Source of the DNA: Ornithinimicrobium cerasi
Lineage (GTDB): Bacteria > Actinomycetota > Actinomycetes > Actinomycetales > Dermatophilaceae
Reading direction: 5' to 3'
NCBI RefSeq assembly: GCF_003702705.1
Contig: NZ_QZMN01000011.1
Location: forward strand, 1 to 64,000
Length of the DNA: 64,000 bases
Part shown: piece by piece, positions 1 through 64,000 of the stretch
How positions within the stretch are numbered: position 1 is the first letter of the stretch
Layout: each line of letters begins with the position of its first letter
Notes under the pieces: generated by a model
What the model was told of the DNA's origin: nothing
Seen by the model: only the letters and a program-made list of their open reading frames with translations
Databases searched by the model: none
Position numbers and translations under genes: made by a program

Positions 1-199
1 GTCCCCGCACTGACGGCCTGATCAACCCCACCGAGGGATCACCGTCGTACACCACTTCACCGGACTTGACCCCGGCGGCCCGCATGTAGGCTCAGCCAGC
101 GCCCTGTATTCGGCGGTACAGCAATGTATCGCCCGTGCGCACGACAGGATCAGCCTTCGCCGGGTCGACCGATCACCGGGGGCGGCGGGACACCTCGTG
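1..199. other. Unassigned left-edge stretch
   Basis: I can assign no gene here. A frame on the plus strand is open from base 3 to a TAG at about 92 and could be the tail of a gene that starts outside the window. Another plus-strand frame is open from about 14 to 484 but lies antisense to the relaxase remnant. Neither gives a recognisable protein. Confidence 0.3.
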
Positions 200-1006
200 T
201 CAGGGGCCCCCATGGAGGCTGTGACGCTCCGCTCGTCTCTGGCTGGCTCGCAGCCTGTCGCCCGCTGGGTCTGGAGTCGGCGTGGTGACGGACGGGGTCG
301 GGCCGCTCAGGCGCCGCGCGAGTCGGCTCTGGTGTCTGGCTGCGTCGGGTTCCTTCATGGGCGGGCCAGTGGGACTTGGGTAGGTGGGTGGGATGCCGTG
401 GGCGGCGCGCCAGACGGCGAGGTCGCCGATGAGGTGGCCGTCGACGTCCGGAGGCAGGGTCCGCTGCCAGGACACCCGGTCTGACGCACCGGCTTGCCGC
501 GCCTCATCGGCGACGCGCTCGACGAGTTGCTGGACTCGGTGGGTGAGCCGGTCGAGGTAGCCGCTCGTCTCCGCGTCCTGGCGTAGCGCTGGTGGGACGT
601 CGGGCAGCCACGGCAGCGGCGCGTCCCGGTGAGACGGTGGGGTGGTGCCGGCGATGCGCCAGGCGAGAGCGGCGGCGGGGTCCTCGGCCTCGAGCAGGCT
701 GTCCCTCCCGCGAAACCAGGTGGCCTCCTCGATCACAGTCTGCGGCGGGGTTCCGTCGACCCAGCGCAGCGCGAGCTGGCCCCGCAGGTGCGGGTAGGCC
801 GGCTGCCCGGTGAGGCCCGGTAGCCACCGCTCGAGGGCGTCGTCCAGCGCCGCCAACCGTTGTGAACCGAGGTGGTCCTGGGCCAGGACGGTCAGGGCGT
901 CCTGGTAGGCCAGCACCCCCTGTCGTAGGAGCTGGTCGGCGTCGCCCCGGTCGACGGTCGTGGCCGAGTGGGCACGGCCGTCGCGGGCGACGATGTCGGT
1001 GAGCAC
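200..1006 (-). pseudogene. C-terminal remnant of a MobF/TraA-type conjugative relaxase
   Basis: The product (268 aa from a GTG) resembles only the last quarter of actinobacterial TrwC/TraA-like relaxase-helicases. It has an IVARDG..SATT stretch, then ALAWRI, LPWLPDVP, and near the end LPPDVDGHLIGDLAVWRAA and SPTGPP. Intact family members are usually over 1000 aa, with the nicking tyrosines and helicase motifs in the missing N-terminal part. The frame stays open upstream beyond 1006 to about 1066 and still reads like the family, so the GTG is probably internal. Similarity is lost near 1066-1075, where lower-G+C DNA of the next cassette begins. I infer a relic of an integrated plasmid or ICE, cut by a recombination event. 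The family call rests on remembered motifs, not a search. Confidence 0.65.
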
Positions 1007-1056
1007 CTGCCGCGGCTCGGCTGCCGTGTCCTGGAGCTCTGGCCGGGGGCGCAGTC

Positions 1057-1449
1057 GTGGCTGTAGTGAACTGGTTTCTAGGCGGGGCCAAGCGTGCTGC
1101 TGAGATTCGACTTATCGATTCTCAGACGGCGAAGGCTCGCGTGGAGTCAGAGAAGATACTCTCGGAAATTACCACAATGAGGCGCGATCAGGCCGTGGCG
1201 CTCACGGAAATCTCAGAGACCGCACATCGCGCGGCAGAATCTGCCGAGCAGGTGACGGAGGCAATGCTCGGTTCGGAATTGACTCAAGGGCAGTTAGCCA
1301 CACTCCGGAAACTATTGGACGACCCTCGGGCGTCCGCATGGCCCGATGAGGTGCCTCAATTGACGTCAACTGGCCTCATCCGAGTAGATAGCGCCGGCAA
1401 GTGCCACCCGACTCCCCTTGCTCGACGACTCTTAGCGAAAGGTGATTGA
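1057..1449 (+). CDS. Small unknown protein: helical N-terminus, possible winged-helix C-terminus
   Basis: I do not recognise this 130-aa protein. Residues about 10-75 are rich in Ala, Glu, Arg and Ser with heptad-like spacing and probably form a coiled coil. Residues 75-130 (ELTQGQLATLRKLL, then LTSTGLIRVD and TPLARRLL) look like a small winged-helix fold, which is inference only. The start is uncertain: GTG at 1057 or GTG at 1066, neither with a clear Shine-Dalgarno, and both fall in the tail of the relaxase remnant. Codons are much less G/C-biased at third positions than in neighbouring genes. It is the first gene of a three-gene cassette and ends 2 nt before the most likely start of the next gene. 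Confidence 0.55.
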   Translation: MAVVNWFLGGAKRAAEIRLIDSQTAKARVESEKILSEITTMRRDQAVALTEISETAHRAAESAEQVTEAMLGSELTQGQLATLRKLLDDPRASAWPDEVPQLTSTGLIRVDSAGKCHPTPLARRLLAKGD

Positions 1450-1451
1450 AA

Positions 1452-1973
1452 ATGACCCGACGGCGGTTCTCAATATCTTCCGCTGGTGAGCATGCTGGTG
1501 GAGCGAGTATGGATATACCATCCTTGCTCGTCTTGCGTGGCCGCCCCTTGTCAGAGTTGATTGCCGGTTTCGAGAAGCGATGGGGAACGCGCCCGACTGC
1601 GATTGCGATTCCTGCCTTGGAACCGTCGGGGCTTCTCGTCGCCGTCGAGGGCTTGGCGGCACCCATGTCGGACCTGGCCAACCTTTCCCCAGAGTATCCT
1701 GATTCCGGAAGCATCGCTGCAGCCATCACCGCAGATGGGTACGACCTTGTTCTGACGATGCGACCGGATTTTGACTTTCTCCCCGTCGAAAGCCTACAGA
1801 TCACGAACATCATCGGTACCTCAGCGGCTCAGTTCTGCATCGGAAATGCGCGAGCGCGAGAGGTGGCGGCCGCTGTCCTTGGTAGCGCTCTCGATGTAGC
1901 CTGGAAAGTAGTTCCTCATACTCGGGAAGCGTCCGAGGAATCGCCATTGATGCTTCGAACCTATGGCCCATGA
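1452..1973 (+). CDS. Unknown protein, second gene of the low-G+C cassette
   Basis: The product (about 173 aa) matches no family I know. ATG 1452 is preferred because AAAGGTGA lies 6 nt upstream. TTG 1446 and ATG 1509 (behind GGTGGAG) are in-frame alternatives; from 1509 the protein begins MDIPSLLVLRG. It looks globular and soluble, with mixed alpha/beta segments (PTAIAIPAL, GYDLVLTM, ITNIIG), and no signal peptide or membrane span. Its stop overlaps the next start (ATGA at 1970-1973), so the two genes are probably translationally coupled. Base composition is clearly lower in G+C than in the housekeeping genes, which suggests transfer. Function unknown. Confidence 0.55.
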   Translation: MTRRRFSISSAGEHAGGASMDIPSLLVLRGRPLSELIAGFEKRWGTRPTAIAIPALEPSGLLVAVEGLAAPMSDLANLSPEYPDSGSIAAAITADGYDLVLTMRPDFDFLPVESLQITNIIGTSAAQFCIGNARAREVAAAVLGSALDVAWKVVPHTREASEESPLMLRTYGP

Positions 1974-2224
1974 GCGGCGATGGGAACCGTATCCAGGCAA
2001 ATTGTTTCTGCAAGGCATGTCAAAGGTACTTTGATGCCGTCACGCCAGGCTTGGTTACCAAGTTTCGAACTTTCCCAAACCCTCTTTCGCTTTGTCTCGC
2101 AGTTCGGGACCGGGGGATCAGTTTCATCAGCGAGTTCGGCCCGCGGGTAACTCCGGAAGAACTAGTCGGCCTCGCCAAGGAGCGCCAGTACCCTTCACGT
2201 CCACCAGCACCGACCACTTCCTGA
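1970..2224 (+). CDS. Small Cys-rich unknown protein, third gene of the cassette
   Basis: This 84-aa product starts with the ATG of an ATGA overlap with the previous gene. Near residues 12-15 it carries a C-x-C-x2-C cluster (NCFCKACQRYF), which could bind zinc or a metal cluster but has no visible second half. The C-terminus ends in a Pro-rich tail. Codon use is as A/T-tolerant as in the two upstream genes. The overlap suggests that it acts with the second protein. It could also be the separated C-terminal part of a protein whose N-terminal part is the previous gene. No function can be assigned. Confidence 0.5.
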   Translation: MSGDGNRIQANCFCKACQRYFDAVTPGLVTKFRTFPNPLSLCLAVRDRGISFISEFGPRVTPEELVGLAKERQYPSRPPAPTTS

Positions 2225-2425
2225 TCAGCAGAAGCGCCTGGTCAGGCCGTGATTCGTTTGCGCAGCGTGTCGGGCACGTTTCAGATGGACGCCCTTGATG
2301 GCCGCTGCGGCCCCCACGGTAGGCAACCCATACGCGGTTCTGGGCGGCGTCCAAGGCGAAGGGTGCGTCCACGGCGGTGGGCCTGTGACCACGCGTTGAC
2401 GCATGCGTCCCGTCGTACGGTTATC

Positions 2426-2436
2426 TGTACAGGAGG
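2426..2436 (+). promoter_or_regulatory. TGTACA operator core and AGGAGG ribosome binding site of the toxin-antitoxin pair
   Basis: TGTACA at 2426-2431 matches the core half-site I recall for YefM-family autorepression. A related GTAC lies 10 nt upstream. The strong AGGAGG at 2431-2436 sits 5 nt before GTG 2442, which favours that start over ATG 2451 (14 nt away). Confidence 0.45.
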
Positions 2437-2441
2437 TCGAT

Positions 2442-2699
2442 GTGAAGACGATGAGCTACACCGAGTCGCGAGCCCGGTATGCGGAGGTCCTCGACAGCGT
2501 GACGGACGACCGCGAGGAGGTCGTGATCACCCGCGCGGGTCATGAGCCGGTCGTCATCGTCTCCCTGGCGGACTACGAATCGCTGCGCGAGACGGCCTAC
2601 CTCATGCGCTCGCCCGCCAACGCCAGGCGGCTGCTGGACGCCATGGAGCGCCTCGAGGCAGGTCGGGGGCAGACGCGCGAGCTGCTCGAGACGGACTGA
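2442..2699 (+). CDS. YefM/Phd-type antitoxin
   Basis: An 85-aa antitoxin of the Phd/YefM family. The N-terminal half is the dimeric DNA-binding fold, with a conserved YTESRARYAEVLD stretch and then EEVVITR and PVVIVSLADYESL. The C-terminal half is the charged, probably unfolded toxin-binding tail (about residues 55-85). It should neutralise the YoeB-like toxin and repress its own operon together with it. GTG 2442 is chosen for the AGGAGG 5 nt upstream; ATG 2451 is the alternative and would remove three residues. The toxin gene follows after 4 nt. The pair sits beside relaxase debris, which fits an addiction module left by a mobile element. Confidence 0.9.
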   Translation: MKTMSYTESRARYAEVLDSVTDDREEVVITRAGHEPVVIVSLADYESLRETAYLMRSPANARRLLDAMERLEAGRGQTRELLETD

Positions 2700-2703
2700 C
2701 CGA

Positions 2704-2961
2704 GTGCTGCTGGTCTGGGACGAGCACGCCTGGGAGGACTACCTCTGGTGGCAGTCGCAGGACCGCAAGGTTCTTACGCGCATCGATCTGCTGCTCAAGG
2801 ATATCCAGCGCAACGGCGACGAGGGGATAGGGAAGCCGGAGTCGCTCAAGCACGACTTCGCCGACTACTGGTCGCGCCGCCTCACCGACGAGCACCGACT
2901 CGTCTACAAGGTCGCGGGCGACGAGGTCCGGATCGCCGCTTGCCGGTACCACTACGGCTAG
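2704..2961 (+). CDS. yoeB: YoeB-family mRNA interferase toxin
   Basis: An 85-aa protein of YoeB length. Residues in the positions known to be catalytic in E. coli YoeB are all present: Glu46 (GKPESL), Arg65 (DEHRLVY) and His83-Tyr84 in the C-terminal CRYHYG. The family binds the ribosomal A site and cleaves mRNA during translation until the YefM partner blocks it. The start is GTG 2704, 4 nt after the antitoxin stop, and the protein begins MLLVWDEHAW. Nothing in the sequence suggests inactivation. The identity is secure; whether the pair stabilises DNA or responds to stress here cannot be told. Confidence 0.93.
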   Translation: MLLVWDEHAWEDYLWWQSQDRKVLTRIDLLLKDIQRNGDEGIGKPESLKHDFADYWSRRLTDEHRLVYKVAGDEVRIAACRYHYG

Positions 2962-3106
2962 GTGTCCAGGGGGACGGTCGGGGTCCGGCCAGGACCTCGT
3001 CCCTCGCCCTCTGGCTCGTCGCACCGCAGCAGCCGACAGGCTGGTAGGGCCGGGGGAGAGCAACGCGCAGCAGGCTCTTCTCAAGCCGCCGGCGTCGCAG
3101 GCCCCG

Positions 3107-3625
3107 TCAGCCGGAGGACCCGAGCGCGCCACCGAGCCTCTTGCCCCACTGCCGGGCGCGGTCGGTCTCGCCGTCCAGCAGCGGGCCCTCCGCACCGTTG
3201 ACCCAGAACTTCTCCGGTGGCGCGACCAGCCTGCATCCCAGAGCCGTCAGCTTCCTCGCCGCGGCCTTGCTCGCCGTGCCGGGGAGGTTGGGGTGCCGGG
3301 TGTGGGTGTCGAAGGTCGCGACGGGCAACCCACAGCTGTCCGCCGCGTCCATCCACTCCCGGATACCCACTTCCAGCTGGGCACCGCCCCGCTGGTGCGC
3401 GTCCTCGCGCGTGGACGCGCGACTCATCCCGAACGCGTGGGTCGGACCGCCGACGACGAGCAGGTCGACCTCGACGTCCGCAAGGGGTGGCGCGTCGGCG
3501 ACGGCCACGGCCCGGGCCCCCACCCCGAGGCCATCGGCGACCGCCTCCGCGATCTCCCTGGTGTTGCCCCAGGCCGACTCGTAGACGACCAGGACGGACC
3601 GGCCCCGGTGCTCCGCTCCACTCAT
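3107..3625 (-). CDS. Flavodoxin-family protein
   Basis: A 172-aa flavodoxin-fold protein. The N-terminus has the beta strand and FMN phosphate loop (VLVVYESAWGNTREIAEAV, about residues 11-29). A second loop, VVGGPTHAFGMSR, matches the isoalloxazine-contacting region. ATG 3625 is chosen because AGGAGGT lies just upstream on the minus strand, and longer frames lack a site. It probably carries electrons or acts as a quinone or flavin reductase; the redox partner is not evident. It is transcribed alone, divergently from the lipoprotein gene. Confidence 0.8.
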   Translation of the reverse strand: MSGAEHRGRSVLVVYESAWGNTREIAEAVADGLGVGARAVAVADAPPLADVEVDLLVVGGPTHAFGMSRASTREDAHQRGGAQLEVGIREWMDAADSCGLPVATFDTHTRHPNLPGTASKAAARKLTALGCRLVAPPEKFWVNGAEGPLLDGETDRARQWGKRLGGALGSSG

Positions 3626-3753
3626 GACGCACCTCCTCGTGCCCACCCAGCCAAGCACCGCCCGGCGCCAGTGTCTGTGACCCGTCCCACGACGACGCTG
3701 TCTGGTCGCTCACCCCGGTGAAGCAACGGCCCCCGGGCGCACAGAACCGGGGC

Positions 3754-4212
3754 ATGAGCACACCGACGACCCACCCCTCACCTGCCCGGCCTGCCAGCGG
3801 CCGGCTCCGCGCTCCCGCGCTCGTCGTGGGGGTGCTCGGCCTCTCTCTGGCCGGGTGCTCCTCCGGCGAGACGGTGCAGCTGACCGCCACGGGCGGGAAC
3901 GCGGCAGCCAGCTGCATCGTCTTCGACGTGGGCACCCTCGCCGGGATGAGCCCGGCGTTCGCCGGCACCGTGGTCGAGGTCGACGGCTCGGTCGCCACCC
4001 TGGAGGTGGACCGCTGGTACGCCGGGGGCGACGCCGACCGGGTGGCGATTACGTCCACGGGAGGGATGGAGGCCCTCCTCGGCACCCCGACTCTCGAGGT
4101 GGACCGTCGCTATCTCATCACCGCCGCCGGGGGCGAGGTCAACGGCTGCGGCTACAGCGGTCCGGCGACGCCGGAGCTCGAGTCCGCCTTCGAGGAGGCC
4201 TTCGGCAACTGA
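3754..4212 (+). CDS. Small secreted lipoprotein of unknown function
   Basis: A 152-aa protein with an Arg-containing N-region, a hydrophobic core and the lipobox LSLAGC around residues 32-37, so it should be lipidated and anchored outside the membrane. The mature part has two Cys residues (SCIVFD and NGCGYSG) that could form a disulfide, and an all-beta look (VEVDGSVATLEVDRWY). ATG 3754 is used; a GTG 36 nt upstream would put odd residues ahead of the signal peptide. Its last 61 bases overlap the 3' end of the convergent NUDIX gene. Confidence 0.7.
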   Translation: MSTPTTHPSPARPASGRLRAPALVVGVLGLSLAGCSSGETVQLTATGGNAAASCIVFDVGTLAGMSPAFAGTVVEVDGSVATLEVDRWYAGGDADRVAITSTGGMEALLGTPTLEVDRRYLITAAGGEVNGCGYSGPATPELESAFEEAFGN

Positions 4213-4733
4213 CGCTCCGCCTCCGGCCGGCCCCGGAGCCGCCGGTGCACGGTCTCCAGCGCGAGCCGGGCCCAGGTTCGGACCTCCTCCGTCACCGGTC
4301 GCTCGAGCAACCCGGGGGCGTCCACCCACTCCATGCCGTCCTCCCCGGCGAGGACCGGCAGCCCCGGACCGGGACCGGCGGCCGTCGGCACCGCGAAGTA
4401 GATGAGGTCGATGTGCTGGTGGGGCGGGTCGAGGGAGATGTCCTCCACCTGGATCCCCTCGGGGCGCAGCAGCTGGCGGGGTGACCCGGGCGGGTCGTGG
4501 TCGATCCCCGGCGCACCGACCAGGCGCACCGTCAACCCGGTCTCCTCGAGCGTCTCCCGCAGCGCGGCCTCGTCCGGCAGCTCGTGCGGCTCGATGTGGC
4601 CGCCCGGCGGGAGCCAGATCCCGAGCTTGCGGTGCGGGTGCAGCACCACGTGCCTGTCCGCGACGACGAAGACCGCGACGGTGAAGTGCCTGGTGATCCC
4701 GTCCGGTGGTTCCCGGTCCTCGACGTGTCCCAC
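4152..4733 (-). CDS. NUDIX hydrolase
   Basis: A 193-aa NUDIX protein. The Nudix box spans residues 45-67 (G45, E51, R59, E60, E63, E64, G66) and is intact apart from a Thr where a hydrophobic residue is common. It should hydrolyse a nucleoside diphosphate linked to another group; the substrate cannot be predicted. GTG 4733 is chosen because TATCGT lies exactly 6 nt upstream, the leaderless arrangement seen repeatedly in this window. The C-terminus (QLPKASSKAD...) lies in the 3' overlap with the lipoprotein gene, so its last about 20 residues may be poorly conserved. Confidence 0.87.
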   Translation of the reverse strand: MGHVEDREPPDGITRHFTVAVFVVADRHVVLHPHRKLGIWLPPGGHIEPHELPDEAALRETLEETGLTVRLVGAPGIDHDPPGSPRQLLRPEGIQVEDISLDPPHQHIDLIYFAVPTAAGPGPGLPVLAGEDGMEWVDAPGLLERPVTEEVRTWARLALETVHRRLRGRPEAERQLPKASSKADSSSGVAGPL

Positions 4734-4739
4734 GCGGAG

Positions 4740-4745
4740 ACGATA
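4740..4745 (-). promoter_or_regulatory. -10 box of leaderless NUDIX gene
   Basis: TATCGT on the minus strand, 6 nt before GTG 4733. The thrS promoter (TAGTGT at 4775-4780, plus strand) lies back to back with it. Confidence 0.5.
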
Positions 4746-4774
4746 ACCGCGCAGGTATGCCGTCGCCCTGGCGG

Positions 4775-4780
4775 TAGTGT
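4775..4780 (+). promoter_or_regulatory. Probable thrS -10 box
   Basis: TAGTGT at 4775-4780 would start transcription near 4787 and give a leader of about 80 nt containing the 4810-4837 hairpin. Confidence 0.4.
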
Positions 4781-4809
4781 GGGGCGGCACCGGCCGACCC
4801 GGCCGGACG

Positions 4810-4837
4810 GGCACGGCATACCCCGAGATGCCGTGCC
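4810..4837 (+). promoter_or_regulatory. Perfect 10-bp hairpin in the thrS leader
   Basis: GGCACGGCAT (4810-4819) and ATGCCGTGCC (4828-4837) are perfect inverted repeats around an 8-nt loop, 29 nt before GTG 4867. No T-box sequence and no run of T follows it, so it is not a T-box and not an obvious terminator. It could limit translation of thrS or mark transcript 5' stability. The left arm and loop contain one copy of the recurrent motif (as GGCATACC). Confidence 0.55.
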
Positions 4838-4866
4838 GCACACCCGCACACCCGAGGAGCGCACCC

Positions 4867-6852
4867 GTGCCCAGCCAGATCACCGTCCACGTCGCCGCGA
4901 GCGAGCGGACGGTCGAGCAGGGCACCACCGCGGGCGACCTCTTCGCCGACGACCGGCAGGTCGTCGTCGCGCGCGTGGGGGGCGAGCTGTGCGACCTCGC
5001 CACCGTGCTGTCCGACGGCGACGTCGTCGAGCCGGTCCTCGTCAGCGAGCCGGACGGCCTGGAGGTGCTGCGGCACAGCTGCGCCCACGTGCTGGCGCAG
5101 GCGGTCCAGGAGACCTTCCCCGACGCCCGGCTGGGGATCGGCCCCCCGATCCGCGACGGGTTCTACTACGACTTCGATGTCGAGGTGCCGTTCACCCCGG
5201 ACGACCTCAAGCTGCTCGAGCGCTCGATGCAGAAGATCATCAACGCCGGCCAGACCTTCTCCCGCCGTGAGGTCGACGACGAGGCGGCGCGCGCCGAGCT
5301 GGCGGGGGAGCCCTACAAGCTGGAGCTCATCGGGCTCAAGGGCGGCGCCGCCGAGGACGTGGCCGAGGGCGCGAGCGTCGAGGTCGGCGGCAGCCAGCTG
5401 ACGATCTACGACAACGTCGACCGCGGCGGCGAGGTGGTCTGGGGCGACCTGTGCCGCGGACCCCACGTGCCGACCACCAAGATCATCGGCAACGCCTTCA
5501 AGCTCATGCGCAGCGCCGCCGCCTACTGGCGCGGCAGCGAGAAGAACCCCCAGCTGCAGCGGATCTACGGCACCGCCTGGCCGAGCAAGGACGAGCTGAA
5601 GGCCTACCTCGAGCGGCTCGCCGAGGCGGAGCGCCGCGACCACCGTCGCCTCGGCGCGGAGATGGACCTCTACTCCTTCCCCGAGGAGCTGGGCGCCGGA
5701 CTCCCGGTCTTCCACCCCAAGGGCGGCGTCCTCAAGCGGGTCATGGAGGACTACGCGCGGCAGCGGCACATCGAGGAGGGGTTCGAGTACGTCGGCACCC
5801 CCCACGTGAGCAGGGAGGGCCTGTTCCACACCTCCGGGCACCTGCCCTACTACGAGGACACGATGTTCCCGGCCATGGAGGAGGACGGCCAGCGCTACTT
5901 CCTCAAGGCGATGAACTGCCCGATGCACAACCTCATCTACCGCTCACGCCAGCGCTCCTACCGCGAGCTCCCGCTGAGGCTCTTCGAGTTCGGGCACGTC
6001 TACCGCTTCGAGAAGTCCGGGGTGGTCCACGGTCTGACCCGTGTGCGGGGGCTGGAGATGGACGACTCGCACTCCTACGTGACCCGTGAGCAGGCGCCGG
6101 GCGAGGTCAGGCACCTCCTCGACTTCATGCTCGGGATGCTGCGCGACTTCGGCCTCACCGACTTCTACCTGGAGCTGTCGACCCGCGACGAGACCGGAGA
6201 GAAGAAGGACAAGTTCATCGGGACCGACGAGCAGTGGGCCGAGGCCACCGCGGTGCTGGAGCAGGTGGCCCGCGAGTCCGGGCTCGACCTGGTGCCCGAC
6301 CCCGGCGGCGCGGCCTTCTACGGACCCAAGATCTCCGTCCAGGCCAAGGACGCCATCGGGCGCACCTGGCAGATGTCCACGGTCCAGTACGACTTCAACC
6401 AGCCCGAACGCTTCGGCCTGGAGTACTCCGCCGCGGACGGCACCCGCCAGCAGCCGGTGATGATCCACTCCGCCAAGTTCGGCTCCGTCGAGCGTTTCAT
6501 CGGGGTCCTCATCGAGCACTACGCCGGCCAGCTGCCGCCGTGGCTGGCGCCGGTCCAGGTGCTGGGGGTGCCGGTCGCCGAGGACTTCGACGACTACCTC
6601 AAGGACGTCTCCGCCCGCCTGCGCGCGGAGGGGATCCGGGTCGAGCTCGACCTCTCCGACGACCGCTTCCCCAAGAAGATCCGCAACGCCAGCCGGTCGA
6701 AGGTGCCCTTCATCCTCATCGCCGGCGGGGAGGACCGTGACGCGGGCGCGGTGTCCTTCCGGTTCCGCGACGGCTCGCAGGAGAACGCGGTTCCGGTCGA
6801 GGCGGCCGTCGAGCGGATCGTCCGCGCCGTCCGGGACCGCGTGCAGGTCTGA
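4867..6852 (+). CDS. thrS: Threonine--tRNA ligase
   Basis: A 661-aa ThrRS charging tRNA-Thr in the cytoplasm. Domains in order: TGS (about 1-65), editing domain with the HSCAH metal motif near residue 70, class II catalytic core with the zinc cysteine in MNCPMHN and motif 2 [11 protein letters not shown], and a C-terminal anticodon-binding domain. GTG 4867 is chosen for the GAGG 9 nt upstream and because it begins just before the TGS strand. An in-frame ATG at 4828 lies inside the leader hairpin and would add 13 residues. It is followed after only 1 nt by a small gene. The thrS-HIT neighbourhood is conserved in actinobacteria, but three genes intervene here. Confidence 0.97.
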
Positions 6853-6853
6853 C

Positions 6854-7324
6854 GTGCCGTCCCTGGGGGAGGACGCCTCACGGGTCCGCGTGCGCCGGGT
6901 CACCCAGGAGGAGACCTTCCTGCTGGCGGCGCTGCACCTGCAGGCGCTGCGCCGGCACGGGGTGGCCGCGCCGGACCACGTGCAGCGGATGGGTGCCGCC
7001 TGGCACGAGCGGGCGGACGACTTCCCGGCCTGGGTGGCCGAGTGCGAGGAGGACCACGTCGGTATGGCGCTCTGCCGCCTTCCCGTGCTGCCGCACCTGG
7101 GCACCGGCTCGCCGGAGCTGGTCGCCCTCGAGCCCCTCGGCTCGGGGGTCGCGCCCGAGGCCGTGGCCCTCGCCCTGGTCCGCACGGTCGTCACCTGGGG
7201 CGGCCGGGAGGGGTTCCGTGCCGTCGACGTGGCGCCCTGGGTCCAGCTGCCGGCCGCCGTGCTGGACGCGGCCCGCGCCGACGTGCTCGGGCAGCGACGC
7301 GTCAGCCTCCCGACGCGGCCCTGA
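6854..7324 (+). CDS. Small protein, weakly GNAT-like
   Basis: A 156-aa product starting at GTG 6854, 1 nt after the thrS stop, so it is probably co-transcribed. The N-terminal VRVRRVTQEETFLLAALH and the later WVAECEEDHVGMALCRL recall the first strands of GNAT acetyltransferases, but the acetyl-CoA loop (R/Q-x2-G-x-G/A) is not evident. Treat the assignment as a guess. It could be a degenerate acetyltransferase or an unrelated alpha/beta protein. Confidence 0.55.
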   Translation: MPSLGEDASRVRVRRVTQEETFLLAALHLQALRRHGVAAPDHVQRMGAAWHERADDFPAWVAECEEDHVGMALCRLPVLPHLGTGSPELVALEPLGSGVAPEAVALALVRTVVTWGGREGFRAVDVAPWVQLPAAVLDAARADVLGQRRVSLPTRP

Positions 7325-7354
7325 GCCACCTCCCACCGCCACCGAGGAGCCACG

Positions 7355-8221
7355 ATGAGCGAGAAGGACCTGCGCGGGACCGACGACAAGGTGGCGCAGG
7401 ACGCCGACGGCGCCGTCGACCCGACCGCGGCCCGGGCCGAGGCGGAGGTCGACGAGTCCTTCTCCGCCACGGTCGAGAAGGGCGCCGAGAAGCTCCACCG
7501 CGGCTGGAGAGCCCTCGTCACCACCGGGATCTTCGGCGGCCTGGAGATCGGGCTCGGCATCCTCGCCTACCTCGCGGTGCTGCACGAGACGGGCAACCAC
7601 CTGCTGGCGGGGCTGGCCTTCGGCATCGGCCTCGTGGCCCTCTACCTCGCCCACAGCGAGCTGTTCACCGAGGGCTTCCTGCTCCCCGTGATGGCGCTCT
7701 TCGCCGGCCGGGGGACCTGGTGGCAACTGCTGCGGCTGTGGGGCGTCACCCTCCTGACGAACCTCGTCGGGGGATGGGTCTTCATGTGGCTCGTCGTGCA
7801 GGCCTTCCCCGAGTTCCACGAGGTGCTGGAGGAGAGCGCGCGGCACTTCGTCGACGCCCCCCTCGACGGCCGGGCGGTCGCGCTGTCGTTGCTCGGCGGC
7901 ATCGTCATCACCGTGCTGACCCGGATGCAGCAGGGCACCGAGTCGGACGGGGTCAAGGTGGTGGCGGCGTTCGCCGCCGGGTTCCTCCTGGCCGGGCTCT
8001 CCCTCTTCCACTCGGTCCTCGACTCCATCCTCATCTTCGGCGCCATCCATGCCGAGGGGTCCGTGACCTACGCGGAGTGGCTGGGGTGGTTCTGGTACGT
8101 CGTGCCGCTCAACATGATCGGCGGGCTGGTCTTCGTCACCGCGCTGCGGCTGGTGCGGGCCAGCGAGCTGCCGGAGGCGCCCGGCCCGGACAACCGGGTC
8201 GTGGAGAGCCGACGGGACTGA
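7355..8221 (+). CDS. Formate/nitrite transporter family channel
   Basis: A 288-aa inner-membrane protein of the FNT (YfdC-like) family. A charged cytoplasmic N-terminus of about 50 residues precedes six hydrophobic segments, including ALVTTGIFGGLEIGLGILAY, HSELFTEGFLLPV and GIVITVLTRMQQG. These correspond to the half-helices and selectivity loops of FNT channels. The substrate may be formate, nitrite or another small anion. ATG 7355 follows a GAGG at 7342-7345. The stop is 5 nt from the stop of the convergent F420-type reductase gene. Confidence 0.85.
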   Translation: MSEKDLRGTDDKVAQDADGAVDPTAARAEAEVDESFSATVEKGAEKLHRGWRALVTTGIFGGLEIGLGILAYLAVLHETGNHLLAGLAFGIGLVALYLAHSELFTEGFLLPVMALFAGRGTWWQLLRLWGVTLLTNLVGGWVFMWLVVQAFPEFHEVLEESARHFVDAPLDGRAVALSLLGGIVITVLTRMQQGTESDGVKVVAAFAAGFLLAGLSLFHSVLDSILIFGAIHAEGSVTYAEWLGWFWYVVPLNMIGGLVFVTALRLVRASELPEAPGPDNRVVESRRD

Positions 8222-8226
8222 CGACG

Positions 8227-8733
8227 TCACACGGGGGAGACGGGCTCCAGCACGAACACCGGGATGAGCCGCTCGGTCCTGACCTGGTAGTCCGCGTAGG
8301 ACGGGAACGCCTGGACCGCCCGCGCCCACCAGGCGTCCCGCTCCGGCCCGTCCTCGAGCAGGCGCACGGCCCGGACGTGCTGGTCGGTGCCGTCCTGGAC
8401 GAGGACCTCCCCGCCGACGACGAGGTTGTGGAACCACGCGGGGTGCTCAGGGGCACCGCCCTTGCTGGCGACCGCGAGATAGCTCCCGGCGTGCTCGACG
8501 CGCATCAGGGGGACGCGCCGCAGCAGGCCCGTGCGGACGCCGCGCATCGTCACCACGACGACCGGGCGGCCCTGGACGTCCACCGCGCGGGTGTCCCCGG
8601 CGGCGTCGATAGCCTCGAGCTGGCGCGCCACCCACTCGCTGCGCTCGGTCCGGTATGCGGCGGGCCCGGCCTCGCGGACCGCGGTGGTGATCGAGGACTC
8701 GGGCGAGGTGGGGGACTGGGAGGAGATCGGCAT
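8227..8733 (-). CDS. Deazaflavin (F420)-dependent nitroreductase-family protein
   Basis: A 168-aa protein of the Ddn/FDOR-B family with a split-barrel fold. Family landmarks are GRPVVVVTMRGVRTGLLRRVPLMRV (starting near residue 55), YLAVASKGGAP and HPAWFHNLV. Members use coenzyme F420 to reduce quinones or nitro compounds at the membrane face. ATG 8733 opens the gene inside a copy of the window's recurrent motif (GGTATGCC, minus strand). Single gene, convergent with the FNT gene. Confidence 0.88.
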   Translation of the reverse strand: MPISSQSPTSPESSITTAVREAGPAAYRTERSEWVARQLEAIDAAGDTRAVDVQGRPVVVVTMRGVRTGLLRRVPLMRVEHAGSYLAVASKGGAPEHPAWFHNLVVGGEVLVQDGTDQHVRAVRLLEDGPERDAWWARAVQAFPSYADYQVRTERLIPVFVLEPVSPV

Positions 8734-8791
8734 ACCCGGACCAACCCCGCAGCGTCCCCTGCTCTTCCCGGGTGCCGGTCGGGACGGTCAG

Positions 8792-8797
8792 TAGGAT
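8792..8797 (+). promoter_or_regulatory. -10 box of leaderless HIT gene
   Basis: TAGGAT, 7 nt before ATG 8805. Confidence 0.6.
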
Positions 8798-8804
8798 GCG
8801 CGGC

Positions 8805-9359
8805 ATGACGCAGGACCCACCGTCGCTGACGAACGCCGACGAGCTCCCCGGCGCGGCCGACGGCTTTGAGCGGCTGTGGACGCCGCACCGCATGGCCTAC
8901 GTCAAGGGCGAGCGCCCCAGCAAGGACGCGGGGCAGGGGTGCCCGTTCTGCGCGGCCCCGGACAAGGAGGACGACGAGGGGTTGATCGTGCACCGTGGCG
9001 AGCACTGCTACGTGGTGATGAACCTCTTCCCCTACAACCCCGGGCACCTGCTCATCTGCCCCTACCGGCACCTGTCCCTCTACGTCGACCTGAGCGAGGA
9101 GGAGACGGCGGAGTTCACGGCGCTGACCAAGGGCGCCATCCGCGCGATGACGCGGGCGGGCAACCCCACCGGCTACAACCTCGGCATGAACCAGGGCGAG
9201 GTTGCCGGGGCCGGGGTCGCGGCCCACCTGCACCAGCACCTGGTGCCGCGCTGGACGGGTGACGCCAACTTCCTGCCGATCGTCGCGCAGACGAAGGCGC
9301 TGCCCCAGCTGATCGAGGACGTGCGGCAGCAGCTGGTCACGGCCTGGTCGGACCGCTGA
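8805..9359 (+). CDS. HIT-family nucleotide phosphorylase/hydrolase (AP4A phosphorylase-like)
   Basis: A 184-aa histidine-triad protein with the triad at His141, His143 and His145 (HLHQHL) and a zinc-binding C-x2-C at Cys46/Cys49. The actinobacterial members (Rv2613c type) phosphorolyse diadenosine tetraphosphate. ATG 8805 is chosen over ATG 8796 because TAGGAT ends 7 nt before it and 8796 overlaps that box. In M. tuberculosis the next genes would be pgsA, an acyltransferase and pimA; here pdxS follows directly after 126 bp. Confidence 0.92.
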   Translation: MTQDPPSLTNADELPGAADGFERLWTPHRMAYVKGERPSKDAGQGCPFCAAPDKEDDEGLIVHRGEHCYVVMNLFPYNPGHLLICPYRHLSLYVDLSEEETAEFTALTKGAIRAMTRAGNPTGYNLGMNQGEVAGAGVAAHLHQHLVPRWTGDANFLPIVAQTKALPQLIEDVRQQLVTAWSDR

Positions 9360-9389
9360 GGCCAGTCGGGGGCACCCAGGCGCAGGACG

Positions 9390-9395
9390 TAGGAT
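9390..9395 (+). promoter_or_regulatory. Probable pdxST -10 box
   Basis: TAGGAT, 90 nt upstream of the pdxS start, implying a short untranslated leader. The ribosome binding site GAGGAAG is at 9471-9477. Confidence 0.4.
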
Positions 9396-9485
9396 CGACG
9401 GGCCGTGCGCGACGCGGTCCCCCGACGCGCCGCACCCCGACACCGGCCCCTGGCCGACCCCACCGAGCACGAGGAAGACCCTGCG

Positions 9486-10378
<893 letters not shown>

Positions 10379-10385
<7 letters not shown>

Positions 10386-11005
10386 CGGCGGGCGACCGCG
10401 CGGCAGACGCGGACGCCCCGGTGATCGGGGTACTCGCGGTCCAGGGCGACGTGGGCGAGCACATCGCCGCCCTGGCGGCCGCCGGGGCGCAGGCACGACC
10501 GGTGCGGCGTCCTCAGGAGCTCGCCGACGTCGCGGGCCTCGTGGTGCCGGGGGGTGAATCGACGACGATCGACCGGCTGTGCCGCATCTTCGGGCTGCAC
10601 GAGCCGATCCGCCGGCGCATCGCCGAGGGGATGCCGGTCTACGGGTCCTGCGCCGGGATGATCCAGCTGGCCGACGAGATCCTCGACGGCCACCGCGAGC
10701 AGCAGACCTTCGGCGGCATCGACATGACGGTGCGGCGCAACGCCTTCGGCCGCCAGGTCGACTCCTTCGAGACCGACCTGCACGTGGAGGGGCTGGACGA
10801 CGCGGACCGGCCGTTCCGCGCGGTCTTCATCCGCGCGCCGTGGGTCGAGCGCCTGGGCGACGACGTCGAGGTGCTGGCGCGGGCGGACGGCCACCCCGTC
10901 GCCGTCCGCCAGGGGCCCCTCCTGGCGACGTCCTTCCACCCGGAGGTGACCGACGACCACCGCGTGCACGACCTCTTCGTGCGCATGGTCGACGGCCGCG
11001 CGTGA
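10379..11005 (+). CDS. pdxT: Pyridoxal 5'-phosphate synthase, glutaminase subunit PdxT
   Basis: A 208-aa class I glutaminase that feeds ammonia into PdxS. It shows the family loop GGESTT (58-63), the nucleophile Cys91 in GSCAGM and the His-Glu pair in FHPE. It starts at GTG 10379 or the adjacent GTG 10382, overlapping the pdxS stop by up to 7 nt. About 14 residues precede the usual start of the fold ([10 protein letters not shown]). The tesB gene that I recall between pdxS and pdxT in M. tuberculosis is absent. Confidence 0.97.
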
Positions 11006-11013
11006 GGCGCGCA

Positions 11014-11160
11014 CCGGCATACCTCTGCCGATGCCCTCACGACACCCGGATCCACGTCCCACTCGTTGCGGAACAGCTCCTCGATCACCTCGTCGCGCGG
11101 CCGGTCGACGGTGTCTGTCGGTGAGACCAGGCCGTAGGGCAGGTAAGCCCGGCTCCTGGA
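11014..11160 (-). pseudogene. Possible gene fragment between pdxT and yebC
   Basis: The 295-bp gap between pdxT and yebC has no complete gene. On the minus strand, 11014-11160 reads as a protein-like stretch ([11 protein letters not shown], then [17 protein letters not shown]) with normal G/C-rich third positions. It has no convincing start and runs antisense into pdxT. It may be a remnant, a very short gene, or chance. TAGCAT at 11224-11229 could be the yebC -10 box. Confidence 0.25.
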
Positions 11161-11300
11161 TCCCGACCACCGCCCGCAGCGCGACGGACGAGGCGGGCGG
11201 GGAGGCATACCCCGTCCGGCAGGTAGCATCGACAGCCGGCTCGCAGCGCTCACGGCTGCGGCGCGGCGACCAGATCCTCGAGGCAGCAAAGGGACCAGCG

Positions 11301-12068
11301 ATGAGTGGGCACTCCAAGTGGGCGACGACCAAGCACAAGAAGGCCGCGATCGACGCCAAGCGGGGCAAGCTCTTCGCCAAGCTCATCAAGAACATCGAGG
11401 TGGCGGCCCGGACCGGCGGCGGTGACCCCGCCGGCAACCCCACCCTCTTCGACGCCATCCAGAAGGCGAAGAAGACCTCGGTCCCCAACGACAACATCGA
11501 CCGGGCGGTCAAGCGCGGCTCCGGCGCAGAGGCGGGCGGCGCCAGCTACGAGGCGCTCACCTACGAGGGCTACGCGCCGGGGGGCGTCGCCCTGTACATC
11601 GAGTGCCTGACCGACAACAAGAACCGCGCCGTCATGGAGGTGCGCACCGCGCTGTCCCGCAACGGCGGCTCGATGGCCGACAGCGGCTCGGTGGCCTACC
11701 TGTTCAACCGCAAGGGCCAGGTCGTGGTGGCCAAGACGCAGGAGGGCGCGGAGGCGACCGAGGACGCGCTGCTGGAGATCGTCCTGGAGGCCGGCGCCGA
11801 GGACGTCCAGGACCTCGGGGACTCCTTCGAGATCCTCTCCGAGGCGACGGACATCGTCGCCGTCCGCACCGCCCTGCAGGACGCGGGCCTGGACTACGAC
11901 TCCGCCGAGGTGACGTTCGTGCCGACCATGGAGGTCGAGCTCGACGCGGACGGCGCACGGAAGGTGATGCGGGTCGTCGACGCCCTCGAGGACTGCGACG
12001 ACGTGCAGAACGTCTACACGAACGCCGACATCCCGGACGAGGTCCTCGCAGAGCTCGACGCCGACTGA
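11301..12068 (+). CDS. yebC: YebC/PmpR-family DNA-binding or translation-associated protein
   Basis: A 255-aa TACO1/YebC protein beginning with the family's [18 protein letters not shown]. The three-domain body is complete ([47 protein letters not shown]). Family members have been described as transcriptional regulators and as factors that relieve ribosome stalling on proline stretches. ATG 11301 fixes the conserved N-terminus. Position before ruvCAB is the usual bacterial arrangement. Confidence 0.97.
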
Positions 12069-12133
12069 CGGCCCTGCGGGCCGGACGGGGTATGCCGTGC
12101 GTGTCGCGGCGCGGGGGGAGGCCGCCCGCCGCG

Positions 12134-12139
12134 TAGCCT
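12134..12139 (+). promoter_or_regulatory. Probable ruvCAB -10 box
   Basis: TAGCCT, about 46 nt before GTG 12186. AGGAGG at 12175-12180 is the ribosome binding site. Confidence 0.35.
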
Positions 12140-12185
12140 GGGGTGCGAACACCTGTCCACATCCCGTCCCAGTCAGGAGGCCCTC

Positions 12186-12833
12186 GTGCGCGTCCTCGGC
12201 GTGGACCCCGGACTGACCCGGTGCGGGCTGGGTGTGGTGGAGGGGCTCCCGGGCCGTCAGCTGCGGATGGTCGCGGTGGGCGTGATCAGGACCCCTCCGG
12301 GCGACGACCCGCAGGACCGCCTGCTCTCCGTGCAGACCGAGATCGACCAGTGGCTGGCCGACTGGTCCCCGGACGCCATCGCGGTGGAGCGCGTGTTCGC
12401 CAAGGCCAACATCAAGGGCATCATGGGCACGGCGCAGGCCTCCGCGGTCCCGATGCTGGCCGCGGCACGCCTGGGGCTGCCCCTGGGCCTGCACACCCCT
12501 TCCGAGGTCAAGGCGTCGGTCACCGGCAACGGCCGGGCCGACAAGGCCCAGGTGACCCACATGGTGACCCGCATCCTGCGGCTCGCCGAGGCGCCGCGGC
12601 CGGCGGACGCGGCGGACGCCCTCGCCCTGGCCATCTGCCACCTGTGGCGCTCGGGCGACCTCACGAGCGCGACCGGCACCACCAGCAACCGCATCCAGCA
12701 GGCCGAGGACGCCGCACGCTCGGGCCAGCCCAACCGGCTGGCCCAGCTGCACGCCCAGCACCGCACCTCGGTCCGGGCCGCGGCCGCCCGGGCCTCCCGT
12801 CCGTCCACCCCAGCCAGGAGGACCCCCCCGTGA
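12186..12833 (+). CDS. ruvC: Crossover junction endodeoxyribonuclease RuvC
   Basis: A 215-aa resolvase that cleaves Holliday junctions held by RuvAB. The acidic active site is complete: Asp7 (GVDPG), Glu68 (AVERVF), Asp141 and Asp144 (PADAADALA). It has an Ala/Arg-rich C-terminal tail after about residue 180 that is not part of the core. GTG 12186 lies 5 nt after AGGAGG. Its stop overlaps the ruvA start (GTGA), so ruvC, ruvA and ruvB form one translationally coupled operon. Confidence 0.98.
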
Positions 12834-13432
12834 TCGCATCGGTGCGCGGCACCGCCCGCCACGTCGGACTCGACCACGTCGTCGTCGAGGTCGGCGGCGT
12901 CGGCCTGCTCGTCCACACCACCCCGGCCACGGCGACGGAGTGCCGCACCGGGGACGAGGTCACCCTCGAGACGACGATGGTGGTGCGCGAGGAGTCGCTG
13001 ACCCTCTACGGCTTCCGCCGGACGGCGGAGAAGGCACTGTTCGAGCAGGTCCAGACCGTCTCCGGGGTCGGCCCACGGCTCGCCCTGGCGATGCTCTCCG
13101 TGCACGCGCCCGACGCTGTCCGGGCCGCGATCGCCCGGGCCGACCTCGCGGCGCTGACCAAGGTGCCCGGCATCGGCCGCAAGTCGGCCGAGCGGCTGGT
13201 CCTGGAGCTCAAGGACAAGATCCTGGTGGCCGGGGTGGAGCCGGGGGTCGGCGTCACCGCACCCAGCGCCCCCGAGGACGCCGTCTCGCAGCAGGTGCGC
13301 TCCGCCCTCGAGGGGCTGGGGTGGTCCGCGCGCCAGGCCGGCGACGCGGTCGAGCGGGTCACCGGCGCGCCCGGCGCGCCCAGCGAGGTGGCGGCCGTCC
13401 TGCGCGCCGCGCTGCGGGAGCTGGGCCGGTGA
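12830..13432 (+). CDS. ruvA: Holliday junction branch migration protein RuvA
   Basis: A 200-aa RuvA. The N-terminal OB fold (VIASVRGTA through LTLYGF), two helix-hairpin-helix motifs (VSGVGPRLA and VPGIGRKSA) that grip the junction, and the C-terminal domain that contacts RuvB (about residues 150-200) are all present. It starts in the GTGA overlap with ruvC and ends in another GTGA overlap with ruvB. Confidence 0.98.
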
Positions 13433-14589
13433 CCTACGACGACGCCTCCCACGAGATCGGGTTCGGCGCGGGGGAGGACCCCGGGGTGGGTCGCATGGTC
13501 GACCCCCGCGGCGACGACGAGGAGCGTCAGGTCGAGGCGGCGCTGCGACCCCGACGGCTCGCCGACTTCCCGGGCCAGCAGCGGGTGCGCGAGCAGCTCG
13601 GCCTGGTCCTCGAGGCGGCCCGCAGGCGGGGCTCGCCGCCGGACCACGTGCTCCTCTCCGGTCCGCCGGGGCTGGGCAAGACGACCCTGGCGATGATCAT
13701 CGCGGGGGAGCTCGAGCAGCCGATCCGGATCACCAGCGGCCCGGCCATCCAGCACGCGGGCGACCTGGCGGCCGTGCTCAGCAGCATGGTCGAGGGAGAG
13801 GTGCTCTTCCTCGACGAGATCCACCGCATGTCCCGACCGGCCGAGGAGATGCTCTACCTCGCGATGGAGGACTTCCGCGTCGACGTCATCGTCGGCAAGG
13901 GCCCCGGCGCCACCGCCATCCCCCTGGAGCTCCCGCCCTTCACGGTGGTCGGGGCCACCACGCGCGCCGGCCTCCTGCCCGCCCCCCTGCGGGACCGCTT
14001 CGGCTTCACCGGGCACCTCGACTTCTACGCCACCGACGACCTCGTGACGATCCTGACCCGCAACGCCGACCTGCTCGGGATCGAGGCGCACGAGGAGGGC
14101 ATACGCCAGATCGCCTCGCGGTCGCGCGGCACGCCCCGCATCGCCAACCGGCTCCTGCGCCGGGTGCGCGACTGGGCCCAGGTCCACGGGCGCGGCGTCG
14201 TCGACGACCCCGCCGCGCGCGCCGCGCTGGAGCTGTTCGACGTGGACGCGCTCGGGCTCGACCGGCTGGACCGGGCGGTGCTGGAGGCTCTGTGCAACCG
14301 GTTCGGGGGCGGACCCGTCGGCCTGTCGACCCTCGCCGTCGCCGTGGGGGAGGAGCCCGACACGGTGGAGACGGTCGCCGAGCCCTACCTCGTCCGCGAG
14401 GGTTTCATGATCCGCACCCCGCGCGGCCGGGCGGCCAGCGTGAGCGCCTGGGAGCACCTGGGCCTCACCCCTCCCGCCGACGCCGTGGGTGCCTGGTCAG
14501 GCTCGGCGCCGGGGTCGGCAGCGACCGGCCAGGAGGCATTGCCCCTCGAGCCCGGGGAGCGGGGCACGTCCGGCCGCTTCTCCTCCTGA
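13429..14589 (+). CDS. ruvB: Holliday junction branch migration ATPase RuvB
   Basis: A 386-aa AAA+ motor. Walker A is GPPGLGKTT (78-86), Walker B is LFLDEIH with Asp129-Glu130, sensor 1 is in VVGATTRAG, the arginine finger region is LRDRFGF, and a winged-helix C-terminal domain follows (RTPRGR). The last about 40 residues ([14 protein letters not shown]...) are a low-complexity extension. Starts at GTG 13429 overlapping ruvA. The operon ends here; yajC has its own promoter region. Confidence 0.98.
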
Positions 14590-14644
14590 GCACCCATCTC
14601 GGGACCGCGCCGCACACCTCTTTGGTCGGCCCGGCCCGCTCACC

Positions 14645-14650
14645 TAGACT
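14645..14650 (+). promoter_or_regulatory. Probable yajC-secDF -10 box
   Basis: TAGACT, about 80 nt before ATG 14732. Confidence 0.4.
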
Positions 14651-14731
14651 GCCCCGGGTGCCCGCGTCCGGACGGACCGGGCCGGTGCCGCGCGAGCACC
14701 GAACGACGCGAAGAGACAAAGGTTCCGACTC

Positions 14732-15073
14732 ATGACGCCACTGGCCGCCGCCGCCGCCTCCCCAGGTGGGGGCTCGCTGAGCATCCTCATCCTCGCCCTG
14801 CCGGTGGTGGTGCTGCTGTGGCTCATGTTCACCCAGCGTCGCCGCGCGAAGGCGGTCACCGAGGCGCAGTCCAGCCTCACCGTGGGTGACGAGGTCATGG
14901 CCGCGGCCGGCATCTACGGCCGCGTCGCCCAGCTGGACGGCGACATCGTCCACCTCGAGGTGGCCCCCGGGGTCGTGGTGCGCGTGAGCCGCCGCGCCGT
15001 GGTGCCGCCGGAGCCCACACGTGCCGCCCGGCAGGACCCCACGGACGCCGACGGCCCGGGGGAGAGCGCCTGA
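14732..15073 (+). CDS. yajC: Preprotein translocase accessory subunit YajC
   Basis: A 113-aa small membrane protein. One transmembrane helix (about residues 15-33, LSILILALPVVVLLWLMF) is followed by the basic FTQRRRAK and the conserved SLTVGDEVMAAAGIYGRV domain. It associates with SecDF at the Sec translocon. The stop and the secD start overlap (TGATG), so the three subunits are made together. Confidence 0.95.
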   Translation: MTPLAAAAASPGGGSLSILILALPVVVLLWLMFTQRRRAKAVTEAQSSLTVGDEVMAAAGIYGRVAQLDGDIVHLEVAPGVVVRVSRRAVVPPEPTRAARQDPTDADGPGESA

Positions 15074-17049
15074 TGTCGACGTCCGTCCCCGGTCGCCAGG
15101 ACGAGGACCTGCCCGGTCTCTCCTCGACGACCGGCCGCACGACCTCCCGTCGTCGGTCCGCCGCCGGCTCCGGCAAGCCCGGGAAGCCCCGCCCGAAGAA
15201 GGCCCGCAACCCTCGGCTCCGCGGCCCCCTGCGCACCCTCCTCGCCCTGCTGGTGCTGACCGTCGGCCTCTACGCCGGGATCGGCGCGGCCAACCTGTGG
15301 GGCGAGCCGCAGGCCCAGCTCACCCCGCAGCTCGGTCTCGACCTCGCGGGCGGCCGTCAGGTCGTCCTCGCGCCGCAGACGGACGACGGCCAGTCGGTGA
15401 GCGCGGACCAGCTGGAGCAGGCGATCGACATCATCCGGCGCCGCGTCGACGGCACCGGCACCGCCGAGGCCGAGGTGAGCCGGCTCGGCACCAACGTGTC
15501 CGTCGCGATCCCCGGCAACCCGACGCCGGACCAGCTGGAGGCCCTCAGCCGCTCCTCGCAGATGGTGTTCCGGCCCGTCCTGGTGGCCCAGCCGGTCGCG
15601 CCGACCGGCGCCGAGCCCCAGGTCCCGCGCGAGCTCCCGCTGCCCTCCGAGCAGCGCCAGGAGCAGGTCGAGCAGCTCGCTCCTCCGGCCCCGGAGAGCG
15701 TCGAGGAGGGCGACGGCACCGACGACGCCGTCCAGACCGAGGAGAACCGTGGCGGCGAACGGCTGCCGGCGTCGACCTCCACCGACGGCGCCGCCACCAC
15801 CGGTGATGACGACGCGTCCCAGACCACCGCCCCGGTCGAGCCGGCGCCACCGGCAAGCAACCCCTCAGACCTGGCGCAGATCACCCCCGAGGTGCAGCAG
15901 CAGTTCGTCGAGGCCGACTGCGCCGCGGACGCCGAGGAGATCGCCGACGCTGCCGCGGGCGCCCCGGCCGGTCAGCCGCTCGTGGTCTGCTCCGCCGAGG
16001 GCGACGAGAAGTACATCCTCGGCCCCGTCGAGCTCAGCGGCGCCAACCTCGTGGACGCCACGTCCGGCGTCCAGCAGCTGCAGCAGGGCGTCGTCACCGG
16101 CGTCTGGGAGGTCGTGCTGACCTTCGACGACGAGGGCACCCAGGCCTTCGGTGAGGTCACCAGCAGGCTCATGGGCTTCCAGGAGGGTGCGGCGCAGAAC
16201 CGCTTCGCCATGGTCCTGGACGGCGAGGTCATCTCGGCCCCGACCGTGCGCAGCGTCATCAGCAACGGCATCGCCACCATCACCGGCAACTTCACCCCCG
16301 AGACCGCCCAGACGCTGGCCAACCAGCTGAAGTTCGGCGCGCTCCCGCTGAGCTTCGAGGTGCAGACCTCAGAGCAGATCAGCCCCACCCTCGGCGGGGA
16401 GCAGCTGCGCTGGGGCCTCGTCGCCGGGCTCGTCGGCCTGCTGCTCGTCTTCGCCTTCATGCTGGTCCAGTACCACGCGCTCGGCCTCGTCGCGGTCGCC
16501 TCGCTGCTCGTCGCGGCGCTGCTGGCCTACGGGTCGGTCACGCTGCTGGGCTGGGCGACGAACTTCCGCCTCACGATGGCCGGCGTCACCGGTCTCATCG
16601 TGGCCATCGGCGTCACCGCGGACAGCTTCATCGTCTACTTCGAGCGGGTCCGCGACGAGGTGCGCTCCGGCAGGCCGCTGCGGTATGCCGTGGACACCGG
16701 CTGGGACCGGGCGCGCCGCACGATCATCATCTCCGACGTCGTCAACCTCATCGCGGCGGCGGTGCTGTACTACCTGTCCGAGTCCGGCGTGAAGGCGTTC
16801 GCGTTCACCCTGGGCCTGACCACCCTCATCGACCTCCTCGTCGTGATCATGTTCACGCACCCGGTCGTGAGCATGCTCGCCAACACCCCGTTCTTCGGCG
16901 AGGGCCGGAAGTGGTCCGGCATGGAGCCCGAGCGGCTCGGTGCCAAGCGCTCGACCTACCTGGGTCGGGGCCAGTTCCGCGAGCCGGACGCGGTCGCGCC
17001 CGGGCGGCGGCGGCATACCCGTGAAGAGCTGGAAGGCGGTGTGGTCTGA
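15073..17049 (+). CDS. secD: Protein translocase subunit SecD
   Basis: A 658-aa RND-type subunit that uses the proton gradient to pull proteins out of SecYEG. After a basic N-terminus comes helix 1 (LLALLVLTVGLYAGIGAANLW), a large periplasmic domain with LGLDLAGGRQVVL, and five C-terminal helices with ATNFRLTMAGVTGLIVAIG and DSFIVYFERVRDEVRSG. Between about residues 190 and 265 lies a Pro/Glu/Thr-rich insert of low complexity, which is common in actinobacterial SecD but long here. It overlaps yajC and secF by one base each. Confidence 0.97.
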   Translation: MSTSVPGRQDEDLPGLSSTTGRTTSRRRSAAGSGKPGKPRPKKARNPRLRGPLRTLLALLVLTVGLYAGIGAANLWGEPQAQLTPQLGLDLAGGRQVVLAPQTDDGQSVSADQLEQAIDIIRRRVDGTGTAEAEVSRLGTNVSVAIPGNPTPDQLEALSRSSQMVFRPVLVAQPVAPTGAEPQVPRELPLPSEQRQEQVEQLAPPAPESVEEGDGTDDAVQTEENRGGERLPASTSTDGAATTGDDDASQTTAPVEPAPPASNPSDLAQITPEVQQQFVEADCAADAEEIADAAAGAPAGQPLVVCSAEGDEKYILGPVELSGANLVDATSGVQQLQQGVVTGVWEVVLTFDDEGTQAFGEVTSRLMGFQEGAAQNRFAMVLDGEVISAPTVRSVISNGIATITGNFTPETAQTLANQLKFGALPLSFEVQTSEQISPTLGGEQLRWGLVAGLVGLLLVFAFMLVQYHALGLVAVASLLVAALLAYGSVTLLGWATNFRLTMAGVTGLIVAIGVTADSFIVYFERVRDEVRSGRPLRYAVDTGWDRARRTIIISDVVNLIAAAVLYYLSESGVKAFAFTLGLTTLIDLLVVIMFTHPVVSMLANTPFFGEGRKWSGMEPERLGAKRSTYLGRGQFREPDAVAPGRRRHTREELEGGVV

Positions 17050-18266
17050 TGTCGCGGTTCAGCCAGTTCGGCAACGACCTGTACTCGGGCAGGCGCTCCT
17101 TCAACATCGTCGGGCGGCGCCGGTTCTGGTATGCCGTGTCCGCCGTCCTCGTCGTCGTGTCCCTGCTGGGGCTGTTCGGGCGCGGGCTCAACTTCGGCAT
17201 CGAGTTCAGCGGCGGCACCGAGCTGCGCGTGCTGGGGGTCTCGCAGATCGACGGCTACGAGCAGCGGGCGGGTGACCTGGTCGACGAGAACGTCCCCGAC
17301 CGGACCACCACGGTCACCCTCATCGGTGACGACACCGTGCGCGTCCAGACGGGGGAGATGGAGGCCGGCCAGGCCGAGGACCTCCGCGCCGACCTGGCGC
17401 AGGAGTTCTCGGTGCCCGTGGAGTCGGTCACCAGCTCCCTCGTCGGGCCGTCGTGGGGCGAGAGCGTCACCCAGCGCGCACTCATCGCCCTGGTGATCTT
17501 CCTCCTGCTGGTGACCGTCGTGCTGACGCTCTACTTCCGCACCTGGAAGATGGCGGCCGCCGCGCTGGTCGCCCTCATCCACGACGTCCTCTTCACCGTG
17601 GGGGTCTACGCGCTGCTCGGCATCGAGGTCTCGCCGGCCTCGGTCATCGGGTTCCTGACCATCCTCGGCTACTCGATCTACGACACGATCGTCGTGTTCG
17701 ACAAGGTCCGCGAGAACACCGAGCAGGCGCTCGACACGCACCGCGCCACCTACGGGGAGGCGGCGAACCAGGCGGTCAACCAGACCTTCGTGCGGTCGAT
17801 CAACACCTCGGTCGTCGCGCTGCTGCCCGTCCTCGTCATCCTCGTCATCGGCGTGACGCTCATCGGACCGGGCACGCTCGTCGACCTCGCCTGGGCCCTC
17901 TTCATCGGGATCGCGGTCGGCACCTTCTCCTCGATCTTCATCGCGACGCCGCTGCTCGTCCACCTCCGGGAGGGGGAGCCGGCGATCCGCAAGCACGACG
18001 CCACGGTGCTCAAGCGCCGGGCGCGGGGCGAGGCCAGAGCCGGGCGCCGCGCCGTCGATCAGCCGGAGGACGAGGTGGCGCACGACCCGTCCGTGGCCGG
18101 CGGCGACGTCGAGGATGTCGGGGACGCCGGGCAGCGGGAGACGGCCACGGTCGGCACCCCGGCCCCTGCCCGGCCGGCGCCGTCGACGGCCCCCCAGGGC
18201 CGGCCGCTGCACCCCTACGCCCAGCGCGGCCCGCGCAACCAGCCCCGGCGCAAGCCGCGCGGCTGA
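17049..18266 (+). CDS. secF: Protein translocase subunit SecF
   Basis: A 405-aa partner of SecD with six membrane helices. Helix 1 (FWYAVSAVLVVVSLLGLF) is followed by LNFGIEFSGGTELRV, and later ILGYSIYDTIVVFDKVREN and the C-terminal helix pair. About 100 residues at the C-terminus are a charged and Pro-rich cytoplasmic tail (ending PRRKPRG). It starts in a TGATG overlap with secD. Confidence 0.97.
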   Translation: MSRFSQFGNDLYSGRRSFNIVGRRRFWYAVSAVLVVVSLLGLFGRGLNFGIEFSGGTELRVLGVSQIDGYEQRAGDLVDENVPDRTTTVTLIGDDTVRVQTGEMEAGQAEDLRADLAQEFSVPVESVTSSLVGPSWGESVTQRALIALVIFLLLVTVVLTLYFRTWKMAAAALVALIHDVLFTVGVYALLGIEVSPASVIGFLTILGYSIYDTIVVFDKVRENTEQALDTHRATYGEAANQAVNQTFVRSINTSVVALLPVLVILVIGVTLIGPGTLVDLAWALFIGIAVGTFSSIFIATPLLVHLREGEPAIRKHDATVLKRRARGEARAGRRAVDQPEDEVAHDPSVAGGDVEDVGDAGQRETATVGTPAPARPAPSTAPQGRPLHPYAQRGPRNQPRRKPRG

Positions 18267-18293
18267 CCACCACCCGCAGGACGGCGCAGGACG

Positions 18294-18842
18294 ATGTCAC
18301 AGACCCCGGGGACCACCGACCTCACGCTCGCGCAGGACGTCGTGGCGGGGATGAGAGACATCCCGGACTTCCCGATCCACGGCGTCGTGTTCAAGGACTT
18401 CACCCCGATCCTGCTCGACCATGAGCTGCGGGACCGGATCGTGGCCGACACCGTGGCTCGGCAGCGCGGCAGGGTCGACGTGGTCGCCGGGATCGAGGCC
18501 CGCGGCTTCATCATCGGGGCGGTGATCGCCCACGAGCTGGGGGTGGGCTTCGTGCCGGTGCGCAAGGAGGGGAAGCTCCCCTCGGCCGTGCACAGCGTGT
18601 CCTACGCCCTGGAGTACGGCACCGCCACCCTGGAGATCCACCAGGACGCCGTCTCCAACGGGGAGCGGGTGCTCGTCGTCGACGACGTCCTCGCCACGGG
18701 CGGCACGCTCGCCGCGACCTGCGAGCTCGTCGAGAGCTGCGGCGCCAGCGTCGCGGCGATCGAGCTGGTGCTCGAGATCGGGGCGCTCCAGGGCCGGGCG
18801 AAGCTCGCCGGCTACGAGGTCCACTCGGTCGTCACCATCTAG
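18294..18842 (+). CDS. apt: Adenine phosphoribosyltransferase
   Basis: A 182-aa type I PRTase that salvages adenine to AMP with PRPP. The PRPP-binding motif [16 protein letters not shown] and the family segments [16 protein letters not shown] and [10 protein letters not shown] are intact. It follows secF after 27 bp and precedes rel, the usual actinobacterial order, which links purine salvage to the stringent-response gene. No sign of truncation. Confidence 0.97.
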
Positions 18843-18871
18843 AGGCGGCCGGGCGACCCAGCGGGGACAAC

Positions 18872-18877
18872 TATCAT
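18872..18877 (+). promoter_or_regulatory. -10 box of leaderless rel
   Basis: TATCAT, 6 nt before ATG 18884. Confidence 0.55.
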
Positions 18878-18883
18878 CTGTCC

Positions 18884-21208
18884 ATGACCGACGCGGCCGC
18901 CTCCTCCAGCGCCCCCAGCAGGGTGGGCGGAGGCCTGCGCCCACGCTGGACCCGGCTGGGCACCGGTCGTCGGCCCTCCAGCACGCCGGCGCTGGAGCCG
19001 CTGCTGCGATCGGTCCGCGCGACCCACCCCAAGGCCGACGTGGCGCTCATCGAGCGTGCCTACGCCGTGGCCGAGGAGGCCCACTCCGGCCAGCGGCGCA
19101 AGAGCGGCGACGCCTACATCACACACCCCCTGGCCGTCGCCACCATCCTCGCCGAGCTGGGGATGACCCCCTCGACCATCGCCGCGGCCCTGCCCCACGA
19201 CACCGTGGAGGACACGTCATACTCCCTGGCGCAGCTGCGCACCGACTTCGGCGACGAGATCGCGATGCTGGTCGACGGGGTGACCAAGCTCGACAAGATG
19301 ACCTACGGCGACGCGGCGCAGGCCGAGACGGTGCGCAAGATGGTCGTGGCGATGGCGCGCGACATCCGGGTCCTCGTCATCAAGCTCGCCGACCGGCTGC
19401 ACAACGCCCGGACCTGGCGCTACGTCTCGGCCGAGTCGGCGGCCCGCAAGGCGCAGGAGACCCTCGAGATCTACGCTCCGCTGGCGCACCGGCTCGGGAT
19501 GAACACCATCAAGTGGGAGCTGGAGGACCTGTCCTTCGCCCAGCTCTACCCGAAGGTGTACGACGAGATCGTGCGGATGGTCGCGCAGCGTGCGCCGGCG
19601 CGCGAGGAGCTGCTCGCCGAGATCCGCGGGGAGATCAACGAGGAGCTGCGGGAGAGCAAGATCCGGGCCGCGGTGACCGGGCGCCCGAAGCACTACTACT
19701 CCGTCTACCAGAAGATGATCGTGCGCGGGCACGACTTCGACAAGATCTACGACCTGGTGGGCGTGCGCGTGCTCGTGGACTCGATCCAGGACTGCTACGC
19801 GGTGCTCGGCGCCATCCACAACCGGTGGAACCCGGTGCCGGGACGGTTCAAGGACTACATCGCGATGCCGAAGTTCAACATGTACCAGTCGCTGCACACG
19901 ACGGTCATGGGACCGCAGGGCAACCCGGTCGAGATCCAGATCCGCACCCACCAGATGCACCGCCGCGCGGAGTACGGCGTCGCAGCGCACTGGAAGTACA
20001 AGGAGCAGAGCCCCGACGGGACCAGGGCGAGCCCCGGCTCGGACGGGGGACCGGGAGCGCTGGAGGGTATGCAGTGGCTGCGCCAGCTCATCGACTGGCA
20101 GCAGGAGACCGCCGACCCGGGGGAGTTCCTCGACTCGCTCCGCTACGAGATGGGCGCGGCCGAGGTCTACGTCTTCACGCCCGGCGGTGACGTGCTCGCC
20201 CTGCCCGCGGGGGCGACGCCGGTCGACTTCGCCTACGCGGTCCACACCGAGGTGGGGCACAAGTGCGTCGGCGGACGGGTCAACGGCAAGCTGGTCCCGC
20301 TGGACTCCGAGCTGACCAACGGTGACGTCGTCGAGATCATCACGAGCAAGGCCGAGGACGCCGGGCCGAGCCGCGACTGGATGAGCTTCGTCAAGAGCGC
20401 GCGGGCCCGTAACAAGATCCGGCAGTGGTTCACCCGCGAGCGCCGCGAGGAGATGGTCGAGGCCGGCAAGGACCAGATCGCCCGGGTGCTGCGCAAGCAG
20501 AACGCGCCGCTGCAGCGGCTCATGTCGCACGACACGCTCAGCGCGGTCGGGGAGACGCTGGGCTACAAGGACATCGAGGGGCTGTACGCCGCGGTCGGCG
20601 AGGGGCACGTCTCGCCGCAGCACGTGGTCTCCCAGCTGCTGTCCACGGTCGGCGGCGACGACGGGGCCGAGGAGGATCTCGCGGAGGCCGTCCGGCCGCA
20701 ACGGGGCCGCGTCAAGCAGACCGATCCGGGCGTGACGGTCGTCGGCACGGACGACGTCTGGGTCAAGCTCGCCAAGTGCTGCACGCCCGTCCCGGGCGAC
20801 CCGATCATGGGCTTCGTCACCCACGGGCGCGGGGTCTCGGTCCACCGCACCGACTGCACCAACGCCCAGCAGCTGCAGCGGCACCCGGAGCGGATCATCC
20901 CGGTGGCCTGGGCGCCCTCGGCGAGCTCGCTCTTCCTGGTCAACATGCAGGTCGAGGCGCTCGACCGGCCGCGTCTGCTCTCCGACATCACCCGGGTGCT
21001 CTCCGACCAGCACGTGAACATCCTCTCGGCGGCCGTCCAGACGAACCGGGACCGGGTGGCGCTGAGCAAGTTCACCTTCGAGATGGCCGACCCCTCGCAC
21101 CTGGAGGCCGTGCTCCGCTCGGTGCGACGGGTCCCGGCCGTCCTGGACGCCTACCGGATCACCGGGACGACCCACACCGACCCCCACCGCCGGGAACGGC
21201 CCGCCTGA
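18884..21208 (+). CDS. rel: Bifunctional (p)ppGpp synthetase/hydrolase, Rel
   Basis: A 774-aa long RSH protein. The HD hydrolase domain (metal motif in PHDTVEDTS), the synthetase domain ([19 protein letters not shown]), TGS ([19 protein letters not shown]), a Cys-bearing region (KCCTPVPGD) and a C-terminal ACT/RRM domain follow in order. Both catalytic halves look intact, so it should make and degrade the alarmone, as the single Rel of actinobacteria does. A variable N-terminus of about 45 residues precedes the HD domain. ATG 18884 is 6 nt from TATCAT, so the mRNA may lack a leader. Confidence 0.98.
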
Positions 21209-21224
21209 GCGGCGCGCGACCGCC

Positions 21225-22556
21225 CTACGCGGGGGCCAGGAAGGCGGCGAGGGCGGCGGCGTAGGCCGCCTGGTCCAGGGTGCCGCAGATCTCGCGGGTC
21301 GAGTGCATCGAGAGCACAGGCGCCCCGAAGTCCACGGTCGTCGCCCCCGTCAGCGCCGCCGTCATCGGTCCCACCGTGGACCCGCACGGCAGGTCGGAGC
21401 GGGTCACGAACGTCTGCATCGGCACCCCCGCCTGCTCGCACGCGAGCGCGAACGCCGCCGCCCCGAGCGCGTCCGTCGCGTAGCGCAGGTTGGCGTTGAC
21501 CTTCAGCACCGGCCCGGCGTTCATGAGGATCGGGTGCTCCGGCTCGTGCCGCTCGGCATAGTTGGGGTGCGTCGCGTGCGCCATGTCCCCGGACGCGACG
21601 ACCGTCCCGGCCAGGGCCCGCCAGTAGTCGTCCCGGGTGCCGCCCGCCGCGAGGACGATCCGTTCCAGCCAGGCCGGCAGGAAGGTCGACTGCGCGCCGC
21701 GCTCCGACGTGCTCCCGACCTCCTCGTGGTCGAAGAGCACGATGACCGGTACGCACGGAGTGGGCGACGGGTTGTCGACAGCCTCGAGCAGGGCCCGCAC
21801 CACGGCGTAGGAGGTGGCGAGGTTGTCCAGGCGTGCCGAGGCGAGGAGATCACCGTCCGGCCCGATCCGCCGTGCCGGCGTGAGGTCGTGGGTCATCGCG
21901 TCGAAACCCAGCACGTCGGCGGCGTCGACGTCGATCTGCTCGCCGAGCCAGGACCGGAACGTCCGCCGCGCGCCCGTCTCCAGACCCAACCCCCAGTGCG
22001 GGGCGAGGTGGGCCTGGTCGTTGAGCTGCAGACCCTCGGTCCGCACCGTGCGGTCCAGGTGGATGGCGAGCTGGGAGACCCGCAGCAGTGGCTCGTCGAC
22101 CCGCCACAGACGCTGCCCTACGCCCCCCGGCGCCCGGGCGTCCCGCACCGCCACCCGCCCGGACAGCCCGAGGTCGCGGTCCAGCCAGGAGTTGGTCAGC
22201 GCCCCGCCGTAGACCTCCACGCCGAGCATCTGCCACCCCGCGCGCGCCCAGTCCGGGCGCGGCTTGATCCGCAGGTTGGGGGAGTCCGTGTGCGCACCGA
22301 CGACCCGGTATGGCGTGTGCGGGGACCTCGCGTCCCCCACCTCCGCGGTGGACCAGGCGAGCAGGGAACCACCGCGCCGGACGACGTAGCGTCCGGGCCC
22401 CGACGGGGTGGGGTCGGTCTCCGCGATCTCGGTGAACCCCGCCGCGGTCAGCAGTGCTGCGGCGCTGTCGACGGCGTGGAACGGCGACGGGGACGCGTCG
22501 AGGTAGGTGCAGAGCCCCGCGGCGACCTCCGTGACCGACGTGGCCAGCGCTGCCAT
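21225..22556 (-). CDS. apeB: M18-family metalloaminopeptidase
   Basis: A 443-aa aspartyl-aminopeptidase-like enzyme of the M18 (ApeB/DNPEP) family, cytosolic and probably acting on acidic N-terminal residues. The metal site motifs are seen in VVGAHTDSPNLRIKP, in VILFDHEEVGS and near the C-terminus in MHSTREICG. Its ATG overlaps the stop of the upstream DUF349 gene (TGATG on the minus strand), so both are made from one transcript. Convergent with rel; 16 bp separate the stops. Confidence 0.92.
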   Translation of the reverse strand: MAALATSVTEVAAGLCTYLDASPSPFHAVDSAAALLTAAGFTEIAETDPTPSGPGRYVVRRGGSLLAWSTAEVGDARSPHTPYRVVGAHTDSPNLRIKPRPDWARAGWQMLGVEVYGGALTNSWLDRDLGLSGRVAVRDARAPGGVGQRLWRVDEPLLRVSQLAIHLDRTVRTEGLQLNDQAHLAPHWGLGLETGARRTFRSWLGEQIDVDAADVLGFDAMTHDLTPARRIGPDGDLLASARLDNLATSYAVVRALLEAVDNPSPTPCVPVIVLFDHEEVGSTSERGAQSTFLPAWLERIVLAAGGTRDDYWRALAGTVVASGDMAHATHPNYAERHEPEHPILMNAGPVLKVNANLRYATDALGAAAFALACEQAGVPMQTFVTRSDLPCGSTVGPMTAALTGATTVDFGAPVLSMHSTREICGTLDQAAYAAALAAFLAPA

Positions 22557-24460
22557 CAGCTGAGCGTGCCGCGGGCCGAGTCGAGCCAGAGCTTCTTCGT
22601 CGCGAGCTCGGACTCCAGCGTCGCGACCCGCCGCTCGTCACCGGCCGCGCGCGCGGCGGCCAGGTCGGACTCCAGGCCCTGCACCTGACGCTCGAGCTGC
22701 TGCACCATCGACGTGGCCCGGGCCGTCAGCTCGGGGTCGGCCCGGTTCCACTGCTTGTCCTCCAGGTCGCGGACCTGCTGCTCCACCGCCCGCAGCCTGC
22801 CCTCCACGCGGCGGATGTCCGCCCGCGGCACCTTCCCTGCCGCGTCCCAGCGGTCCTGGATCCGCCGCAGCTCGGCCTTGGCGGCCTCGAGGTTCTTCTC
22901 GTCGATCCTCAGCGCCTCCGCCTGGGTGAGCAGCTCCTCCTTGACCTTGAGGTTCTCGACGTACTCCGCCTCCTCGGCGGCCACCACCGCGTCCTTGGCG
23001 TCGAAGAACGCGTCCTGCGCCGTCTTGAACCGGCGCCAGAGGGCGTCGTCGTCCGTCCGGGACGCCCGCCCGGCGCGCTTCCAGTCCTGCATGAGCCGCT
23101 TGAAGGCACCCGCGGTCGGGCCCCAGTCCTTGCTGGTCGCGAGGGCCTCGGCCTCCTTGACGAGCTTCTCCTTGACCGACCTGGCCTGCCCGTGCTCCTC
23201 GTCCAGGCGGGCGAACCACACCTTGCGCGCCTTGTCGAAGGTGGTGCGGGCGGCGCTGAACCGCTTCCACAGCTCGCCCTCGACGTCCTTGTCCAGCCGC
23301 GGGCCGGAGCGCTGGTGCGCCTTCCACTCGTCCAGCAGCTCGCGCACGCGGGCGCTGGCCTGCTTCCACTGCATGGCGGCGGGCTCGGTCGCCGCGAGAC
23401 CCTCGGCCTCGACGACGAGCGTCTCCCGCTGCGCCGTCGCCGCCACCTTCGCGGCAGCTCGCTGCTCGGCCTCGGCCGCGGACCGGGCGGCGATGGAGGC
23501 CTTCAGCGAGGCCACCGTCGCCTCGAGGGCGGCGATGTCCCCGACCACGTGCGCCTCACCGATCTGCTCGGTGAGGTGGGCCAACGACTGCCGGGCGTCG
23601 TGCGCCGACACGTCGGTGTGCGCCACCCGCTGCGCGAGGAGGTCAGCGGCGGCGACGAGCTCGTCATACTTGCGCGCGAAGTAGGCCAGGGCCTCCTCGG
23701 GCGGAGCGTCCGGGTAGGACCCCACGGCGCGCTCGCTCCCGTCTGCGGCGATGACGTAGACGGTTCCGTCCTCGCCCACGCGGCCGTGCCGGACGGACTC
23801 GCTCGGTGTCGAGGGGACGGGGGCCGGCGGCGTCGCGGACGAGGCGTCCGAGGGCGCCGGTCGCGGGGCGACGGGCTTCCGGCTGGCGAACATCGCCGGC
23901 GAGGGGCCGGGTCGCCGCGGCGGGGACGGTGCGGGCACCGGCTCGGGTGCCGCCTGCTGCCGCACCTGCTCAGGCTCCGCCGGCTCCTGCTCCTGCTCGG
24001 GCTCGGCGGAGACGGCCACGTCAGCGACGTCGGGGTCGGGGACGACGACAGCCTCAGCTGTGTCGGGCTCGGGGACGACGACAGCCTCAGCTGTGTCGGG
24101 CTCGGGGACGACGACAGCCTCAGCTGTGTCGGGCTCGGGGACGACGACAGCCTCAGCTGTGTCGGGCTCGGGGACGACGACAGCCTCAGCTGTGTCGGGC
24201 TCGGGGACGACGACAGCCTCAGCGGCGTCGGGCTCGGGAGCCCTGTCCTCCTCCGGCTGCTCCTGCGCGGGCTCGGGGACGGCCGTTACCTCCTCCGGCT
24301 GCGGCGCGGTCGCCTCCGCCCCGAGGTCGTCGGCGACCTCCGGCGCGGGCCCTGCCGAGACGTCGGTCGTGGCACCCTCCGGCACAAGCTCTGCCGTGAC
24401 GTCGGTCGTGGCATCCTCCGGCTCGGGACGGCTGGTGTTCTGCTCGGGCTGCTCGGACAC
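22556..24460 (-). CDS. DUF349-repeat coiled-coil protein with tandem-repeat N-terminus
   Basis: A 634-aa acidic protein. The first about 240 residues are Pro/Glu/Val-rich and contain six 11-residue units of the type PEPDTAEAVVV. The rest is a long helical region with several DUF349 units (W-K-x-AGR/W-x-RF patterns such as DWKRAGRASRTDDDALWRRFK). Function is unknown; the family is common next to rel or hisS in actinobacteria. GTG 24460 is chosen because GAGAGAGG precedes it and the residues above it look untranslated. The DNA-level repeat implies a length polymorphism between strains. Confidence 0.85.
   Translation of the reverse strand: MSEQPEQNTSRPEPEDATTDVTAELVPEGATTDVSAGPAPEVADDLGAEATAPQPEEVTAVPEPAQEQPEEDRAPEPDAAEAVVVPEPDTAEAVVVPEPDTAEAVVVPEPDTAEAVVVPEPDTAEAVVVPEPDTAEAVVVPDPDVADVAVSAEPEQEQEPAEPEQVRQQAAPEPVPAPSPPRRPGPSPAMFASRKPVAPRPAPSDASSATPPAPVPSTPSESVRHGRVGEDGTVYVIAADGSERAVGSYPDAPPEEALAYFARKYDELVAAADLLAQRVAHTDVSAHDARQSLAHLTEQIGEAHVVGDIAALEATVASLKASIAARSAAEAEQRAAAKVAATAQRETLVVEAEGLAATEPAAMQWKQASARVRELLDEWKAHQRSGPRLDKDVEGELWKRFSAARTTFDKARKVWFARLDEEHGQARSVKEKLVKEAEALATSKDWGPTAGAFKRLMQDWKRAGRASRTDDDALWRRFKTAQDAFFDAKDAVVAAEEAEYVENLKVKEELLTQAEALRIDEKNLEAAKAELRRIQDRWDAAGKVPRADIRRVEGRLRAVEQQVRDLEDKQWNRADPELTARATSMVQQLERQVQGLESDLAAARAAGDERRVATLESELATKKLWLDSARGTLS
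24041..24238 (-). repeat. Six tandem copies of a 33-bp unit inside the DUF349 gene
   Basis: Copies start at 24041, 24074, 24107, 24140, 24173 and 24206. The first five appear identical; the sixth differs only where TGTGTC becomes GGCGTC (Thr to Ala). 33 bp keeps the frame, so gain or loss of units changes protein length without a frameshift. Near-identity at synonymous sites suggests recent expansion. Confidence 0.95.
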
Positions 24461-24552
24461 GACGGGTTGGCCTCTCTCGACCGCGAGCGCGACCATCGGG
24501 GTCACCTCGACAAGGGCATGAATTCCCCGAGCCTACCCAACGCCTCCCGGCA

Positions 24553-24558
24553 TAGGCT
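24553..24558 (+). promoter_or_regulatory. -10 box of leaderless MBL gene
   Basis: TAGGCT, 6 nt before ATG 24565. Confidence 0.6.
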
Positions 24559-24564
24559 GCCCGC

Positions 24565-25257
24565 ATGTTCGTGCGCAGCATCGTCGCCGACGCGTTCGGC
24601 ACCAACTGCTATGTCGTCGCGCCCGAGGAGGGCGAGGAGTGCGTCCTCGTGGACCCCGGTTTCGGGGTGGTCGAGCGGGTCCGGGAGGTGCTGGCGCAGC
24701 ACCGGCTGCGACCCGCGGCCGTGCTCCTCACCCACGGTCACCTCGACCACGTCTACTCGGTGACCCCGGTGTGCGGCGGCACCACGGCCGCCTACATCCA
24801 CGGTGACGACGCCTATCGCCTCAAGGACCCGGTCAGCCTCCTCACCGCACCGGTGCGCCTGGCGCTCGAGCAGCAGTTCGGCCGGGTCTCGACGTGGACC
24901 GAGCCGGAGCGGGTGGTGCACGTGCGTGACCGGGAGGTCCTCGAGCTGGCCGGCCTCCAGGTCGAGATCGCGCACGCTCCGGGTCACACCGAGGGGTCGG
25001 TCCTGTTCAGCCTGCCCGCGCTTCCCCACGGCCTCGCCTCGGACGAGCTGGACCGCACCGTCCTCTCCGGGGACGTCCTCTTCGCGGGCTCCATCGGCCG
25101 CACCGACCTGCCCGGGGGCGACCACGCCGCGATGGAGCGATCGTTGCGCGACGTGGTGATGCCGCTGGCCGACTCGTCCCTGGTCCTGCCCGGCCACGGA
25201 CCCGCGACGACGATGGCCCGCGAGCGGCGGACCAACCCCTACCTCCTCGCGCTCTGA
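24565..25257 (+). CDS. MBL-fold metallohydrolase (glyoxalase II-like)
   Basis: A 230-aa metallo-beta-lactamase-fold hydrolase. The metal motif THGHLDH is followed by [24 protein letters not shown] and PGHGPATT, all four metal-binding regions of the glyoxalase II-like group. Substrate unknown; the position next to hisS is conserved in actinobacteria (Rv2581c type). ATG 24565 lies 6 nt from TAGGCT. It is divergent from the DUF349 gene. Confidence 0.92.
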
Positions 25258-25306
25258 CCCCGCCGGAGGGCCCGGGCGGGCGGGCGGGCGCCCATCAGCC
25301 CCGACG

Positions 25307-25312
25307 TAGACT
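25307..25312 (+). promoter_or_regulatory. -10 box of leaderless hisS
   Basis: TAGACT, 7 nt before GTG 25320. Confidence 0.6.
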
Positions 25313-25319
25313 GCCCGGC

Positions 25320-26738
25320 GTGATCACCCCCCGCACGCCGTCCGGAACCTTCGAGCTGCTGCCCCCGGAGCAGATCGCCTTCCAACGGATGCTGGACGCC
25401 ATCCGCGCCGGCTACGAGCGGTTCGGGTTCCTCCCGGTCGAGACGCCGGTCTTCGAGCGCAGCGAGGTGCTGCTGACCAAGACCGGCGGCGAGACCGAGC
25501 GCCAGGTCTACTTCGTGCAGTCCACCGGTGCGCTCGAGAAGGCGCGCGACGCGGCCGGTGAGGGGGACGCGGAGGGCGAGGAGGCGGCATACCCCGAGCT
25601 CGCCCTGCGCTTCGACCTGACGGTGCCGCTGGCCCGCTACGTCGCCGAGCACGAGCACCAGCTGACCTTCCCGTTCCGCCGCTACCAGATGCAGCGGGTC
25701 TACCGCGGGGAGCGGCCCCAGCGGGGGCGGTTCCGCGAGTTCTACCAGTGCGACGTCGACATCATCGGCAAGGACGAGCTGTCGGTCCGCCACGACGCCG
25801 AGTGCCCGGCGATCATCCACGCGATCTTCACCGACCTGGCCATCGGCGCGTTCACGATCCAGGTCAACAACCGCAAGCTCCTGCGCGGGTTCTACGAGGA
25901 CCTCGGGATCGTGGACGGCGAGCAGCAGGCGGCGGTCCTGCGCGAGGTCGACAAGCTGGACAAGCGCGGCGAGGAATACCTGCGCACGACGCTGACCGGT
26001 GAGGACTTCGGGCTCGCGGAGGACGTCGTCGAGCAGATCCTCTCCTTCGTGCAGGTGCGCTCCACCGGGCACGACGACGCCCTCGCGCGGCTCGCCGCGG
26101 TCGAGGCGGCGTCGCGGGGGAGCCAGGCGCTGGCCGAGGGGGTCGCCGAGCTGCGTGAGGTGCTCACGCTGGTGCGGGCGCTCGGCGTGCCGGAGCAGGA
26201 CTACCGCCTCAACTTCTCGATCGCCCGCGGCCTGGACTACTACACGGGGACGGTCTACGAGACCGTCCTGGACGACCACCCCGAGATCGGGTCGATCTGC
26301 AGCGGCGGCCGCTACGACAACCTCGCGGGGCAGTACACCCGGTCCCGGCTGCCGGGCGTCGGGATCTCGATCGGGCTGTCCCGGCTGTTCTGGCAGCTGC
26401 GCGAGGCGGGCATCCTGCAAGCCTCGACGGCTCGCTCGACCGTGCAGGTGCTCGTCCCCCAGGTGGACGCCGCGCTGCTCGACGACCAGCTGGCGCTGGC
26501 CTCGCACCTGCGCCACGGCGGGATCAACACCGAGGCGGTGCTCGACGGGGGCAAGCTCGGCAAGCAGCTGCGGTATGCCGACCGCGCTGGGATCCGCTTC
26601 GTCGCGATCCTGGGGCCGCAGGAGGTGGGCGAGGGCACCGTGACGATCAAGGACCTGCGCCGACAGGACCAGTTCACCGTGCCCCGGGCCGAGGTCGTGG
26701 CGGCGCTGCGTGTGGAGCTCGCCCAGCCCGAGGTCTGA
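25320..26738 (+). CDS. hisS: Histidine--tRNA ligase
   Basis: A 472-aa class II HisRS. Motif 2 lies in [19 protein letters not shown], the histidine-specific loop is [13 protein letters not shown], motif 3 surrounds [12 protein letters not shown], and a C-terminal anticodon-binding domain begins near residue 375 (VQVLVPQVD). A Glu/Gly/Ala-rich insert near residues 78-95 is not part of the core. GTG 25320 is 7 nt from TAGACT. No T-box or leader peptide precedes it. Confidence 0.97.
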
Positions 26739-26762
26739 GCCTGCGGCACACGCCCCCGACCG

Positions 26763-26837
26763 CCGACTCACAGGCGCGAAACCTGCGGAACGGCGGATGC
26801 ATCTGGCCGGATGAAGGGCTCAACGCCTGTGAGTCGG
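26763..26837. repeat. 14-bp inverted repeat with structured 47-nt spacer
   Basis: CCGACTCACAGGCG (26763-26776) and CGCCTGTGAGTCGG (26824-26837) are perfect complements. The spacer holds a smaller near-palindrome (ATCTGGCCGGAT) and the palindrome GATGCATC. It lies between the convergent hisS and cyclophilin genes, so it could be a bidirectional terminator, a REP-like element or a small structured RNA. No T-tract follows either arm. Confidence 0.75.
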
Positions 26838-26919
26838 GGTGGGGGCGTCGGGGGTGGCGGCGTCGGGGGTGGCGGCGTCGGGGTGGGGGCGTCGGGGGGT
26901 GAGGGCGTCGAGGGTGGGG
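26836..26919 (+). repeat. G-run-rich degenerate tandem repeat
   Basis: At least five imperfect units ending GGCGTC, separated by runs of 4-6 G, follow directly after the inverted repeat. The plus strand has more than enough G-runs for a G-quadruplex. It ends 1 nt before the cyclophilin stop codon. Confidence 0.7.
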
Positions 26920-26920
26920 C

Positions 26921-27634
26921 TCAGCCCTCGTCGACCTCGACGGAGAGGATGCTGACGGGCTGCGCGGGCGGGCCGTCGGGGGCGCCGCCCTCGGCCCCTG
27001 CCGCGGCGATCGCCTCAACGATGTCGAGACCCTCGGTCACCCGGCCGAACACGCTGTAGCCACCGCCGTCGGTCGGCAGCTGGGTCTCCTCGTAGACCAC
27101 GAAGAACTGCCCGCCGTTGCTCTCCGGGTCGGCGGTGCGGGCCATCGCGAGCGTGCCGGCGGGGTAGACGCCGGCCTCGGGGGCGTTCTCGATGCCGTAG
27201 CCGTAGCCCGGGTTGCCGCGGCCGGTGCCGGAGGGGTCGCCGCACTGCAGGACGAAGATGCCCGAGGTGGTCAGGCGGTGGCAGGGGCTGTCGTCCCAGT
27301 AGCCCTCCTCGGCGAGGAAGGCGAAGGAGGCCACGGTCTGCGGGGCGGCGGCCGCGTCGAGCTCGAGCACGATGTCGCCGCAGGTGGTGGTCAGGGTCGC
27401 GGTCAGGGTGGCCGGGTCGCCGGTCAGCGGCTGCGGCAGGTCGTCCTGGGTGAAGCTGCGGACGTCGGCCGGGGCCGCGGGCGGCTCCTCGCAGGCCAGT
27501 GCGGCACCGTCGGCACCGGTGGCGGACACGGTCGCCGTGTCCTGCGCCCCGGGGAAGGTCGCGTTCCCCGAGCCGCAGCCGGCCAGGGGGATGGCGAGGA
27601 CCGACAGGAGCACGGGGAGGGAGCGGCGGCGCAT
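26921..27634 (-). CDS. Cyclophilin-type peptidyl-prolyl isomerase lipoprotein
   Basis: A 237-aa exported PPIase. The N-terminal MRRRSLPVLLSVLAIPLAGC gives a signal peptide with lipobox LAGC at about residue 20. The cyclophilin domain (about 80-237) has APQTVASFAFLAEEGYW, FVLQCGDPSGTG and NGGQFFVVYEE. Some active-site positions are altered compared with classical cyclophilins (CHRLTTSGIFVLQ in place of FHRV...F.IQ), as in other actinobacterial lipoprotein versions. ATG 27634 is 7 nt from TAGGGT. It probably helps extracytoplasmic protein folding. Confidence 0.9.
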   Translation of the reverse strand: MRRRSLPVLLSVLAIPLAGCGSGNATFPGAQDTATVSATGADGAALACEEPPAAPADVRSFTQDDLPQPLTGDPATLTATLTTTCGDIVLELDAAAAPQTVASFAFLAEEGYWDDSPCHRLTTSGIFVLQCGDPSGTGRGNPGYGYGIENAPEAGVYPAGTLAMARTADPESNGGQFFVVYEETQLPTDGGGYSVFGRVTEGLDIVEAIAAAGAEGGAPDGPPAQPVSILSVEVDEG

Positions 27635-27641
27635 GCCGCAC

Positions 27642-27647
27642 ACCCTA
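27642..27647 (-). promoter_or_regulatory. -10 box of leaderless cyclophilin gene
   Basis: TAGGGT on the minus strand, 7 nt before ATG 27634. Confidence 0.6.
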
Positions 27648-27701
27648 GTAGCGGGCGCCCGCAGGCAGCCGATGCGGTTCCCCACCGTCGCTCGTGTTAG
27701 C

Positions 27702-27719
27702 GTACTAGCGCGTTATTAC
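27702..27719 (+). promoter_or_regulatory. Candidate operator resembling the trp operator
   Basis: GTACTAGCGCGTTATTAC has the 7+4+7 layout of the E. coli TrpR operator as I recall it (GTACTAG-TTAA-CTAGTAC). The left half matches 7/7 and the right half 5/7. It ends 23 nt before the TrpR-family gene and overlaps the likely promoter, so autoregulation, and control of the his operon by read-through, is plausible. Confidence 0.5.
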
Positions 27720-27742
27720 ACACCGCCACCAGGAGTACATCG

Positions 27743-28069
27743 ATGAAGCAGCGCGAGGACGGTCCGGAGCGGGCCCGTCAGGTCCGGGCCCAGCTGGCCC
27801 AGGTCGTCGCCGCCCTCACCGACCCCGTCGAGGTCGACGCCTTCCTCGAGGACCTGTGCACGCCGGCCGAGATCGAGGCGCTGGCCGACCGCTGGTCGGT
27901 CGTCCCCCTGCTGGCCCAGGGGATGTCCTACCGCCAGATCCACGAGGACACCGGGGTGAGCGTCACGACCGTGGGCCGCATCGCACGCTGCCTCGAGGGT
28001 GGCGCCGGCGGCTACCGGGCCGCGCTCGAGCATCATCCCGGCCGAACGCAGGCCGCCCCGACGCCCTGA
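27743..28069 (+). CDS. TrpR-family (YerC/YecD-like) regulator, candidate histidine repressor
   Basis: A 108-aa protein of the TrpR superfamily. The helical dimer core (about 12-60) contains the family signature [14 protein letters not shown] and the helix-turn-helix lies at about 62-84 ([20 protein letters not shown]). ATG 27743 has AGGAG 7 nt upstream. It stands 103 bp before hisG in the same direction, with no obvious terminator between. TrpR-family genes occupy the same place in Xanthomonadales his operons, where a HisR role has been proposed (recalled, not checked). The co-repressor may be histidine; this is inference. Confidence 0.8.
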
Positions 28070-28172
28070 GCACCGACCGGCACGCCCCAGCCCCGCACGA
28101 CCCTCGCCCGACCCCGCGACGAACGCCCCGGCCCCGAGCCCACGGCATACCGACCCCTCCCGGAAGGCCCCG

Positions 28173-29081
28173 ATGACCCCGCCCGCCCAGCCGCGCGACC
28201 GCCTCCGCGTCGCCGTCCAGAAGAGCGGCCGCCTCGGCGACCCCGCCCGCGAGCTGCTCGCCTCGTGCGGGCTGACGTGGCGCGAGAGCCGGGACCGGCT
28301 GTTCCTCTACGGCGAGAGCCTGCCCGTGGACGTGCTCCTCGTCCGCGACGACGACATCCCCGGGCTGATCGCCGACGGCGTCTGCGACCTCGGGGTGGTG
28401 GGGCGCAACGTCCTCGTCGAGCACGGGCTGGAGCACGAGGCCCAGGGGCGGGGGGTCCGGCTCACCGAGTGGCGCCAGCTGGGGTGGGGCGTCTGCCGCC
28501 TCGACGTCGCCGTCCCCGAGGACCTGGAGTGGACCGGCCCCGCGCAGCTCGAGGGGCTGCGCATCGCGACCTCCTACCCGCAGACCCTCGGACGCTGGCT
28601 GCGCGAGCAGGGGGTCGACGCCCAGCCGGTCGTCCTCAACGGCTCGGTCGAGATCGCCCCGCGCCTCGGGCAGGCCGACGTCGTGTGCGACCTCGTCTCC
28701 ACCGGCGGCACGCTGCGCGCCAACCAGCTGCGCCCGGTGACGACCATCCTGGAGTCCGAGGCCGTCATCGCCGGGCCGGACCACACCCTCGAGGACGGCC
28801 GGCAGGAGATCGCCGACCTGCTGCTGCGTCGCCTCGACGGGGCGGTGCAGCTCAAGGAGGCGCGGCTGCTCATGCTCCGCACGGACCGTTCCCTGGTCGA
28901 CACGGTCCTCCCGCTGCTGCCCGCGGGCCACGAGCCCACCGTGCTGCAGGTCGACGGGCGCGACGAGGTGTCCGTGCAGGTGCTGGTGCACGGCTCGGTG
29001 TCGTGGTCACGGCTCGAGGAGCTCAAGCGCGCCGGGGCCTCCAACCTCATGGTGCTGCCCGTGGAGGGGATGCTGGCATGA
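28173..29081 (+). CDS. hisG: ATP phosphoribosyltransferase (long, gammaproteobacterial type)
   Basis: A 302-aa HisG catalysing the first step of histidine synthesis, with catalytic domains followed by the C-terminal regulatory ACT-like domain. The segments [37 protein letters not shown] and [12 protein letters not shown] follow the E. coli protein closely. The mycobacterial type that I recall reads quite differently (VPNKGAL at the start). ATG 28173 has GGAAGG 5 nt upstream. No histidine-rich leader peptide occurs in the 103 nt before it. It overlaps hisD by 4 nt. Confidence 0.96.
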
Positions 29082-30427
29082 ACGTCCTGACCTGGACCGA
29101 GCTGGGCGAGGCCGAGCGGGTGGAGGCCCTGCGCCGCGCCACCGCGGCGGCCGGCGCCGAGGTGACCGAGGGGGTGGCGGCGATCCTGGGGCAGGTCCGC
29201 GACCGGGGTGACGAGGCCCTGCGTGAGCTCACCGCCCGCCTCGACGGCGCCCGCCCCGCCCGGCTCGAGGTGCCGGTGGCCGACCGGGACGCCGCGGCGG
29301 CCGGTCTCGACCCCGAGCTGCGCGCGGCGATCACCGAGGCCGCCGGCCGCATCCGCGCCTTCCACGAGGCCGGGATGCAGTCGGGGTATGCCGTGGAGAC
29401 CGCCCCCGGGGTGGTGTGCGAGCGTGTCGTCCGACCGATCCGCCGCGTCGGCCTCTACGTCCCCGCCGGCTCCGCGCCGCTGCCCTCCACCGCGCTCATG
29501 CTCGGTGTCCCCGCCCAGCTGGCCGGCTGCCCGGAGGTGGTGCTGTGCACCCCGCCCCGCCCGGACGGCACCGCCGACCCCGCCGTGCTCGCGGCGGCCG
29601 CCGAGTGCGGCATCGCCCGGGTCTTCGTCGTGGGTGGCGCGCAGGCGGTCGCTGCGATGGCGTACGGCACCGACTCGGTCCCACGGTGCGACAAGATCTT
29701 CGGTCCCGGCAACGCCTGGGTCACCGAGGCCAAGCGGCAGGTGTCGACGGCCGAGGGCGGACCCGGGATCGACATGCCGGCCGGGCCGTCGGAGGTGCTC
29801 GTCATCGCCGACGCCTCGGCCGACCCCGAGTTCGTCGCCGCCGACCTGCTCTCGCAGGCCGAGCACGGGCCGGACAGCCAGGTGGTGCTGCTGACCGACT
29901 CCCGGGCGCTGGCCGAGGCGGTCGCGGAGGAGGTGGAGGCTCAGGTCGAGACCCTGCCGCGGGCGGCGATCGCCCGCAAGGCCCTCGCGTCCAGCCGCCT
30001 CGTCGTCACCCCCGACCTCGCCACCGCGGTCGAGGTGTCCAACGACTACGCCCCCGAGCACCTCATCCTCGCGGTGCAGGACCCGCGGACCCTCCTCGCC
30101 GGGATCGAGCGGGCCGGGTCGGTGTTCCTGGGGATGATGACGCCGGAGACGCTCGGCGACTACTGCTCCGGGACCAACCACGTCCTCCCCACGGCCGGGG
30201 CCGCCCGGTTCACCGGTGGCGTCAACGTGTCTGCGTTCCAGATCGCCATGACGGTGCAGGAGGCGACCCCCGCCGGTCTGGAGCGGGTGGGTCCGACGGC
30301 GGTGGTGCTGTCGGGGGCCGAGCAGCTGCACGCGCACCAGCGCGCCGTCACCCGGCGGCTGGACCGCATCGTCGCCGGGCGCGCCGGCGTCGGGGGTCCG
30401 GCGGACACCGACGGGGTGCGCCCATGA
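29078..30427 (+). CDS. hisD: Histidinol dehydrogenase
   Basis: A 449-aa zinc enzyme that oxidises histidinol to histidine. It shows [15 protein letters not shown], the NAD-binding [44 protein letters not shown] and the zinc/substrate segment [12 protein letters not shown]. Wording is closer to gammaproteobacterial HisD than to the usual actinobacterial form. ATG 29078 overlaps hisG by 4 nt; its own stop overlaps hisC by 4 nt. A 25-residue Gly/Ala-rich tail ends the protein. Confidence 0.97.
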
Positions 30428-31512
30428 CCGGCTTCCCGGAGCACCTGCTGCGCGAGGACCTGCGCGACTTCACCGGCTACTCCTCGGCCCGCACGAGCGC
30501 GCCGGGGACGGCGACGCCGGCGCGGATCTGGCTGAACGCCAACGAGTCCGGCTACCCGAGCTCCGTGGACGTCGACGGCACCAGCCGCCGCTATCCCGAC
30601 CCGCAGCCGTCCGCGCTCGTGGATGCCTTCGCCGACCTGTGGGCGACCACGCCGGACCGGGTCGTCGTCGGGCGCGGCAGCGACGAGATGATCGAGCTGC
30701 TGGTGCGGGCGCTGTGCCGCCCGGGCGGCGACGGGGTGGTCGTGACCCCACCGACCTTCGGGATGTATGCCGTCTCCGCCCGGCTCCACGGGTCGCCCGT
30801 CGTCGACGTGCCCCAGGTCGACGACGGCCTGACCTGGCGGGTCGACACCGACGCCGTCGCCGCCGCCGCCGTGGCGGCCGGGGCGAGGCTCGTCTTCCTG
30901 GCCTCGCCGGGCAACCCGACCGCCTCCGTCGTGCCGCTGCGGCAGGTGAGCGACCTGGCCGAGCGGCTGGCGGACCGCGCGGTCGTCGTGGTCGACGAGG
31001 CCTATGGCGAGTTCGCCTCGCAGCGCTCCGCCGTCACGCTGCTCGAGGAGCACCCCAACCTCGTCGTGCTCCGCACCCTGTCCAAGGCCCACGGCCTGGC
31101 CGGGCTGCGCGTCGGGCTCGCGCTGGTCCACCCCGACCTCGCCGTCGTGCTCCGCCGGGTGCAGGCGCCCTACCCCGTGCCCGTGCCGGTCGCCGAGCTC
31201 GCGCTGAGGGCCCTGACCCCCGAGGCGCTGGAGGCGACCCGCCAGCGGGTCGGGGGGACGCTGCGGCTGCGGGACCGCGCCGTGCGGGCCCTGCGCGACC
31301 TCGACGGGGTGCGGGCCATCTACGCCAGCGAGGCCAACTTCCTCCTCGTCCGCTGCGACGAGCCGGACCGCCTCCTGGACGTCCTGACCGCCGACGGCAT
31401 CGTGGTGCGTGACATGCGCCACCTGCCCGGGCTCGACGACGCCCTCCGCATCACCATCGGCACCGACCTCGAGATGACCGCCCTCGACCGCGCACTGGGA
31501 GACCCCTCATGA
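30424..31512 (+). CDS. hisC: Histidinol-phosphate aminotransferase
   Basis: A 362-aa fold-type I PLP enzyme. It has [39 protein letters not shown], the Asp-x-Ala-Tyr of [11 protein letters not shown], and the PLP lysine in [15 protein letters not shown]. The order and phrases (LNANE, RYP-PQP, PPTFGMY) resemble the E. coli/Xanthomonas form. ATG 30424 lies in a 4-nt overlap with hisD, and the stop overlaps hisB. Confidence 0.96.
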
Positions 31513-32615
31513 GCCCGACCGCCCGCCCGATCTGCTTCGTCGACCGTGACGGGACGATCATCACCGAGCCGGAGGACCACCAGGTGGACCGCCTGGACAA
31601 GGTCGCCTTCGTCGACGGCGTGATCCCCGCGCTGCTGCGGATCCAGGACGCCGGCTTCGACCTCGTCATGGTGACCAACCAGGACGGCCTGGGCACCGAC
31701 TCCTTCCCCCAGGAGGCCTTCGACGCGGCGCACGGCCTGGTGATGCAGGTCCTGACCAGCCAGGGGGTCCGCTTCCGGGAGGTCGTCGTGGACCCGCACC
31801 ACGGCGGACCGGAGGCCCCGTGGACCCGCAAGCCGGGCATCGGTCGGGTCGTCCACCTCCTCAAGGACCACGGCGTCGACTGGTCCCGCTCCTTCATGGT
31901 CGGGGACCGCCTCTCCGACAAGCAGTTCGGCGACAACCTCGGCATCCGCACCTACCTGCTGCCCGCCGGCGCCGGCCTGGGGAGCGAGCTGCCCACGACG
32001 ACCTGGCCGCAGATCGCCCACGCCGTCGTCGACCGACCCCGCACCGCCCGGGTGGAGCGCAGCACCAGCGAGACGCGCATCGTCGTCGACGTCGACCTCG
32101 ACGGCACGCCCGGCGGCGTCGCCGAGACCGGGATCGGCTTCTTCGACCACATGCTCGACCAGCTCGCCAAGCACGGGGGCTTCGCGATGCGGGTGCGCTG
32201 CGACGGCGACCTCCACATCGACGACCACCACACCGTCGAGGACGTGGCCCTCGCCGTGGGCGAGGCGGTGCGGGAGGCGCTGGGCGACAAGCGCGGCATC
32301 GGTCGCTACGGCTTCACCCTGCCCATGGACGAGGCGCAGGCGACGGCGGCGATCGACCTGTCCGGGCGCCCGTACTTCCGCTACGAGGGCGCCTTCGACC
32401 GGCCGAGCGTCGGCGAGTTCTCCACCGAGATGGTCGAGCACTTCTGGCGCTCCTTCGCCGACGCGCTGCGGTGCACGCTGCACCTGTCCGTCACCGGGAC
32501 CAACACCCACCACCAGGTGGAGGTCGGGTTCAAGGCCGTCGCCCGTGCCCTGCGCCAGGGCCTGGCCCGCTCGGGGGACGCCACCGAGCTCCCGTCCACG
32601 AAGGGGGTCCTGTGA
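31509..32615 (+). CDS. hisB: Bifunctional histidinol-phosphatase/imidazoleglycerol-phosphate dehydratase
   Basis: A 368-aa fusion. Residues about 1-165 are a HAD phosphatase (nucleophile loop VDRDGT with Asp12 and Asp14; VTNQDGLGT; MVGDRLSD). Residues about 183-368 are the dehydratase, with GFFDHMLDQLAKHGG, DDHHTVED, EHFWRS and a C-terminal LPSTKGVL that nearly equals the E. coli end. Actinobacteria normally have a dehydratase-only HisB and a separate HisN. The zinc loop of E. coli HisB (Cys-x-His...Cys-x-Cys before RKP) is here residues 95-107 (DPHHGGPEAPWTR) and has no Cys, as I recall for Xanthomonas. ATG 31509 overlaps hisC. Confidence 0.96.
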   Translation: MSPTARPICFVDRDGTIITEPEDHQVDRLDKVAFVDGVIPALLRIQDAGFDLVMVTNQDGLGTDSFPQEAFDAAHGLVMQVLTSQGVRFREVVVDPHHGGPEAPWTRKPGIGRVVHLLKDHGVDWSRSFMVGDRLSDKQFGDNLGIRTYLLPAGAGLGSELPTTTWPQIAHAVVDRPRTARVERSTSETRIVVDVDLDGTPGGVAETGIGFFDHMLDQLAKHGGFAMRVRCDGDLHIDDHHTVEDVALAVGEAVREALGDKRGIGRYGFTLPMDEAQATAAIDLSGRPYFRYEGAFDRPSVGEFSTEMVEHFWRSFADALRCTLHLSVTGTNTHHQVEVGFKAVARALRQGLARSGDATELPSTKGVL

Positions 32616-33223
32616 GCGGACCCCGGATCGCTCTCGTCGACTCGGGCGGGACCAACATCGGGTCGGTCACGTATGCCCTGGAACGGCTGGGTGCGACGGC
32701 CCGCCTCACCTCCGACCCGGCCGACATCCTCGCCGCCGACCGGGTGATCCTGCCCGGCGTCGGCGCGGCCGCGGCCGGCATGCGCCGGCTCCGCGAGGCC
32801 GGCCTCGTCGAGACCCTGCACGAGGTCCAGGCGCCCCTCCTCGGCGTCTGCCTCGGTATGCAGCTGCTCTTCGACCGCTCCGCCGAGGACGGCGGGGTGG
32901 AGGCCCTCGGCCTCATCCCCGGGGACGTGGTCGCCATACCTCCCGCCCCGGGGGTGCGGGTGCCGCACATGGGCTGGAACGCCCTGGAGGGGCTGGCCGA
33001 CGACCCGCTGCTGCGCGGCGTCGCACCGGGGGAGCGCGCCTACTTCGTGCACTCCTACGCCGCACCTGTCGGCGCCCGCACCGTCGCTACGACCACCCAC
33101 GGCGGGGTGTGGTCGGCGGTCGTGCGCGACGGGCTACGGTGGGGCGCACAGTTCCACCCGGAGCGTTCCGCCGCGCTCGGCGCGCGACTCCTGCGTAACT
33201 TCATCGTCGAGGTCGGCCGATGA
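32612..33223 (+). CDS. hisH: Imidazole glycerol phosphate synthase, glutaminase subunit
   Basis: A 203-aa class I amidotransferase that supplies ammonia to HisF. Nucleophile Cys80 is in GVCLGMQLL and the His-Glu pair in FHPERS. VPHMGWN and YFVHSYAAP are typical. GTG 32612 lies in a 4-nt overlap with hisB, and the stop overlaps hisA by 4 nt, which suggests tightly matched synthesis. Confidence 0.96.
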
Positions 33224-34008
33224 CGCGCCACCTGTCCACCTCGACCGGAGAGCTTCCCGTGAGCACCCCCTTCACCGTCTACCCGGCCATCGACGTGAGA
33301 GGCGGGGCCGTGGTGCGCCTGCTGCGCGGCGACTACGAGAAGGAGACGCGCTACACCGACGACCCGGTCGCCGTCGCCACCAGCTACGCCCGCTCCGGCG
33401 CCCGGTGGCTGCACCTCGTCGACCTCGACGCGGCACGGGCGGGCGGCTACACGCTCCTGGAGACGCTCACCCGGATCGTCGACACGACCGGCCTCATGGT
33501 GCAGACCGGCGGCGGCGTCCGGTCCGCCGACGACGTGCATCGGCTGCTCGACGCCGGGGCGACCCGGGTCGTCGTGGGGTCGCTGGCGGTGGAGGATCCG
33601 GGCATGGTGACGGGCTGGCTGGAGACGTTCGGGCCCGAGCAGGTCACCGTGGCGCTCGACACGCGCACCGGCGACGACGGGGTGTGGGTGCTGCCGACGG
33701 CGGGCTGGACCTCGGTCGCCGACCAGGACCTCATCACCACGCTGCACCGCTACGACGCGTCGGGGCTGCGGCACGTGCTGTGCACGGACATCGGGCGGGA
33801 CGGCACCCTGTCCGGCCCGAACTTCCACCTCTACACGATGCTCACCCGCTCGGCCCCCCACCTGCAGGTCCAGGCCTCCGGCGGCGCCCGGGACGTGGAC
33901 GACGTGCGCGCCGCCCGGCGCCACGGCTGCGCCGGGATCATCCTCGGCAAGGCCCTCCTCGAGGGTCGCCTGACGGTGACCCAGGCGATCGAGGAGGAGG
34001 GGCTGTGA
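33220..34008 (+). CDS. hisA: HisA isomerase (not the PriA type)
   Basis: A (beta/alpha)8 isomerase of 262 aa, converting ProFAR to PRFAR. Catalytic Asp residues are seen in YPAIDVRGG and [15 protein letters not shown]; the phosphate site is GGARDVDD and GKALLEG. It has [12 protein letters not shown], the HisA wording, where actinobacterial PriA has a VELSGGIRDD-like sequence. So I expect HisA activity only, without the TrpF activity of PriA. ATG 33220 overlaps hisH; GTG 33259 behind GGAGAG gives a protein starting [10 protein letters not shown] and may be the true start. Confidence 0.93.
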
Positions 34009-34796
34009 CGCTCGCCCGCCGGATCATCCCCTGCCTGGACGTCCGGGACGGCCGCGTCGTCAAGGGCACGAGGTTCCGCGACCACCGCGACATGGGCGAC
34101 ATCGTGGAGCTGGCGACGCGCTACGCGGCCGAGGGCGCCGACGAGCTCGTCTTCTACGACATCACCGCCAGCCCCCAGAGCCGCGCGGTCGACGTCGAGT
34201 GGGTCCGCCGGGTGGCCAGGGTCATCGACATCCCCTTCTGCGTCGCCGGGGGAATCCGCTCGGTGGGGGCCGCCCGCGCGGTCCTGCACGCCGGCGCGGA
34301 CAAGGTCTCCGTCAACACGCCGGCCACCCAGCGACCAGATCTGGTCAGCGAGCTCGCCGACGCCTTCGGGGTGCAGTGCGTCGTCGTCGGCGTCGACAGC
34401 CTGCGCGACGAGGACGGCGTCTGGCGGATCCGCCAGCTCACCGGCGACCCCGACGCCACCCGGGCCCTGCCCGTCCCCACCCTCGAGTGGGTCCCGCAGG
34501 TGGTCGGTCTCGGGGCCGGCGAGGTCGTCCTCAACTGCATGGGCTCGGACGGCGTGCGCTCCGGGTATGACGTGGAGCAGCTGGCCGCCGTCCGTGCCGT
34601 CTGCGCCGTGCCACTCATCGCCAGCGGCGGGGCCGGCGCCCCGGAGCACTTCACCGAGGTCTTCCGCGACGCCGACGTCGACGGGGCGCTCGCCGCGACC
34701 GTCTTCCACTCCGGCGCCATCTCGATCCCCGCCCTCAAGCGCGACCTGGCCGCGGCGGGGCTCGTGGTCCGCGAGGTCCCGGGGGCCGCGGCGTGA
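34005..34796 (+). CDS. hisF: Imidazole glycerol phosphate synthase, cyclase subunit
   Basis: A 263-aa TIM-barrel cyclase that makes IGP and AICAR from PRFAR. Catalytic Asp residues lie in [15 protein letters not shown] and in [26 protein letters not shown] and VAGGIRS match gammaproteobacterial HisF better than the LTFLDITAS wording of actinobacteria. GTG 34005 overlaps hisA; the stop overlaps hisIE. Confidence 0.96.
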
Positions 34797-35494
34797 TCCC
34801 GCTGCGCCCGGAGGGTCTCGGCGTGGCGGACGTGGACTTCGCCAAGGCGGGCGGCCTGGTCCCGGGCGTCGTCCAGCACGCCCGCACCGGACAGGTGCTG
34901 ATGGTGGGGTTCCTCGACGAGGGGGCGCTCGCCGCCACCCTGGAGACGGGGCTCGCCACGTTCTGGTCCCGCAGCCGCGGGACGTCGTGGACCAAGGGGG
35001 AGACCAGCGGCAACGTGCTGCGGGTCGAGGCGGTCGAGGTGGACTGCGACCGAGACACCCTGCTCCTGCACGCCCTCCCCGCCGGGCCGACGTGCCACAC
35101 CGGTGACGACACCTGCTTCGGCCCCGACGCCCTCGCCCCCGAACCCACACCGACCGACGGGTCGGCGCGGACGGGCCGGGGGGTCGGCGCGGACACCCCG
35201 ACGGGACGGCACGGTCAGCACTTCCTGCCCGAGCTGGACGCCGTGGTGGCGAGCCGCAGGGCGGAGCTGCCCGAGGGCTCCTACACGACGCGCCTGTTCA
35301 CCGACGGCGTCCGGCGCATCGCGCAGAAGGTCGGGGAGGAGGGCGTCGAGACGGCGCTCGCCGCCGTGGCCCAGGACGACGACGCCCTGCTGGGGGAGTC
35401 CGCGGACCTGGTGTACCACCTGCTCGTCCTGCTGCGCGCGCGGGGACTCGGGCTCGAGGACGTCGAGCGGGTGCTGCGCCAGCGGCACGGCTGA
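34793..35494 (+). CDS. hisIE: Fused phosphoribosyl-AMP cyclohydrolase/phosphoribosyl-ATP pyrophosphatase
   Basis: A 233-aa HisI-HisE fusion. Residues about 1-110 are the cyclohydrolase ([26 protein letters not shown], the metal-binding DCDRDT and CHTGDDTCF). Residues about 140-233 are the MazG-like pyrophosphatase ([23 protein letters not shown]). A linker of about 30 residues rich in Thr, Gly and Pro joins them. Actinobacteria usually encode hisI and hisE separately. GTG 34793 overlaps hisF; it is the last gene of the operon. Confidence 0.95.
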
Positions 35495-35500
35495 CCCGGC

Positions 35501-36229
35501 TCAGCGCACCAGCTCTCGCGCGTAGCGGTCGAGCCTCGCCGCCACCTCGTCCGGCCGGCTCAGCATCGCCGAGTGGCTGCCCGGCACCTCGTCCACGTCC
35601 AGCCCCAGCCGGTCCCGGGCCAGCCGGCGCTGGAACGCGGGCGGGAAGAACCTGTCGTCCCGTCCCACCAGCACGCGCGTCGGCACGTCTGGCCAGGCGG
35701 TGAGCGGCCAGGGGTCCAGGAACGGACGGGAGGACTGGTCCCGGGTGTGCCGCCCCGCCTCGGCGAAGAGCTCCGTCGGGACGTCGTGGCCGAACACGAC
35801 GGCCGGGTCCTCCAGCGTGCAGGCGTCCAGCCCCAGCCGGAGGGCCTCGGCCTCCATGGCCTGCCGCTGCCCGGTGACCTCCCACCACTCGCCGCCGGTC
35901 TCGCCCGGCGCGGGGATCATCGGGTTGAGCAGCACCAGGAGGGCGACGGGCACGAGGTCGCAGAGCAGTGGCGCCGTCATCGCACCCATCGACTGGCCCA
36001 CGACGACCAGCGGTGCCGGCCCCCCGGGCGCGCACGCGGCGGCCACCCGGGCGTATGCCGTGAGTCCCGCCTCCTCGTCGTCGGCGGGCAGGTCCACGGC
36101 CACCGCCCGGTGACCGCGGGCGTGCAGGCCGCGCGCGACGAGGTGCCAGGACGACGCGGCACCGCCCGCGCCCGGGATGAGCAGGAAGGTCGTGATGCTC
36201 CTCCGACCAGCGCGGGCGACCGGAGTCAT
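35501..36229 (-). CDS. Alpha/beta-fold hydrolase
   Basis: A 242-aa hydrolase. The oxyanion region is FLLIPGAGGAASSWH, the nucleophile serine is in VVGQSMGAM, an acidic residue is in VLVGRDDRFFP and the histidine in VPGSHSAML. The overall form resembles RsbQ/EstC-type esterases; substrate unknown. It starts in a 4-nt overlap with the upstream membrane-protein gene. The stop is 7 nt from the hisIE stop (convergent). Confidence 0.85.
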   Translation of the reverse strand: MTPVARAGRRSITTFLLIPGAGGAASSWHLVARGLHARGHRAVAVDLPADDEEAGLTAYARVAAACAPGGPAPLVVVGQSMGAMTAPLLCDLVPVALLVLLNPMIPAPGETGGEWWEVTGQRQAMEAEALRLGLDACTLEDPAVVFGHDVPTELFAEAGRHTRDQSSRPFLDPWPLTAWPDVPTRVLVGRDDRFFPPAFQRRLARDRLGLDVDEVPGSHSAMLSRPDEVAARLDRYARELVR

Positions 36230-36831
36230 CGACGCGACCGGAGACCGACCTGCCCGAGCTCCAGGTCCGCCAGCGCTCGCAAGGACGAGGGATCACCGGA
36301 GCGGAAGGCGCCCACGGGGTCCGCGAGGACGGCCTGCAGCCGGCGCGGGTCCTGGCGCACGAGCGCCCGCAGCGCGAGCAGCTCGATGGACTCCGGGTCG
36401 TCCAGCTCGCGGCCCAGCGCGGATGCCCGACGCATCCACGTCACCCGCACGAGCAGCCACAGCAGCACGACGAGCAGGACCGGCGTCGCCGCGGTCGTCA
36501 GGGAGACGACCATCGCGACCGTCGACACCGACCGCTCGAGCGTGTCGCCGGCGTCCACCAGGTCGGCACCGACGCCTGCGGCCCCGGTGAAGGGCGCGTC
36601 CAGCCGGTCCCCGACGAGGGGGATCTCGGTCACCGTGGCTGCGGCCTCGGTCATCCGGTCGCGCAGCGAGGTGCCGGCGTCCCGCAGCGGATCCGCAGGG
36701 GCGGCGAGCGTCATCACCAAGCCGTGCACCCACCGCGCGACGAGCACCCAGAGCACCACCCAGGCCGCCACGAGGAGGTCCATGAGCACCTGACGGGTGT
36801 GGCGTCCGGGGGAGTCGGCATACCAGCGCAT
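36226..36831 (-). CDS. Membrane protein of unknown function
   Basis: A 201-aa protein with two strong membrane helices: about residues 16-40 (LMDLLVAAWVVLWVLVARWV) and about 105-130 (MVVSLTTAATPVLLVVLLWLLV). A loop of about 60 residues between them is probably extracytoplasmic, and the Arg/Leu/Asp-rich C-terminus is cytoplasmic. I recognise no family. It shares a transcript with the following hydrolase. Confidence 0.7.
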   Translation of the reverse strand: MRWYADSPGRHTRQVLMDLLVAAWVVLWVLVARWVHGLVMTLAAPADPLRDAGTSLRDRMTEAAATVTEIPLVGDRLDAPFTGAAGVGADLVDAGDTLERSVSTVAMVVSLTTAATPVLLVVLLWLLVRVTWMRRASALGRELDDPESIELLALRALVRQDPRRLQAVLADPVGAFRSGDPSSLRALADLELGQVGLRSRR

Positions 36832-36901
36832 GGGGCCCAGTCTCTCCCGACCAGATCAGTCCCGACCGCAACGCTGCGGCGCGGTGGGACATCATCGGGG
36901 C

Positions 36902-37522
36902 ATGACGCCTCTGAAGCTGGTGGTCCTGGGGATCCTGGTCGTTGCCCTCGACCTCGACGTGGGCACGGTCGACCTTCTCCTCGACCCCGTGGGGTACGGC
37001 CTCGTCGTGCTCGGCGTGCACCGGGTCGCCCACCTGCACGCCGCCCTCCCCTGGGCGCGTGCCGCCGCAGGTGCGGGACTCGTCGCCTCGGTGCCGGCCC
37101 TCCTCCTCCGGCGGCTGGAGACGGACGTGACCGGTGAGGGCGGCTTCACCACCACCACCCACCGCCTCGTCGAGCACCCCGTCCCCGTCGCGGTGGAGGC
37201 CCTGGCGCAGGCGGCCTTCGTGATCACGGTGTGCACCGCCCTGATCGCCCTCGCGACGAGCGACAGGGTCCGCGCCCCGGCCAGAGTGCTCCGGTGGGCG
37301 CTCCCGGCCGTCGACCTGTTCGCCGTCCTCCTGGGCCTCGTCCTTTTCGCGCTGACGGGCGACGGCGACGTCGAGGTCGCGCCCGGCCCACTGGCCGCGC
37401 TGGCCCTCCTGCTCGTCGTCGTGACCCTCGTCCTGGCGGTCTGGTTCGTCGTGGTGCTCGTCCGGGCGTCCCGCGAGCCGGCCCTGTCGGGCGGCCACGC
37501 CCCTGCGGTGATCGCCGGGTGA
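36902..37522 (+). CDS. Polytopic membrane protein of unknown function
   Basis: A 206-aa hydrophobic protein with about five membrane segments ([78 protein letters not shown]). No catalytic motif is seen. ATG 36902 is the first start after the divergent gene. Its stop overlaps the xerD GTG by 4 nt, so it is co-transcribed with xerD. Confidence 0.7.
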
Positions 37523-38490
37523 GCGGACCCGTCCGGCCACCGAGGCCCCGCACCCCGCTGCGACGCGCCACGGACGGCTGGCTGGACCATCTGCGGGTCG
37601 AGCGGGGGCGCTCGGAGCACACCCTGCGCGCCTACCGCCGGGACACGGACCGCTACCTTTCGTTCCTCGCCACGCAGGGCGTCGACGCCCCGGCGGGGGT
37701 GCGCGAGAAGCACGTCACCGACTTCCTGGCCCACCTGCGTCGCGGTGACGAGGAGCATCCGCCGCTGGCCGCGACCTCGGCGGCCCGCACGGTGGTGGCT
37801 GTCCGCGGCCTGCACCGCTTCCTGGCGCTCGAGGGGGAGGTGGCCGGCGACCCCTCGGAGGACGTCCGCCCGCCCGCCCCTCCCCGGAGGCTGCCGAAGG
37901 CGCTCACGGTCGGCGACGTCGAACGGCTCCTGCAGGCGGCCGCGCTCGGCGACGGCCCGGCGGCCCTGCGGGACCGCGCCCTGCTGGAGGTGCTCTACGG
38001 CTGCGGCGCCCGCGTCAGCGAGGCGATCGCCCTGGACCTGGACGACCTGGAGCTCGGCCGGGCCGAGGACGGGACCGGGGGAGTGGTTCGCCTCTTCGGC
38101 AAGGGTCGCAAGGAGCGGATCGTGCCCATGGGTCGCTACGCCCGCGACGCGCTGGACGCCTGGCTGGTCCGGGGCCGGCCAGGGATGGCCAGGGCCGGCC
38201 GCGGGACCCCTGCCGTCTTCGTCAACGCCCGTGGCGGCCGCCTGTCCCGGCAGTCGGCTTGGAGCGCGATCAAGGCGGCGGCGGACCGCGCCGGGCTGCG
38301 CGGTGACGTGTCGCCGCACACGCTGCGCCACTCGTTCGCGACCCACCTCCTCGACGGGGGCGCGGACGTGCGGGTGGTGCAGGAGCTGCTGGGCCACGCC
38401 TCCGTCACCACCACGCAGATCTACACCCACGTGTCGACGCAGCACCTGCGGGAGGTCTACGCCCAGGCGCACCCGCGGGCGCGCGGCTGA
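37519..38490 (+). CDS. xerD: Site-specific tyrosine recombinase XerD
   Basis: A 323-aa tyrosine recombinase that resolves chromosome dimers at dif with XerC. An N-terminal SAM-like core-binding domain ([20 protein letters not shown]) precedes the catalytic domain, with Arg in [11 protein letters not shown], Lys in [30 protein letters not shown] and the nucleophile Tyr in IYTHV. Length and position before parA-scpAB match chromosomal XerD rather than a phage integrase. GTG 37519 overlaps the upstream gene. Confidence 0.95.
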
Positions 38491-38531
38491 CGGCCACCCG
38501 AACGGTCAACCCGACGTCCGGGAGGGAGAAG

Positions 38532-38550
38532 CCTCGACCTGAGGTCGAGG
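38532..38550. promoter_or_regulatory. 19-bp palindrome upstream of parA
   Basis: CCTCGACCTGAGGTCGAGG has perfect 8-bp arms and a 3-nt centre. TTGACG follows directly at 38551-38556, and TAGTGT lies at 38584-38589. Its form resembles MerR/SoxR-type operators (CCTCAA...TTGAGG), but it could also be a hairpin ending xerD transcripts. Confidence 0.5.
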
Positions 38551-38641
38551 TTGACGGGAGGGGTCCCGACGCACGCGAACCGTTAGTGTCGGCCAGATCG
38601 GCGGGAGGCCGACCCCGACGCGAGCGAGGCTGGAGAACTAC

Positions 38642-39544
38642 GTGAACCGCGAGGCACACGCCACCTACGACCGCCTGCCGGGCACCGAGTCCACGGGCGT
38701 GGGGCAGGACGGTCCGACCGGTCGCCCGATGCCCGACTTCCCGACCCCGCCCCCGCTGGACGGCCACGGCCCCGCCCGCATCATCGCGATGTGCAACCAG
38801 AAGGGCGGCGTCGGCAAGACGACGAGCACCATCAACCTCGGGGCGGCCCTGGCCGAGTACGGCCGCAAGGTCCTCATGGTGGACTTCGACCCCCAGGGCG
38901 CGCTCTCGGTGGGCTTCGGCATCCGCACCAACGACCTCGACGTCACCGTCTACAACCTCCTCGTGGAGCGCGGCCACGACGTGCGCGACGTCATCCTGCC
39001 CACCCGCGTCCCGGGCATCGACATCCTCCCGGCCAACATCGACCTCTCCGCGGCGGAGGTGCAGCTCGTGGGGGAGGTCGCGCGCGAGCAGATCCTGGCC
39101 AGGGTGCTGCGGCCGGTCCTCGACGACTACGACGTCATCCTCATCGACTGCCAGCCCTCGCTCGGGCTGCTGACCGTCAACGCCCTCACGGCCGCGCACG
39201 GGGTGCTGATCCCGCTCGAGTGCGAGTTCTTCGCGATGCGCGGGGTGGCCCTGCTGATCGAGACGATCGAGAAGATCACCGACCGGCTCAACCCGCGGCT
39301 GGAGATCGACGGCATCCTCGCCACGATGTACGACGGGCGGACCCTCCACTCCCGCGAGGTCGTCCGCAGCGTCGTGGACCACTTCGCCGACATCGTGTTC
39401 CACACCGTGATCAGCCGCACCGTCAAGTTCCCCGACGCGACCCTGGCCGCCGAGCCGATCACGACCTACGCCGCCACCCACGCGGGTGCCGAGGCCTACC
39501 GCCAGCTGGCGCGCGAGCTCGTCGCGCGCGGCGGCGCGCCCTGA
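38642..39544 (+). CDS. ParA-family ATPase (Soj-like) of the scpAB cluster
   Basis: A 300-aa deviant-Walker ATPase. CNQKGGVGKTTST gives the signature Lys54 and P-loop (54-61), followed by VDFDPQGALSVGFG and IDCQPSLGLLTVNAL. About 44 N-terminal residues precede the fold. It is not the parAB locus near the origin: no parB follows, and the neighbours scpA-scpB suggest a role linked to condensin loading or nucleoid organisation. GTG 38642 has GGAG 7 nt upstream. Confidence 0.92.
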   Translation: MNREAHATYDRLPGTESTGVGQDGPTGRPMPDFPTPPPLDGHGPARIIAMCNQKGGVGKTTSTINLGAALAEYGRKVLMVDFDPQGALSVGFGIRTNDLDVTVYNLLVERGHDVRDVILPTRVPGIDILPANIDLSAAEVQLVGEVAREQILARVLRPVLDDYDVILIDCQPSLGLLTVNALTAAHGVLIPLECEFFAMRGVALLIETIEKITDRLNPRLEIDGILATMYDGRTLHSREVVRSVVDHFADIVFHTVISRTVKFPDATLAAEPITTYAATHAGAEAYRQLARELVARGGAP

Positions 39545-39555
39545 CGGACCCGGGT

Positions 39556-40446
39556 ATGCCGTCCACCTCGCCGCCGGGGGCCACCCCGGGCGGCGTGCTC
39601 AGCGGGAGCCGGGGGTCCTTCGAGGTCCACCTCGACGTCTTCTCGGGCCCGTTCGAGCTGCTGCTGGGGCTGATCGCCAAGCATCGGCTGGACGTCACCG
39701 AGATCGCGCTGGCGAGCGTGACGGACGAGTTCGTCGCCCACCTGCGGGCGGTCCAGGCCACCGACGCGGACTGGGACCTGTCCCAGGCCAGCGAGTTCGT
39801 CCTCATCGCGGCGACCCTGCTGGACCTCAAGGCGGCCCGCCTGCTGCCGAACGCGCGGGAGGACGACGAGGAGGACCTCGCCCTGATCGAGGCCCGCGAC
39901 CTGCTGTTCGCCCGGCTCCTGCAGTACCGCGCGTTCAAGAAGGTCGCGGACGAGCTGCGGCTGCGCACGGAGGGCGTGGGCCGGATCTTCGCCCGGGACG
40001 TCGGGGTCGAGGAACGGTTCGCGGCGCTGCTGCCCGAGATCGTCCTCGGTGTCAGCCCCGAGCAGCTGGCGATGATCGCCGGCCGGGCGATGATCCCCCG
40101 GCCCACCCCGACCGTGGGGCTGACCCACCTGCACGCACCCCAGGTCTCGGTCCGCGAGCAGGCCTCCCTGCTGGTGGCACGCCTGCGGGAGCGGGGCAGC
40201 GCCAGCTTCCGCGACCTCGTCGCGGACGCCGACACCACCCTGGTCATCGTCGCCAGGTTCCTGGCGCTCCTCGAGCTCTTCCGCGACACCCTGGTCACCC
40301 TCGAGCAGCAGGAGGCGCTCGGGGAGATCCTGGTCCGCTGGACCGGGCCGACCAGCGGCGAGGTGGCGGTCCACGACGAGTTCGACGACGAGGACGAGGG
40401 CGGCGTGCACACAGGCGCCGCCAACGGGGAGGATGGGAACCGATGA
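39556..40446 (+). CDS. scpA: Segregation and condensation protein A
   Basis: A 296-aa kleisin that bridges the SMC heads with ScpB. The N-terminal domain (FEVHLDVFSGPFELLLGLIAKHRLDVTEIALA) and C-terminal winged helix (VARFLALLELFRDTLVTLEQ) are typical, joined by an acidic linker. ATG 39556 lies inside a copy of the window motif (GGTATGCCGT). The stop overlaps scpB by 4 nt. Confidence 0.95.
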   Translation: MPSTSPPGATPGGVLSGSRGSFEVHLDVFSGPFELLLGLIAKHRLDVTEIALASVTDEFVAHLRAVQATDADWDLSQASEFVLIAATLLDLKAARLLPNAREDDEEDLALIEARDLLFARLLQYRAFKKVADELRLRTEGVGRIFARDVGVEERFAALLPEIVLGVSPEQLAMIAGRAMIPRPTPTVGLTHLHAPQVSVREQASLLVARLRERGSASFRDLVADADTTLVIVARFLALLELFRDTLVTLEQQEALGEILVRWTGPTSGEVAVHDEFDDEDEGGVHTGAANGEDGNR

Positions 40447-41084
40447 ACGAGCACAGCGATCACGACGCGGGCGGCGGACCCGCCGACGGGCCGGCCGAGG
40501 GCCACCAGGTGGCCATCGACGTCGACGCGTTCCCCGGCGGCGCCCGGTCGGCGGTGGAGGCGGTGCTCATGGTCGTCGACGAGCCGGTGACCGAGGAGTC
40601 GCTCGCCGAGGCGCTGGAGCTGGCGGTGGAGGACGTCGGCCGGGTGCTCGACGAGCTGGCCAGGGACTACGCCGAGTCGGAGCGCGGGTTCATGCTGCGT
40701 CGGCTCGGCGGCGGCTGGCGCATCTACACCCGCCCGGAATATGCGAGCGTCGTCGAACGCTTCCTCCTCGGCGGTCAGCAGGCCCGACTGACCCAGGCGG
40801 CTCTCGAGACGCTGGCCGTCATCGCCTACCGGCAACCCGTGAGCCGGGCCCGCATCGGCGCGGTCCGCGGCGTCAACGTCGACGGGGTCGTGCGCACGCT
40901 GCTGGCCCGGGGCATGGTGACCGAGACCGGTCAGGACCCCACCGGCGGCGCGGTGCTCTACGGCACCACCGACCTTTTCCTCCAGCGCATGGGACTGGAC
41001 TCACTCGACGACCTGCCCGCTCTCGCGCCCTACCTGCCCTCGGCAGAGGTGCTCGAGGAGCTGGCGGCGGAAGGACTGGCATGA
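40443..41084 (+). CDS. scpB: Segregation and condensation protein B
   Basis: A 213-aa double winged-helix protein that dimerises and binds ScpA. The segments AVLMVVDEPVTEESLAEAL, GWRIYTRPEYA and LETLAVIAYRQPVSRARIGAVRGVN are diagnostic. An acidic N-terminus of about 25 residues precedes the fold. It starts in an ATGA overlap with scpA and ends in a 4-nt overlap with rluB. Confidence 0.96.
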   Translation: MNEHSDHDAGGGPADGPAEGHQVAIDVDAFPGGARSAVEAVLMVVDEPVTEESLAEALELAVEDVGRVLDELARDYAESERGFMLRRLGGGWRIYTRPEYASVVERFLLGGQQARLTQAALETLAVIAYRQPVSRARIGAVRGVNVDGVVRTLLARGMVTETGQDPTGGAVLYGTTDLFLQRMGLDSLDDLPALAPYLPSAEVLEELAAEGLA

Positions 41085-42235
41085 ACGATCGAAGCGGTGG
41101 ACGGCGCGGAGGCGGAGGCTCAGGCTCCGGCCGCGGTGGTTCGGGGTCGGGAGGCTCCGGGCGTGGCGGCTCAGCGTCGGGAGGCTCCGGACGCGGCGGC
41201 TCGGGGGCCGGGCGCGGAGGGTCAGGCTCGGGCGGGTCTGGCCGCGGAGGCTCAGGTTCCGCAGGCCCCGGGCGCGGTGGCCCCGGCTCGGGTCGCACCG
41301 GCGGCTCCGGCCGCGGCGGCACCGGCGCGGGCCGGCCGGGTGGCGCCGGTTCCGGGCGCGGGTCGAGCGCGGGTTCGGGCCGGCCGGGTGCCTCCGGACG
41401 ACCCGGGTCGTCGGCCGGCGGCGGACCGCGCCGCGCCGGCAGCGCGACGCCACCCCCTCGTCGTCCCCGTCAGGCTCCGCGCACCGGCCCCCCCGTCGAC
41501 GTGCACGACCCCGACGGCATCCGGCTGCAGAAGCTGCTCGCCGGGGCGGGCTTCGGGAGCCGCCGTGCCTGCGAGAAGCTCATCTCCGACGGGCGGGTGC
41601 AGGTGGACGACCAGGTCGTCACCGAGCTCGGTGTCCGTGTCGACCCCGCCAAGCAGGTGGTCCGGGTCGACGGCGACCGCGTCGTGCTCGACTCGGACAA
41701 GGTCTACCTCGCCTTCAACAAGCCCGCCGGCGTCGTCTCGACGATGCACGACGAGGAGGGTCGACCCTGCCTGGCGGACTACGTGGGCCACCTGTCCCAG
41801 CGGCTGTTCCACGTCGGGCGGCTCGACCAGGACACCGAGGGTCTGCTGCTGCTGACCAACGACGGCGAGCTCGCCCACCGGCTGCAGCACCCGGCCTACG
41901 GCATCCCCAAGACCTACGTCGCCCAGGTGCACGGCGTCGTCGCCAAGGACGTCGGCAAGCAGCTCCGCGCCGGGATCGAGCTCGAGGACGGCCCCGCGAA
42001 GGTCGACTCCTTCAAGCTGGTCGACTCGCTCCCCGGTCACTCCATCGTGCAGGTGGTCCTGCACGAGGGCCGCAAGCACATCGTCCGGCGGCTGATGGAG
42101 GAGGTCGGCTACCCGGTCGAGGTTCTCTCGCGCGTGCAGGTCGGGCCGGTGCGCCTCGCCGAGCTGCGCACCGGGCGCTACCGCGCGCTGTCCTCGGAGG
42201 AGGTCGCGCAGCTCTACCGCGCGGCCCAGCTGTGA
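41081..42235 (+). CDS. rluB: RluB-family 23S rRNA pseudouridine synthase with Gly/Arg/Ser-rich N-terminus
   Basis: A 384-aa protein. Residues about 4-137 are almost only Gly, Ser, Arg, Ala and Pro, with repeated GRGGSGSGGS-like units. An S4 RNA-binding domain follows (about 146-205, IRLQKLLAGAGFGSRRACE), then the catalytic domain with Asp249 in HVGRLDQDTEG and the C-terminal VVLHEGRKHIVRRLME. The enzyme should modify uridines in 23S rRNA. The tail resembles RGG-type RNA-binding disorder. ATG 41081 is fixed by the 4-nt overlap with scpB. Confidence 0.94.
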   Translation: MNDRSGGRRGGGGSGSGRGGSGSGGSGRGGSASGGSGRGGSGAGRGGSGSGGSGRGGSGSAGPGRGGPGSGRTGGSGRGGTGAGRPGGAGSGRGSSAGSGRPGASGRPGSSAGGGPRRAGSATPPPRRPRQAPRTGPPVDVHDPDGIRLQKLLAGAGFGSRRACEKLISDGRVQVDDQVVTELGVRVDPAKQVVRVDGDRVVLDSDKVYLAFNKPAGVVSTMHDEEGRPCLADYVGHLSQRLFHVGRLDQDTEGLLLLTNDGELAHRLQHPAYGIPKTYVAQVHGVVAKDVGKQLRAGIELEDGPAKVDSFKLVDSLPGHSIVQVVLHEGRKHIVRRLMEEVGYPVEVLSRVQVGPVRLAELRTGRYRALSSEEVAQLYRAAQL

Positions 42236-42280
42236 GGCCCTCCGGCCCCCGGGGCGCCCGGCCCGTCCGGTCGGCGCGGG

Positions 42281-42286
42281 TAGGCT
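42281..42286 (+). promoter_or_regulatory. -10 box of leaderless cmk
   Basis: TAGGCT, 6 nt before GTG 42293. Confidence 0.6.
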
Positions 42287-42292
42287 TGGCGG

Positions 42293-43033
42293 GTGCCTGA
42301 CGCTCCCATCACCGTCGCCATCGACGGACCCAGCGGGTCCGGGAAGTCCTCGGTCTCCAAGGCCGTCGCCCGGACCCTCGGCGTCGCCTACCTCGACACC
42401 GGCGCCATGTACCGCGCGCTCGCGTGGTGGGCCCTCGACCGCGGTCTGGACCTCACGGACCAGGCAGCGGTGGCCCGGGCCGCCCACGACCTCCCGCTGG
42501 AGATCGGCACCGACCCGGACGACGTCACGGTGCGGGTCGACGGCACCGACGTGACCGAGGCGATCCGCCAGACCCGGATCAGCTCGCAGGTCTCGGCCGT
42601 CGCCACCAACCTCGACGTCCGCGCCGAGCTGCGCCGCCGCCAGCGCGAGCTCATCGAGCAGGCCCGCCACGATCACGGCGGCGTGGTGGCCGAAGGACGT
42701 GACATCACCACCGTCGTCGCGCCGGACGCCGAGCACCGCATCCTCGTGACCGCCTCGGAGGAGGCCCGGCTGGCGCGCCGCTCCACCGAGCTGCACGGCG
42801 GTGCCGGGGCGGAGCTCCTCGCCGCGACCCGCGACCAGATCGTGCGCCGCGACCGGGACGACTCGACCGTGAGCGCGTTCTTCGTGCCCGCCGAGGGCGT
42901 GGTGGGGATCGACACCTCGGAGCTGTCCTTCGAGGAGTCGGTCCAGGCGGTCCTCGACGTCGTCCAGGCCGGAGTCGCCAGCCCCACCTCACCTGCCCCG
43001 CTGCACACCCCCGAGACCCAGGAGTCCCGATGA
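42293..43033 (+). CDS. cmk: Cytidylate kinase
   Basis: A 246-aa CMP/dCMP kinase. P-loop GPSGSGKSS (12-20), then [16 protein letters not shown], the NMP-binding insert typical of bacterial [15 protein letters not shown] and RDRDDST. GTG 42293 lies 6 nt after TAGGCT. The C-terminal about 20 residues ([17 protein letters not shown]) are extra, and the stop overlaps the sulfurtransferase start by 4 nt. Confidence 0.96.
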
Positions 43034-43911
43034 CCACCACCTCCGAGCCCACCCCGGCCGACGACCGCATCGCCGGTTACGCCCACCCCGAGCGCCTGGT
43101 GACGACCGCCTGGCTCGCCGAGCACCTCCACGAAGAGGGCCTCGTGGTCCTGGAGTCCGACGAGGACGTCCTGCTCTACGACACCGGACACATCCCCGGC
43201 GCCCTCAAGCTGGACTGGCACACCGACCTCAACGACCCCCTGACCCGTGACTACGTCGACGGCGAGCGCTTCGCGCAGGTGATGGGGGAGCGCGGCATCG
43301 ACCGCGGGACCACCGTCGTGATCTACGGCGACAAGTCCAACTGGTGGGCGGCCTACGCCCTGTGGGTGATGACCCTCTTCGGCCACGAGGACGTGCGCCT
43401 GCTCGACGGCGGCCGCGCCGCCTGGGTCGCCGAGGGTCGCGAGATGACCACCGAGGTCCCCGAGGTCCAGCCGGCCGACTACCCGGTCGTGGAGCGCGAC
43501 GACACCGCAGTCCGGGCCTTCAAGGCCGACGTGCTGGAGCACCTCGGCAAGCCGATGGTCGACGTCCGCTCGCCCGGGGAGTTCTCCGGGGAGCTGCTGC
43601 ACATGCCCGACTACCCGCAGGAGGGCGCGATGCGCGGCGGGCACATCCCCGGTGCCCGGTCGGTGCCGTGGGCGCGCGCCGCCAACGAGGACGGCACCTT
43701 CCGCAGCCGCGAGGAGCTCGAGGCCATCTACCTGCAGGAGCAGGGGCTCGCTCCCTCGGACGACGTCGTCGCCTACTGCCGCATCGGGGAGCGGTCCAGC
43801 CACACCTGGTTCGTGCTGACCCACCTGCTCGGCTTCGAGAAGGTCCGCAACTACGACGGCAGCTGGACCGAGTGGGGCAACTCCGTCGGCGTCCCCGTGG
43901 AGCGCTCGTGA
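43030..43911 (+). CDS. Two-domain rhodanese-type sulfurtransferase (SseA-like)
   Basis: A 293-aa thiosulfate/3-mercaptopyruvate sulfurtransferase. The first rhodanese domain (about 20-150) lacks the active Cys ([11 protein letters not shown]). The second carries Cys250 in the loop CRIGERS, the usual thiosulfate-type loop of actinobacteria. Its position directly before a SufE gene suggests delivery of sulfane sulfur to SufE or cysteine metabolism. It starts in a 4-nt overlap with cmk and ends in a 4-nt overlap with sufE. Confidence 0.94.
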
Positions 43912-44390
43912 CCGCCACCGCCGAGCCCGGCGCCGGCCTGCCCGCGGCGCTCGCGGAGCTGGCCGAGGACTTCTCCGCCGTCACCGAGCGGGAGCGGCTC
44001 CAGCTCCTCCTCGAGATCAGCCGGGAGCTGCCGGAGCTGCCCGAGCGCTACGCCGGCCACCTGGAGAGCATGGAGCGCGTCGACGAGTGCCAGTCGCCGC
44101 TCTTCCTCGCCGTGGAGGTCGGTGACGACCCGGACCGCACGGTGCGGCTCTTCTTCGACGCGCCCCCCGAGGCCCCCACCACCCGCGGGTTCGCGGGCAT
44201 CCTGCACGAGGGGCTGGACGGTCTGCCCGCCGAGGACGTCCTGCAGGTGCCGGACGACGCGGCCTACCGCTTCGGGCTCTCGGCCGCCGTGTCGCCGCTG
44301 CGCATGCGCGGCATGGTCGCCATGCTGGGGCGGATCAAGCGGCAGGTGCGCCTGCGCCGAGACGCCCTCGCGGCGGGCGGCACGGCATGA
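43908..44390 (+). CDS. SufE-family sulfur acceptor
   Basis: A 160-aa SufE-like protein. Cys61 in [10 protein letters not shown] is the acceptor residue in the family, which takes persulfide from a cysteine desulfurase (or here perhaps from the rhodanese) for Fe-S assembly. The surrounding [15 protein letters not shown] and [14 protein letters not shown] are conserved. GTG 43908 overlaps sseA; the stop overlaps der by 4 nt. No suf operon is in the window. Confidence 0.92.
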
Positions 44391-45946
44391 GCACCGACGA
44401 GCAGCACCCCGTCGACCCCGGGGCGGACGGGGTCGAGGTCGTGTGGACCGGCGGCGACGACCCCGACCACCCGGTCCGGCCCGGGCCGGACCCCACCGAG
44501 GACGACGCGCAGCTCGAGAACGCGCTGCGGGCGGGCCTGGAGGAGTTCGAGCTCTCCGACGAGGACCGCGACCTGGTCGAGCGCGGCGGGCCCGGCGAGG
44601 ACGACGAGGAGCACGAGGAGTCCCGTCCCGTCGTGGCCGTGGTCGGGCGTCCCAACGTGGGCAAGTCGAGCCTGGTCAACCGGATCATCGGCCGCCGGGA
44701 GGCGGTCGTCGAGGACGTCCCCGGGGTGACCCGGGACCGCGTCGCCTACGACGCCGACTGGGCCGGCCGGCGCTTCACGCTGGTCGACACCGGCGGCTGG
44801 GAGGTCGACGCGACCGGGATCCACCTGCGGGTGGCCGAGCAGGCCGAGGTCGCGGTCCAGCTCGCCGACGTCGTGATCTTCGTCGTGGACGCGACCGTGG
44901 GCGCCACCGACACCGACGAGCAGGTCGTCCGCCTCCTGCGGCGCTCCCGCAAGCCCGTCGTCCTGGTCGCCAACAAGGTGGACGACCAGCGGATGGAGGG
45001 GGAGGCGGCGTCGCTGTGGTCCCTCGGTCTGGGCCAGCCGTGGCCCGTCTCCGCGCTGCACGGACGCGGGTCCGGCGACGCGCTCGACGCCGTCCTCGAC
45101 GTGCTACCGGACACGTCGTCCGTCTTCGGCGCCTACCAGCGCGGCGGTCCGCGCCGCGTGGCCCTCCTCGGGCGGCCGAACGTCGGCAAGTCCTCCCTGC
45201 TCAACAAGCTCGCCGGCGAGGAGCGGGTCGTCGTCGACGAGGTGGCGGGCACCACGCGCGACCCCGTCGACGAGCTCATCCAGCTCGCCGACAGCGGCAA
45301 GGTATGGCGTTTCGTCGACACCGCGGGCATCCGCCGGAGGGTGCACCAGACCCGGGGCGCGGACTTCTACGCCTCCCTCCGGACGCAGACCGCGCTGGAG
45401 AAGGCCGAGGTCGCGGTCGTGCTGATCGACGTCTCCGAGCCGATCGCCGAGCAGGACATCCGGGTGGTGCAGCAGGTCGTCGACGCCGGCCGGGCGCTCG
45501 TCATCGCCTACAACAAGTGGGACCTGATGGACGAGGAGCGCCAGTACTACCTGGAGCGGGAGATCGAGCGCGAGCTGGTCCAGATCCCGTGGGCGCCCCG
45601 GGTCAACATCTCGGCCGCCACCGGACGGCACGTGGCGAGGCTGGAGCCCGCTCTCGAGCTCGCCCTGGCGTCCTGGGACCGGCGGGTGCCGACCTCCCGG
45701 CTCAACGCCTTCCTCGGCGAGGTCGTGGCGGGTCACCCGCACCCGGTACGCAGCGGCAAGCAGCCGCGCATCCTCTTCGCCACCCAGGCGGACACCCGCC
45801 CCCCGAGGTTCGTGCTCTTCGCGTCCGGCTTCATCGAGGCCGGCTACCGCCGCTTCCTGGAGCGGCGGCTGCGCGAGGAGTTCGGCTTCGAGGGCACGCC
45901 GATCGAGATCTCGGTGCGGGTGAGGGAGCGACGCTCGCGACGCTGA
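44387..45946 (+). CDS. der: Ribosome biogenesis GTPase Der (EngA)
   Basis: A 519-aa tandem GTPase. The first G domain has GRPNVGKSS at 87-95 and DTGGW; the second has GRPNVGKSS near residue 262 and DTAGI, with NKWD. A C-terminal KH-like domain follows (ISAATGRH...FVLFASGF). The acidic N-terminus of about 80 residues is typical of actinobacteria. It matures the 50S subunit. Starts in a 4-nt overlap with sufE. Confidence 0.97.
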
Positions 45947-46041
45947 CCCACCCGGGCGATGAGTGTGGCGCGCCGGGGAGGTCTACCCGAGCATCGACAT
46001 ACCCCACCCGACCGGGCGGGACCGCACCGAGGAGGATCCGC

Positions 46042-46518
46042 ATGGCCACCCTGAGCACCTGTCTGTGGTTCGACGACCAGGCTGAGGAGGCGGCGCGGTT
46101 CTACACCTCCGTGTTCCCGAACTCGCACGTGGTCGGTGGCGCGCCCTACGCCGCCGAGACGCCGAGCGACAAGGAGGTCGGCTCGGTCATGACGGTGGAC
46201 TTCGAGCTCGACGGTCGCCCGTTCACCGCGCTCAACGGTGGACCGCAGTTCAGCTTCACCGAGGCCGTCTCGCTGGTCGTCCGCACCCGCGGGCAGGAGG
46301 AGACGGACCGCTACTGGGACGCCCTCCTCGCCGACGGCGGGGAACCCTCCATGTGCGGCTGGCTGAAGGACCGTTTCGGCCTCTCCTGGCAGATCGTGCC
46401 CGAGGAGCTCGACGCGCTGCTGGGCGACCCCGACCCCGAGCGTGCGCGCCGCGCCATGGAGGTCATGCTCACCCAGCGCAGGATCGACATCGCCGAGATC
46501 CGGCGCGCGGTCGACTGA
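46042..46518 (+). CDS. VOC-superfamily PhnB-like protein
   Basis: A 158-aa protein of the PhnB/3-demethylubiquinone-methyltransferase-like VOC group. It shows LSTCLWFDDQAEEAARFYTSVF, FTALNGGPQFSFTEAVSL, MCGWLKDRFGLSWQIVP and AMEVMLTQRRIDI. The family's enzyme name is historical; the real substrate is unknown. ATG 46042 follows AGGAGG after 6 nt. Single gene between der and the tRNA. Confidence 0.9.
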   Translation: MATLSTCLWFDDQAEEAARFYTSVFPNSHVVGGAPYAAETPSDKEVGSVMTVDFELDGRPFTALNGGPQFSFTEAVSLVVRTRGQEETDRYWDALLADGGEPSMCGWLKDRFGLSWQIVPEELDALLGDPDPERARRAMEVMLTQRRIDIAEIRRAVD

Positions 46519-46540
46519 CCAGCGGGGGCGGGGGACGGGA

Positions 46541-46570
46541 TTGGGTCGGCGCCACCCGCATGGGTTATCT
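46541..46570 (+). promoter_or_regulatory. tRNA-Pro promoter
   Basis: TTGGGT at 46541-46546 and TTATCT at 46565-46570 are separated by 18 nt and end 22 nt before the tRNA. Confidence 0.45.
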
Positions 46571-46592
46571 TTGACCCTGCCCGAGAGGGCCT

Positions 46593-46666
<74 letters not shown>

Positions 46667-46677
46667 CCGAGAGAAGT

Positions 46678-46721
46678 GCCGCAGGGGCGGTTCCGGAGAA
46701 GTCCGGGACCGCCCCTGCGGC
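46678..46721 (+). terminator. Strong hairpin after tRNA-Pro
   Basis: GCCGCAGGGGCGGT (46678-46691) pairs perfectly with 46708-46721, and the stem continues inside through CCGGA/TCCGG around GAAG. No T-run follows, as is usual in high-G+C actinobacteria. Confidence 0.85.
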
Positions 46722-46748
46722 GTGGCGGGGAGCGACGGGGCGGCCAAC

Positions 46749-46754
46749 TAGACT
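46749..46754 (+). promoter_or_regulatory. -10 box of the leaderless pgsA-like gene
   Basis: TAGACT, 7 nt before ATG 46762. Confidence 0.6.
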
Positions 46755-46761
46755 CCCGGTC

Positions 46762-47355
46762 ATGAGCGTGGACCCGGGGGTGACGAGTCGGCTGCTCACG
46801 GTGCCCAACGTGCTGAGCATCGTGCGGCTGCTGCTCCTGCCCGTCTTCGTGGTTCTCCTCCTCACCGACCGGCTGCTCTGGGCGGCCGCCGTCCTGGCCG
46901 TCGCCAGCCTCACCGACTACCTCGACGGCAAGATCGCCCGCGGCTACGGACTGGAGAGCCGGTTCGGGCAGCTGCTGGACCCGATCGCCGACCGGCTCTA
47001 CATCGCCACCACGCTCCTGGGCCTCGCGTGGGTCGGTGCCCTGCCGTGGTGGCTCCTGGTCGTGCTGGTGGCCCGCGACGCGTTTATCCTGTCCATGGCT
47101 CCGCTGGTCACGCGACTGCGTCTGCCGATCCCCCCGGTGGACTTCGTCGGCAAGGCCGCCACCTTCTGCCTGCTCGGCGCGTTCCCCCTGCTGCTCGTGG
47201 GAGCGGTGGACGGGTGGTGGACGGCTGCGTCGCTGGTCGTCGGCTGGGCCCTCACCTGGTGGGGGACGGTCCTGTACTGGGTGACGGGTCTCATCTACGC
47301 CTGGCAGGTGCGCGACATGCTGCGTCAGCGCCGCACGACGGCGGCGGTCCGATGA
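46762..47355 (+). CDS. CDP-alcohol phosphatidyltransferase family protein
   Basis: A 197-aa membrane enzyme with about five helices. The CDP-alcohol motif D-x2-D-G-x2-A-R-x8-G-x3-D-x3-D is complete (it starts at DYLDG and ends DPIAD). It corresponds to the PgsA2-like gene Rv1822 in the same gene order. The product may be phosphatidylglycerophosphate or cardiolipin; sequence alone does not decide. ATG 46762 lies 7 nt after TAGACT. The stop overlaps the next gene by 4 nt. Confidence 0.92.
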   Translation: MSVDPGVTSRLLTVPNVLSIVRLLLLPVFVVLLLTDRLLWAAAVLAVASLTDYLDGKIARGYGLESRFGQLLDPIADRLYIATTLLGLAWVGALPWWLLVVLVARDAFILSMAPLVTRLRLPIPPVDFVGKAATFCLLGAFPLLLVGAVDGWWTAASLVVGWALTWWGTVLYWVTGLIYAWQVRDMLRQRRTTAAVR

Positions 47356-48236
47356 GGTGGCTGCAACGGGGTTCGGCCGAGCGCAACCCCGACCCGGCCG
47401 CCTCCATGGCCCTGCTGGAGGAGGTGCTGGACCCGCCCGTCGGGCCGGGCTACCACTCGGCGGCCCGGGCCCGGGAGGACGCCGGACTGCCCGCCTCCTC
47501 CGGCTTCGGGACGGCTCTGATGTTCGTCGTCTCCCTGGTCCTCGGACTCCTCGTCACCGTCTCCGCCGTCACCCTCCGCGCGCCCGACCCCGCGTCGGCC
47601 GCCACGCGGACCGGCCTCATCGAGCGGATCGAGGCGGCCCAGGTGGCCGGTGACGAGCAGGCCCGGCGCGTCGAGGAGCTGCGCAGCGAGATCCTGGCGC
47701 TGGAGCAGCAGCAGGCGGCCGCCGAGTCCGGATCGGAGGGGGAGCGCAGCATCGCGGCCTCCGCGCTGCGCGCCGGGGCGCAACCGGTGCAGGGACCCGG
47801 GGTCGTGGTGACCCTGCAGGACGCCGAGAGTCCTGCGGGCGAGGCGCCGGGGGAGGACACCCAGCCGGAGCGGGTCAACGCGAGGGACCTGCAGCTCGTC
47901 GTCAACGGGCTGTGGGCCGCCGGCGCCGAGGCGATCGCCGTCAACGACCACCGTCTCACCAGCACCTCGGCGATCAGGTTCGCCGGTGAGGCCATCATCG
48001 TCGACTTCCGCGGCCTCGCCCCGCCCTACGTGGTGGCGGCCATCGGCGACCCGGAGCGCCTCGAGGGCGAGACCTCGGTCGGGATCACCGGTGCCTACCT
48101 GTCCGAGCTGCGCCGTCAGCTGGGGTTGCGCACGTCCGTGACGACCGAGCAGACGATCACGCTCCCGGCCGCCCAGCGGCTCACGACCCGCGTGGGCCAG
48201 GTGCCCGACGACCCGACCTCGACGCAGGAGAACTGA
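47352..48236 (+). CDS. DUF881-family protein
   Basis: A 294-aa DUF881 protein. One membrane helix (about residues 55-75, ALMFVVSLVLGLLVTVSAV) is followed by a coiled coil (RRVEELRSEILALEQQQ) and the DUF881 domain (PVQGPGVVVTL, NDHRLTSTSAIRFAGEAIIV, PPYVVAAIGDP). It equals the Rv1823 position. The function is unknown; location next to sbp and gcvH is strongly conserved in actinobacteria. It overlaps its neighbours by 4 and 1 nt. Confidence 0.88.
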   Translation: MRWLQRGSAERNPDPAASMALLEEVLDPPVGPGYHSAARAREDAGLPASSGFGTALMFVVSLVLGLLVTVSAVTLRAPDPASAATRTGLIERIEAAQVAGDEQARRVEELRSEILALEQQQAAAESGSEGERSIAASALRAGAQPVQGPGVVVTLQDAESPAGEAPGEDTQPERVNARDLQLVVNGLWAAGAEAIAVNDHRLTSTSAIRFAGEAIIVDFRGLAPPYVVAAIGDPERLEGETSVGITGAYLSELRRQLGLRTSVTTEQTITLPAAQRLTTRVGQVPDDPTSTQEN

Positions 48237-48568
48237 TGATCCCCGTACTGGGACTGGTGGTGGGCATCGTGCTCGGCCTCGTGCTGAGCCCCGAGGTGCC
48301 CGTCTGGATCGCCCCGTACCTGCCGATCGCCGTGATCGCGGCGCTGGACGCGGTGTTCGGCGCGGTCCGTGCCTCGCTGGAGGGCATCTTCAACGACCGG
48401 GTCTTCGTCATCTCCTTCCTCTCCAACGTCGTCGTCGCCGCGCTGATCGTCTTCCTCGGCAACCAGCTGGGCGTCGGGGCGCAGCTCTCCACGGGTGTGG
48501 TGGTCGTCCTCGGGCTGCGCATCTTCTCCAACGTCGCCGTGATCCGCCGGCACCTCCTGGGGGCCTGA
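48236..48568 (+). CDS. sbp: Small basic protein (DUF1290)
   Basis: A 110-aa membrane protein with three helices and the conserved core YLPIAVIAALDAVFGAVRASLEGIFNDRVFVISFLSN. It is the Sbp/DUF1290 family that lies between two DUF881 genes in actinobacteria and near divIVA/ftsZ in Firmicutes, so a link with cell division or envelope is suspected but unproven. One-base overlaps at both ends (TGATG) tie it to both DUF881 genes. Confidence 0.9.
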   Translation: MIPVLGLVVGIVLGLVLSPEVPVWIAPYLPIAVIAALDAVFGAVRASLEGIFNDRVFVISFLSNVVVAALIVFLGNQLGVGAQLSTGVVVVLGLRIFSNVAVIRRHLLGA

Positions 48569-49359
48569 TGGCGGCACGATCCACACGGTCCCCCCGGGTC
48601 CGCCGACGACCGGTCAACCCCGGACCCACCCCGGAGGAGGCCCGCCGGCGGCTCTCCCGGATGAGCCAGCTGCGGTTCAACCGGGGGCAGGTCCTGGCCT
48701 CCGCGCTGACCGTCCTGCTCGGGGTGGCCCTCGTGGCCCAGGTGCGCAGCGCGGACGAGGCGGGGCTCGGCCAGCTGCGCCAGAGCGAGCTCGTCGCGCT
48801 CCTCGACGACGCGTCCACGCGGGTGGACGCGCTGCAGCGGGAGGTGGTGGAGCTGGAGGGGGACCGCGAGCAGCTCCAGGGCCAGCAGGGTGACGCGGCG
48901 GCCGCGGAGGCCGCCCGGCAGCGGCTCGAGTCCTACGAGATCCTCGCCGGGACGGTCCCCGTCGAGGGGCCGGGCATCGTCGTCTTCGTCAACGACCCGG
49001 GCGGGGTGGTCACCCAGACGATGCTCCTCGACGGGATCCAGGAGCTGCGCGACGCCGGCGCCGAGGCCATCCAGATCGGCACGACCCGGGTGATCGCCTC
49101 CAGCTTCGTGGGCACCGACCCGGACGGTCGGGTCAGCCTCGACGGGAACGCGCTGACGCAGCCGCTCCGGATCCTCGCGGTGGGTGAGCCCCACACCCTC
49201 TCCGGGGCCATGGCGATCCCCGGCGGCTTCACCGACAGCCTGCGCGGGGCCGGGGCGACGGTCGAGGTCACCGAGCAGGACACCCTGCTCATCGACGCCG
49301 TGCGCACCGTCGGCGAACCCCGCTACGCTCAGCCCGTGCCCGCCGCCGAGGAGCCGTGA
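48568..49359 (+). CDS. DUF881-family protein, second copy
   Basis: A 263-aa paralogue of the 47352 product: a basic Pro-rich N-terminus, one membrane helix (VLASALTVLLGVALVAQV), a coiled coil (VDALQREVVELEGDREQLQ) and a DUF881 domain (PVEGPGIVVFVNDP, IQIGTTRVIASSF, ILAVGEPHTLSGAM). It corresponds to Rv1825. It may form a complex with Sbp and the other DUF881 protein, which is inference from conserved order. Confidence 0.88.
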   Translation: MAARSTRSPRVRRRPVNPGPTPEEARRRLSRMSQLRFNRGQVLASALTVLLGVALVAQVRSADEAGLGQLRQSELVALLDDASTRVDALQREVVELEGDREQLQGQQGDAAAAEAARQRLESYEILAGTVPVEGPGIVVFVNDPGGVVTQTMLLDGIQELRDAGAEAIQIGTTRVIASSFVGTDPDGRVSLDGNALTQPLRILAVGEPHTLSGAMAIPGGFTDSLRGAGATVEVTEQDTLLIDAVRTVGEPRYAQPVPAAEEP

Positions 49360-49368
49360 GGACGGGCA

Positions 49369-49374
49369 TAAGGT
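49369..49374 (+). promoter_or_regulatory. Possible gcvH -10 box
   Basis: TAAGGT, about 60 nt before ATG 49435. Confidence 0.3.
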
Positions 49375-49434
49375 GAGGATCACCACCGCCCCGGCCGCAG
49401 CGCCGCGACCGGACGACACCACGCGAGGAGAGCG

Positions 49435-49824
49435 ATGAGCACGCTGAACTACCCGGAGGACCTTCGCTACACCACCGATCATGAGTGGGTCCAGGACAAG
49501 GGTGAGGGTGTGGTGCGGATCGGGGTGACGTCCTACGCCGCGGACGCGCTGGGCGACATCGTCTACGTGTCCCTGCCCACGGTGGGCGAGTCGCACACCC
49601 CGGGGGACTCGGTCGGGGAGATCGAGTCGACGAAGTCCGTCAGCGACATCTACGCGCCGGTGGCCGGCGAGGTCGTCGCGGTCAACGACACCCTGGACTC
49701 GACGCCGGAGCTCATCAACAACGACTCCTACGGCGGCGGCTGGATGTACGAGATGCGCCTCGAGGACCCGACGGCGTTGGACGGGCTGATGGACTCCCAG
49801 GCCTACCAGGGCCAGCTCGACTGA
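49435..49824 (+). CDS. gcvH: Glycine cleavage system H protein
   Basis: A 129-aa lipoyl carrier. The lipoylation lysine is in GEIESTKSVSDIYAPVAG, with the N-terminal YTTDHEWVQ typical of GcvH. It shuttles the aminomethyl group between GcvP and GcvT. Only gcvH and gcvP are in this window, separated by four regulatory genes, as in M. tuberculosis; gcvT is elsewhere. No riboswitch precedes gcvH. Confidence 0.97.
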   Translation: MSTLNYPEDLRYTTDHEWVQDKGEGVVRIGVTSYAADALGDIVYVSLPTVGESHTPGDSVGEIESTKSVSDIYAPVAGEVVAVNDTLDSTPELINNDSYGGGWMYEMRLEDPTALDGLMDSQAYQGQLD

Positions 49825-49847
49825 GCCGCCCCATCACCGCCCTGCAC

Positions 49848-49853
49848 TAGAGT
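49848..49853 (+). promoter_or_regulatory. Probable garA -10 box
   Basis: TAGAGT, about 45 nt before GTG 49899. Confidence 0.4.
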
Positions 49854-49898
49854 GGAGGGCCCGCACCCGCCCGTTCCGACGACGAGGAAGGACCACCC

Positions 49899-50354
49899 GT
49901 GAGCGACCGCGACCGAGAGCACCACGACTTCGGCCACGACCCCGCTACCGCACGTCTCCAGCGGGGCGCCGAGCTGCCCTCGGCCGACTACAGCTTCGAC
50001 GACGAGATGCCCCGGCTCTCGCCGGAGGACCAGCGGACCGTGGACGCCCTGCGCCCCGGCACCGCGCTGCTCATCGTCCAGCGCGGCCCGAACACGGGCG
50101 CCCGGTTCCTGCTCGACTCGGACGAGGTGACCTCCGGTCGGCACCCCCGCAGCGACATCTTCCTCGACGACGTGACGGTCTCCCGCCGCCACGCGGTGTT
50201 CGCCCGGTCAGGTGAGGGCTACGAGGTGCGGGACGTGGGTTCGCTCAACGGCACGTACGTCAACCGGCAGCGCATCGACGACGCCGTCCTGCACCCGGGT
50301 GACGAGGTGCAGATCGGCAAGTTCCGGCTCGTCTACTACCTCGGCCGGTCGTGA
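49899..50354 (+). CDS. garA: FHA-domain protein, GarA/OdhI-like
   Basis: A 151-aa protein whose C-terminal about 100 residues form an FHA domain (SGRHPRSDIFLDDVTVSRRHAVF, SLNGTYVNRQRID, DEVQIGKFRLVYY) nearly identical in wording to GarA. GarA/OdhI bind 2-oxoglutarate dehydrogenase and glutamate dehydrogenase and are switched off by phosphorylation of an N-terminal ETTS motif. That motif is not present here; the short N-terminus has only Thr17 (PATARL). The stop overlaps ftsR by 4 nt. Confidence 0.9.
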   Translation: MSDRDREHHDFGHDPATARLQRGAELPSADYSFDDEMPRLSPEDQRTVDALRPGTALLIVQRGPNTGARFLLDSDEVTSGRHPRSDIFLDDVTVSRRHAVFARSGEGYEVRDVGSLNGTYVNRQRIDDAVLHPGDEVQIGKFRLVYYLGRS

Positions 50355-51127
50355 CCTCTGCCGCACGGGCCGATCAGCACGGCTCGGACGGGATCTCCAT
50401 CGGTGCCGTCCTCAAGGCGCTGGAGCCGGACTTCCCGGACCTGACGATCTCCAAGATCCGCTACCTGGAGACCGAGGGACTCGTCAGCCCCGAGCGCCGA
50501 TCCTCCGGGTACCGCCTCTTCAGCGACTCCGACGTGGCGAGGCTGCGCTTCATCCTCACCGCGCAGCGGGAGCGGTTCTGGCCGCTGAAGGTGATCAAGG
50601 ACGCGCTGGACCGCCTCGACCAGGGGCTCGACGTCCCGGGTCTGACCGCTCCGGTCGAGGACGGCGGACCTGAGTCCGCCCCGCGCGCCTCCCAGGCCCG
50701 CGCCACGGCTGAGGAGGAGGCCCGGGTCACTGACCTCAGCGCCGCCGCACTGCGTCGTCGCCGCGCCGTCCGCCTCTCACCGGCCGAGCTGCGCGAGCGG
50801 ACCGGCCTCGACACGGCCGTCTACGGGCAGCTCAAGGCGTTCGGCCTGCTGCGGACCGACTCCTCCGGCCGGCACCACGCCGACGACGTCGACGTCGCGA
50901 CGGCCGCCGCGGCGCTGTCCGGCTACGGCATGGAGGCACGCCACCTGCGCTCCTTCCGGATCGGTGCCGACCGTGAGATCAGCCTCGCCCGCCAGGTCCT
51001 GGAACCCCTGCGGCGGCGGCACGCCCGCGGCGCCGCCGGTCCCGACCCGGCCCAGGCAGAGGCGCAGCTGCTCTCCACCATGCTCGCCCTGCACGTCGCG
51101 CTGGTCCGCTCCGGTCTGGCCGACTGA
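50351..51127 (+). CDS. ftsR: MerR-family regulator FtsR-like
   Basis: A 258-aa protein with an N-terminal MerR winged helix (ISIGAVLKALEPDFPDLTISKIRYLE, then LVSPERRSSGYRLFSDSDVARL) and a long C-terminal helical part without Cys effector residues. It matches Rv1828/FtsR, known in Corynebacterium to activate ftsZ. GTG 50351 overlaps garA by 4 nt, a coupling that is conserved in actinobacteria. Confidence 0.92.
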   Translation: MTSAARADQHGSDGISIGAVLKALEPDFPDLTISKIRYLETEGLVSPERRSSGYRLFSDSDVARLRFILTAQRERFWPLKVIKDALDRLDQGLDVPGLTAPVEDGGPESAPRASQARATAEEEARVTDLSAAALRRRRAVRLSPAELRERTGLDTAVYGQLKAFGLLRTDSSGRHHADDVDVATAAAALSGYGMEARHLRSFRIGADREISLARQVLEPLRRRHARGAAGPDPAQAEAQLLSTMLALHVALVRSGLAD

Positions 51128-51160
51128 GGCTCCGGGGCGACGGTCCCGACCCGGCGGAGG

Positions 51161-51166
51161 TACCGT
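51161..51166 (+). promoter_or_regulatory. -10 box of leaderless DUF151 gene
   Basis: TACCGT, 6 nt before GTG 51173. Confidence 0.5.
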
Positions 51167-51172
51167 GGACGG

Positions 51173-51700
51173 GTGATCGTCCTCGACGTCCTCGGTGTGC
51201 GGGTGGAGATGCCCACCAACAGTCCGATCGTCCTCCTGCGGGAGCGCGACGGTCAGCGTTACGTCCCCATCTGGATCGGAGCACCGGAGGCGACGGCGAT
51301 CGCCTACGCGCAGCAGGGGGTCGAGCCTCCTCGCCCGCTCACCCACGACCTCATGGCCACGGTGATCACCTCGCTCGGCCGCACCCTCGAGACCGTGCAC
51401 ATCACCTCGGTGGAGGAGAACGTGTTCTACGCCGAGCTGCACTTCGACCAGGGCGTGGTCATCTCCTCCCGGCCCTCGGACGCGATCGCGCTGGCGCTGC
51501 GGACCGGCACCTCGATCCTGGCGCCGGAGAGCCTCCTCGAGGAGGTCGGCATCACCATGGCGGTCGAGGAGGAGGACGAGGTCGAGCGGTTCCGCGAGTT
51601 CCTGGACCAGGTCTCGGCCGAGGACTTCGAGGAGCCGGCCGAGCGCCAGGAAGGGTCGCACGACGAGGGGCCGCCCGAGGACGGGCCGCGGACGCCGTGA
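51173..51700 (+). CDS. DUF151 bifunctional-nuclease-family protein
   Basis: A 175-aa protein of the BFN/DUF151 family (Rv1829 type). The conserved core reads VLLRERDGQRYVPIWIGAPEA, then LTHDLMATVI, FYAELHF and SRPSDAIALALRTGTSI. The C-terminal 40 residues are acidic. In plants and some bacteria family members have nuclease activity, but the actinobacterial role is unclear. GTG 51173 lies 6 nt from TACCGT. Confidence 0.92.
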   Translation: MIVLDVLGVRVEMPTNSPIVLLRERDGQRYVPIWIGAPEATAIAYAQQGVEPPRPLTHDLMATVITSLGRTLETVHITSVEENVFYAELHFDQGVVISSRPSDAIALALRTGTSILAPESLLEEVGITMAVEEEDEVERFREFLDQVSAEDFEEPAERQEGSHDEGPPEDGPRTP

Positions 51701-51795
51701 GGACCCCGCTCCCGGCCCAGACCCGCGTCCGGGAGTCCGGGCGTGCGGGCCCGGCGCGCCGGGCGACGGTCGTTGACCCGGCACCCTGCGCCGCC

Positions 51796-51853
51796 TACGG
51801 TTCAGAGGTGCGCACGACTCACTCGAGTCACACGAGGCACAGCAGTCACACGA
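51796..51853 (+). promoter_or_regulatory. Promoter region with direct repeats upstream of the second MerR gene
   Basis: TACGGT at 51796-51801 is a possible -10. AGTCACACGA occurs twice, at 51826-51835 and 51844-51853 (18 bp apart), with GACTCACTCGAGTC just upstream. The spacing of nearly two helical turns suggests regulator binding in the leader. Confidence 0.35.
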
Positions 51854-51875
51854 TCCACACAGGTGAGGAGAACCG

Positions 51876-52445
51876 GTGAACGCTGGCGCAGACGTCCCCG
51901 GCCCGCAGGTTCCGGCCCAGGGCGTGCTCTTCACCGAGGACCGACCCTCGATGGACGAGACGATCGGCTTCCGCGGTCCGACCGCGTGCGGCGCCGCCGG
52001 GGTCACCTACCGCCAGCTGGACTACTGGGCCCGGACCGGCCTGCTGCAGCCCTCGGTGCGCAACCCCAGCGGTTCGGGCACGCAGCGGCTCTACAGCTTC
52101 CGCGACATCCTCGTGCTGAAGATCATCAAGCGACTCCTCGACACCGGGGTCTCCCTCCAGCAGATCCGGGTGGCCGTCACGGCGCTGCGGGAGCGGGGGG
52201 TCCAGGACCTGGCCCGGATCACCCTGATGAGCGACGGGGCCAGCGTCTACGAGTGCACCAGCGACGACGAGGTCATCGACCTCGTCCGCGGTGGGCAGGG
52301 CGTGTTCGGCATCGCGGTCGGCAGCGTCTGGCGAGAGGTCGAGGGACAGCTCGCGGAGCTGCCCAGCGAGCGCGCGACCGACGACCCGGCGGAGCACCCC
52401 GCCGACGAGCTCTCGGCGCGCCGCCGCCAGCGCCGCACCTCCTGA
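51876..52445 (+). CDS. MerR-family regulator (Rv1830-like)
   Basis: A 189-aa protein with an N-terminal MerR-type winged helix (about 35-105: GVTYRQLDYWARTGLLQPS, RLYSFRDILVLKIIKRLLDTGVSLQQIR) and a C-terminal region with no Cys or metal ligands. Gene order matches Rv1830, which sits before gcvB in M. tuberculosis. GTG 51876 has GAGGAG upstream. Targets unknown. Confidence 0.9.
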   Translation: MNAGADVPGPQVPAQGVLFTEDRPSMDETIGFRGPTACGAAGVTYRQLDYWARTGLLQPSVRNPSGSGTQRLYSFRDILVLKIIKRLLDTGVSLQQIRVAVTALRERGVQDLARITLMSDGASVYECTSDDEVIDLVRGGQGVFGIAVGSVWREVEGQLAELPSERATDDPAEHPADELSARRRQRRTS

Positions 52446-52549
52446 GCGGCCCCGCGCCTCCGGCACGGACACCGGGCGTGGCCCGCCCCGGGCCGCTCCG
52501 CCGCAGTTCGCACGCGGCATACCCGCCCGCCCCTCCGTGCCGGCCCTGC

Positions 52550-52555
52550 TAGATT
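52550..52555 (+). promoter_or_regulatory. gcvP riboswitch promoter -10 box
   Basis: TAGATT ends about 7 nt before the expected transcript start at the riboswitch 5' end. Confidence 0.5.
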
Positions 52556-52569
52556 GAGGCGCAGCCGTC

Positions 52570-52680
52570 GATCCCGCGAGGGAGAGACCCCACCCTCCAG
52601 GTGGGGCGCCGAAGGGGCAAATCTCCCCGACAAGCTCTCAGGCGACAAGGATCTCGCGGGTCAGGCAACTCTGGAACGTC
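52570..52680 (+). ncRNA. Glycine riboswitch (single visible aptamer)
   Basis: The conserved glycine-aptamer segments occur in order: GGGAGAG (52580-52586), CCGAAGGGGCAA (52609-52620), CTCTCAGGC (52635-52643) and AACTCTGGAA (52667-52676). Stem P1 is CCCGCGAG (52573-52580) with CTCGCGGG (52653-52660). I see one aptamer core, not the common tandem pair. It should couple gcvP expression to glycine. Confidence 0.88.
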
Positions 52681-52695
52681 GGCGTGGCCGCCGAG

Positions 52696-52725
52696 GGACA
52701 GAGGGGGAGGGCCTGCCCCCTGTCC
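52696..52725 (+). promoter_or_regulatory. Expression-platform hairpin before gcvP
   Basis: GGACA (52696-52700) pairs with TGTCC (52721-52725), and GGGGG (52703-52707) with CCCCC (52716-52720). It ends 3 nt before the ribosome binding site GAGGA (52728-52732), so it probably controls translation or termination together with the aptamer. Confidence 0.6.
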
Positions 52726-52739
52726 GTGAGGAATCCGCC

Positions 52740-55679
52740 ATGAGCACCGACACCGCCCCCACCCCCGTCGCCGAGGCCGGCCACGTCGTGACCGACGACG
52801 CCGCCCCGCTCGACTCCACCACCCTGGCCGACTTCGTCGGCCGGCACATCGGCCCCCGGGACGCCGACGTGGAGCACATGCTCGGCGTCCTCGGGCACGA
52901 CAGCCTCGAGTCACTCCTCGACGCCGCCGTGCCGACCGCGATCCGCACCCGGTCACCGCTCGGTCTCCCCGCCGCCCCCAGCGAGCAGGCGGTCATCGCC
53001 GAGCTGCGCGAGCTCGCGGCCCGCAACAGGGTGCTCACCTCGATGATCGGCCTGGGCTACTACGGCACCCAGACCCCGCCCGTCGTGCTGCGCAACATCC
53101 TGGAGAACCCGGCCTGGTACACCGCCTACACCCCCTACCAGCCGGAGATCTCCCAGGGCCGGCTGGAGGCCCTCATCAACTTCCAGACCATGGTGACCGA
53201 CCTGACCGGGCTGGATGTCGCGGGCGCCTCGATGCTGGACGAGGGCACCGCCGCCGCCGAGGCGATGGCGCTGATGCGGCGCAGCAGCAAGGTCGCGCAG
53301 GACGCCGTGCTCCTGGTCGACGAGCACGTGCTCCCGCAGACGCTCGCCGTCGTCGGGGCACGGGCCCACGCGGTGGGCTGGGACGTCGTCACCGCCGACC
53401 TCACCGGCGTGGTCGACGAGGCGAGCCTTCGGTCGGCGGCCGGTGACCGTGACGTCTTCGGCGTGCTGGTCCAGTACCCCGGGGCGGACGGTCTGGTCCG
53501 CGACCTGACCCCCGTCGCCGACGCCGCGCACGCCGCGGGAGCCCTCGTCACGGCCGCAGCCGACCTGCTGGCGCTGACCCTGCTCACCTCGCCGGGCCGC
53601 TGCGGCGCGGACGTCGCCGTGGGAACCACCCAGCGGTTCGGGGTGCCCATGGGCTTCGGCGGACCGCACGCGGGCTACCTCGCGGTGCGCAACGGCCTCG
53701 AGCGGACGATGCCAGGACGTCTCGTCGGGGTGAGCGTGGACGCGGACGGGAACCCCGCCTACCGTCTGGCCCTCCAGACGCGCGAGCAGCACATCCGCCG
53801 CGAGAAGGCCACGAGCAACATCTGCACCGCCCAGGTGCTCCTCGCGGTGATGGCCTCGATGTATGCCGTCTGGCACGGCCCCGAGGGTCTGCGCCGCATC
53901 GCCCTGGAGACCCACGCGAAGGCCCGAGCCCTCGCCGACGCCCTCACCGCCGGCGGTCTCGAGCTGGCCGGCGATCACTACGTCGACACCCTCCGGGTGA
54001 CCGTCCCCGGGCGGGCCGCCGACGTGCTGGCGGCGGCGCTCGACCGCGGCATCAACCTGTGGCAGGTCGACGGCGACACCGTCCAGCTGTCCGTGGACGA
54101 GCTGACCACGCTGGGCGACCTCCAGGCGGTCGCCGAGGCGTTCGGGGTCGACGTGCCCCCCTCGGTCCCGGTCGTCGACGCGCCCGCGTGGGGCGGACTG
54201 GCCCGCGGCGACGACGAGCCCTACCTGGCGCACGAGGTGTTCAACACCTACCGCAGCGAGACGGCGATGCTGCGCTACATCCGGACTCTCTCGGACAAGG
54301 ACTACGCGCTCGACCGCGGCATGATCCCGCTCGGCTCGTGCACGATGAAGCTCAACGCCACCACCGAGATGGAGTCCGTGACCTGGACCGAGTTCGGCAG
54401 TCTGCACCCGTTCGCTCCGCTCGACCAGACCGAGGGCAGCCGCGAGCTGATCCGCCAGCTCTGCGAGATGCTCGTCGAGATCACCGGCTACGACGAGGTG
54501 AGCCTGCAGCCCAACGCCGGTGCGCAGGGCGAGTTCGCGGGGCTGCTCGCCATCCGCAAGTACCACCTCTCCAGCGGCGACGACCAGCGGACGGTCTGCC
54601 TCATCCCGTCCAGCGCGCACGGCACCAACGCGGCCAGCGCGGTGATGGCCGGCCTCAAGGTGGTCGTCGTCAGGAGCACCGCCGACGGTGGGATCGATCT
54701 GGACGACCTGCGCGCCAAGGTCGAGACCCACCGCGACGAGCTCGCCGCGATCATGGTCACCTACCCCTCCACGCACGGCGTCTACGAGGAGACGATCACC
54801 GAGCTGTGCGAGCTGGTCCACGAGGCCGGGGGACAGGTCTACGTCGACGGCGCCAACCTCAACGCGCTGCTGGGCATCGCCAAGCCGGGCGAGTTCGGCG
54901 GGGACGTCAGCCACCTGAACCTGCACAAGACGTTCACGATCCCGCACGGGGGCGGCGGCCCGGGCGTGGGACCGGTGGCGGTCCGCGAGCACCTCGCGCC
55001 CTTCCTGCCCAACCACCCCCTCGATGAGGAGGCGGGGCCGCAGAGCGGCCCCGGCCCCATCTCGGCCGCGCCCTACGGCTCCGCCGGCATCCTGCAGATC
55101 CCGTGGGCCTACATCCGCCTGACCGGCGGCGCCGGCCTGACCAGGTCGGGCCAGGTGGCGGTGCTCAGCGCCAACTACGTCGCGGCGCGCCTGCGGGACC
55201 ACTACCCGGTGCTGTACACCGGCAAGAACGGCCTGGTCGCGCACGAGTGCATCCTGGACCTGCGACCGCTCACCAAGGAGACCGGCGTCACCGTCGACGA
55301 CGTGGCCAAGCGGCTGGTCGACTACGGCTTCCACGCGCCGACGATGTCCTTCCCGGTGGCCGGCACCCTCATGGTCGAGCCGACCGAGTCGGAGGACCTG
55401 GGCGAGATCGACCGCTTCGTCGACGCGATGATCGCCATCCGTGCGGAGGCCGAGGCGGCCCGCGGCGCGGTGGAGGACAGCGTGCTGCGGCACGCGCCGC
55501 ACACCGCGCTCTCGATCGCGGGGGAGTGGGACCACCCCTACGACCGGATGACCGCGGTCTTCCCCCGGGGCGTGGACCCGTCGCGCAAGTACTGGCCGCC
55601 GGTGCGACGCATCGACGGCGTCTACGGCGACCGCAACCTCATCTGCACCTGCCCGCCGCCGGAGGCGTTCGAGGACTGA
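52740..55679 (+). CDS. gcvP: Glycine dehydrogenase (decarboxylating), P protein
   Basis: A 979-aa fused P protein (the alpha and beta halves are one chain). It decarboxylates glycine and passes the aminomethyl group to GcvH. The PLP lysine is near residue 730 in [36 protein letters not shown] opens the fold after a variable 30-residue N-terminus. ATG 52740 has GAGGA 7 nt upstream. It is controlled by the glycine riboswitch and ends at a strong terminator, so it is monocistronic. Confidence 0.98.
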
Positions 55680-55738
55680 CGTCGTCGGGGTGCCGACCGG
55701 CCGGGCCCGGTGTCCCGACCCGGCCTCCCGACCCGGCC

Positions 55739-55779
55739 ACGAGGGTCCGGCGTGCAGAAACGGCACGCCGGACCCTCGT
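55739..55779 (+). terminator. Strong terminator after gcvP
   Basis: ACGAGGGTCCGGCGTGC (55739-55755) and its perfect complement (55763-55779) form a 17-bp stem with a 7-nt loop AGAAACG. No long T-run follows. Confidence 0.9.
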
Positions 55780-55810
55780 CATACTCCGCCAAGTGTGTTT
55801 GGATCGGCCC

Positions 55811-57364
55811 ATGGGTCAAGAGGTGAGTCAGAGCGACTTCAGCCGTGAGCAACGACTGGCGTTCCGGGCCAAGGTGGTGCAGGACCTCGACGTGTTCGAG
55901 CGGATGCTGGAGGGCAGCCGCTTCGACTTCACCCGACCGCAGATGGGTCTGGAGATCGAGCTCAACCTCGTCGACGAGTCCACCCTGGCACCGGCGCTCA
56001 TCAACCGCGAGGTGCTCGCGGAGATGACCGACGAGGACTTCCAGACCGAGGTGGGTCGCTACAACATCGAGATGAACGTGCCGCCGCGGCCGATGGCCGG
56101 AGACCAGGCCGTCCGTCTGGAGCGCTGGCTGTCCCAGTCCCTGCGGCACGCCGGTGACGCCGCCCGCACGCGGCACGCACGGGTGGCCGCGATCGGCATC
56201 CTGCCGACCCTGCGCGCCGACCTGTTCGACCAGCCCTGGCTCTCGGACGGGGTGCGTTACACCGCCCTCAACGACTCGCTGCTGCGCGAGCGGGGGGAGG
56301 GCTTCGAGCTGGAGATCCAGGGGCCGACGGGTGAGCGGGTCGCCAGCTACCACGACACCATCGGGCCGCTGTCGGGGTGCACCTCGGTGCAGCTGCACCA
56401 GCAGGTGACGCCGCAGGACTTCCCGGTCTACTGGAACGCCGCCTCGAGCATCTCCAGCGTGCAGGTCGCCCTGGGCGCGAACAGCCCGTACCTCTTCGGC
56501 AAGCGGCTGTGGGCCGAGACCCGTATCCCGCTCTTCACCGCCATGACGGACACCCGCTCGGTGGAGCTCAAGCACCAGGGGGTGCGGCCGCGGGCCTACT
56601 TCGGGCGGGCCTGGATCACCTCCATCTTCGACCTGTTCGAGGAGAACGTGCGGTCCTTCCCGGCGCTGCTGCCGGAGATGTCCGAGGAGGACTCGCTGGC
56701 CATCCTGGAGTCCGGCAACGTGCCGTCCCTGGTCGACCTGAAGCTGCACAACGGCACGGTATGGCGCTGGAACCGGCCCATCTACGACATGAGCCAGGGG
56801 GTGCCCCACCTGCGCGTCGAGAACCGTGTGCTGCCCGCCGGACCCACGGTCGTGGACATGGTCGCCAACGCCTGCTTCTACTACGGCCTGCTGGAGTCGT
56901 TCACCACGAGCGGGCGGCCGATCTGGACGAAGATGACCTTCGACGACGCCGAGAGCAACTTCATGGACGCGTCCCGGCACGGCATCACCAGCGTCCAGGT
57001 GTGGCCCGGTCTGGGCAGGATCCCGGCCGTCGACCTGGTCGCCGACCACCTCCTGTCGGTCGCCGACGACGGCCTGGCCGCGCTCGGCCTGCGTCGTGAG
57101 GTGCGCAGCCACTTCCTCTCCGTCATCGAGGGCCGGTGCCGCACCCGGACCAACGGCGCCAGCTGGCAGGTCGCGACCACGGAGGCCTACGAGGCCGCGG
57201 GCTACAGCCGTGAGGACGCGCTGCGGGAGATGCTGCGGCACTACCTCGACCACTCCGAGGACAACCTGCCCGTGCACACCTGGCCGCTGCCGCAGGTGGA
57301 GCCGCTCACCACCGAGGACTCCCGCCCTTCCGAGCTCAGCGGCGCAGGTTCCACCCCTCGATGA
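55811..57364 (+). CDS. Glutamate--cysteine ligase family (GCS2-like) protein
   Basis: A 517-aa member of the GCS2/carboxylate-amine ligase group: MGLEIELNLVD (acidic metal/ATP site), YNIEMNVPPRPMAG, CTSVQLHQQV and SVELKHQGVRPRAYFGRAW. Enzymes of the group ligate glutamate to cysteine or another amine with ATP. Actinobacteria make mycothiol and not normally glutathione, so the true substrate is open. ATG 55811 is the first start after the gcvP terminator. Its 3' end overlaps the convergent phosphatase gene by 29 bp. Confidence 0.82.
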   Translation: MGQEVSQSDFSREQRLAFRAKVVQDLDVFERMLEGSRFDFTRPQMGLEIELNLVDESTLAPALINREVLAEMTDEDFQTEVGRYNIEMNVPPRPMAGDQAVRLERWLSQSLRHAGDAARTRHARVAAIGILPTLRADLFDQPWLSDGVRYTALNDSLLRERGEGFELEIQGPTGERVASYHDTIGPLSGCTSVQLHQQVTPQDFPVYWNAASSISSVQVALGANSPYLFGKRLWAETRIPLFTAMTDTRSVELKHQGVRPRAYFGRAWITSIFDLFEENVRSFPALLPEMSEEDSLAILESGNVPSLVDLKLHNGTVWRWNRPIYDMSQGVPHLRVENRVLPAGPTVVDMVANACFYYGLLESFTTSGRPIWTKMTFDDAESNFMDASRHGITSVQVWPGLGRIPAVDLVADHLLSVADDGLAALGLRREVRSHFLSVIEGRCRTRTNGASWQVATTEAYEAAGYSREDALREMLRHYLDHSEDNLPVHTWPLPQVEPLTTEDSRPSELSGAGSTPR

Positions 57365-57977
57365 CCGGCGACTCGTGGTGGTGCCCCAGCACCGCCACCG
57401 AGCCGACCTCGAACGTCAGGTGCGCCCCGAACCGGGGCGCCTGGCGCAGGTAGACCGCGGCCAGGATGCGCAGGGCGTGGCCGTGGCCGACGAGGCACAC
57501 GTCGCCCTCGAAGAGCATCGGCCACACCCGGTCCAGCACCCGGCTCGCCCGCGCCGAGACCTCCTCGACCGTCTCGCCCGGGGTGGCACCCGGGAGGGTG
57601 CCGTGCTCGAAGACGGTCCAGTGGTAGCCCAGCTCGGCCCGCACCTCCAGGGTGGATCGTCCCTCGTGGACGCCGTAGTCCCACTCCACGAGGTCCTCGT
57701 CGACGACGTCGACGGCCAGCCCGGCCAGGGCGGCGGTCCGCCGGGCACGGGCCAGCGGCGAGCAGCGCACGTGCACGAACGTCATCGCGCCCAGCATCCC
57801 CCGCAGGTCGCGTGCCGCCGCCTCCCCCTCGGGCAGGAGCGGCAGGTCGGTCAGGCCCGTGTGCTGACCGGTCCGCGACCATGCGGTCTCCCCGTGGCGG
57901 ACCAGCACGAGGCGGCCGCGGGGCACGGCCGGCCCGGCAGGCAGACCGGCGCGCTGGGTGGAGGGGGAGTCGGTCAC
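57336..57977 (-). CDS. Histidine phosphatase family (phosphoglycerate mutase-like) protein
   Basis: A 213-aa branch-1 histidine phosphatase. The catalytic RHG is in LVLVRHGETAWSRTGQHTGLTDLPL, the second histidine in VCLVGHGHALRILAA, and SPLARARRTAAL and VEWDYGVHEG are conserved. GTG 57977 is chosen because TAGTGT lies 7 nt upstream; ATG 57998 is possible but sits on the far side of that promoter. Substrate unknown. It is divergent from the OsmC gene. Confidence 0.9.
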   Translation of the reverse strand: MTDSPSTQRAGLPAGPAVPRGRLVLVRHGETAWSRTGQHTGLTDLPLLPEGEAAARDLRGMLGAMTFVHVRCSPLARARRTAALAGLAVDVVDEDLVEWDYGVHEGRSTLEVRAELGYHWTVFEHGTLPGATPGETVEEVSARASRVLDRVWPMLFEGDVCLVGHGHALRILAAVYLRQAPRFGAHLTFEVGSVAVLGHHHESPVIEGWNLRR

Positions 57978-57984
57978 GACTGGC

Positions 57985-57990
57985 ACACTA
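57985..57990 (-). promoter_or_regulatory. -10 box of leaderless histidine-phosphatase gene
   Basis: TAGTGT on the minus strand, 7 nt before GTG 57977. The OsmC start lies only 7 bp away on the other strand. Confidence 0.55.
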
Positions 57991-57996
57991 CGGGCC

Positions 57997-58419
57997 ATGA
58001 CTGCTGACGCGCTGCGCTCCGTGTCCCTCACCCGTACCGGCCCGGCCACCTTCGAGGCGGTCAACGAGCGCGGCGGGCGGCTGACGATGTCCTCGGCCGG
58101 CACCGAGGACTTCACCCCCGTCGAGCTGCTGCTGGCGGCGGTCGCGGGGTGCTCCGGCGTCGACGTCGACGCACTGACCTCCCGGCTGGCCGAGCCGACG
58201 ACGTTCCGGGTCAGCGCGGAGGCGGAGAAGCTGCGGGACGCGGACGGCAACCACCTGGGCCCGCTCACCGTCACCGTCGAGGTCACCTTCCCTGACGGGG
58301 AGGCCGGCGACGCGGCCCGGCACCGGCTGCCGGACGCCGTGGCCCGCTCCCGCGACCGGCTCTGCACGGTCTCCCGGACCGTGCAGCTCCCCACCCCGGT
58401 CGACTACCGGCTCGCCTGA
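57997..58419 (+). CDS. OsmC-family peroxiredoxin-like protein
   Basis: A 140-aa OsmC/Ohr-fold protein. The buried first Cys is in LLLAAVAGCSGVDVDALTSRL and a second Cys in RSRDRLCTVSRTV; together they match the two redox Cys of the family, which reduces organic hydroperoxides with dithiols. The more distant YhfA-like subgroup is the better fit. ATG 57997 lies in the tight divergent promoter region. An APC-type transporter gene follows after 2 nt. Confidence 0.88.
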   Translation: MTADALRSVSLTRTGPATFEAVNERGGRLTMSSAGTEDFTPVELLLAAVAGCSGVDVDALTSRLAEPTTFRVSAEAEKLRDADGNHLGPLTVTVEVTFPDGEAGDAARHRLPDAVARSRDRLCTVSRTVQLPTPVDYRLA

Positions 58420-58421
58420 GC

Positions 58422-59708
58422 GTGGCGCCGGGAGGGCTGCGCCGCACCCTCGGGCTCTCCGACGCGGTGACGGTCGGCCTCGGGGCCATGGTCGGCGCGG
58501 GGGTCTTCGCCGTGTGGGCCCCGGCGGTGCGGGCGGCGGGTGGGCTGGTCCTGCCGGCGCTGGCGCTGGCCGCCCTCGTGGCGGTCTGCAACGCGCTCTC
58601 CTCCGCGGCCCTGGCAGCCCGGCACCCGTCCGCGGGAGGGACCTACGTCTACGGTCGGGAGCGGCTCGGCCCGTTCTGGGGCTACCTCGCCGGCTGGTGC
58701 TTCGTCGTGGGCAAGACGGCCTCCTGCGCGGCGATGGCGATGACCCTCGGCAGCTACCTCGTCCCCGGCAGCGCCCGCCCCGCGGCGGTCGTGGCGGTCC
58801 TGGCGGTGACCGCGCTCAACCTCCTGGGTGTGCACCGCTCGGTGCGGGCCTCCCGGGTGATCGTGTCGGTGGTCGGCGCGGCACTGCTCGGGGTGGCGGT
58901 CGCCGCGCTGGTCCCCCGGGACGGGCGGACGCCCTGGGACGCCGCCCTGGTGCTCGGGGGCGGACCCGGGGAACCGGTCGGCACCGTGCTCGGCACCGGC
59001 GGGGTCGTCCTGGGGGTGCTCCAGGCGGCGGGTCTGCTCTTCTTCGCGTTCGCGGGGTACGCCCGGATCGCCACCCTCGGCGAGGAGATCGAGGACCCGG
59101 AACGGGTCATCCCGCGGGCCGTCGTCATCGCGCTCTCGGTCGTGCTCGGGCTCTACCTCCTCGTGGGCCTCGTCGTCCTGGGTGTCCTCGGAGCGGACGG
59201 AACGGCCGCCTCGTCGGCACCCGTCGCCGACGTGGCCGCCCTGGTGTGGGGGGCGGACCTGGCCTGGGTGGTGCGGGTGCTGGCCGGCGTCGCCGCGCTG
59301 GGCGCGCTCCTCAACCTCCTGCTCGGCATCTCCCGCACCAGCCTGGCGATGGCCCGCGACGGCCACCTCCCGCGCGCGCTCGCCACCGTGTCCGGGTCCT
59401 CCGCCGTCCCCCGCGCCGCCGAGCTGACGGTGGGGGTCGTGGTGCTCGTCGTCGTCCTCGTGGCGGACCTGCGCGGCGCCATCGGCTTCTCCAGCTTCGG
59501 CGTGCTGCTCTACTACGCCGTCGCCAACGCCGCGGCCCTCACCCTGCGCCGGGAGTGGGCGCCGGGCGGCGTCGTGCCCGTCGTGGGGCTGACCGGCTGC
59601 CTCGTGCTCGCGGCGACGCTGCCCACCCCCTCGGTCCTGGGCGGCACCCTGCTCGTGGGTGCCGGCGCCGTGGGGTATGCCGTGCGCGCCCGGCTCGGAC
59701 GGGTCTGA
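58422..59708 (+). CDS. APC-family amino acid/polyamine permease
   Basis: A 428-aa transporter with about 12 membrane helices. The APC hallmark helix 1 (AVTVGLGAMVGAGVFAVWAP), AARHPSAGGTYVYGRERLG, and FFAFAGYARIATLGEEIEDPERVIPRA are typical of the basic amino acid/YbaT-like branch. Substrate unknown. GTG 58422 lies 2 nt after the OsmC stop, so the two are co-transcribed. Confidence 0.9.
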   Translation: MAPGGLRRTLGLSDAVTVGLGAMVGAGVFAVWAPAVRAAGGLVLPALALAALVAVCNALSSAALAARHPSAGGTYVYGRERLGPFWGYLAGWCFVVGKTASCAAMAMTLGSYLVPGSARPAAVVAVLAVTALNLLGVHRSVRASRVIVSVVGAALLGVAVAALVPRDGRTPWDAALVLGGGPGEPVGTVLGTGGVVLGVLQAAGLLFFAFAGYARIATLGEEIEDPERVIPRAVVIALSVVLGLYLLVGLVVLGVLGADGTAASSAPVADVAALVWGADLAWVVRVLAGVAALGALLNLLLGISRTSLAMARDGHLPRALATVSGSSAVPRAAELTVGVVVLVVVLVADLRGAIGFSSFGVLLYYAVANAAALTLRREWAPGGVVPVVGLTGCLVLAATLPTPSVLGGTLLVGAGAVGYAVRARLGRV

Positions 59709-59756
59709 CCGGCAAAACGGCTCGCGCACGCCGCGGCGCTGCAGCACACTGCTCGC

Positions 59757-60737
59757 ATGGAACAGCACACCGCACCGGCCGGCACGGGCACGGCCTACCT
59801 CTGGGCGCCGATCGCGACCGACCAGGTCGCCGCGTGGGCCGACCTGACCAACCACCTCGCCGCGGTCGACGGGACCGAGGAGTACTACCGCGAGGAGGAC
59901 CTGCTCGAGGAGCTGGGCCACGACGGGGTCGACCCCGCGCGGGACACCCTGGCGGTGTGGGACGGGAGCCAGATGGTCGGCTTCGTGCAGGTCAGCGTCC
60001 CGCCCACCCCCGACAACGAGGGACACGGTCGCGGCTACCTCTCCGGAGGCGTCCGGGAGAGCCACCGGGGCCGGGGCCTGGGACGCGAGCTGCTCGACCT
60101 GATGGAGCCACGGGTGGCCGAGCTGGTGGCCGAGCGCCACCCGGGGCTGCCGGGCTGGGTGCGCGCCGACGGCGGCCTGCAGGGATCCTCCGCCTCGGCC
60201 CTGCTCGCACGCCGCGGCTACCGCCCGGTCCGCTACTACAACCTGCTGACCCGACCGCTGGACCGGGGTGCCGAGGTGCCGCAGGCGGACGGTGTCGAGC
60301 TGGTCTCGCCCGGCGACGTCCACGAGGAGGCGACGCGGATCGCGCACAACGACGCCTTCCGCGACCACTGGGGCTCCGGCCCGCAGACGGCCGAGGTGTG
60401 GCACGAGAACTGGACCGGCCGGTCGGTGCGGGCGGACATGTCCTCGCTCGCGCTGTCCGACGAGGGGGACGTGCTCGCCTACGTGCTGTGCAGCGAGTGG
60501 GTCGACCGCGAGCTGTTCGTCAACCTCGTGGGGACGGTGCGCGAGGCCCGGGGTCGTGGGCTGGCCCAGGCGGCGCTGCTGCGGACCATCGCGCTGGGCG
60601 CCGGCTCCGGCGCCTACGACCGGATCGAGCTCGTGGTCGACTCCGAGAACCCCAACGGGGCGACCCGTCTCTACGAGAAGGTGGGTTTCACCCACAAGCT
60701 GCAGCTCGTGGCGATGCAGCGGGACCTGCCGTCCTGA
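59757..60737 (+). CDS. Tandem GNAT acetyltransferase
   Basis: A 326-aa protein with two GNAT domains. The first (about 15-165) has the acetyl-CoA loop ESHRGRGLGRELLD and YLSGGV. The second (about 180-326) has ARGRGLAQAALLRTI and DSENPNGATRLYEKVGF. The architecture resembles mycothiol synthase MshD, but the sequence resemblance is only general, so the substrate is open. ATG 59757 begins the first domain's N-terminus. Confidence 0.85.
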   Translation: MEQHTAPAGTGTAYLWAPIATDQVAAWADLTNHLAAVDGTEEYYREEDLLEELGHDGVDPARDTLAVWDGSQMVGFVQVSVPPTPDNEGHGRGYLSGGVRESHRGRGLGRELLDLMEPRVAELVAERHPGLPGWVRADGGLQGSSASALLARRGYRPVRYYNLLTRPLDRGAEVPQADGVELVSPGDVHEEATRIAHNDAFRDHWGSGPQTAEVWHENWTGRSVRADMSSLALSDEGDVLAYVLCSEWVDRELFVNLVGTVREARGRGLAQAALLRTIALGAGSGAYDRIELVVDSENPNGATRLYEKVGFTHKLQLVAMQRDLPS

Positions 60738-60775
60738 CGGCATGACGCGGGCGTCGGCTCCGTGCCGTCCCCCCG

Positions 60776-60781
60776 TAGGCT
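60776..60781 (+). promoter_or_regulatory. -10 box of leaderless hydrolase gene
   Basis: TAGGCT, 6 nt before GTG 60788. Confidence 0.6.
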
Positions 60782-60787
60782 CCTGCC

Positions 60788-61588
60788 GTGAGCGAGGACG
60801 GACTGCACAGCACCCTGGTGGGCGAGCAGGGCCCGGTGGTGGTCTTCCTGCACGGTCTCTTCGGGCGGGGTCGCAACTTCGGCACCGCGGCCAGGGCGCT
60901 CCAGCCGGACGCCCGTGCCCTGCTCGTGGACCTGCCGAACCACGGCCGGTCGGCGTGGACCGAGCGGGTCGACTACGGCGAGATGGCGGCCGCCGTGGCC
61001 CGGCACCTGCGGGCTGGCGTGGCAGCCGAGGGGCCGGTGCACGTGGTGGGGCACTCGATGGGTGGCAAGACGGCGATGACGCTCGCCCTCGACCACCCCG
61101 AGCTCGTCGACCGTCTCGTGGTGGAGGACGTCAGCCCCGGCGGGACCGGCGAGGTCGGCGAGTTCGAGCACCTGCTGGGGGCGCTCTCCCGCCTCGACCT
61201 GTCCCAGGTGGGCAGCCTCGGGGACGCGGACCGGCTGCTCGCGGTTGAGGTCCCCCAGCCCACGCTGCGCGGGTTCCTCCTGCAGAACCTGCGCCCCGAC
61301 CGGGCGGGCGACCTGGCCTGGCAGCCGAACCTCGACCTGCTCCTGCGTGACCTGGCGACCATCACGGGCGACATCCCGCACGTCGGCGGCGACTCCTCCT
61401 TCGACGGACCGGTGCTCTGGGTCGCCGGCGCCGAGTCCGACTACGTGAGCGACGAGCAGGAGCCGCTCATGCGGCGGCTCTTCCCGCAGACCCGGAGGGT
61501 GACGGTCAAGGGCGCGACGCACTGGGTGCACTCCCAGAAGCCGGAGGTCTTCGCCCAGGTGCTGCGTCGCTTCCTGCTGGCCCCCTGA
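60788..61588 (+). CDS. Alpha/beta-fold esterase (YbfF-like)
   Basis: A 266-aa hydrolase: oxyanion region VVVFLHGLFGRGRNF, LVDLPNHGRSAW, the nucleophile serine in VVGHSMGGKTAM, an acid residue in VAGAESDYVS and the histidine in KGATHWVHSQKP. These are the marks of the YbfF/ABHD11-like esterases. It probably acts on short acyl or thioester substrates. GTG 60788 is set by TAGGCT 6 nt upstream. Confidence 0.9.
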   Translation: MSEDGLHSTLVGEQGPVVVFLHGLFGRGRNFGTAARALQPDARALLVDLPNHGRSAWTERVDYGEMAAAVARHLRAGVAAEGPVHVVGHSMGGKTAMTLALDHPELVDRLVVEDVSPGGTGEVGEFEHLLGALSRLDLSQVGSLGDADRLLAVEVPQPTLRGFLLQNLRPDRAGDLAWQPNLDLLLRDLATITGDIPHVGGDSSFDGPVLWVAGAESDYVSDEQEPLMRRLFPQTRRVTVKGATHWVHSQKPEVFAQVLRRFLLAP

Positions 61589-61604
61589 GCCGCCGGCCGG
61601 TCGC

Positions 61605-61610
61605 TACAGT
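61605..61610 (+). promoter_or_regulatory. -10 box of leaderless YciO gene
   Basis: TACAGT, 6 nt before ATG 61617. Confidence 0.55.
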
Positions 61611-61616
61611 GACGCC

Positions 61617-62237
61617 ATGGCGCGCTTCGTCGACATCCACCCGGTGGACCCCCAGCCGAGGCTCGTCGAGCAGGTCGCTACGGTGCTGCGCGAGGGTGGG
61701 CTGGCGGCGTTCCCGACGGACGCGTGCTACACGCTCGGCGCCCGGCTGGGTGACCCGGACGCCAAGAGGCGCATCATCGAGATCCGGGCCCTCGACGACC
61801 ACCACCACTTCACCCTCATGTGCGCCGACTTCGCCCAGCTGGGCCAGCTCGTGCAGCTCGACAACGCGGTCTTCCGCGCCGTCAAGGCAGCCACCCCCGG
61901 TCGCTACACCTTCATCCTGCCGGCCACCCGTGAGGTGCCGCGACGGGTGCTGCACCCGCGCAAGAAGACCGTCGGCGTCCGTATCCCCGACGACCGGGTC
62001 TGCCAGGCGCTGCTGGAGGCGATGGGGGAGCCGCTGCTCACGAGCACCCTCCTGCTGCCCGGCGACGAGGAGCCGCTGAGCTTCGGCTGGGAGGTCAAGG
62101 AGCGGCTGGACCACGTCGTCGACGTGGTCGTCGACGGTGACCAGTCCGGTCAGGAGCCGACCACGGTCGTGGACCTGTCCGAGGGGTACGCCGAGGTCGT
62201 CCGGGTCGGTTCGGGCGACCCGGCGCCGTTCCTCTGA
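61617..62237 (+). CDS. YciO/YrdC-family (threonylcarbamoyl-AMP synthase-like) protein
   Basis: A 206-aa YrdC-fold protein of the YciO branch: GGLAAFPTDACYTLGARLGDPDAKRRI, HHHFTLMCADFAQLGQ, GRYTFILPAT and TVGVRIPDD. The YrdC/Sua5 branch makes the t6A intermediate; YciO proteins are weaker and their role is debated. In actinobacteria the Sua5 gene usually lies near prfA, so this is probably the paralogue. ATG 61617 lies 6 nt after TACAGT. Confidence 0.88.
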   Translation: MARFVDIHPVDPQPRLVEQVATVLREGGLAAFPTDACYTLGARLGDPDAKRRIIEIRALDDHHHFTLMCADFAQLGQLVQLDNAVFRAVKAATPGRYTFILPATREVPRRVLHPRKKTVGVRIPDDRVCQALLEAMGEPLLTSTLLLPGDEEPLSFGWEVKERLDHVVDVVVDGDQSGQEPTTVVDLSEGYAEVVRVGSGDPAPFL

Positions 62238-62261
62238 GGGCAGGCCGGGTCGCGACGGGTC

Positions 62262-62615
62262 TCAGCCCCGGGGCTCCGCCTCCGCGGTCCACTCCAGCTC
62301 GACGTGGTCGACGCCGAAGTCAGTGACGGCCTGCTCGGTGATGACCTGCTCGATGTGCTCGCGGCGCTCCACGGTCGGGGCCTTGATGTGGAAGCGCAGC
62401 CCCTCCTCGACCCCCTCACCCGCATTCACCCGGATCCGGACCGACCCGCCCTCACGGAACGGGATCGTGTAGCCGTCCTCCCAGCGCAGCGAGCCTCGCT
62501 GCAGCTTGGACTCCTTGATGAAGTGCTCGAGGCGCTCCTGGGGCCGGTCCATGGGCAGGAACGTCGTGCTGCGCTCGCTGGGCAGGTCGGGCACGGCGTC
62601 GAACGTGTTGGGCAT
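62262..62615 (-). CDS. Conserved-looking small unknown protein
   Basis: A 117-aa acidic protein of no family known to me. It has mixed alpha/beta structure (RLEHFIKESKLQRG, VRIRVNAGEGV, LRFHIKAPTVERREHIEQVI) and no signal peptide or Cys. Codon use is normal for the genome, so it is a real gene. ATG 62615 is preferred: the upstream region is A/C-rich and non-coding. It lies convergent with the YciO gene. Confidence 0.7.
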   Translation of the reverse strand: MPNTFDAVPDLPSERSTTFLPMDRPQERLEHFIKESKLQRGSLRWEDGYTIPFREGGSVRIRVNAGEGVEEGLRFHIKAPTVERREHIEQVITEQAVTDFGVDHVELEWTAEAEPRG

Positions 62616-62699
62616 CTGCGGACCACCTTGTCGTCGTCAGGACGAGGACGCTCGTCCACAGCCATTCAAGCAGGGCCGTCCCCCGGTCCCGGGCGCGGG

Positions 62700-63818
62700 T
62701 CAGACCCGACGCAGCCGGACCATCACCTCGCAGTGGTCCGTCTGCGGGAACATGTCGAAGAGGCGCGCCCGCTCGACGCGCAGCGAGGGCATCCGCCGCA
62801 GGTCGGCGGCGAGCGAGGCCGGGGAGCAGCTGGAGTAGACCAGGTGCTCGACGGCGCTCGCCTCGAGCCGGTCCGCGAGGGGCCCGACGCCCCGTCGGGG
62901 CGGGTTGACCACGACCAGGTCGGGAGCGGGCCGGTCACGCAGGTATGCCGTCGCGTCGCCGACCTCGAACGTCGCCGCCGCGCCCAGCTCCCGGGCGGAG
63001 GTCCTCGCGCTGAGCACCGCCTCGGGGGACACCTCGATCCCCACCACCTGCCGCCCGGGCCCCGCGAGGTGCAGGGCGAACCCGCCCACGCCGCAGTAGA
63101 GGTCGAGGACGGTGGACGGTCGGATCTCCTCCGCCCAGTCGCGGGCCTGCCGGTAGAGGGCGGCGGCCACCGCGGTGCTGGTCTGGAAGAAGCTGCGGGT
63201 GCGCAGGTGCAGGCGGATGCCGTTGACGCGCATGGGCAGCGTGTCGGCCTCGGTGAGCACGATCTCCTCGGGTCCCTCGAGCACCGCCTTGTGCTCCGGC
63301 TGCACGTTGACGCTGACGACCCGGGTGCCGGGCACGGCGGCGTGCAGCGCGGGCACGAGCTCGCGGACCCGCGGGAGCTGGCCGGGGGAGCGCAGGACGA
63401 AGCGCGCCATCAGCTCGGCGTCCGGGGACCAGGTGAGGAGGACGTGCTTGAGCTCACCCTGCCGGGCGGGCACGTCGTAGGGGGTCAGGCCGCAGGCTGC
63501 GACCAGGCCGGCGACGACGGGCACCGCCTGCGCCAGCCCGGGCTCGTGCAGGCCGCAGTGCCGAAGGTCCACCCCCCGGCCCAGCGGGTCCAGGATCCCC
63601 AGCGTCGGCGCGCCCCGCCGTCCTCCGACCGCGAGCTTGGCCCTGTTGCGGAAGCCGGACTCGGCGTTCGCCTGCGGCGGCAGCCAGGCCGAGGGCGGGA
63701 CGGCGGGGCCGAGCAGGGCGCGGACCCGGGCACTCTTCGCGGCGAGCTGAGCGGCATACCCGGTCCCCATGAGGGTGCAGGAGCGGCACGCCCCGGCGTC
63801 GAAGTAGTCGCACTGCAC
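62700..63818 (-). CDS. rlmC: 23S rRNA (uracil-C5)-methyltransferase RlmC
   Basis: A 372-aa SAM-dependent m5U methyltransferase of the RlmC/RumB type. The 4Fe-4S cysteines are Cys3, Cys11, Cys14 and Cys88. ESGFRNRAKLAV, RQGELKHVLLTWSPD, SFFQTSTAVAAALYRQ and DLYCGVGGFALHLAG follow E. coli RlmC closely, and the catalytic Cys is in VYSSCSPASLAADL. There is no N-terminal TRAM domain, in agreement with RlmC rather than RlmD. GTG 63818 lies 6 nt after TAGGCT. Confidence 0.94.
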   Translation of the reverse strand: MQCDYFDAGACRSCTLMGTGYAAQLAAKSARVRALLGPAVPPSAWLPPQANAESGFRNRAKLAVGGRRGAPTLGILDPLGRGVDLRHCGLHEPGLAQAVPVVAGLVAACGLTPYDVPARQGELKHVLLTWSPDAELMARFVLRSPGQLPRVRELVPALHAAVPGTRVVSVNVQPEHKAVLEGPEEIVLTEADTLPMRVNGIRLHLRTRSFFQTSTAVAAALYRQARDWAEEIRPSTVLDLYCGVGGFALHLAGPGRQVVGIEVSPEAVLSARTSARELGAAATFEVGDATAYLRDRPAPDLVVVNPPRRGVGPLADRLEASAVEHLVYSSCSPASLAADLRRMPSLRVERARLFDMFPQTDHCEVMVRLRRV

Positions 63819-63824
63819 GGGGAG

Positions 63825-63830
63825 AGCCTA
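63825..63830 (-). promoter_or_regulatory. -10 box of leaderless rlmC
   Basis: TAGGCT on the minus strand, 6 nt before GTG 63818. Confidence 0.6.
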
Positions 63831-63836
63831 GGCCGG

Positions 63837-64000
63837 TCAGGGACGACCGTCCGTCCGCATCGAGTCCAGGGACCAGCGACCTGCCCCCGTGAAGGTGAGC
63901 GGGAGGGTGAGACCGACGAGCAGCAGGGCGTTCTCGCCCGTGAGCCCGCCGGTGGGGGTGAGGAGGGTGTAGTCGAACCGGGTCACCACCGCCAGCGCCC
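63837..64000 (-). CDS. C-terminal end of a DoxX-like membrane protein (cut by window)
   Basis: Only the last 54 codons are in the window; the start lies beyond 64000. The tail ENALLLVGLTLPLTFTGAG followed by RWSLDSM matches the last helix and the GAGRWSLD end of DoxX/TQO-small-subunit family proteins. It is a membrane protein, possibly linked to quinone or thiosulfate redox. The assignment rests on this short tail. Confidence 0.6.
   Translation of the reverse strand, partial: ALAVVTRFDYTLLTPTGGLTGENALLLVGLTLPLTFTGAGRWSLDSMRTDGRP

Follow-up and report, generated by a model that had tools for sequence, protein, structure and literature searches.

The native histidine pathway of Ornithinimicrobium cerasi was very probably displaced by a foreign operon: a Lysobacteraceae-like hisS-hisR-his block was acquired, the native his genes were lost, and the PriA that stayed behind became specialised. 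The block lies in the window, which here means the whole stretch of DNA analysed (64,000 nucleotides of contig NZ_QZMN01000011.1), and was compared with 32 genomes of Ornithinimicrobium/Serinicoccus, referred to below as the genus.

The his block and its position

The his block (27743-35494, all on the + strand) consists of hisR, of the TrpR family, followed by hisG-D-C-B-H-A-F-IE (Table 1). Coordinates and profile families confirmed the complete operon given in the preliminary description, and the 4-nt overlaps noted there (ATGA or GTGA) were present at 7/7 his-his junctions; the gap from hisR to hisG is 103 nt. HisR scored 62.5 bits with the YerC/YecD TrpR-related family TIGR02531 (curated cut-off 42.2), in line with the TrpR-family regulator that had been claimed, and fell below the cut-off of the TrpR equivalog TIGR01321 (27.3; cut-off 67.25). 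A two-domain HisB and a fused HisIE had likewise been described correctly (NF003937, 493, cut-off 443; NF002747, 242.7, cut-off 187). HisA matched TIGR00007 (240.8; cut-off 228.95) and was below the cut-off for PriA, TIGR01919 (160.7; cut-off 306.45). HisG had been considered foreign partly for its "long form". Its sequence bears this out, with 29-37% identity to HisG of relatives, but the length was dropped as a mark because native actinobacterial HisG is similarly long (281-298 aa in five family loci). The operon is as G+C-rich as its surroundings, as previously noted (0.737-0.763 in operon steps vs. 0.657-0.763 in the window), and base composition was rejected as evidence of foreign origin, since the operon is not set apart by it.

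Table 1. Features of the foreign block and its flanks; positions refer to the window.
Feature	Position	Strand	Evidence
MBL-fold hydrolase gene, native	24565-25257	+	left flank of foreign block; precedes native hisS in 8/9 relatives' loci compared
hisS, histidyl-tRNA synthetase, Lysobacterales type	25320-26738	+	TIGR00442 393.5 (cut-off 286.75); in native hisS slot
Cyclophilin gene, native neighbour	26921-27685	-	separates hisS from hisR in the subclade of the window
Predicted HisR operator	27701-27720	.	proteobacterial consensus, 1 mismatch; 0.01 expected in window at ≤2 mismatches
hisR, TrpR-family (YerC/YecD) predicted histidine repressor	27743-28069	+	profile match
hisG	28173-29081	+	ORF, profile match, identity comparison with relatives
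hisD	29078-30427	+	profile match; compared with Lysobacterales operons
hisC	30424-31512	+	profile match; compared with Lysobacterales operons
hisB, two-domain phosphatase/dehydratase	31509-32615	+	profile match; genome and phylum distribution
hisH	32612-33223	+	profile match; compared with Lysobacterales operons
hisA, monofunctional ProFAR isomerase family, not PriA	33220-34008	+	profile match, tree
hisF	34005-34796	+	profile match; PF00977 count
hisIE fusion	34793-35494	+	profile match; genome-wide HisI search
Conserved gene without Pfam match	36226-36831	-	right flank of foreign block

The predicted operator is a 20-bp palindrome of proteobacterial type, 5' of hisR, the first gene of the operon; it matches the consensus as given in PMC9413887 and occurred at one place in a scan of the genome. 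The box was conserved upstream of the compared hisR-his operons, in a count that left out hisR of O. sediminis (L120/L222), and hisR itself shares 50-70% identity with hisR of Lysobacterales operons. By analogy with its homologues, the imported HisR would repress the operon from this single predicted operator when histidine is plentiful. No RNA regulator in Rfam matched positions 24000-37000 of the window above the gathering score; five native loci, L046 and L120 together gave a single match, a cobalamin riboswitch in L061.

The flanking genes locate the block. In the genus, the order is MBL gene, foreign hisS, hisR-his and the 36226 gene, vs. MBL gene, native hisS and 36226 gene in relatives. 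The 36226 gene lies beyond the his block in 9/13 genus loci compared (7/11 genomes); two family relatives have it next to native hisS, and a third 1.5 kb from it. The cyclophilin gene precedes the MBL gene in 7/9 relatives' loci and, within the genus, in O. sediminis. The foreign block thus occupies the native hisS slot, and no second HisRS was found in a genome-wide search of the 32 genus genomes. The HisRS encoded there is 67-73% identical to that of 11 of the 15 Lysobacterales tested, vs. 36-47% for 26 family and order relatives; the other four gave no match (two), a partial match of 33% (MAG L148) and a 46% fragment. In nine of those 11, hisS and hisR share a strand, with hisS located 5' of hisR at a distance of 0.3-5.1 kb (for Xanthomonas and Stenotrophomonas, 0.3-0.9 kb); it is remote from the his operon in Rudaea and Dokdonella. 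We conclude that hisS is part of the same foreign block, which has ten genes including hisS. Transfer of the operon and regulator, as inferred in the preliminary description, is supported, but the foreign block is larger, with hisS replaced too and the operator included.

Distribution and phylogeny

Full-length bifunctional HisB was found in 32/32 genus genomes, 12 of which are single contigs, in 0/27 relatives of other genera (5 of the same family, 22 of the order) and in none of the matches listed for a phylum-wide sample of 395 genomes. An ancestral origin of the arrangement, which would have spoken against a transfer, is thus not borne out in these relatives. The fragmented operons of two genomes (G004 and G009) were taken unmended, and extraction left out translations with stops and matches covering less than half of the query, native-locus hisB being exempt from the latter.

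Trees of concatenated HisD-C-B-H-A nested the genus inside Lysobacteraceae, as expected from the whole-operon transfer from a Xanthomonadales-like source that had been suggested; placement of the proteins inside Actinobacteria, named in advance as the refuting outcome, was not found in these trees. The first tree contained 12 genus rows, 16 labelled Lysobacterales, 20 other and 12 native. Two MAG rows labelled Lysobacterales (L148, L161) fell outside the Lysobacterales clade; they were then counted as "other" and omitted from the careful tree (8 genus, 12 Lysobacterales, 6 other and 8 native rows). In the latter, the genus lay within Lysobacteraceae with starred branches of 100/99, 100/98 and 98/95. 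We place the donor at the level of Lysobacteraceae; Lysobacter was the sister of the genus at 93/95, on a branch that was not starred, among the best 80 of 591 stretches from a contig scan, three of whose listed records belong to the host clade. The "other gamma" set used for medians also includes a few further Lysobacterales, one Oligoflexales and one Elusimicrobia row.

The expectation that every protein would group with Gammaproteobacteria held for the concatenation but less so for single genes, whose trees were weaker. A branch joining genus and Lysobacterales with support ≥90 appeared in 5/10 quick trees (hisS, hisG, hisD, hisA and hisF). For hisC and hisH the support was 7 and 9, for hisR the branch held only 12/14 Lysobacterales rows (support 67), and for hisB (dehydratase part) and hisIE it was absent; native rows numbered four for hisF, five for hisG and none for hisIE and hisR. 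With HisA alone, AU tests rejected neither a Lysobacterales grouping that excludes the genus (p = 0.099) nor a placement of genus HisA next to PriA (p = 0.27). The tree of hisS showed the genus and Lysobacterales as sisters with no nesting, so that the direction of transfer rests on synteny and the concatenation.

Native his genes and the retained PriA

In the family, the first ancestral locus reads glnE-hisDCB-sseB-hisH-priA, with hisD, hisC, hisB and hisH present in 5/5 relatives. None of the four was kept at the sseB-priA locus in the 15 genus loci examined, and hisE, hisG, hisF and hisI were absent from the second locus (pnuC...trpCBA) in 5/5 genus loci. No second copy of the HisB dehydratase, HisG or HisI emerged from genome-wide searches of the 32 genus genomes; the absence of native hisD, hisC, hisH and hisE refers to the native loci. 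The foreign operon is the only histidine pathway found in the host. The replacement proposed earlier is thus evident at the ancestral loci, as is the predicted lack of native copies, with the exception of priA, which was not replaced: it is the only native his gene found, diverged but at its old place (G000:C51:275015-275743, outside the window).

The retained PriA keeps D11, S81, D130, R143 and D175 in 32/32 genus genomes and has lost the ProFAR-site residues R85, T105, W145 and T170 in all 32, whereas these are kept in 26/26 outgroups. It falls below the cut-off for dual-function PriA (TIGR01919, 180.5; cut-off 306.45) and sits basally among PriA on a long branch, a grouping with family PriA not being rejected (AU p = 0.50). 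No trpF was found in 32/32 genus genomes, and the retained priA is apparently the only TrpF, needed for tryptophan. For O. murale, PMC13055916 (2026) describes a PriA that is TrpF-only by complementation ("SubTrpF2") and lists changes including R85, T105, W145, T170 and R19Q. The enzyme of the present genome has the first four of these changed and D11, D130 and D175 kept, and co-occurs with HisA where trpF is absent; judged by sequence, it is probably a PRA isomerase without ProFAR activity, as in O. murale. R19Q also occurs in 5/5 other-genus family genomes, and at least three relatives with PriA and HisF as their only PF00977 proteins (G032-G034) carry Q19, a warning that not every active-site change in a specialised enzyme means loss of HisA activity.

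Alternative histories and known systems

The account in PMC13055916 attributes SubTrpF2 to a lineage-specific duplication, in which a single hisA/priA gene within the family gave rise to both HisA and PriA, with recruitment of the PriA copy to a new "physiological" locus. Such a history would accommodate the third PF00977 protein that the genus has besides HisA and HisF, most relatives having two. However, the AU test rejected a clade of genus HisA and the retained PriA (p = 1.2e-14), HisA groups with Lysobacteraceae, as does the rest of its operon, and the priA locus is not new but the ancestral his locus minus hisDCBH. On the AU test and synteny we reject the duplication, which appears hardly credible; displacement by a foreign operon is better supported as the cause of PriA specialisation. 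Transfer in the opposite direction, from an Ornithinimicrobium-like actinobacterium to Lysobacterales, would explain why Lysobacterales-type HisRS lies far from the HisRS of the remaining gammas in the comparison, at a mean tree distance of 3.96, and is a sister to the genus in the hisS tree. It is nevertheless very improbable, given that the genus operon is nested within Lysobacteraceae, that the remaining family and order genera have retained a native system of another kind, and that the deletion scars are in actinobacteria.

The block may also have been assembled in two or more events, a Lysobacterales donor providing the replacement for hisS at one time and the hisR-his operon joining it at another. 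The sister relationship in the hisS tree, the remote hisS of 2/11 Lysobacterales and spacings of up to 5.1 kb in others leave this a low probability. Against it stand the linkage of hisS before hisR in 9/11, the same donor order indicated by both parts, and the finding that none of the 32 genus genomes combines foreign hisS with native his genes, or native hisS with a foreign his operon. The chance that a gammaproteobacterial contig was mis-binned or contaminates the assembly is negligible: nothing in its favour emerged, all the genus genomes, single contigs included, carry the same HisB, and native neighbours flank the block on both sides.

Under displacement by the foreign operon, an ancestor of Ornithinimicrobium/Serinicoccus would have received hisS-hisR-hisG-D-C-B-H-A-F-IE and the HisR operator from a Lysobacteraceae-like gammaproteobacterium before the species split. 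Since the block occupies the former site of native hisS, the native synthetase would have been replaced in place, probably by a single integration. The native his genes at the two other loci would then have become redundant, with hisD, hisC, hisB and hisH deleted from the one and hisE, hisG, hisF and hisI from the other, as the synteny indicates. Native priA presumably could not be lost because the lineage is without trpF. With imported HisA supplying the HisA activity, PriA would have kept its catalytic residues, lost those specific to ProFAR and diverged rapidly into a dedicated PRA isomerase, as its sequence here and the activity described for O. murale in PMC13055916 suggest.

The selective cause we infer only tentatively: the his operon is possibly, though rather doubtfully, a passenger or a remedy. 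As a passenger, it would have arrived with hisS at the hisS locus under selection for the foreign HisRS, e.g., an inhibitor-resistant one. As a remedy, foreign HisA would have been beneficial at once to an ancestor with weak ProFAR isomerase, which might be supposed because PriA of the whole family already has R19Q, at a position reported important for HisA activity. If either is true, the acquisition of a complete foreign pathway, with a tRNA synthetase and a repressor, would here have resolved a bifunctional enzyme into a specialist, in a natural case that can be traced.

The SubTrpF2 of Ornithinimicrobiaceae in PMC13055916, whose introduction also names SubHisA, shares with the retained PriA the same lost residues, the same bacterial group and the lack of trpF. 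The account there is duplication and recruitment, whereas here native priA was left at its ancestral locus after a foreign operon took over, and R19Q, which is listed there, is not specific. The present case offers a cause for an enzyme specialisation that was reported recently and read as duplication; the recipient, the order of the donor, the site of insertion and the traces of deletion can all be seen.

The window resembles the hisS...hisR-hisGDCBHAFIE cluster of Lysobacterales (Xanthomonadales) in gene order, HisR box and fusions, in many 4-nt overlaps (four Lysobacterales examined) and in the linked hisS. It differs in that the host chromosome is actinobacterial, that the block fills the slot of native hisS, and that no other histidine pathway was found.

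In Corynebacterium, a whole trp operon was acquired. The SubHisA there is reportedly the subject of work by Noda-Garcia in 2013. The two cases are alike in that one PriA activity comes from foreign genes and the PriA of the recipient is left to specialise in the second. Ours is the mirror image, with a his operon acquired, HisA activity lost and TrpF kept, so the two as a pair would test whether a transfer that brings in either half of PriA's work specialises the other half. Unlike in Corynebacterium, native pathway genes and a tRNA synthetase were displaced too. Gene displacement in situ in operons was reportedly described by Omelchenko in 2003 (cited in PMC10138114), and hisS is a similar case, a foreign orthologue having taken over the locus of the native gene. 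Here, however, a complete eight-gene pathway and its repressor stand beside the replaced essential gene. An aminoacyl-tRNA synthetase was displaced across phyla along with an entire biosynthetic operon and its repressor.

Composition and regulation of the operon

The window is the first part of contig C7 in a genome of 3.83 Mb that is 99.99% complete. Curated models bore out the TrpR-family regulator, two-domain HisB, HisA instead of PriA and HisIE fusion of the preliminary description: the regulator is of the YerC/YecD TrpR-related type, with TrpR itself excluded; HisB is bifunctional; HisIE is fused; and HisA is of the monofunctional type, with PriA excluded. The 4-nt overlaps between neighbouring his genes noted there were present at 7/7 junctions. 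If the hisH-overlapping start is used, HisA (33220–33262) has ≈14 extra N-terminal residues relative to HisA of the compared locus L213, which starts directly at the conserved part. Directly after hisIE lies an alpha/beta hydrolase gene, for which no match was found in the other operon loci compared from Ornithinimicrobium/Serinicoccus (hereafter, the genus).

Features of the operon and its surroundings
Feature	Position	Strand	Basis or remark
MBL gene	24565–25257	+	left flank
hisS	25320–26738		
Cyclophilin gene	26921–27685		native
Predicted HisR operator	27701–27720		22 nt before hisR; proteobacterial HisR box, one mismatch
hisR-hisG-hisD-hisC-hisB-hisH-hisA-hisF-hisIE	27743–35494	+	
Alpha/beta hydrolase gene	35501–36229	−	
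Right-flank gene	36226–36831	−	conserved

The proteobacterial HisR box consensus was used as given in the available text of PMC9413887. The number of matches expected in the window at ≤2 mismatches is 0.01, and the box pattern of Lysobacterales and the genus occurs in one place in the whole genome, at the predicted operator. A site with ≤4 mismatches was found upstream of hisR in 34/34 genus rows (some genomes supplying more than one row), with p of 0.01 or less against 200 shuffles in 32/34 and 0.11 in two; the best site in the other hisR rows had ≤3 mismatches in 25/25. HisR would repress the operon in response to histidine. In the available text of PMC9413887, actinobacterial HisR is described from 22 Coriobacteriales and Eggerthellales genomes, in which its box differs and it never adjoins his genes. 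An Elusimicrobia MAG likewise carries a full hisR-his operon with this gene order, where the HisR box is weak.

Origin and landing site of the foreign block

Full-length HisB (a match spanning the query from residue 1–5 to 368) was found in 32/32 genus genomes, including the window's own. Among 27 other-genus relatives (5 of the family and 22 of the order), the best match covered the dehydratase part only in 26 and there was no match in one; in seven, the phosphatase domain had a weak match of its own at another place. Of 395 further genomes sampled evenly across the phylum (three also among the family, order and genus comparison genomes), 349 had a HisB match, and outside the host none of those listed started before residue 147; the listing was of best matches, where a full-length relative would be expected to rank.

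Median identity (%) of the window proteins to Lysobacterales, to other rows (mainly other gammaproteobacteria) and to native actinobacterial homologues
Protein	Lysobacterales	Other rows	Native actinobacterial
hisG	59.5	44.7	31.1
hisD	63.1	52.4	42.3
hisC	52.4	39.1	32.7
hisB	56.9	52.7	45.9
hisH	60.5	43.3	40.5
hisA	60.3	43.3	36.0
hisF	70.8	61.2	48.3
hisIE	54.1	45.5	none
hisR	64.9	52.2	none
hisS	66.6	none	41.6

The genus was nested inside Lysobacteraceae in both concatenated HisD-C-B-H-A trees (quick, 60 rows; careful, 34 rows), with Lysobacter as its sister in the careful tree (93/95). Single-gene quick trees were scored for a branch that unites every genus row with every Lysobacterales row to the exclusion of all others. 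Its support was 99 for hisS, 92 for hisG, 98 for hisD, 99 for hisA and 94 for hisF, and low for hisC (7) and hisH (9); the branch was absent for hisB (dehydratase part) and hisIE. In the hisR tree, the genus branch took in 12/14 Lysobacterales rows, with a support of 67.

The window HisRS has 67–73% identity to that of 11 of the 15 Lysobacterales genomes tested; the remaining four comprise two that lacked a match, one with a 46% fragment and a MAG with a 33% partial match. Matches in other gammaproteobacteria were mostly partial (29–39%), and the HisRS proteins of 26 relatives from the family and order were 36–47% identical. Among the 11 Lysobacterales, nine have hisS upstream of hisR in the same orientation, at a distance of 0.3 to 5.1 kb, the exceptions being Rudaea (elsewhere on the contig) and Dokdonella (another contig). 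None of the 32 genus genomes yielded a further HisRS (G004 being fragmented and G024 cut by a contig end). The foreign block includes hisS. The HisRS type of the 11 Lysobacterales is far from that of the other gammaproteobacteria compared: the mean tree distance is 3.96, whereas genus HisRS is 2.27 away from the native actinobacterial type. This suggests that HisRS was replaced at an earlier time in Lysobacterales.

The block occupies the native hisS slot, because two relatives (L230 and L232) have the order MBL gene, hisS, right-flank gene, whereas O. sediminis has the MBL gene, foreign-type hisS, hisR, the his operon and the right-flank gene. In a third relative (L233) the right-flank gene is 1.5 kb off. 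It is present in 9/13 genus loci (7/11 genomes) and 3/9 native loci, counts in which several stretches stop short of its position. The cyclophilin gene changed place in the window's subclade: there it sits between hisS and hisR, and in O. sediminis and 7/9 relatives' loci it precedes the MBL gene.

Native loci and the retained PriA

In the other-genus family genomes, hisD, hisC, hisB, hisH and priA share one locus (5/5; hisD 4 kb off in L061), with sseB among them in 4/5; in stretches that extend far enough, glnE or infC marks the ends. L061 has a cobalamin riboswitch between its hisD and hisC (954–1166). The genus kept sseB and priA* (the diverged native priA) in 15/15 loci fetched, of 32, and hisD, hisC, hisB and hisH were not found in any of them (L049 being short). 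The glnE-sseB gap is 9 nt and the sseB/priA* overlap 4 nt in the window's genome, and the deletions therefore look clean. A second native locus, hisE-hisG...hisF...hisI-trpE...trpCBA in relatives, is reduced to pnuC-PH domain gene-...-trpC(BA) in 5/5 genus genomes looked at; hisE, G, F, I and native trpE were absent there in 5/5. One copy each of HisG and HisI is present in 32/32 genus genomes; the losses of native hisD, hisC, hisH and hisE refer to the native loci.

Native trpE had a best match of ≤44% partial identity in 6/6 genomes (G000:C32 and G000:C72 of the window's own genome, and genus relatives; loci L287–L291 and L298). A chorismate-binding/glutamine-amidotransferase fusion of 656–663 aa (L298:1270–3240; L300), which scores highest with anthranilate synthase models, far below cut-off, may be the trpE substitute.

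TrpF (PF00697) was found in none of the 32 genus genomes and was not found in 26/27 other relatives, with 14/14 controls positive. A third PF00977 protein is present in all genus genomes; it matches more weakly than relatives' PriA and fell on the PriA side of the HisA/PriA tree (100/100); genus HisA grouped with Lysobacteraceae, next to Lysobacter (94/84). A single clade of genus HisA and PriA* was rejected by the AU test (p = 1.2e-14), and PriA* with family PriA was not (p = 0.50). The same test gave p = 0.099 for a grouping of Lysobacterales HisA that excludes the genus and p = 0.27 for genus HisA next to all PriA. PriA* has a median pairwise identity of 55.3% within the genus (32 rows); the medians are 79.3% for family PriA between genera (5 rows) and 72.6% for HisA within the genus (27 rows).

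Residues were placed by motif, in M. tuberculosis numbering. D11, S81, D130, R143 and D175 are kept in 32/32 PriA*. R85, T105, W145 and T170 are lost in 32/32 and kept in 26/26 outgroups, W145 being replaced by T (19), S (12) or V (1) and T170 by A (32). Apart from S81 and R143, the list follows the available text of PMC13055916. Position 19 is Q in 32/32 genus and 5/5 other family genomes and R in 21/21 others, so that R19Q is older than the specialization.

Relation to published systems

By complementation, PMC13055916 showed O. murale PriA to be TrpF-only (SubTrpF2); its origin is read there as hisA duplication and recruitment to a new locus. Synteny and trees give a different cause, a takeover by the foreign operon that left native priA at its original position. 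To the observed gene content, locus, distribution, native-locus losses and residue changes we would add that the block probably arrived in one single transfer, that recombination may have replaced native hisS, and that selection for TrpF activity would have kept priA. Among the open-licence papers listed by full-text searches, there was no earlier account of the operon transfer or hisS replacement. The loss of W145 has a counterpart in the SubTrpF of Actinomycetaceae, in which, according to the available text of PMC5404923, the corresponding tryptophan is also lost.
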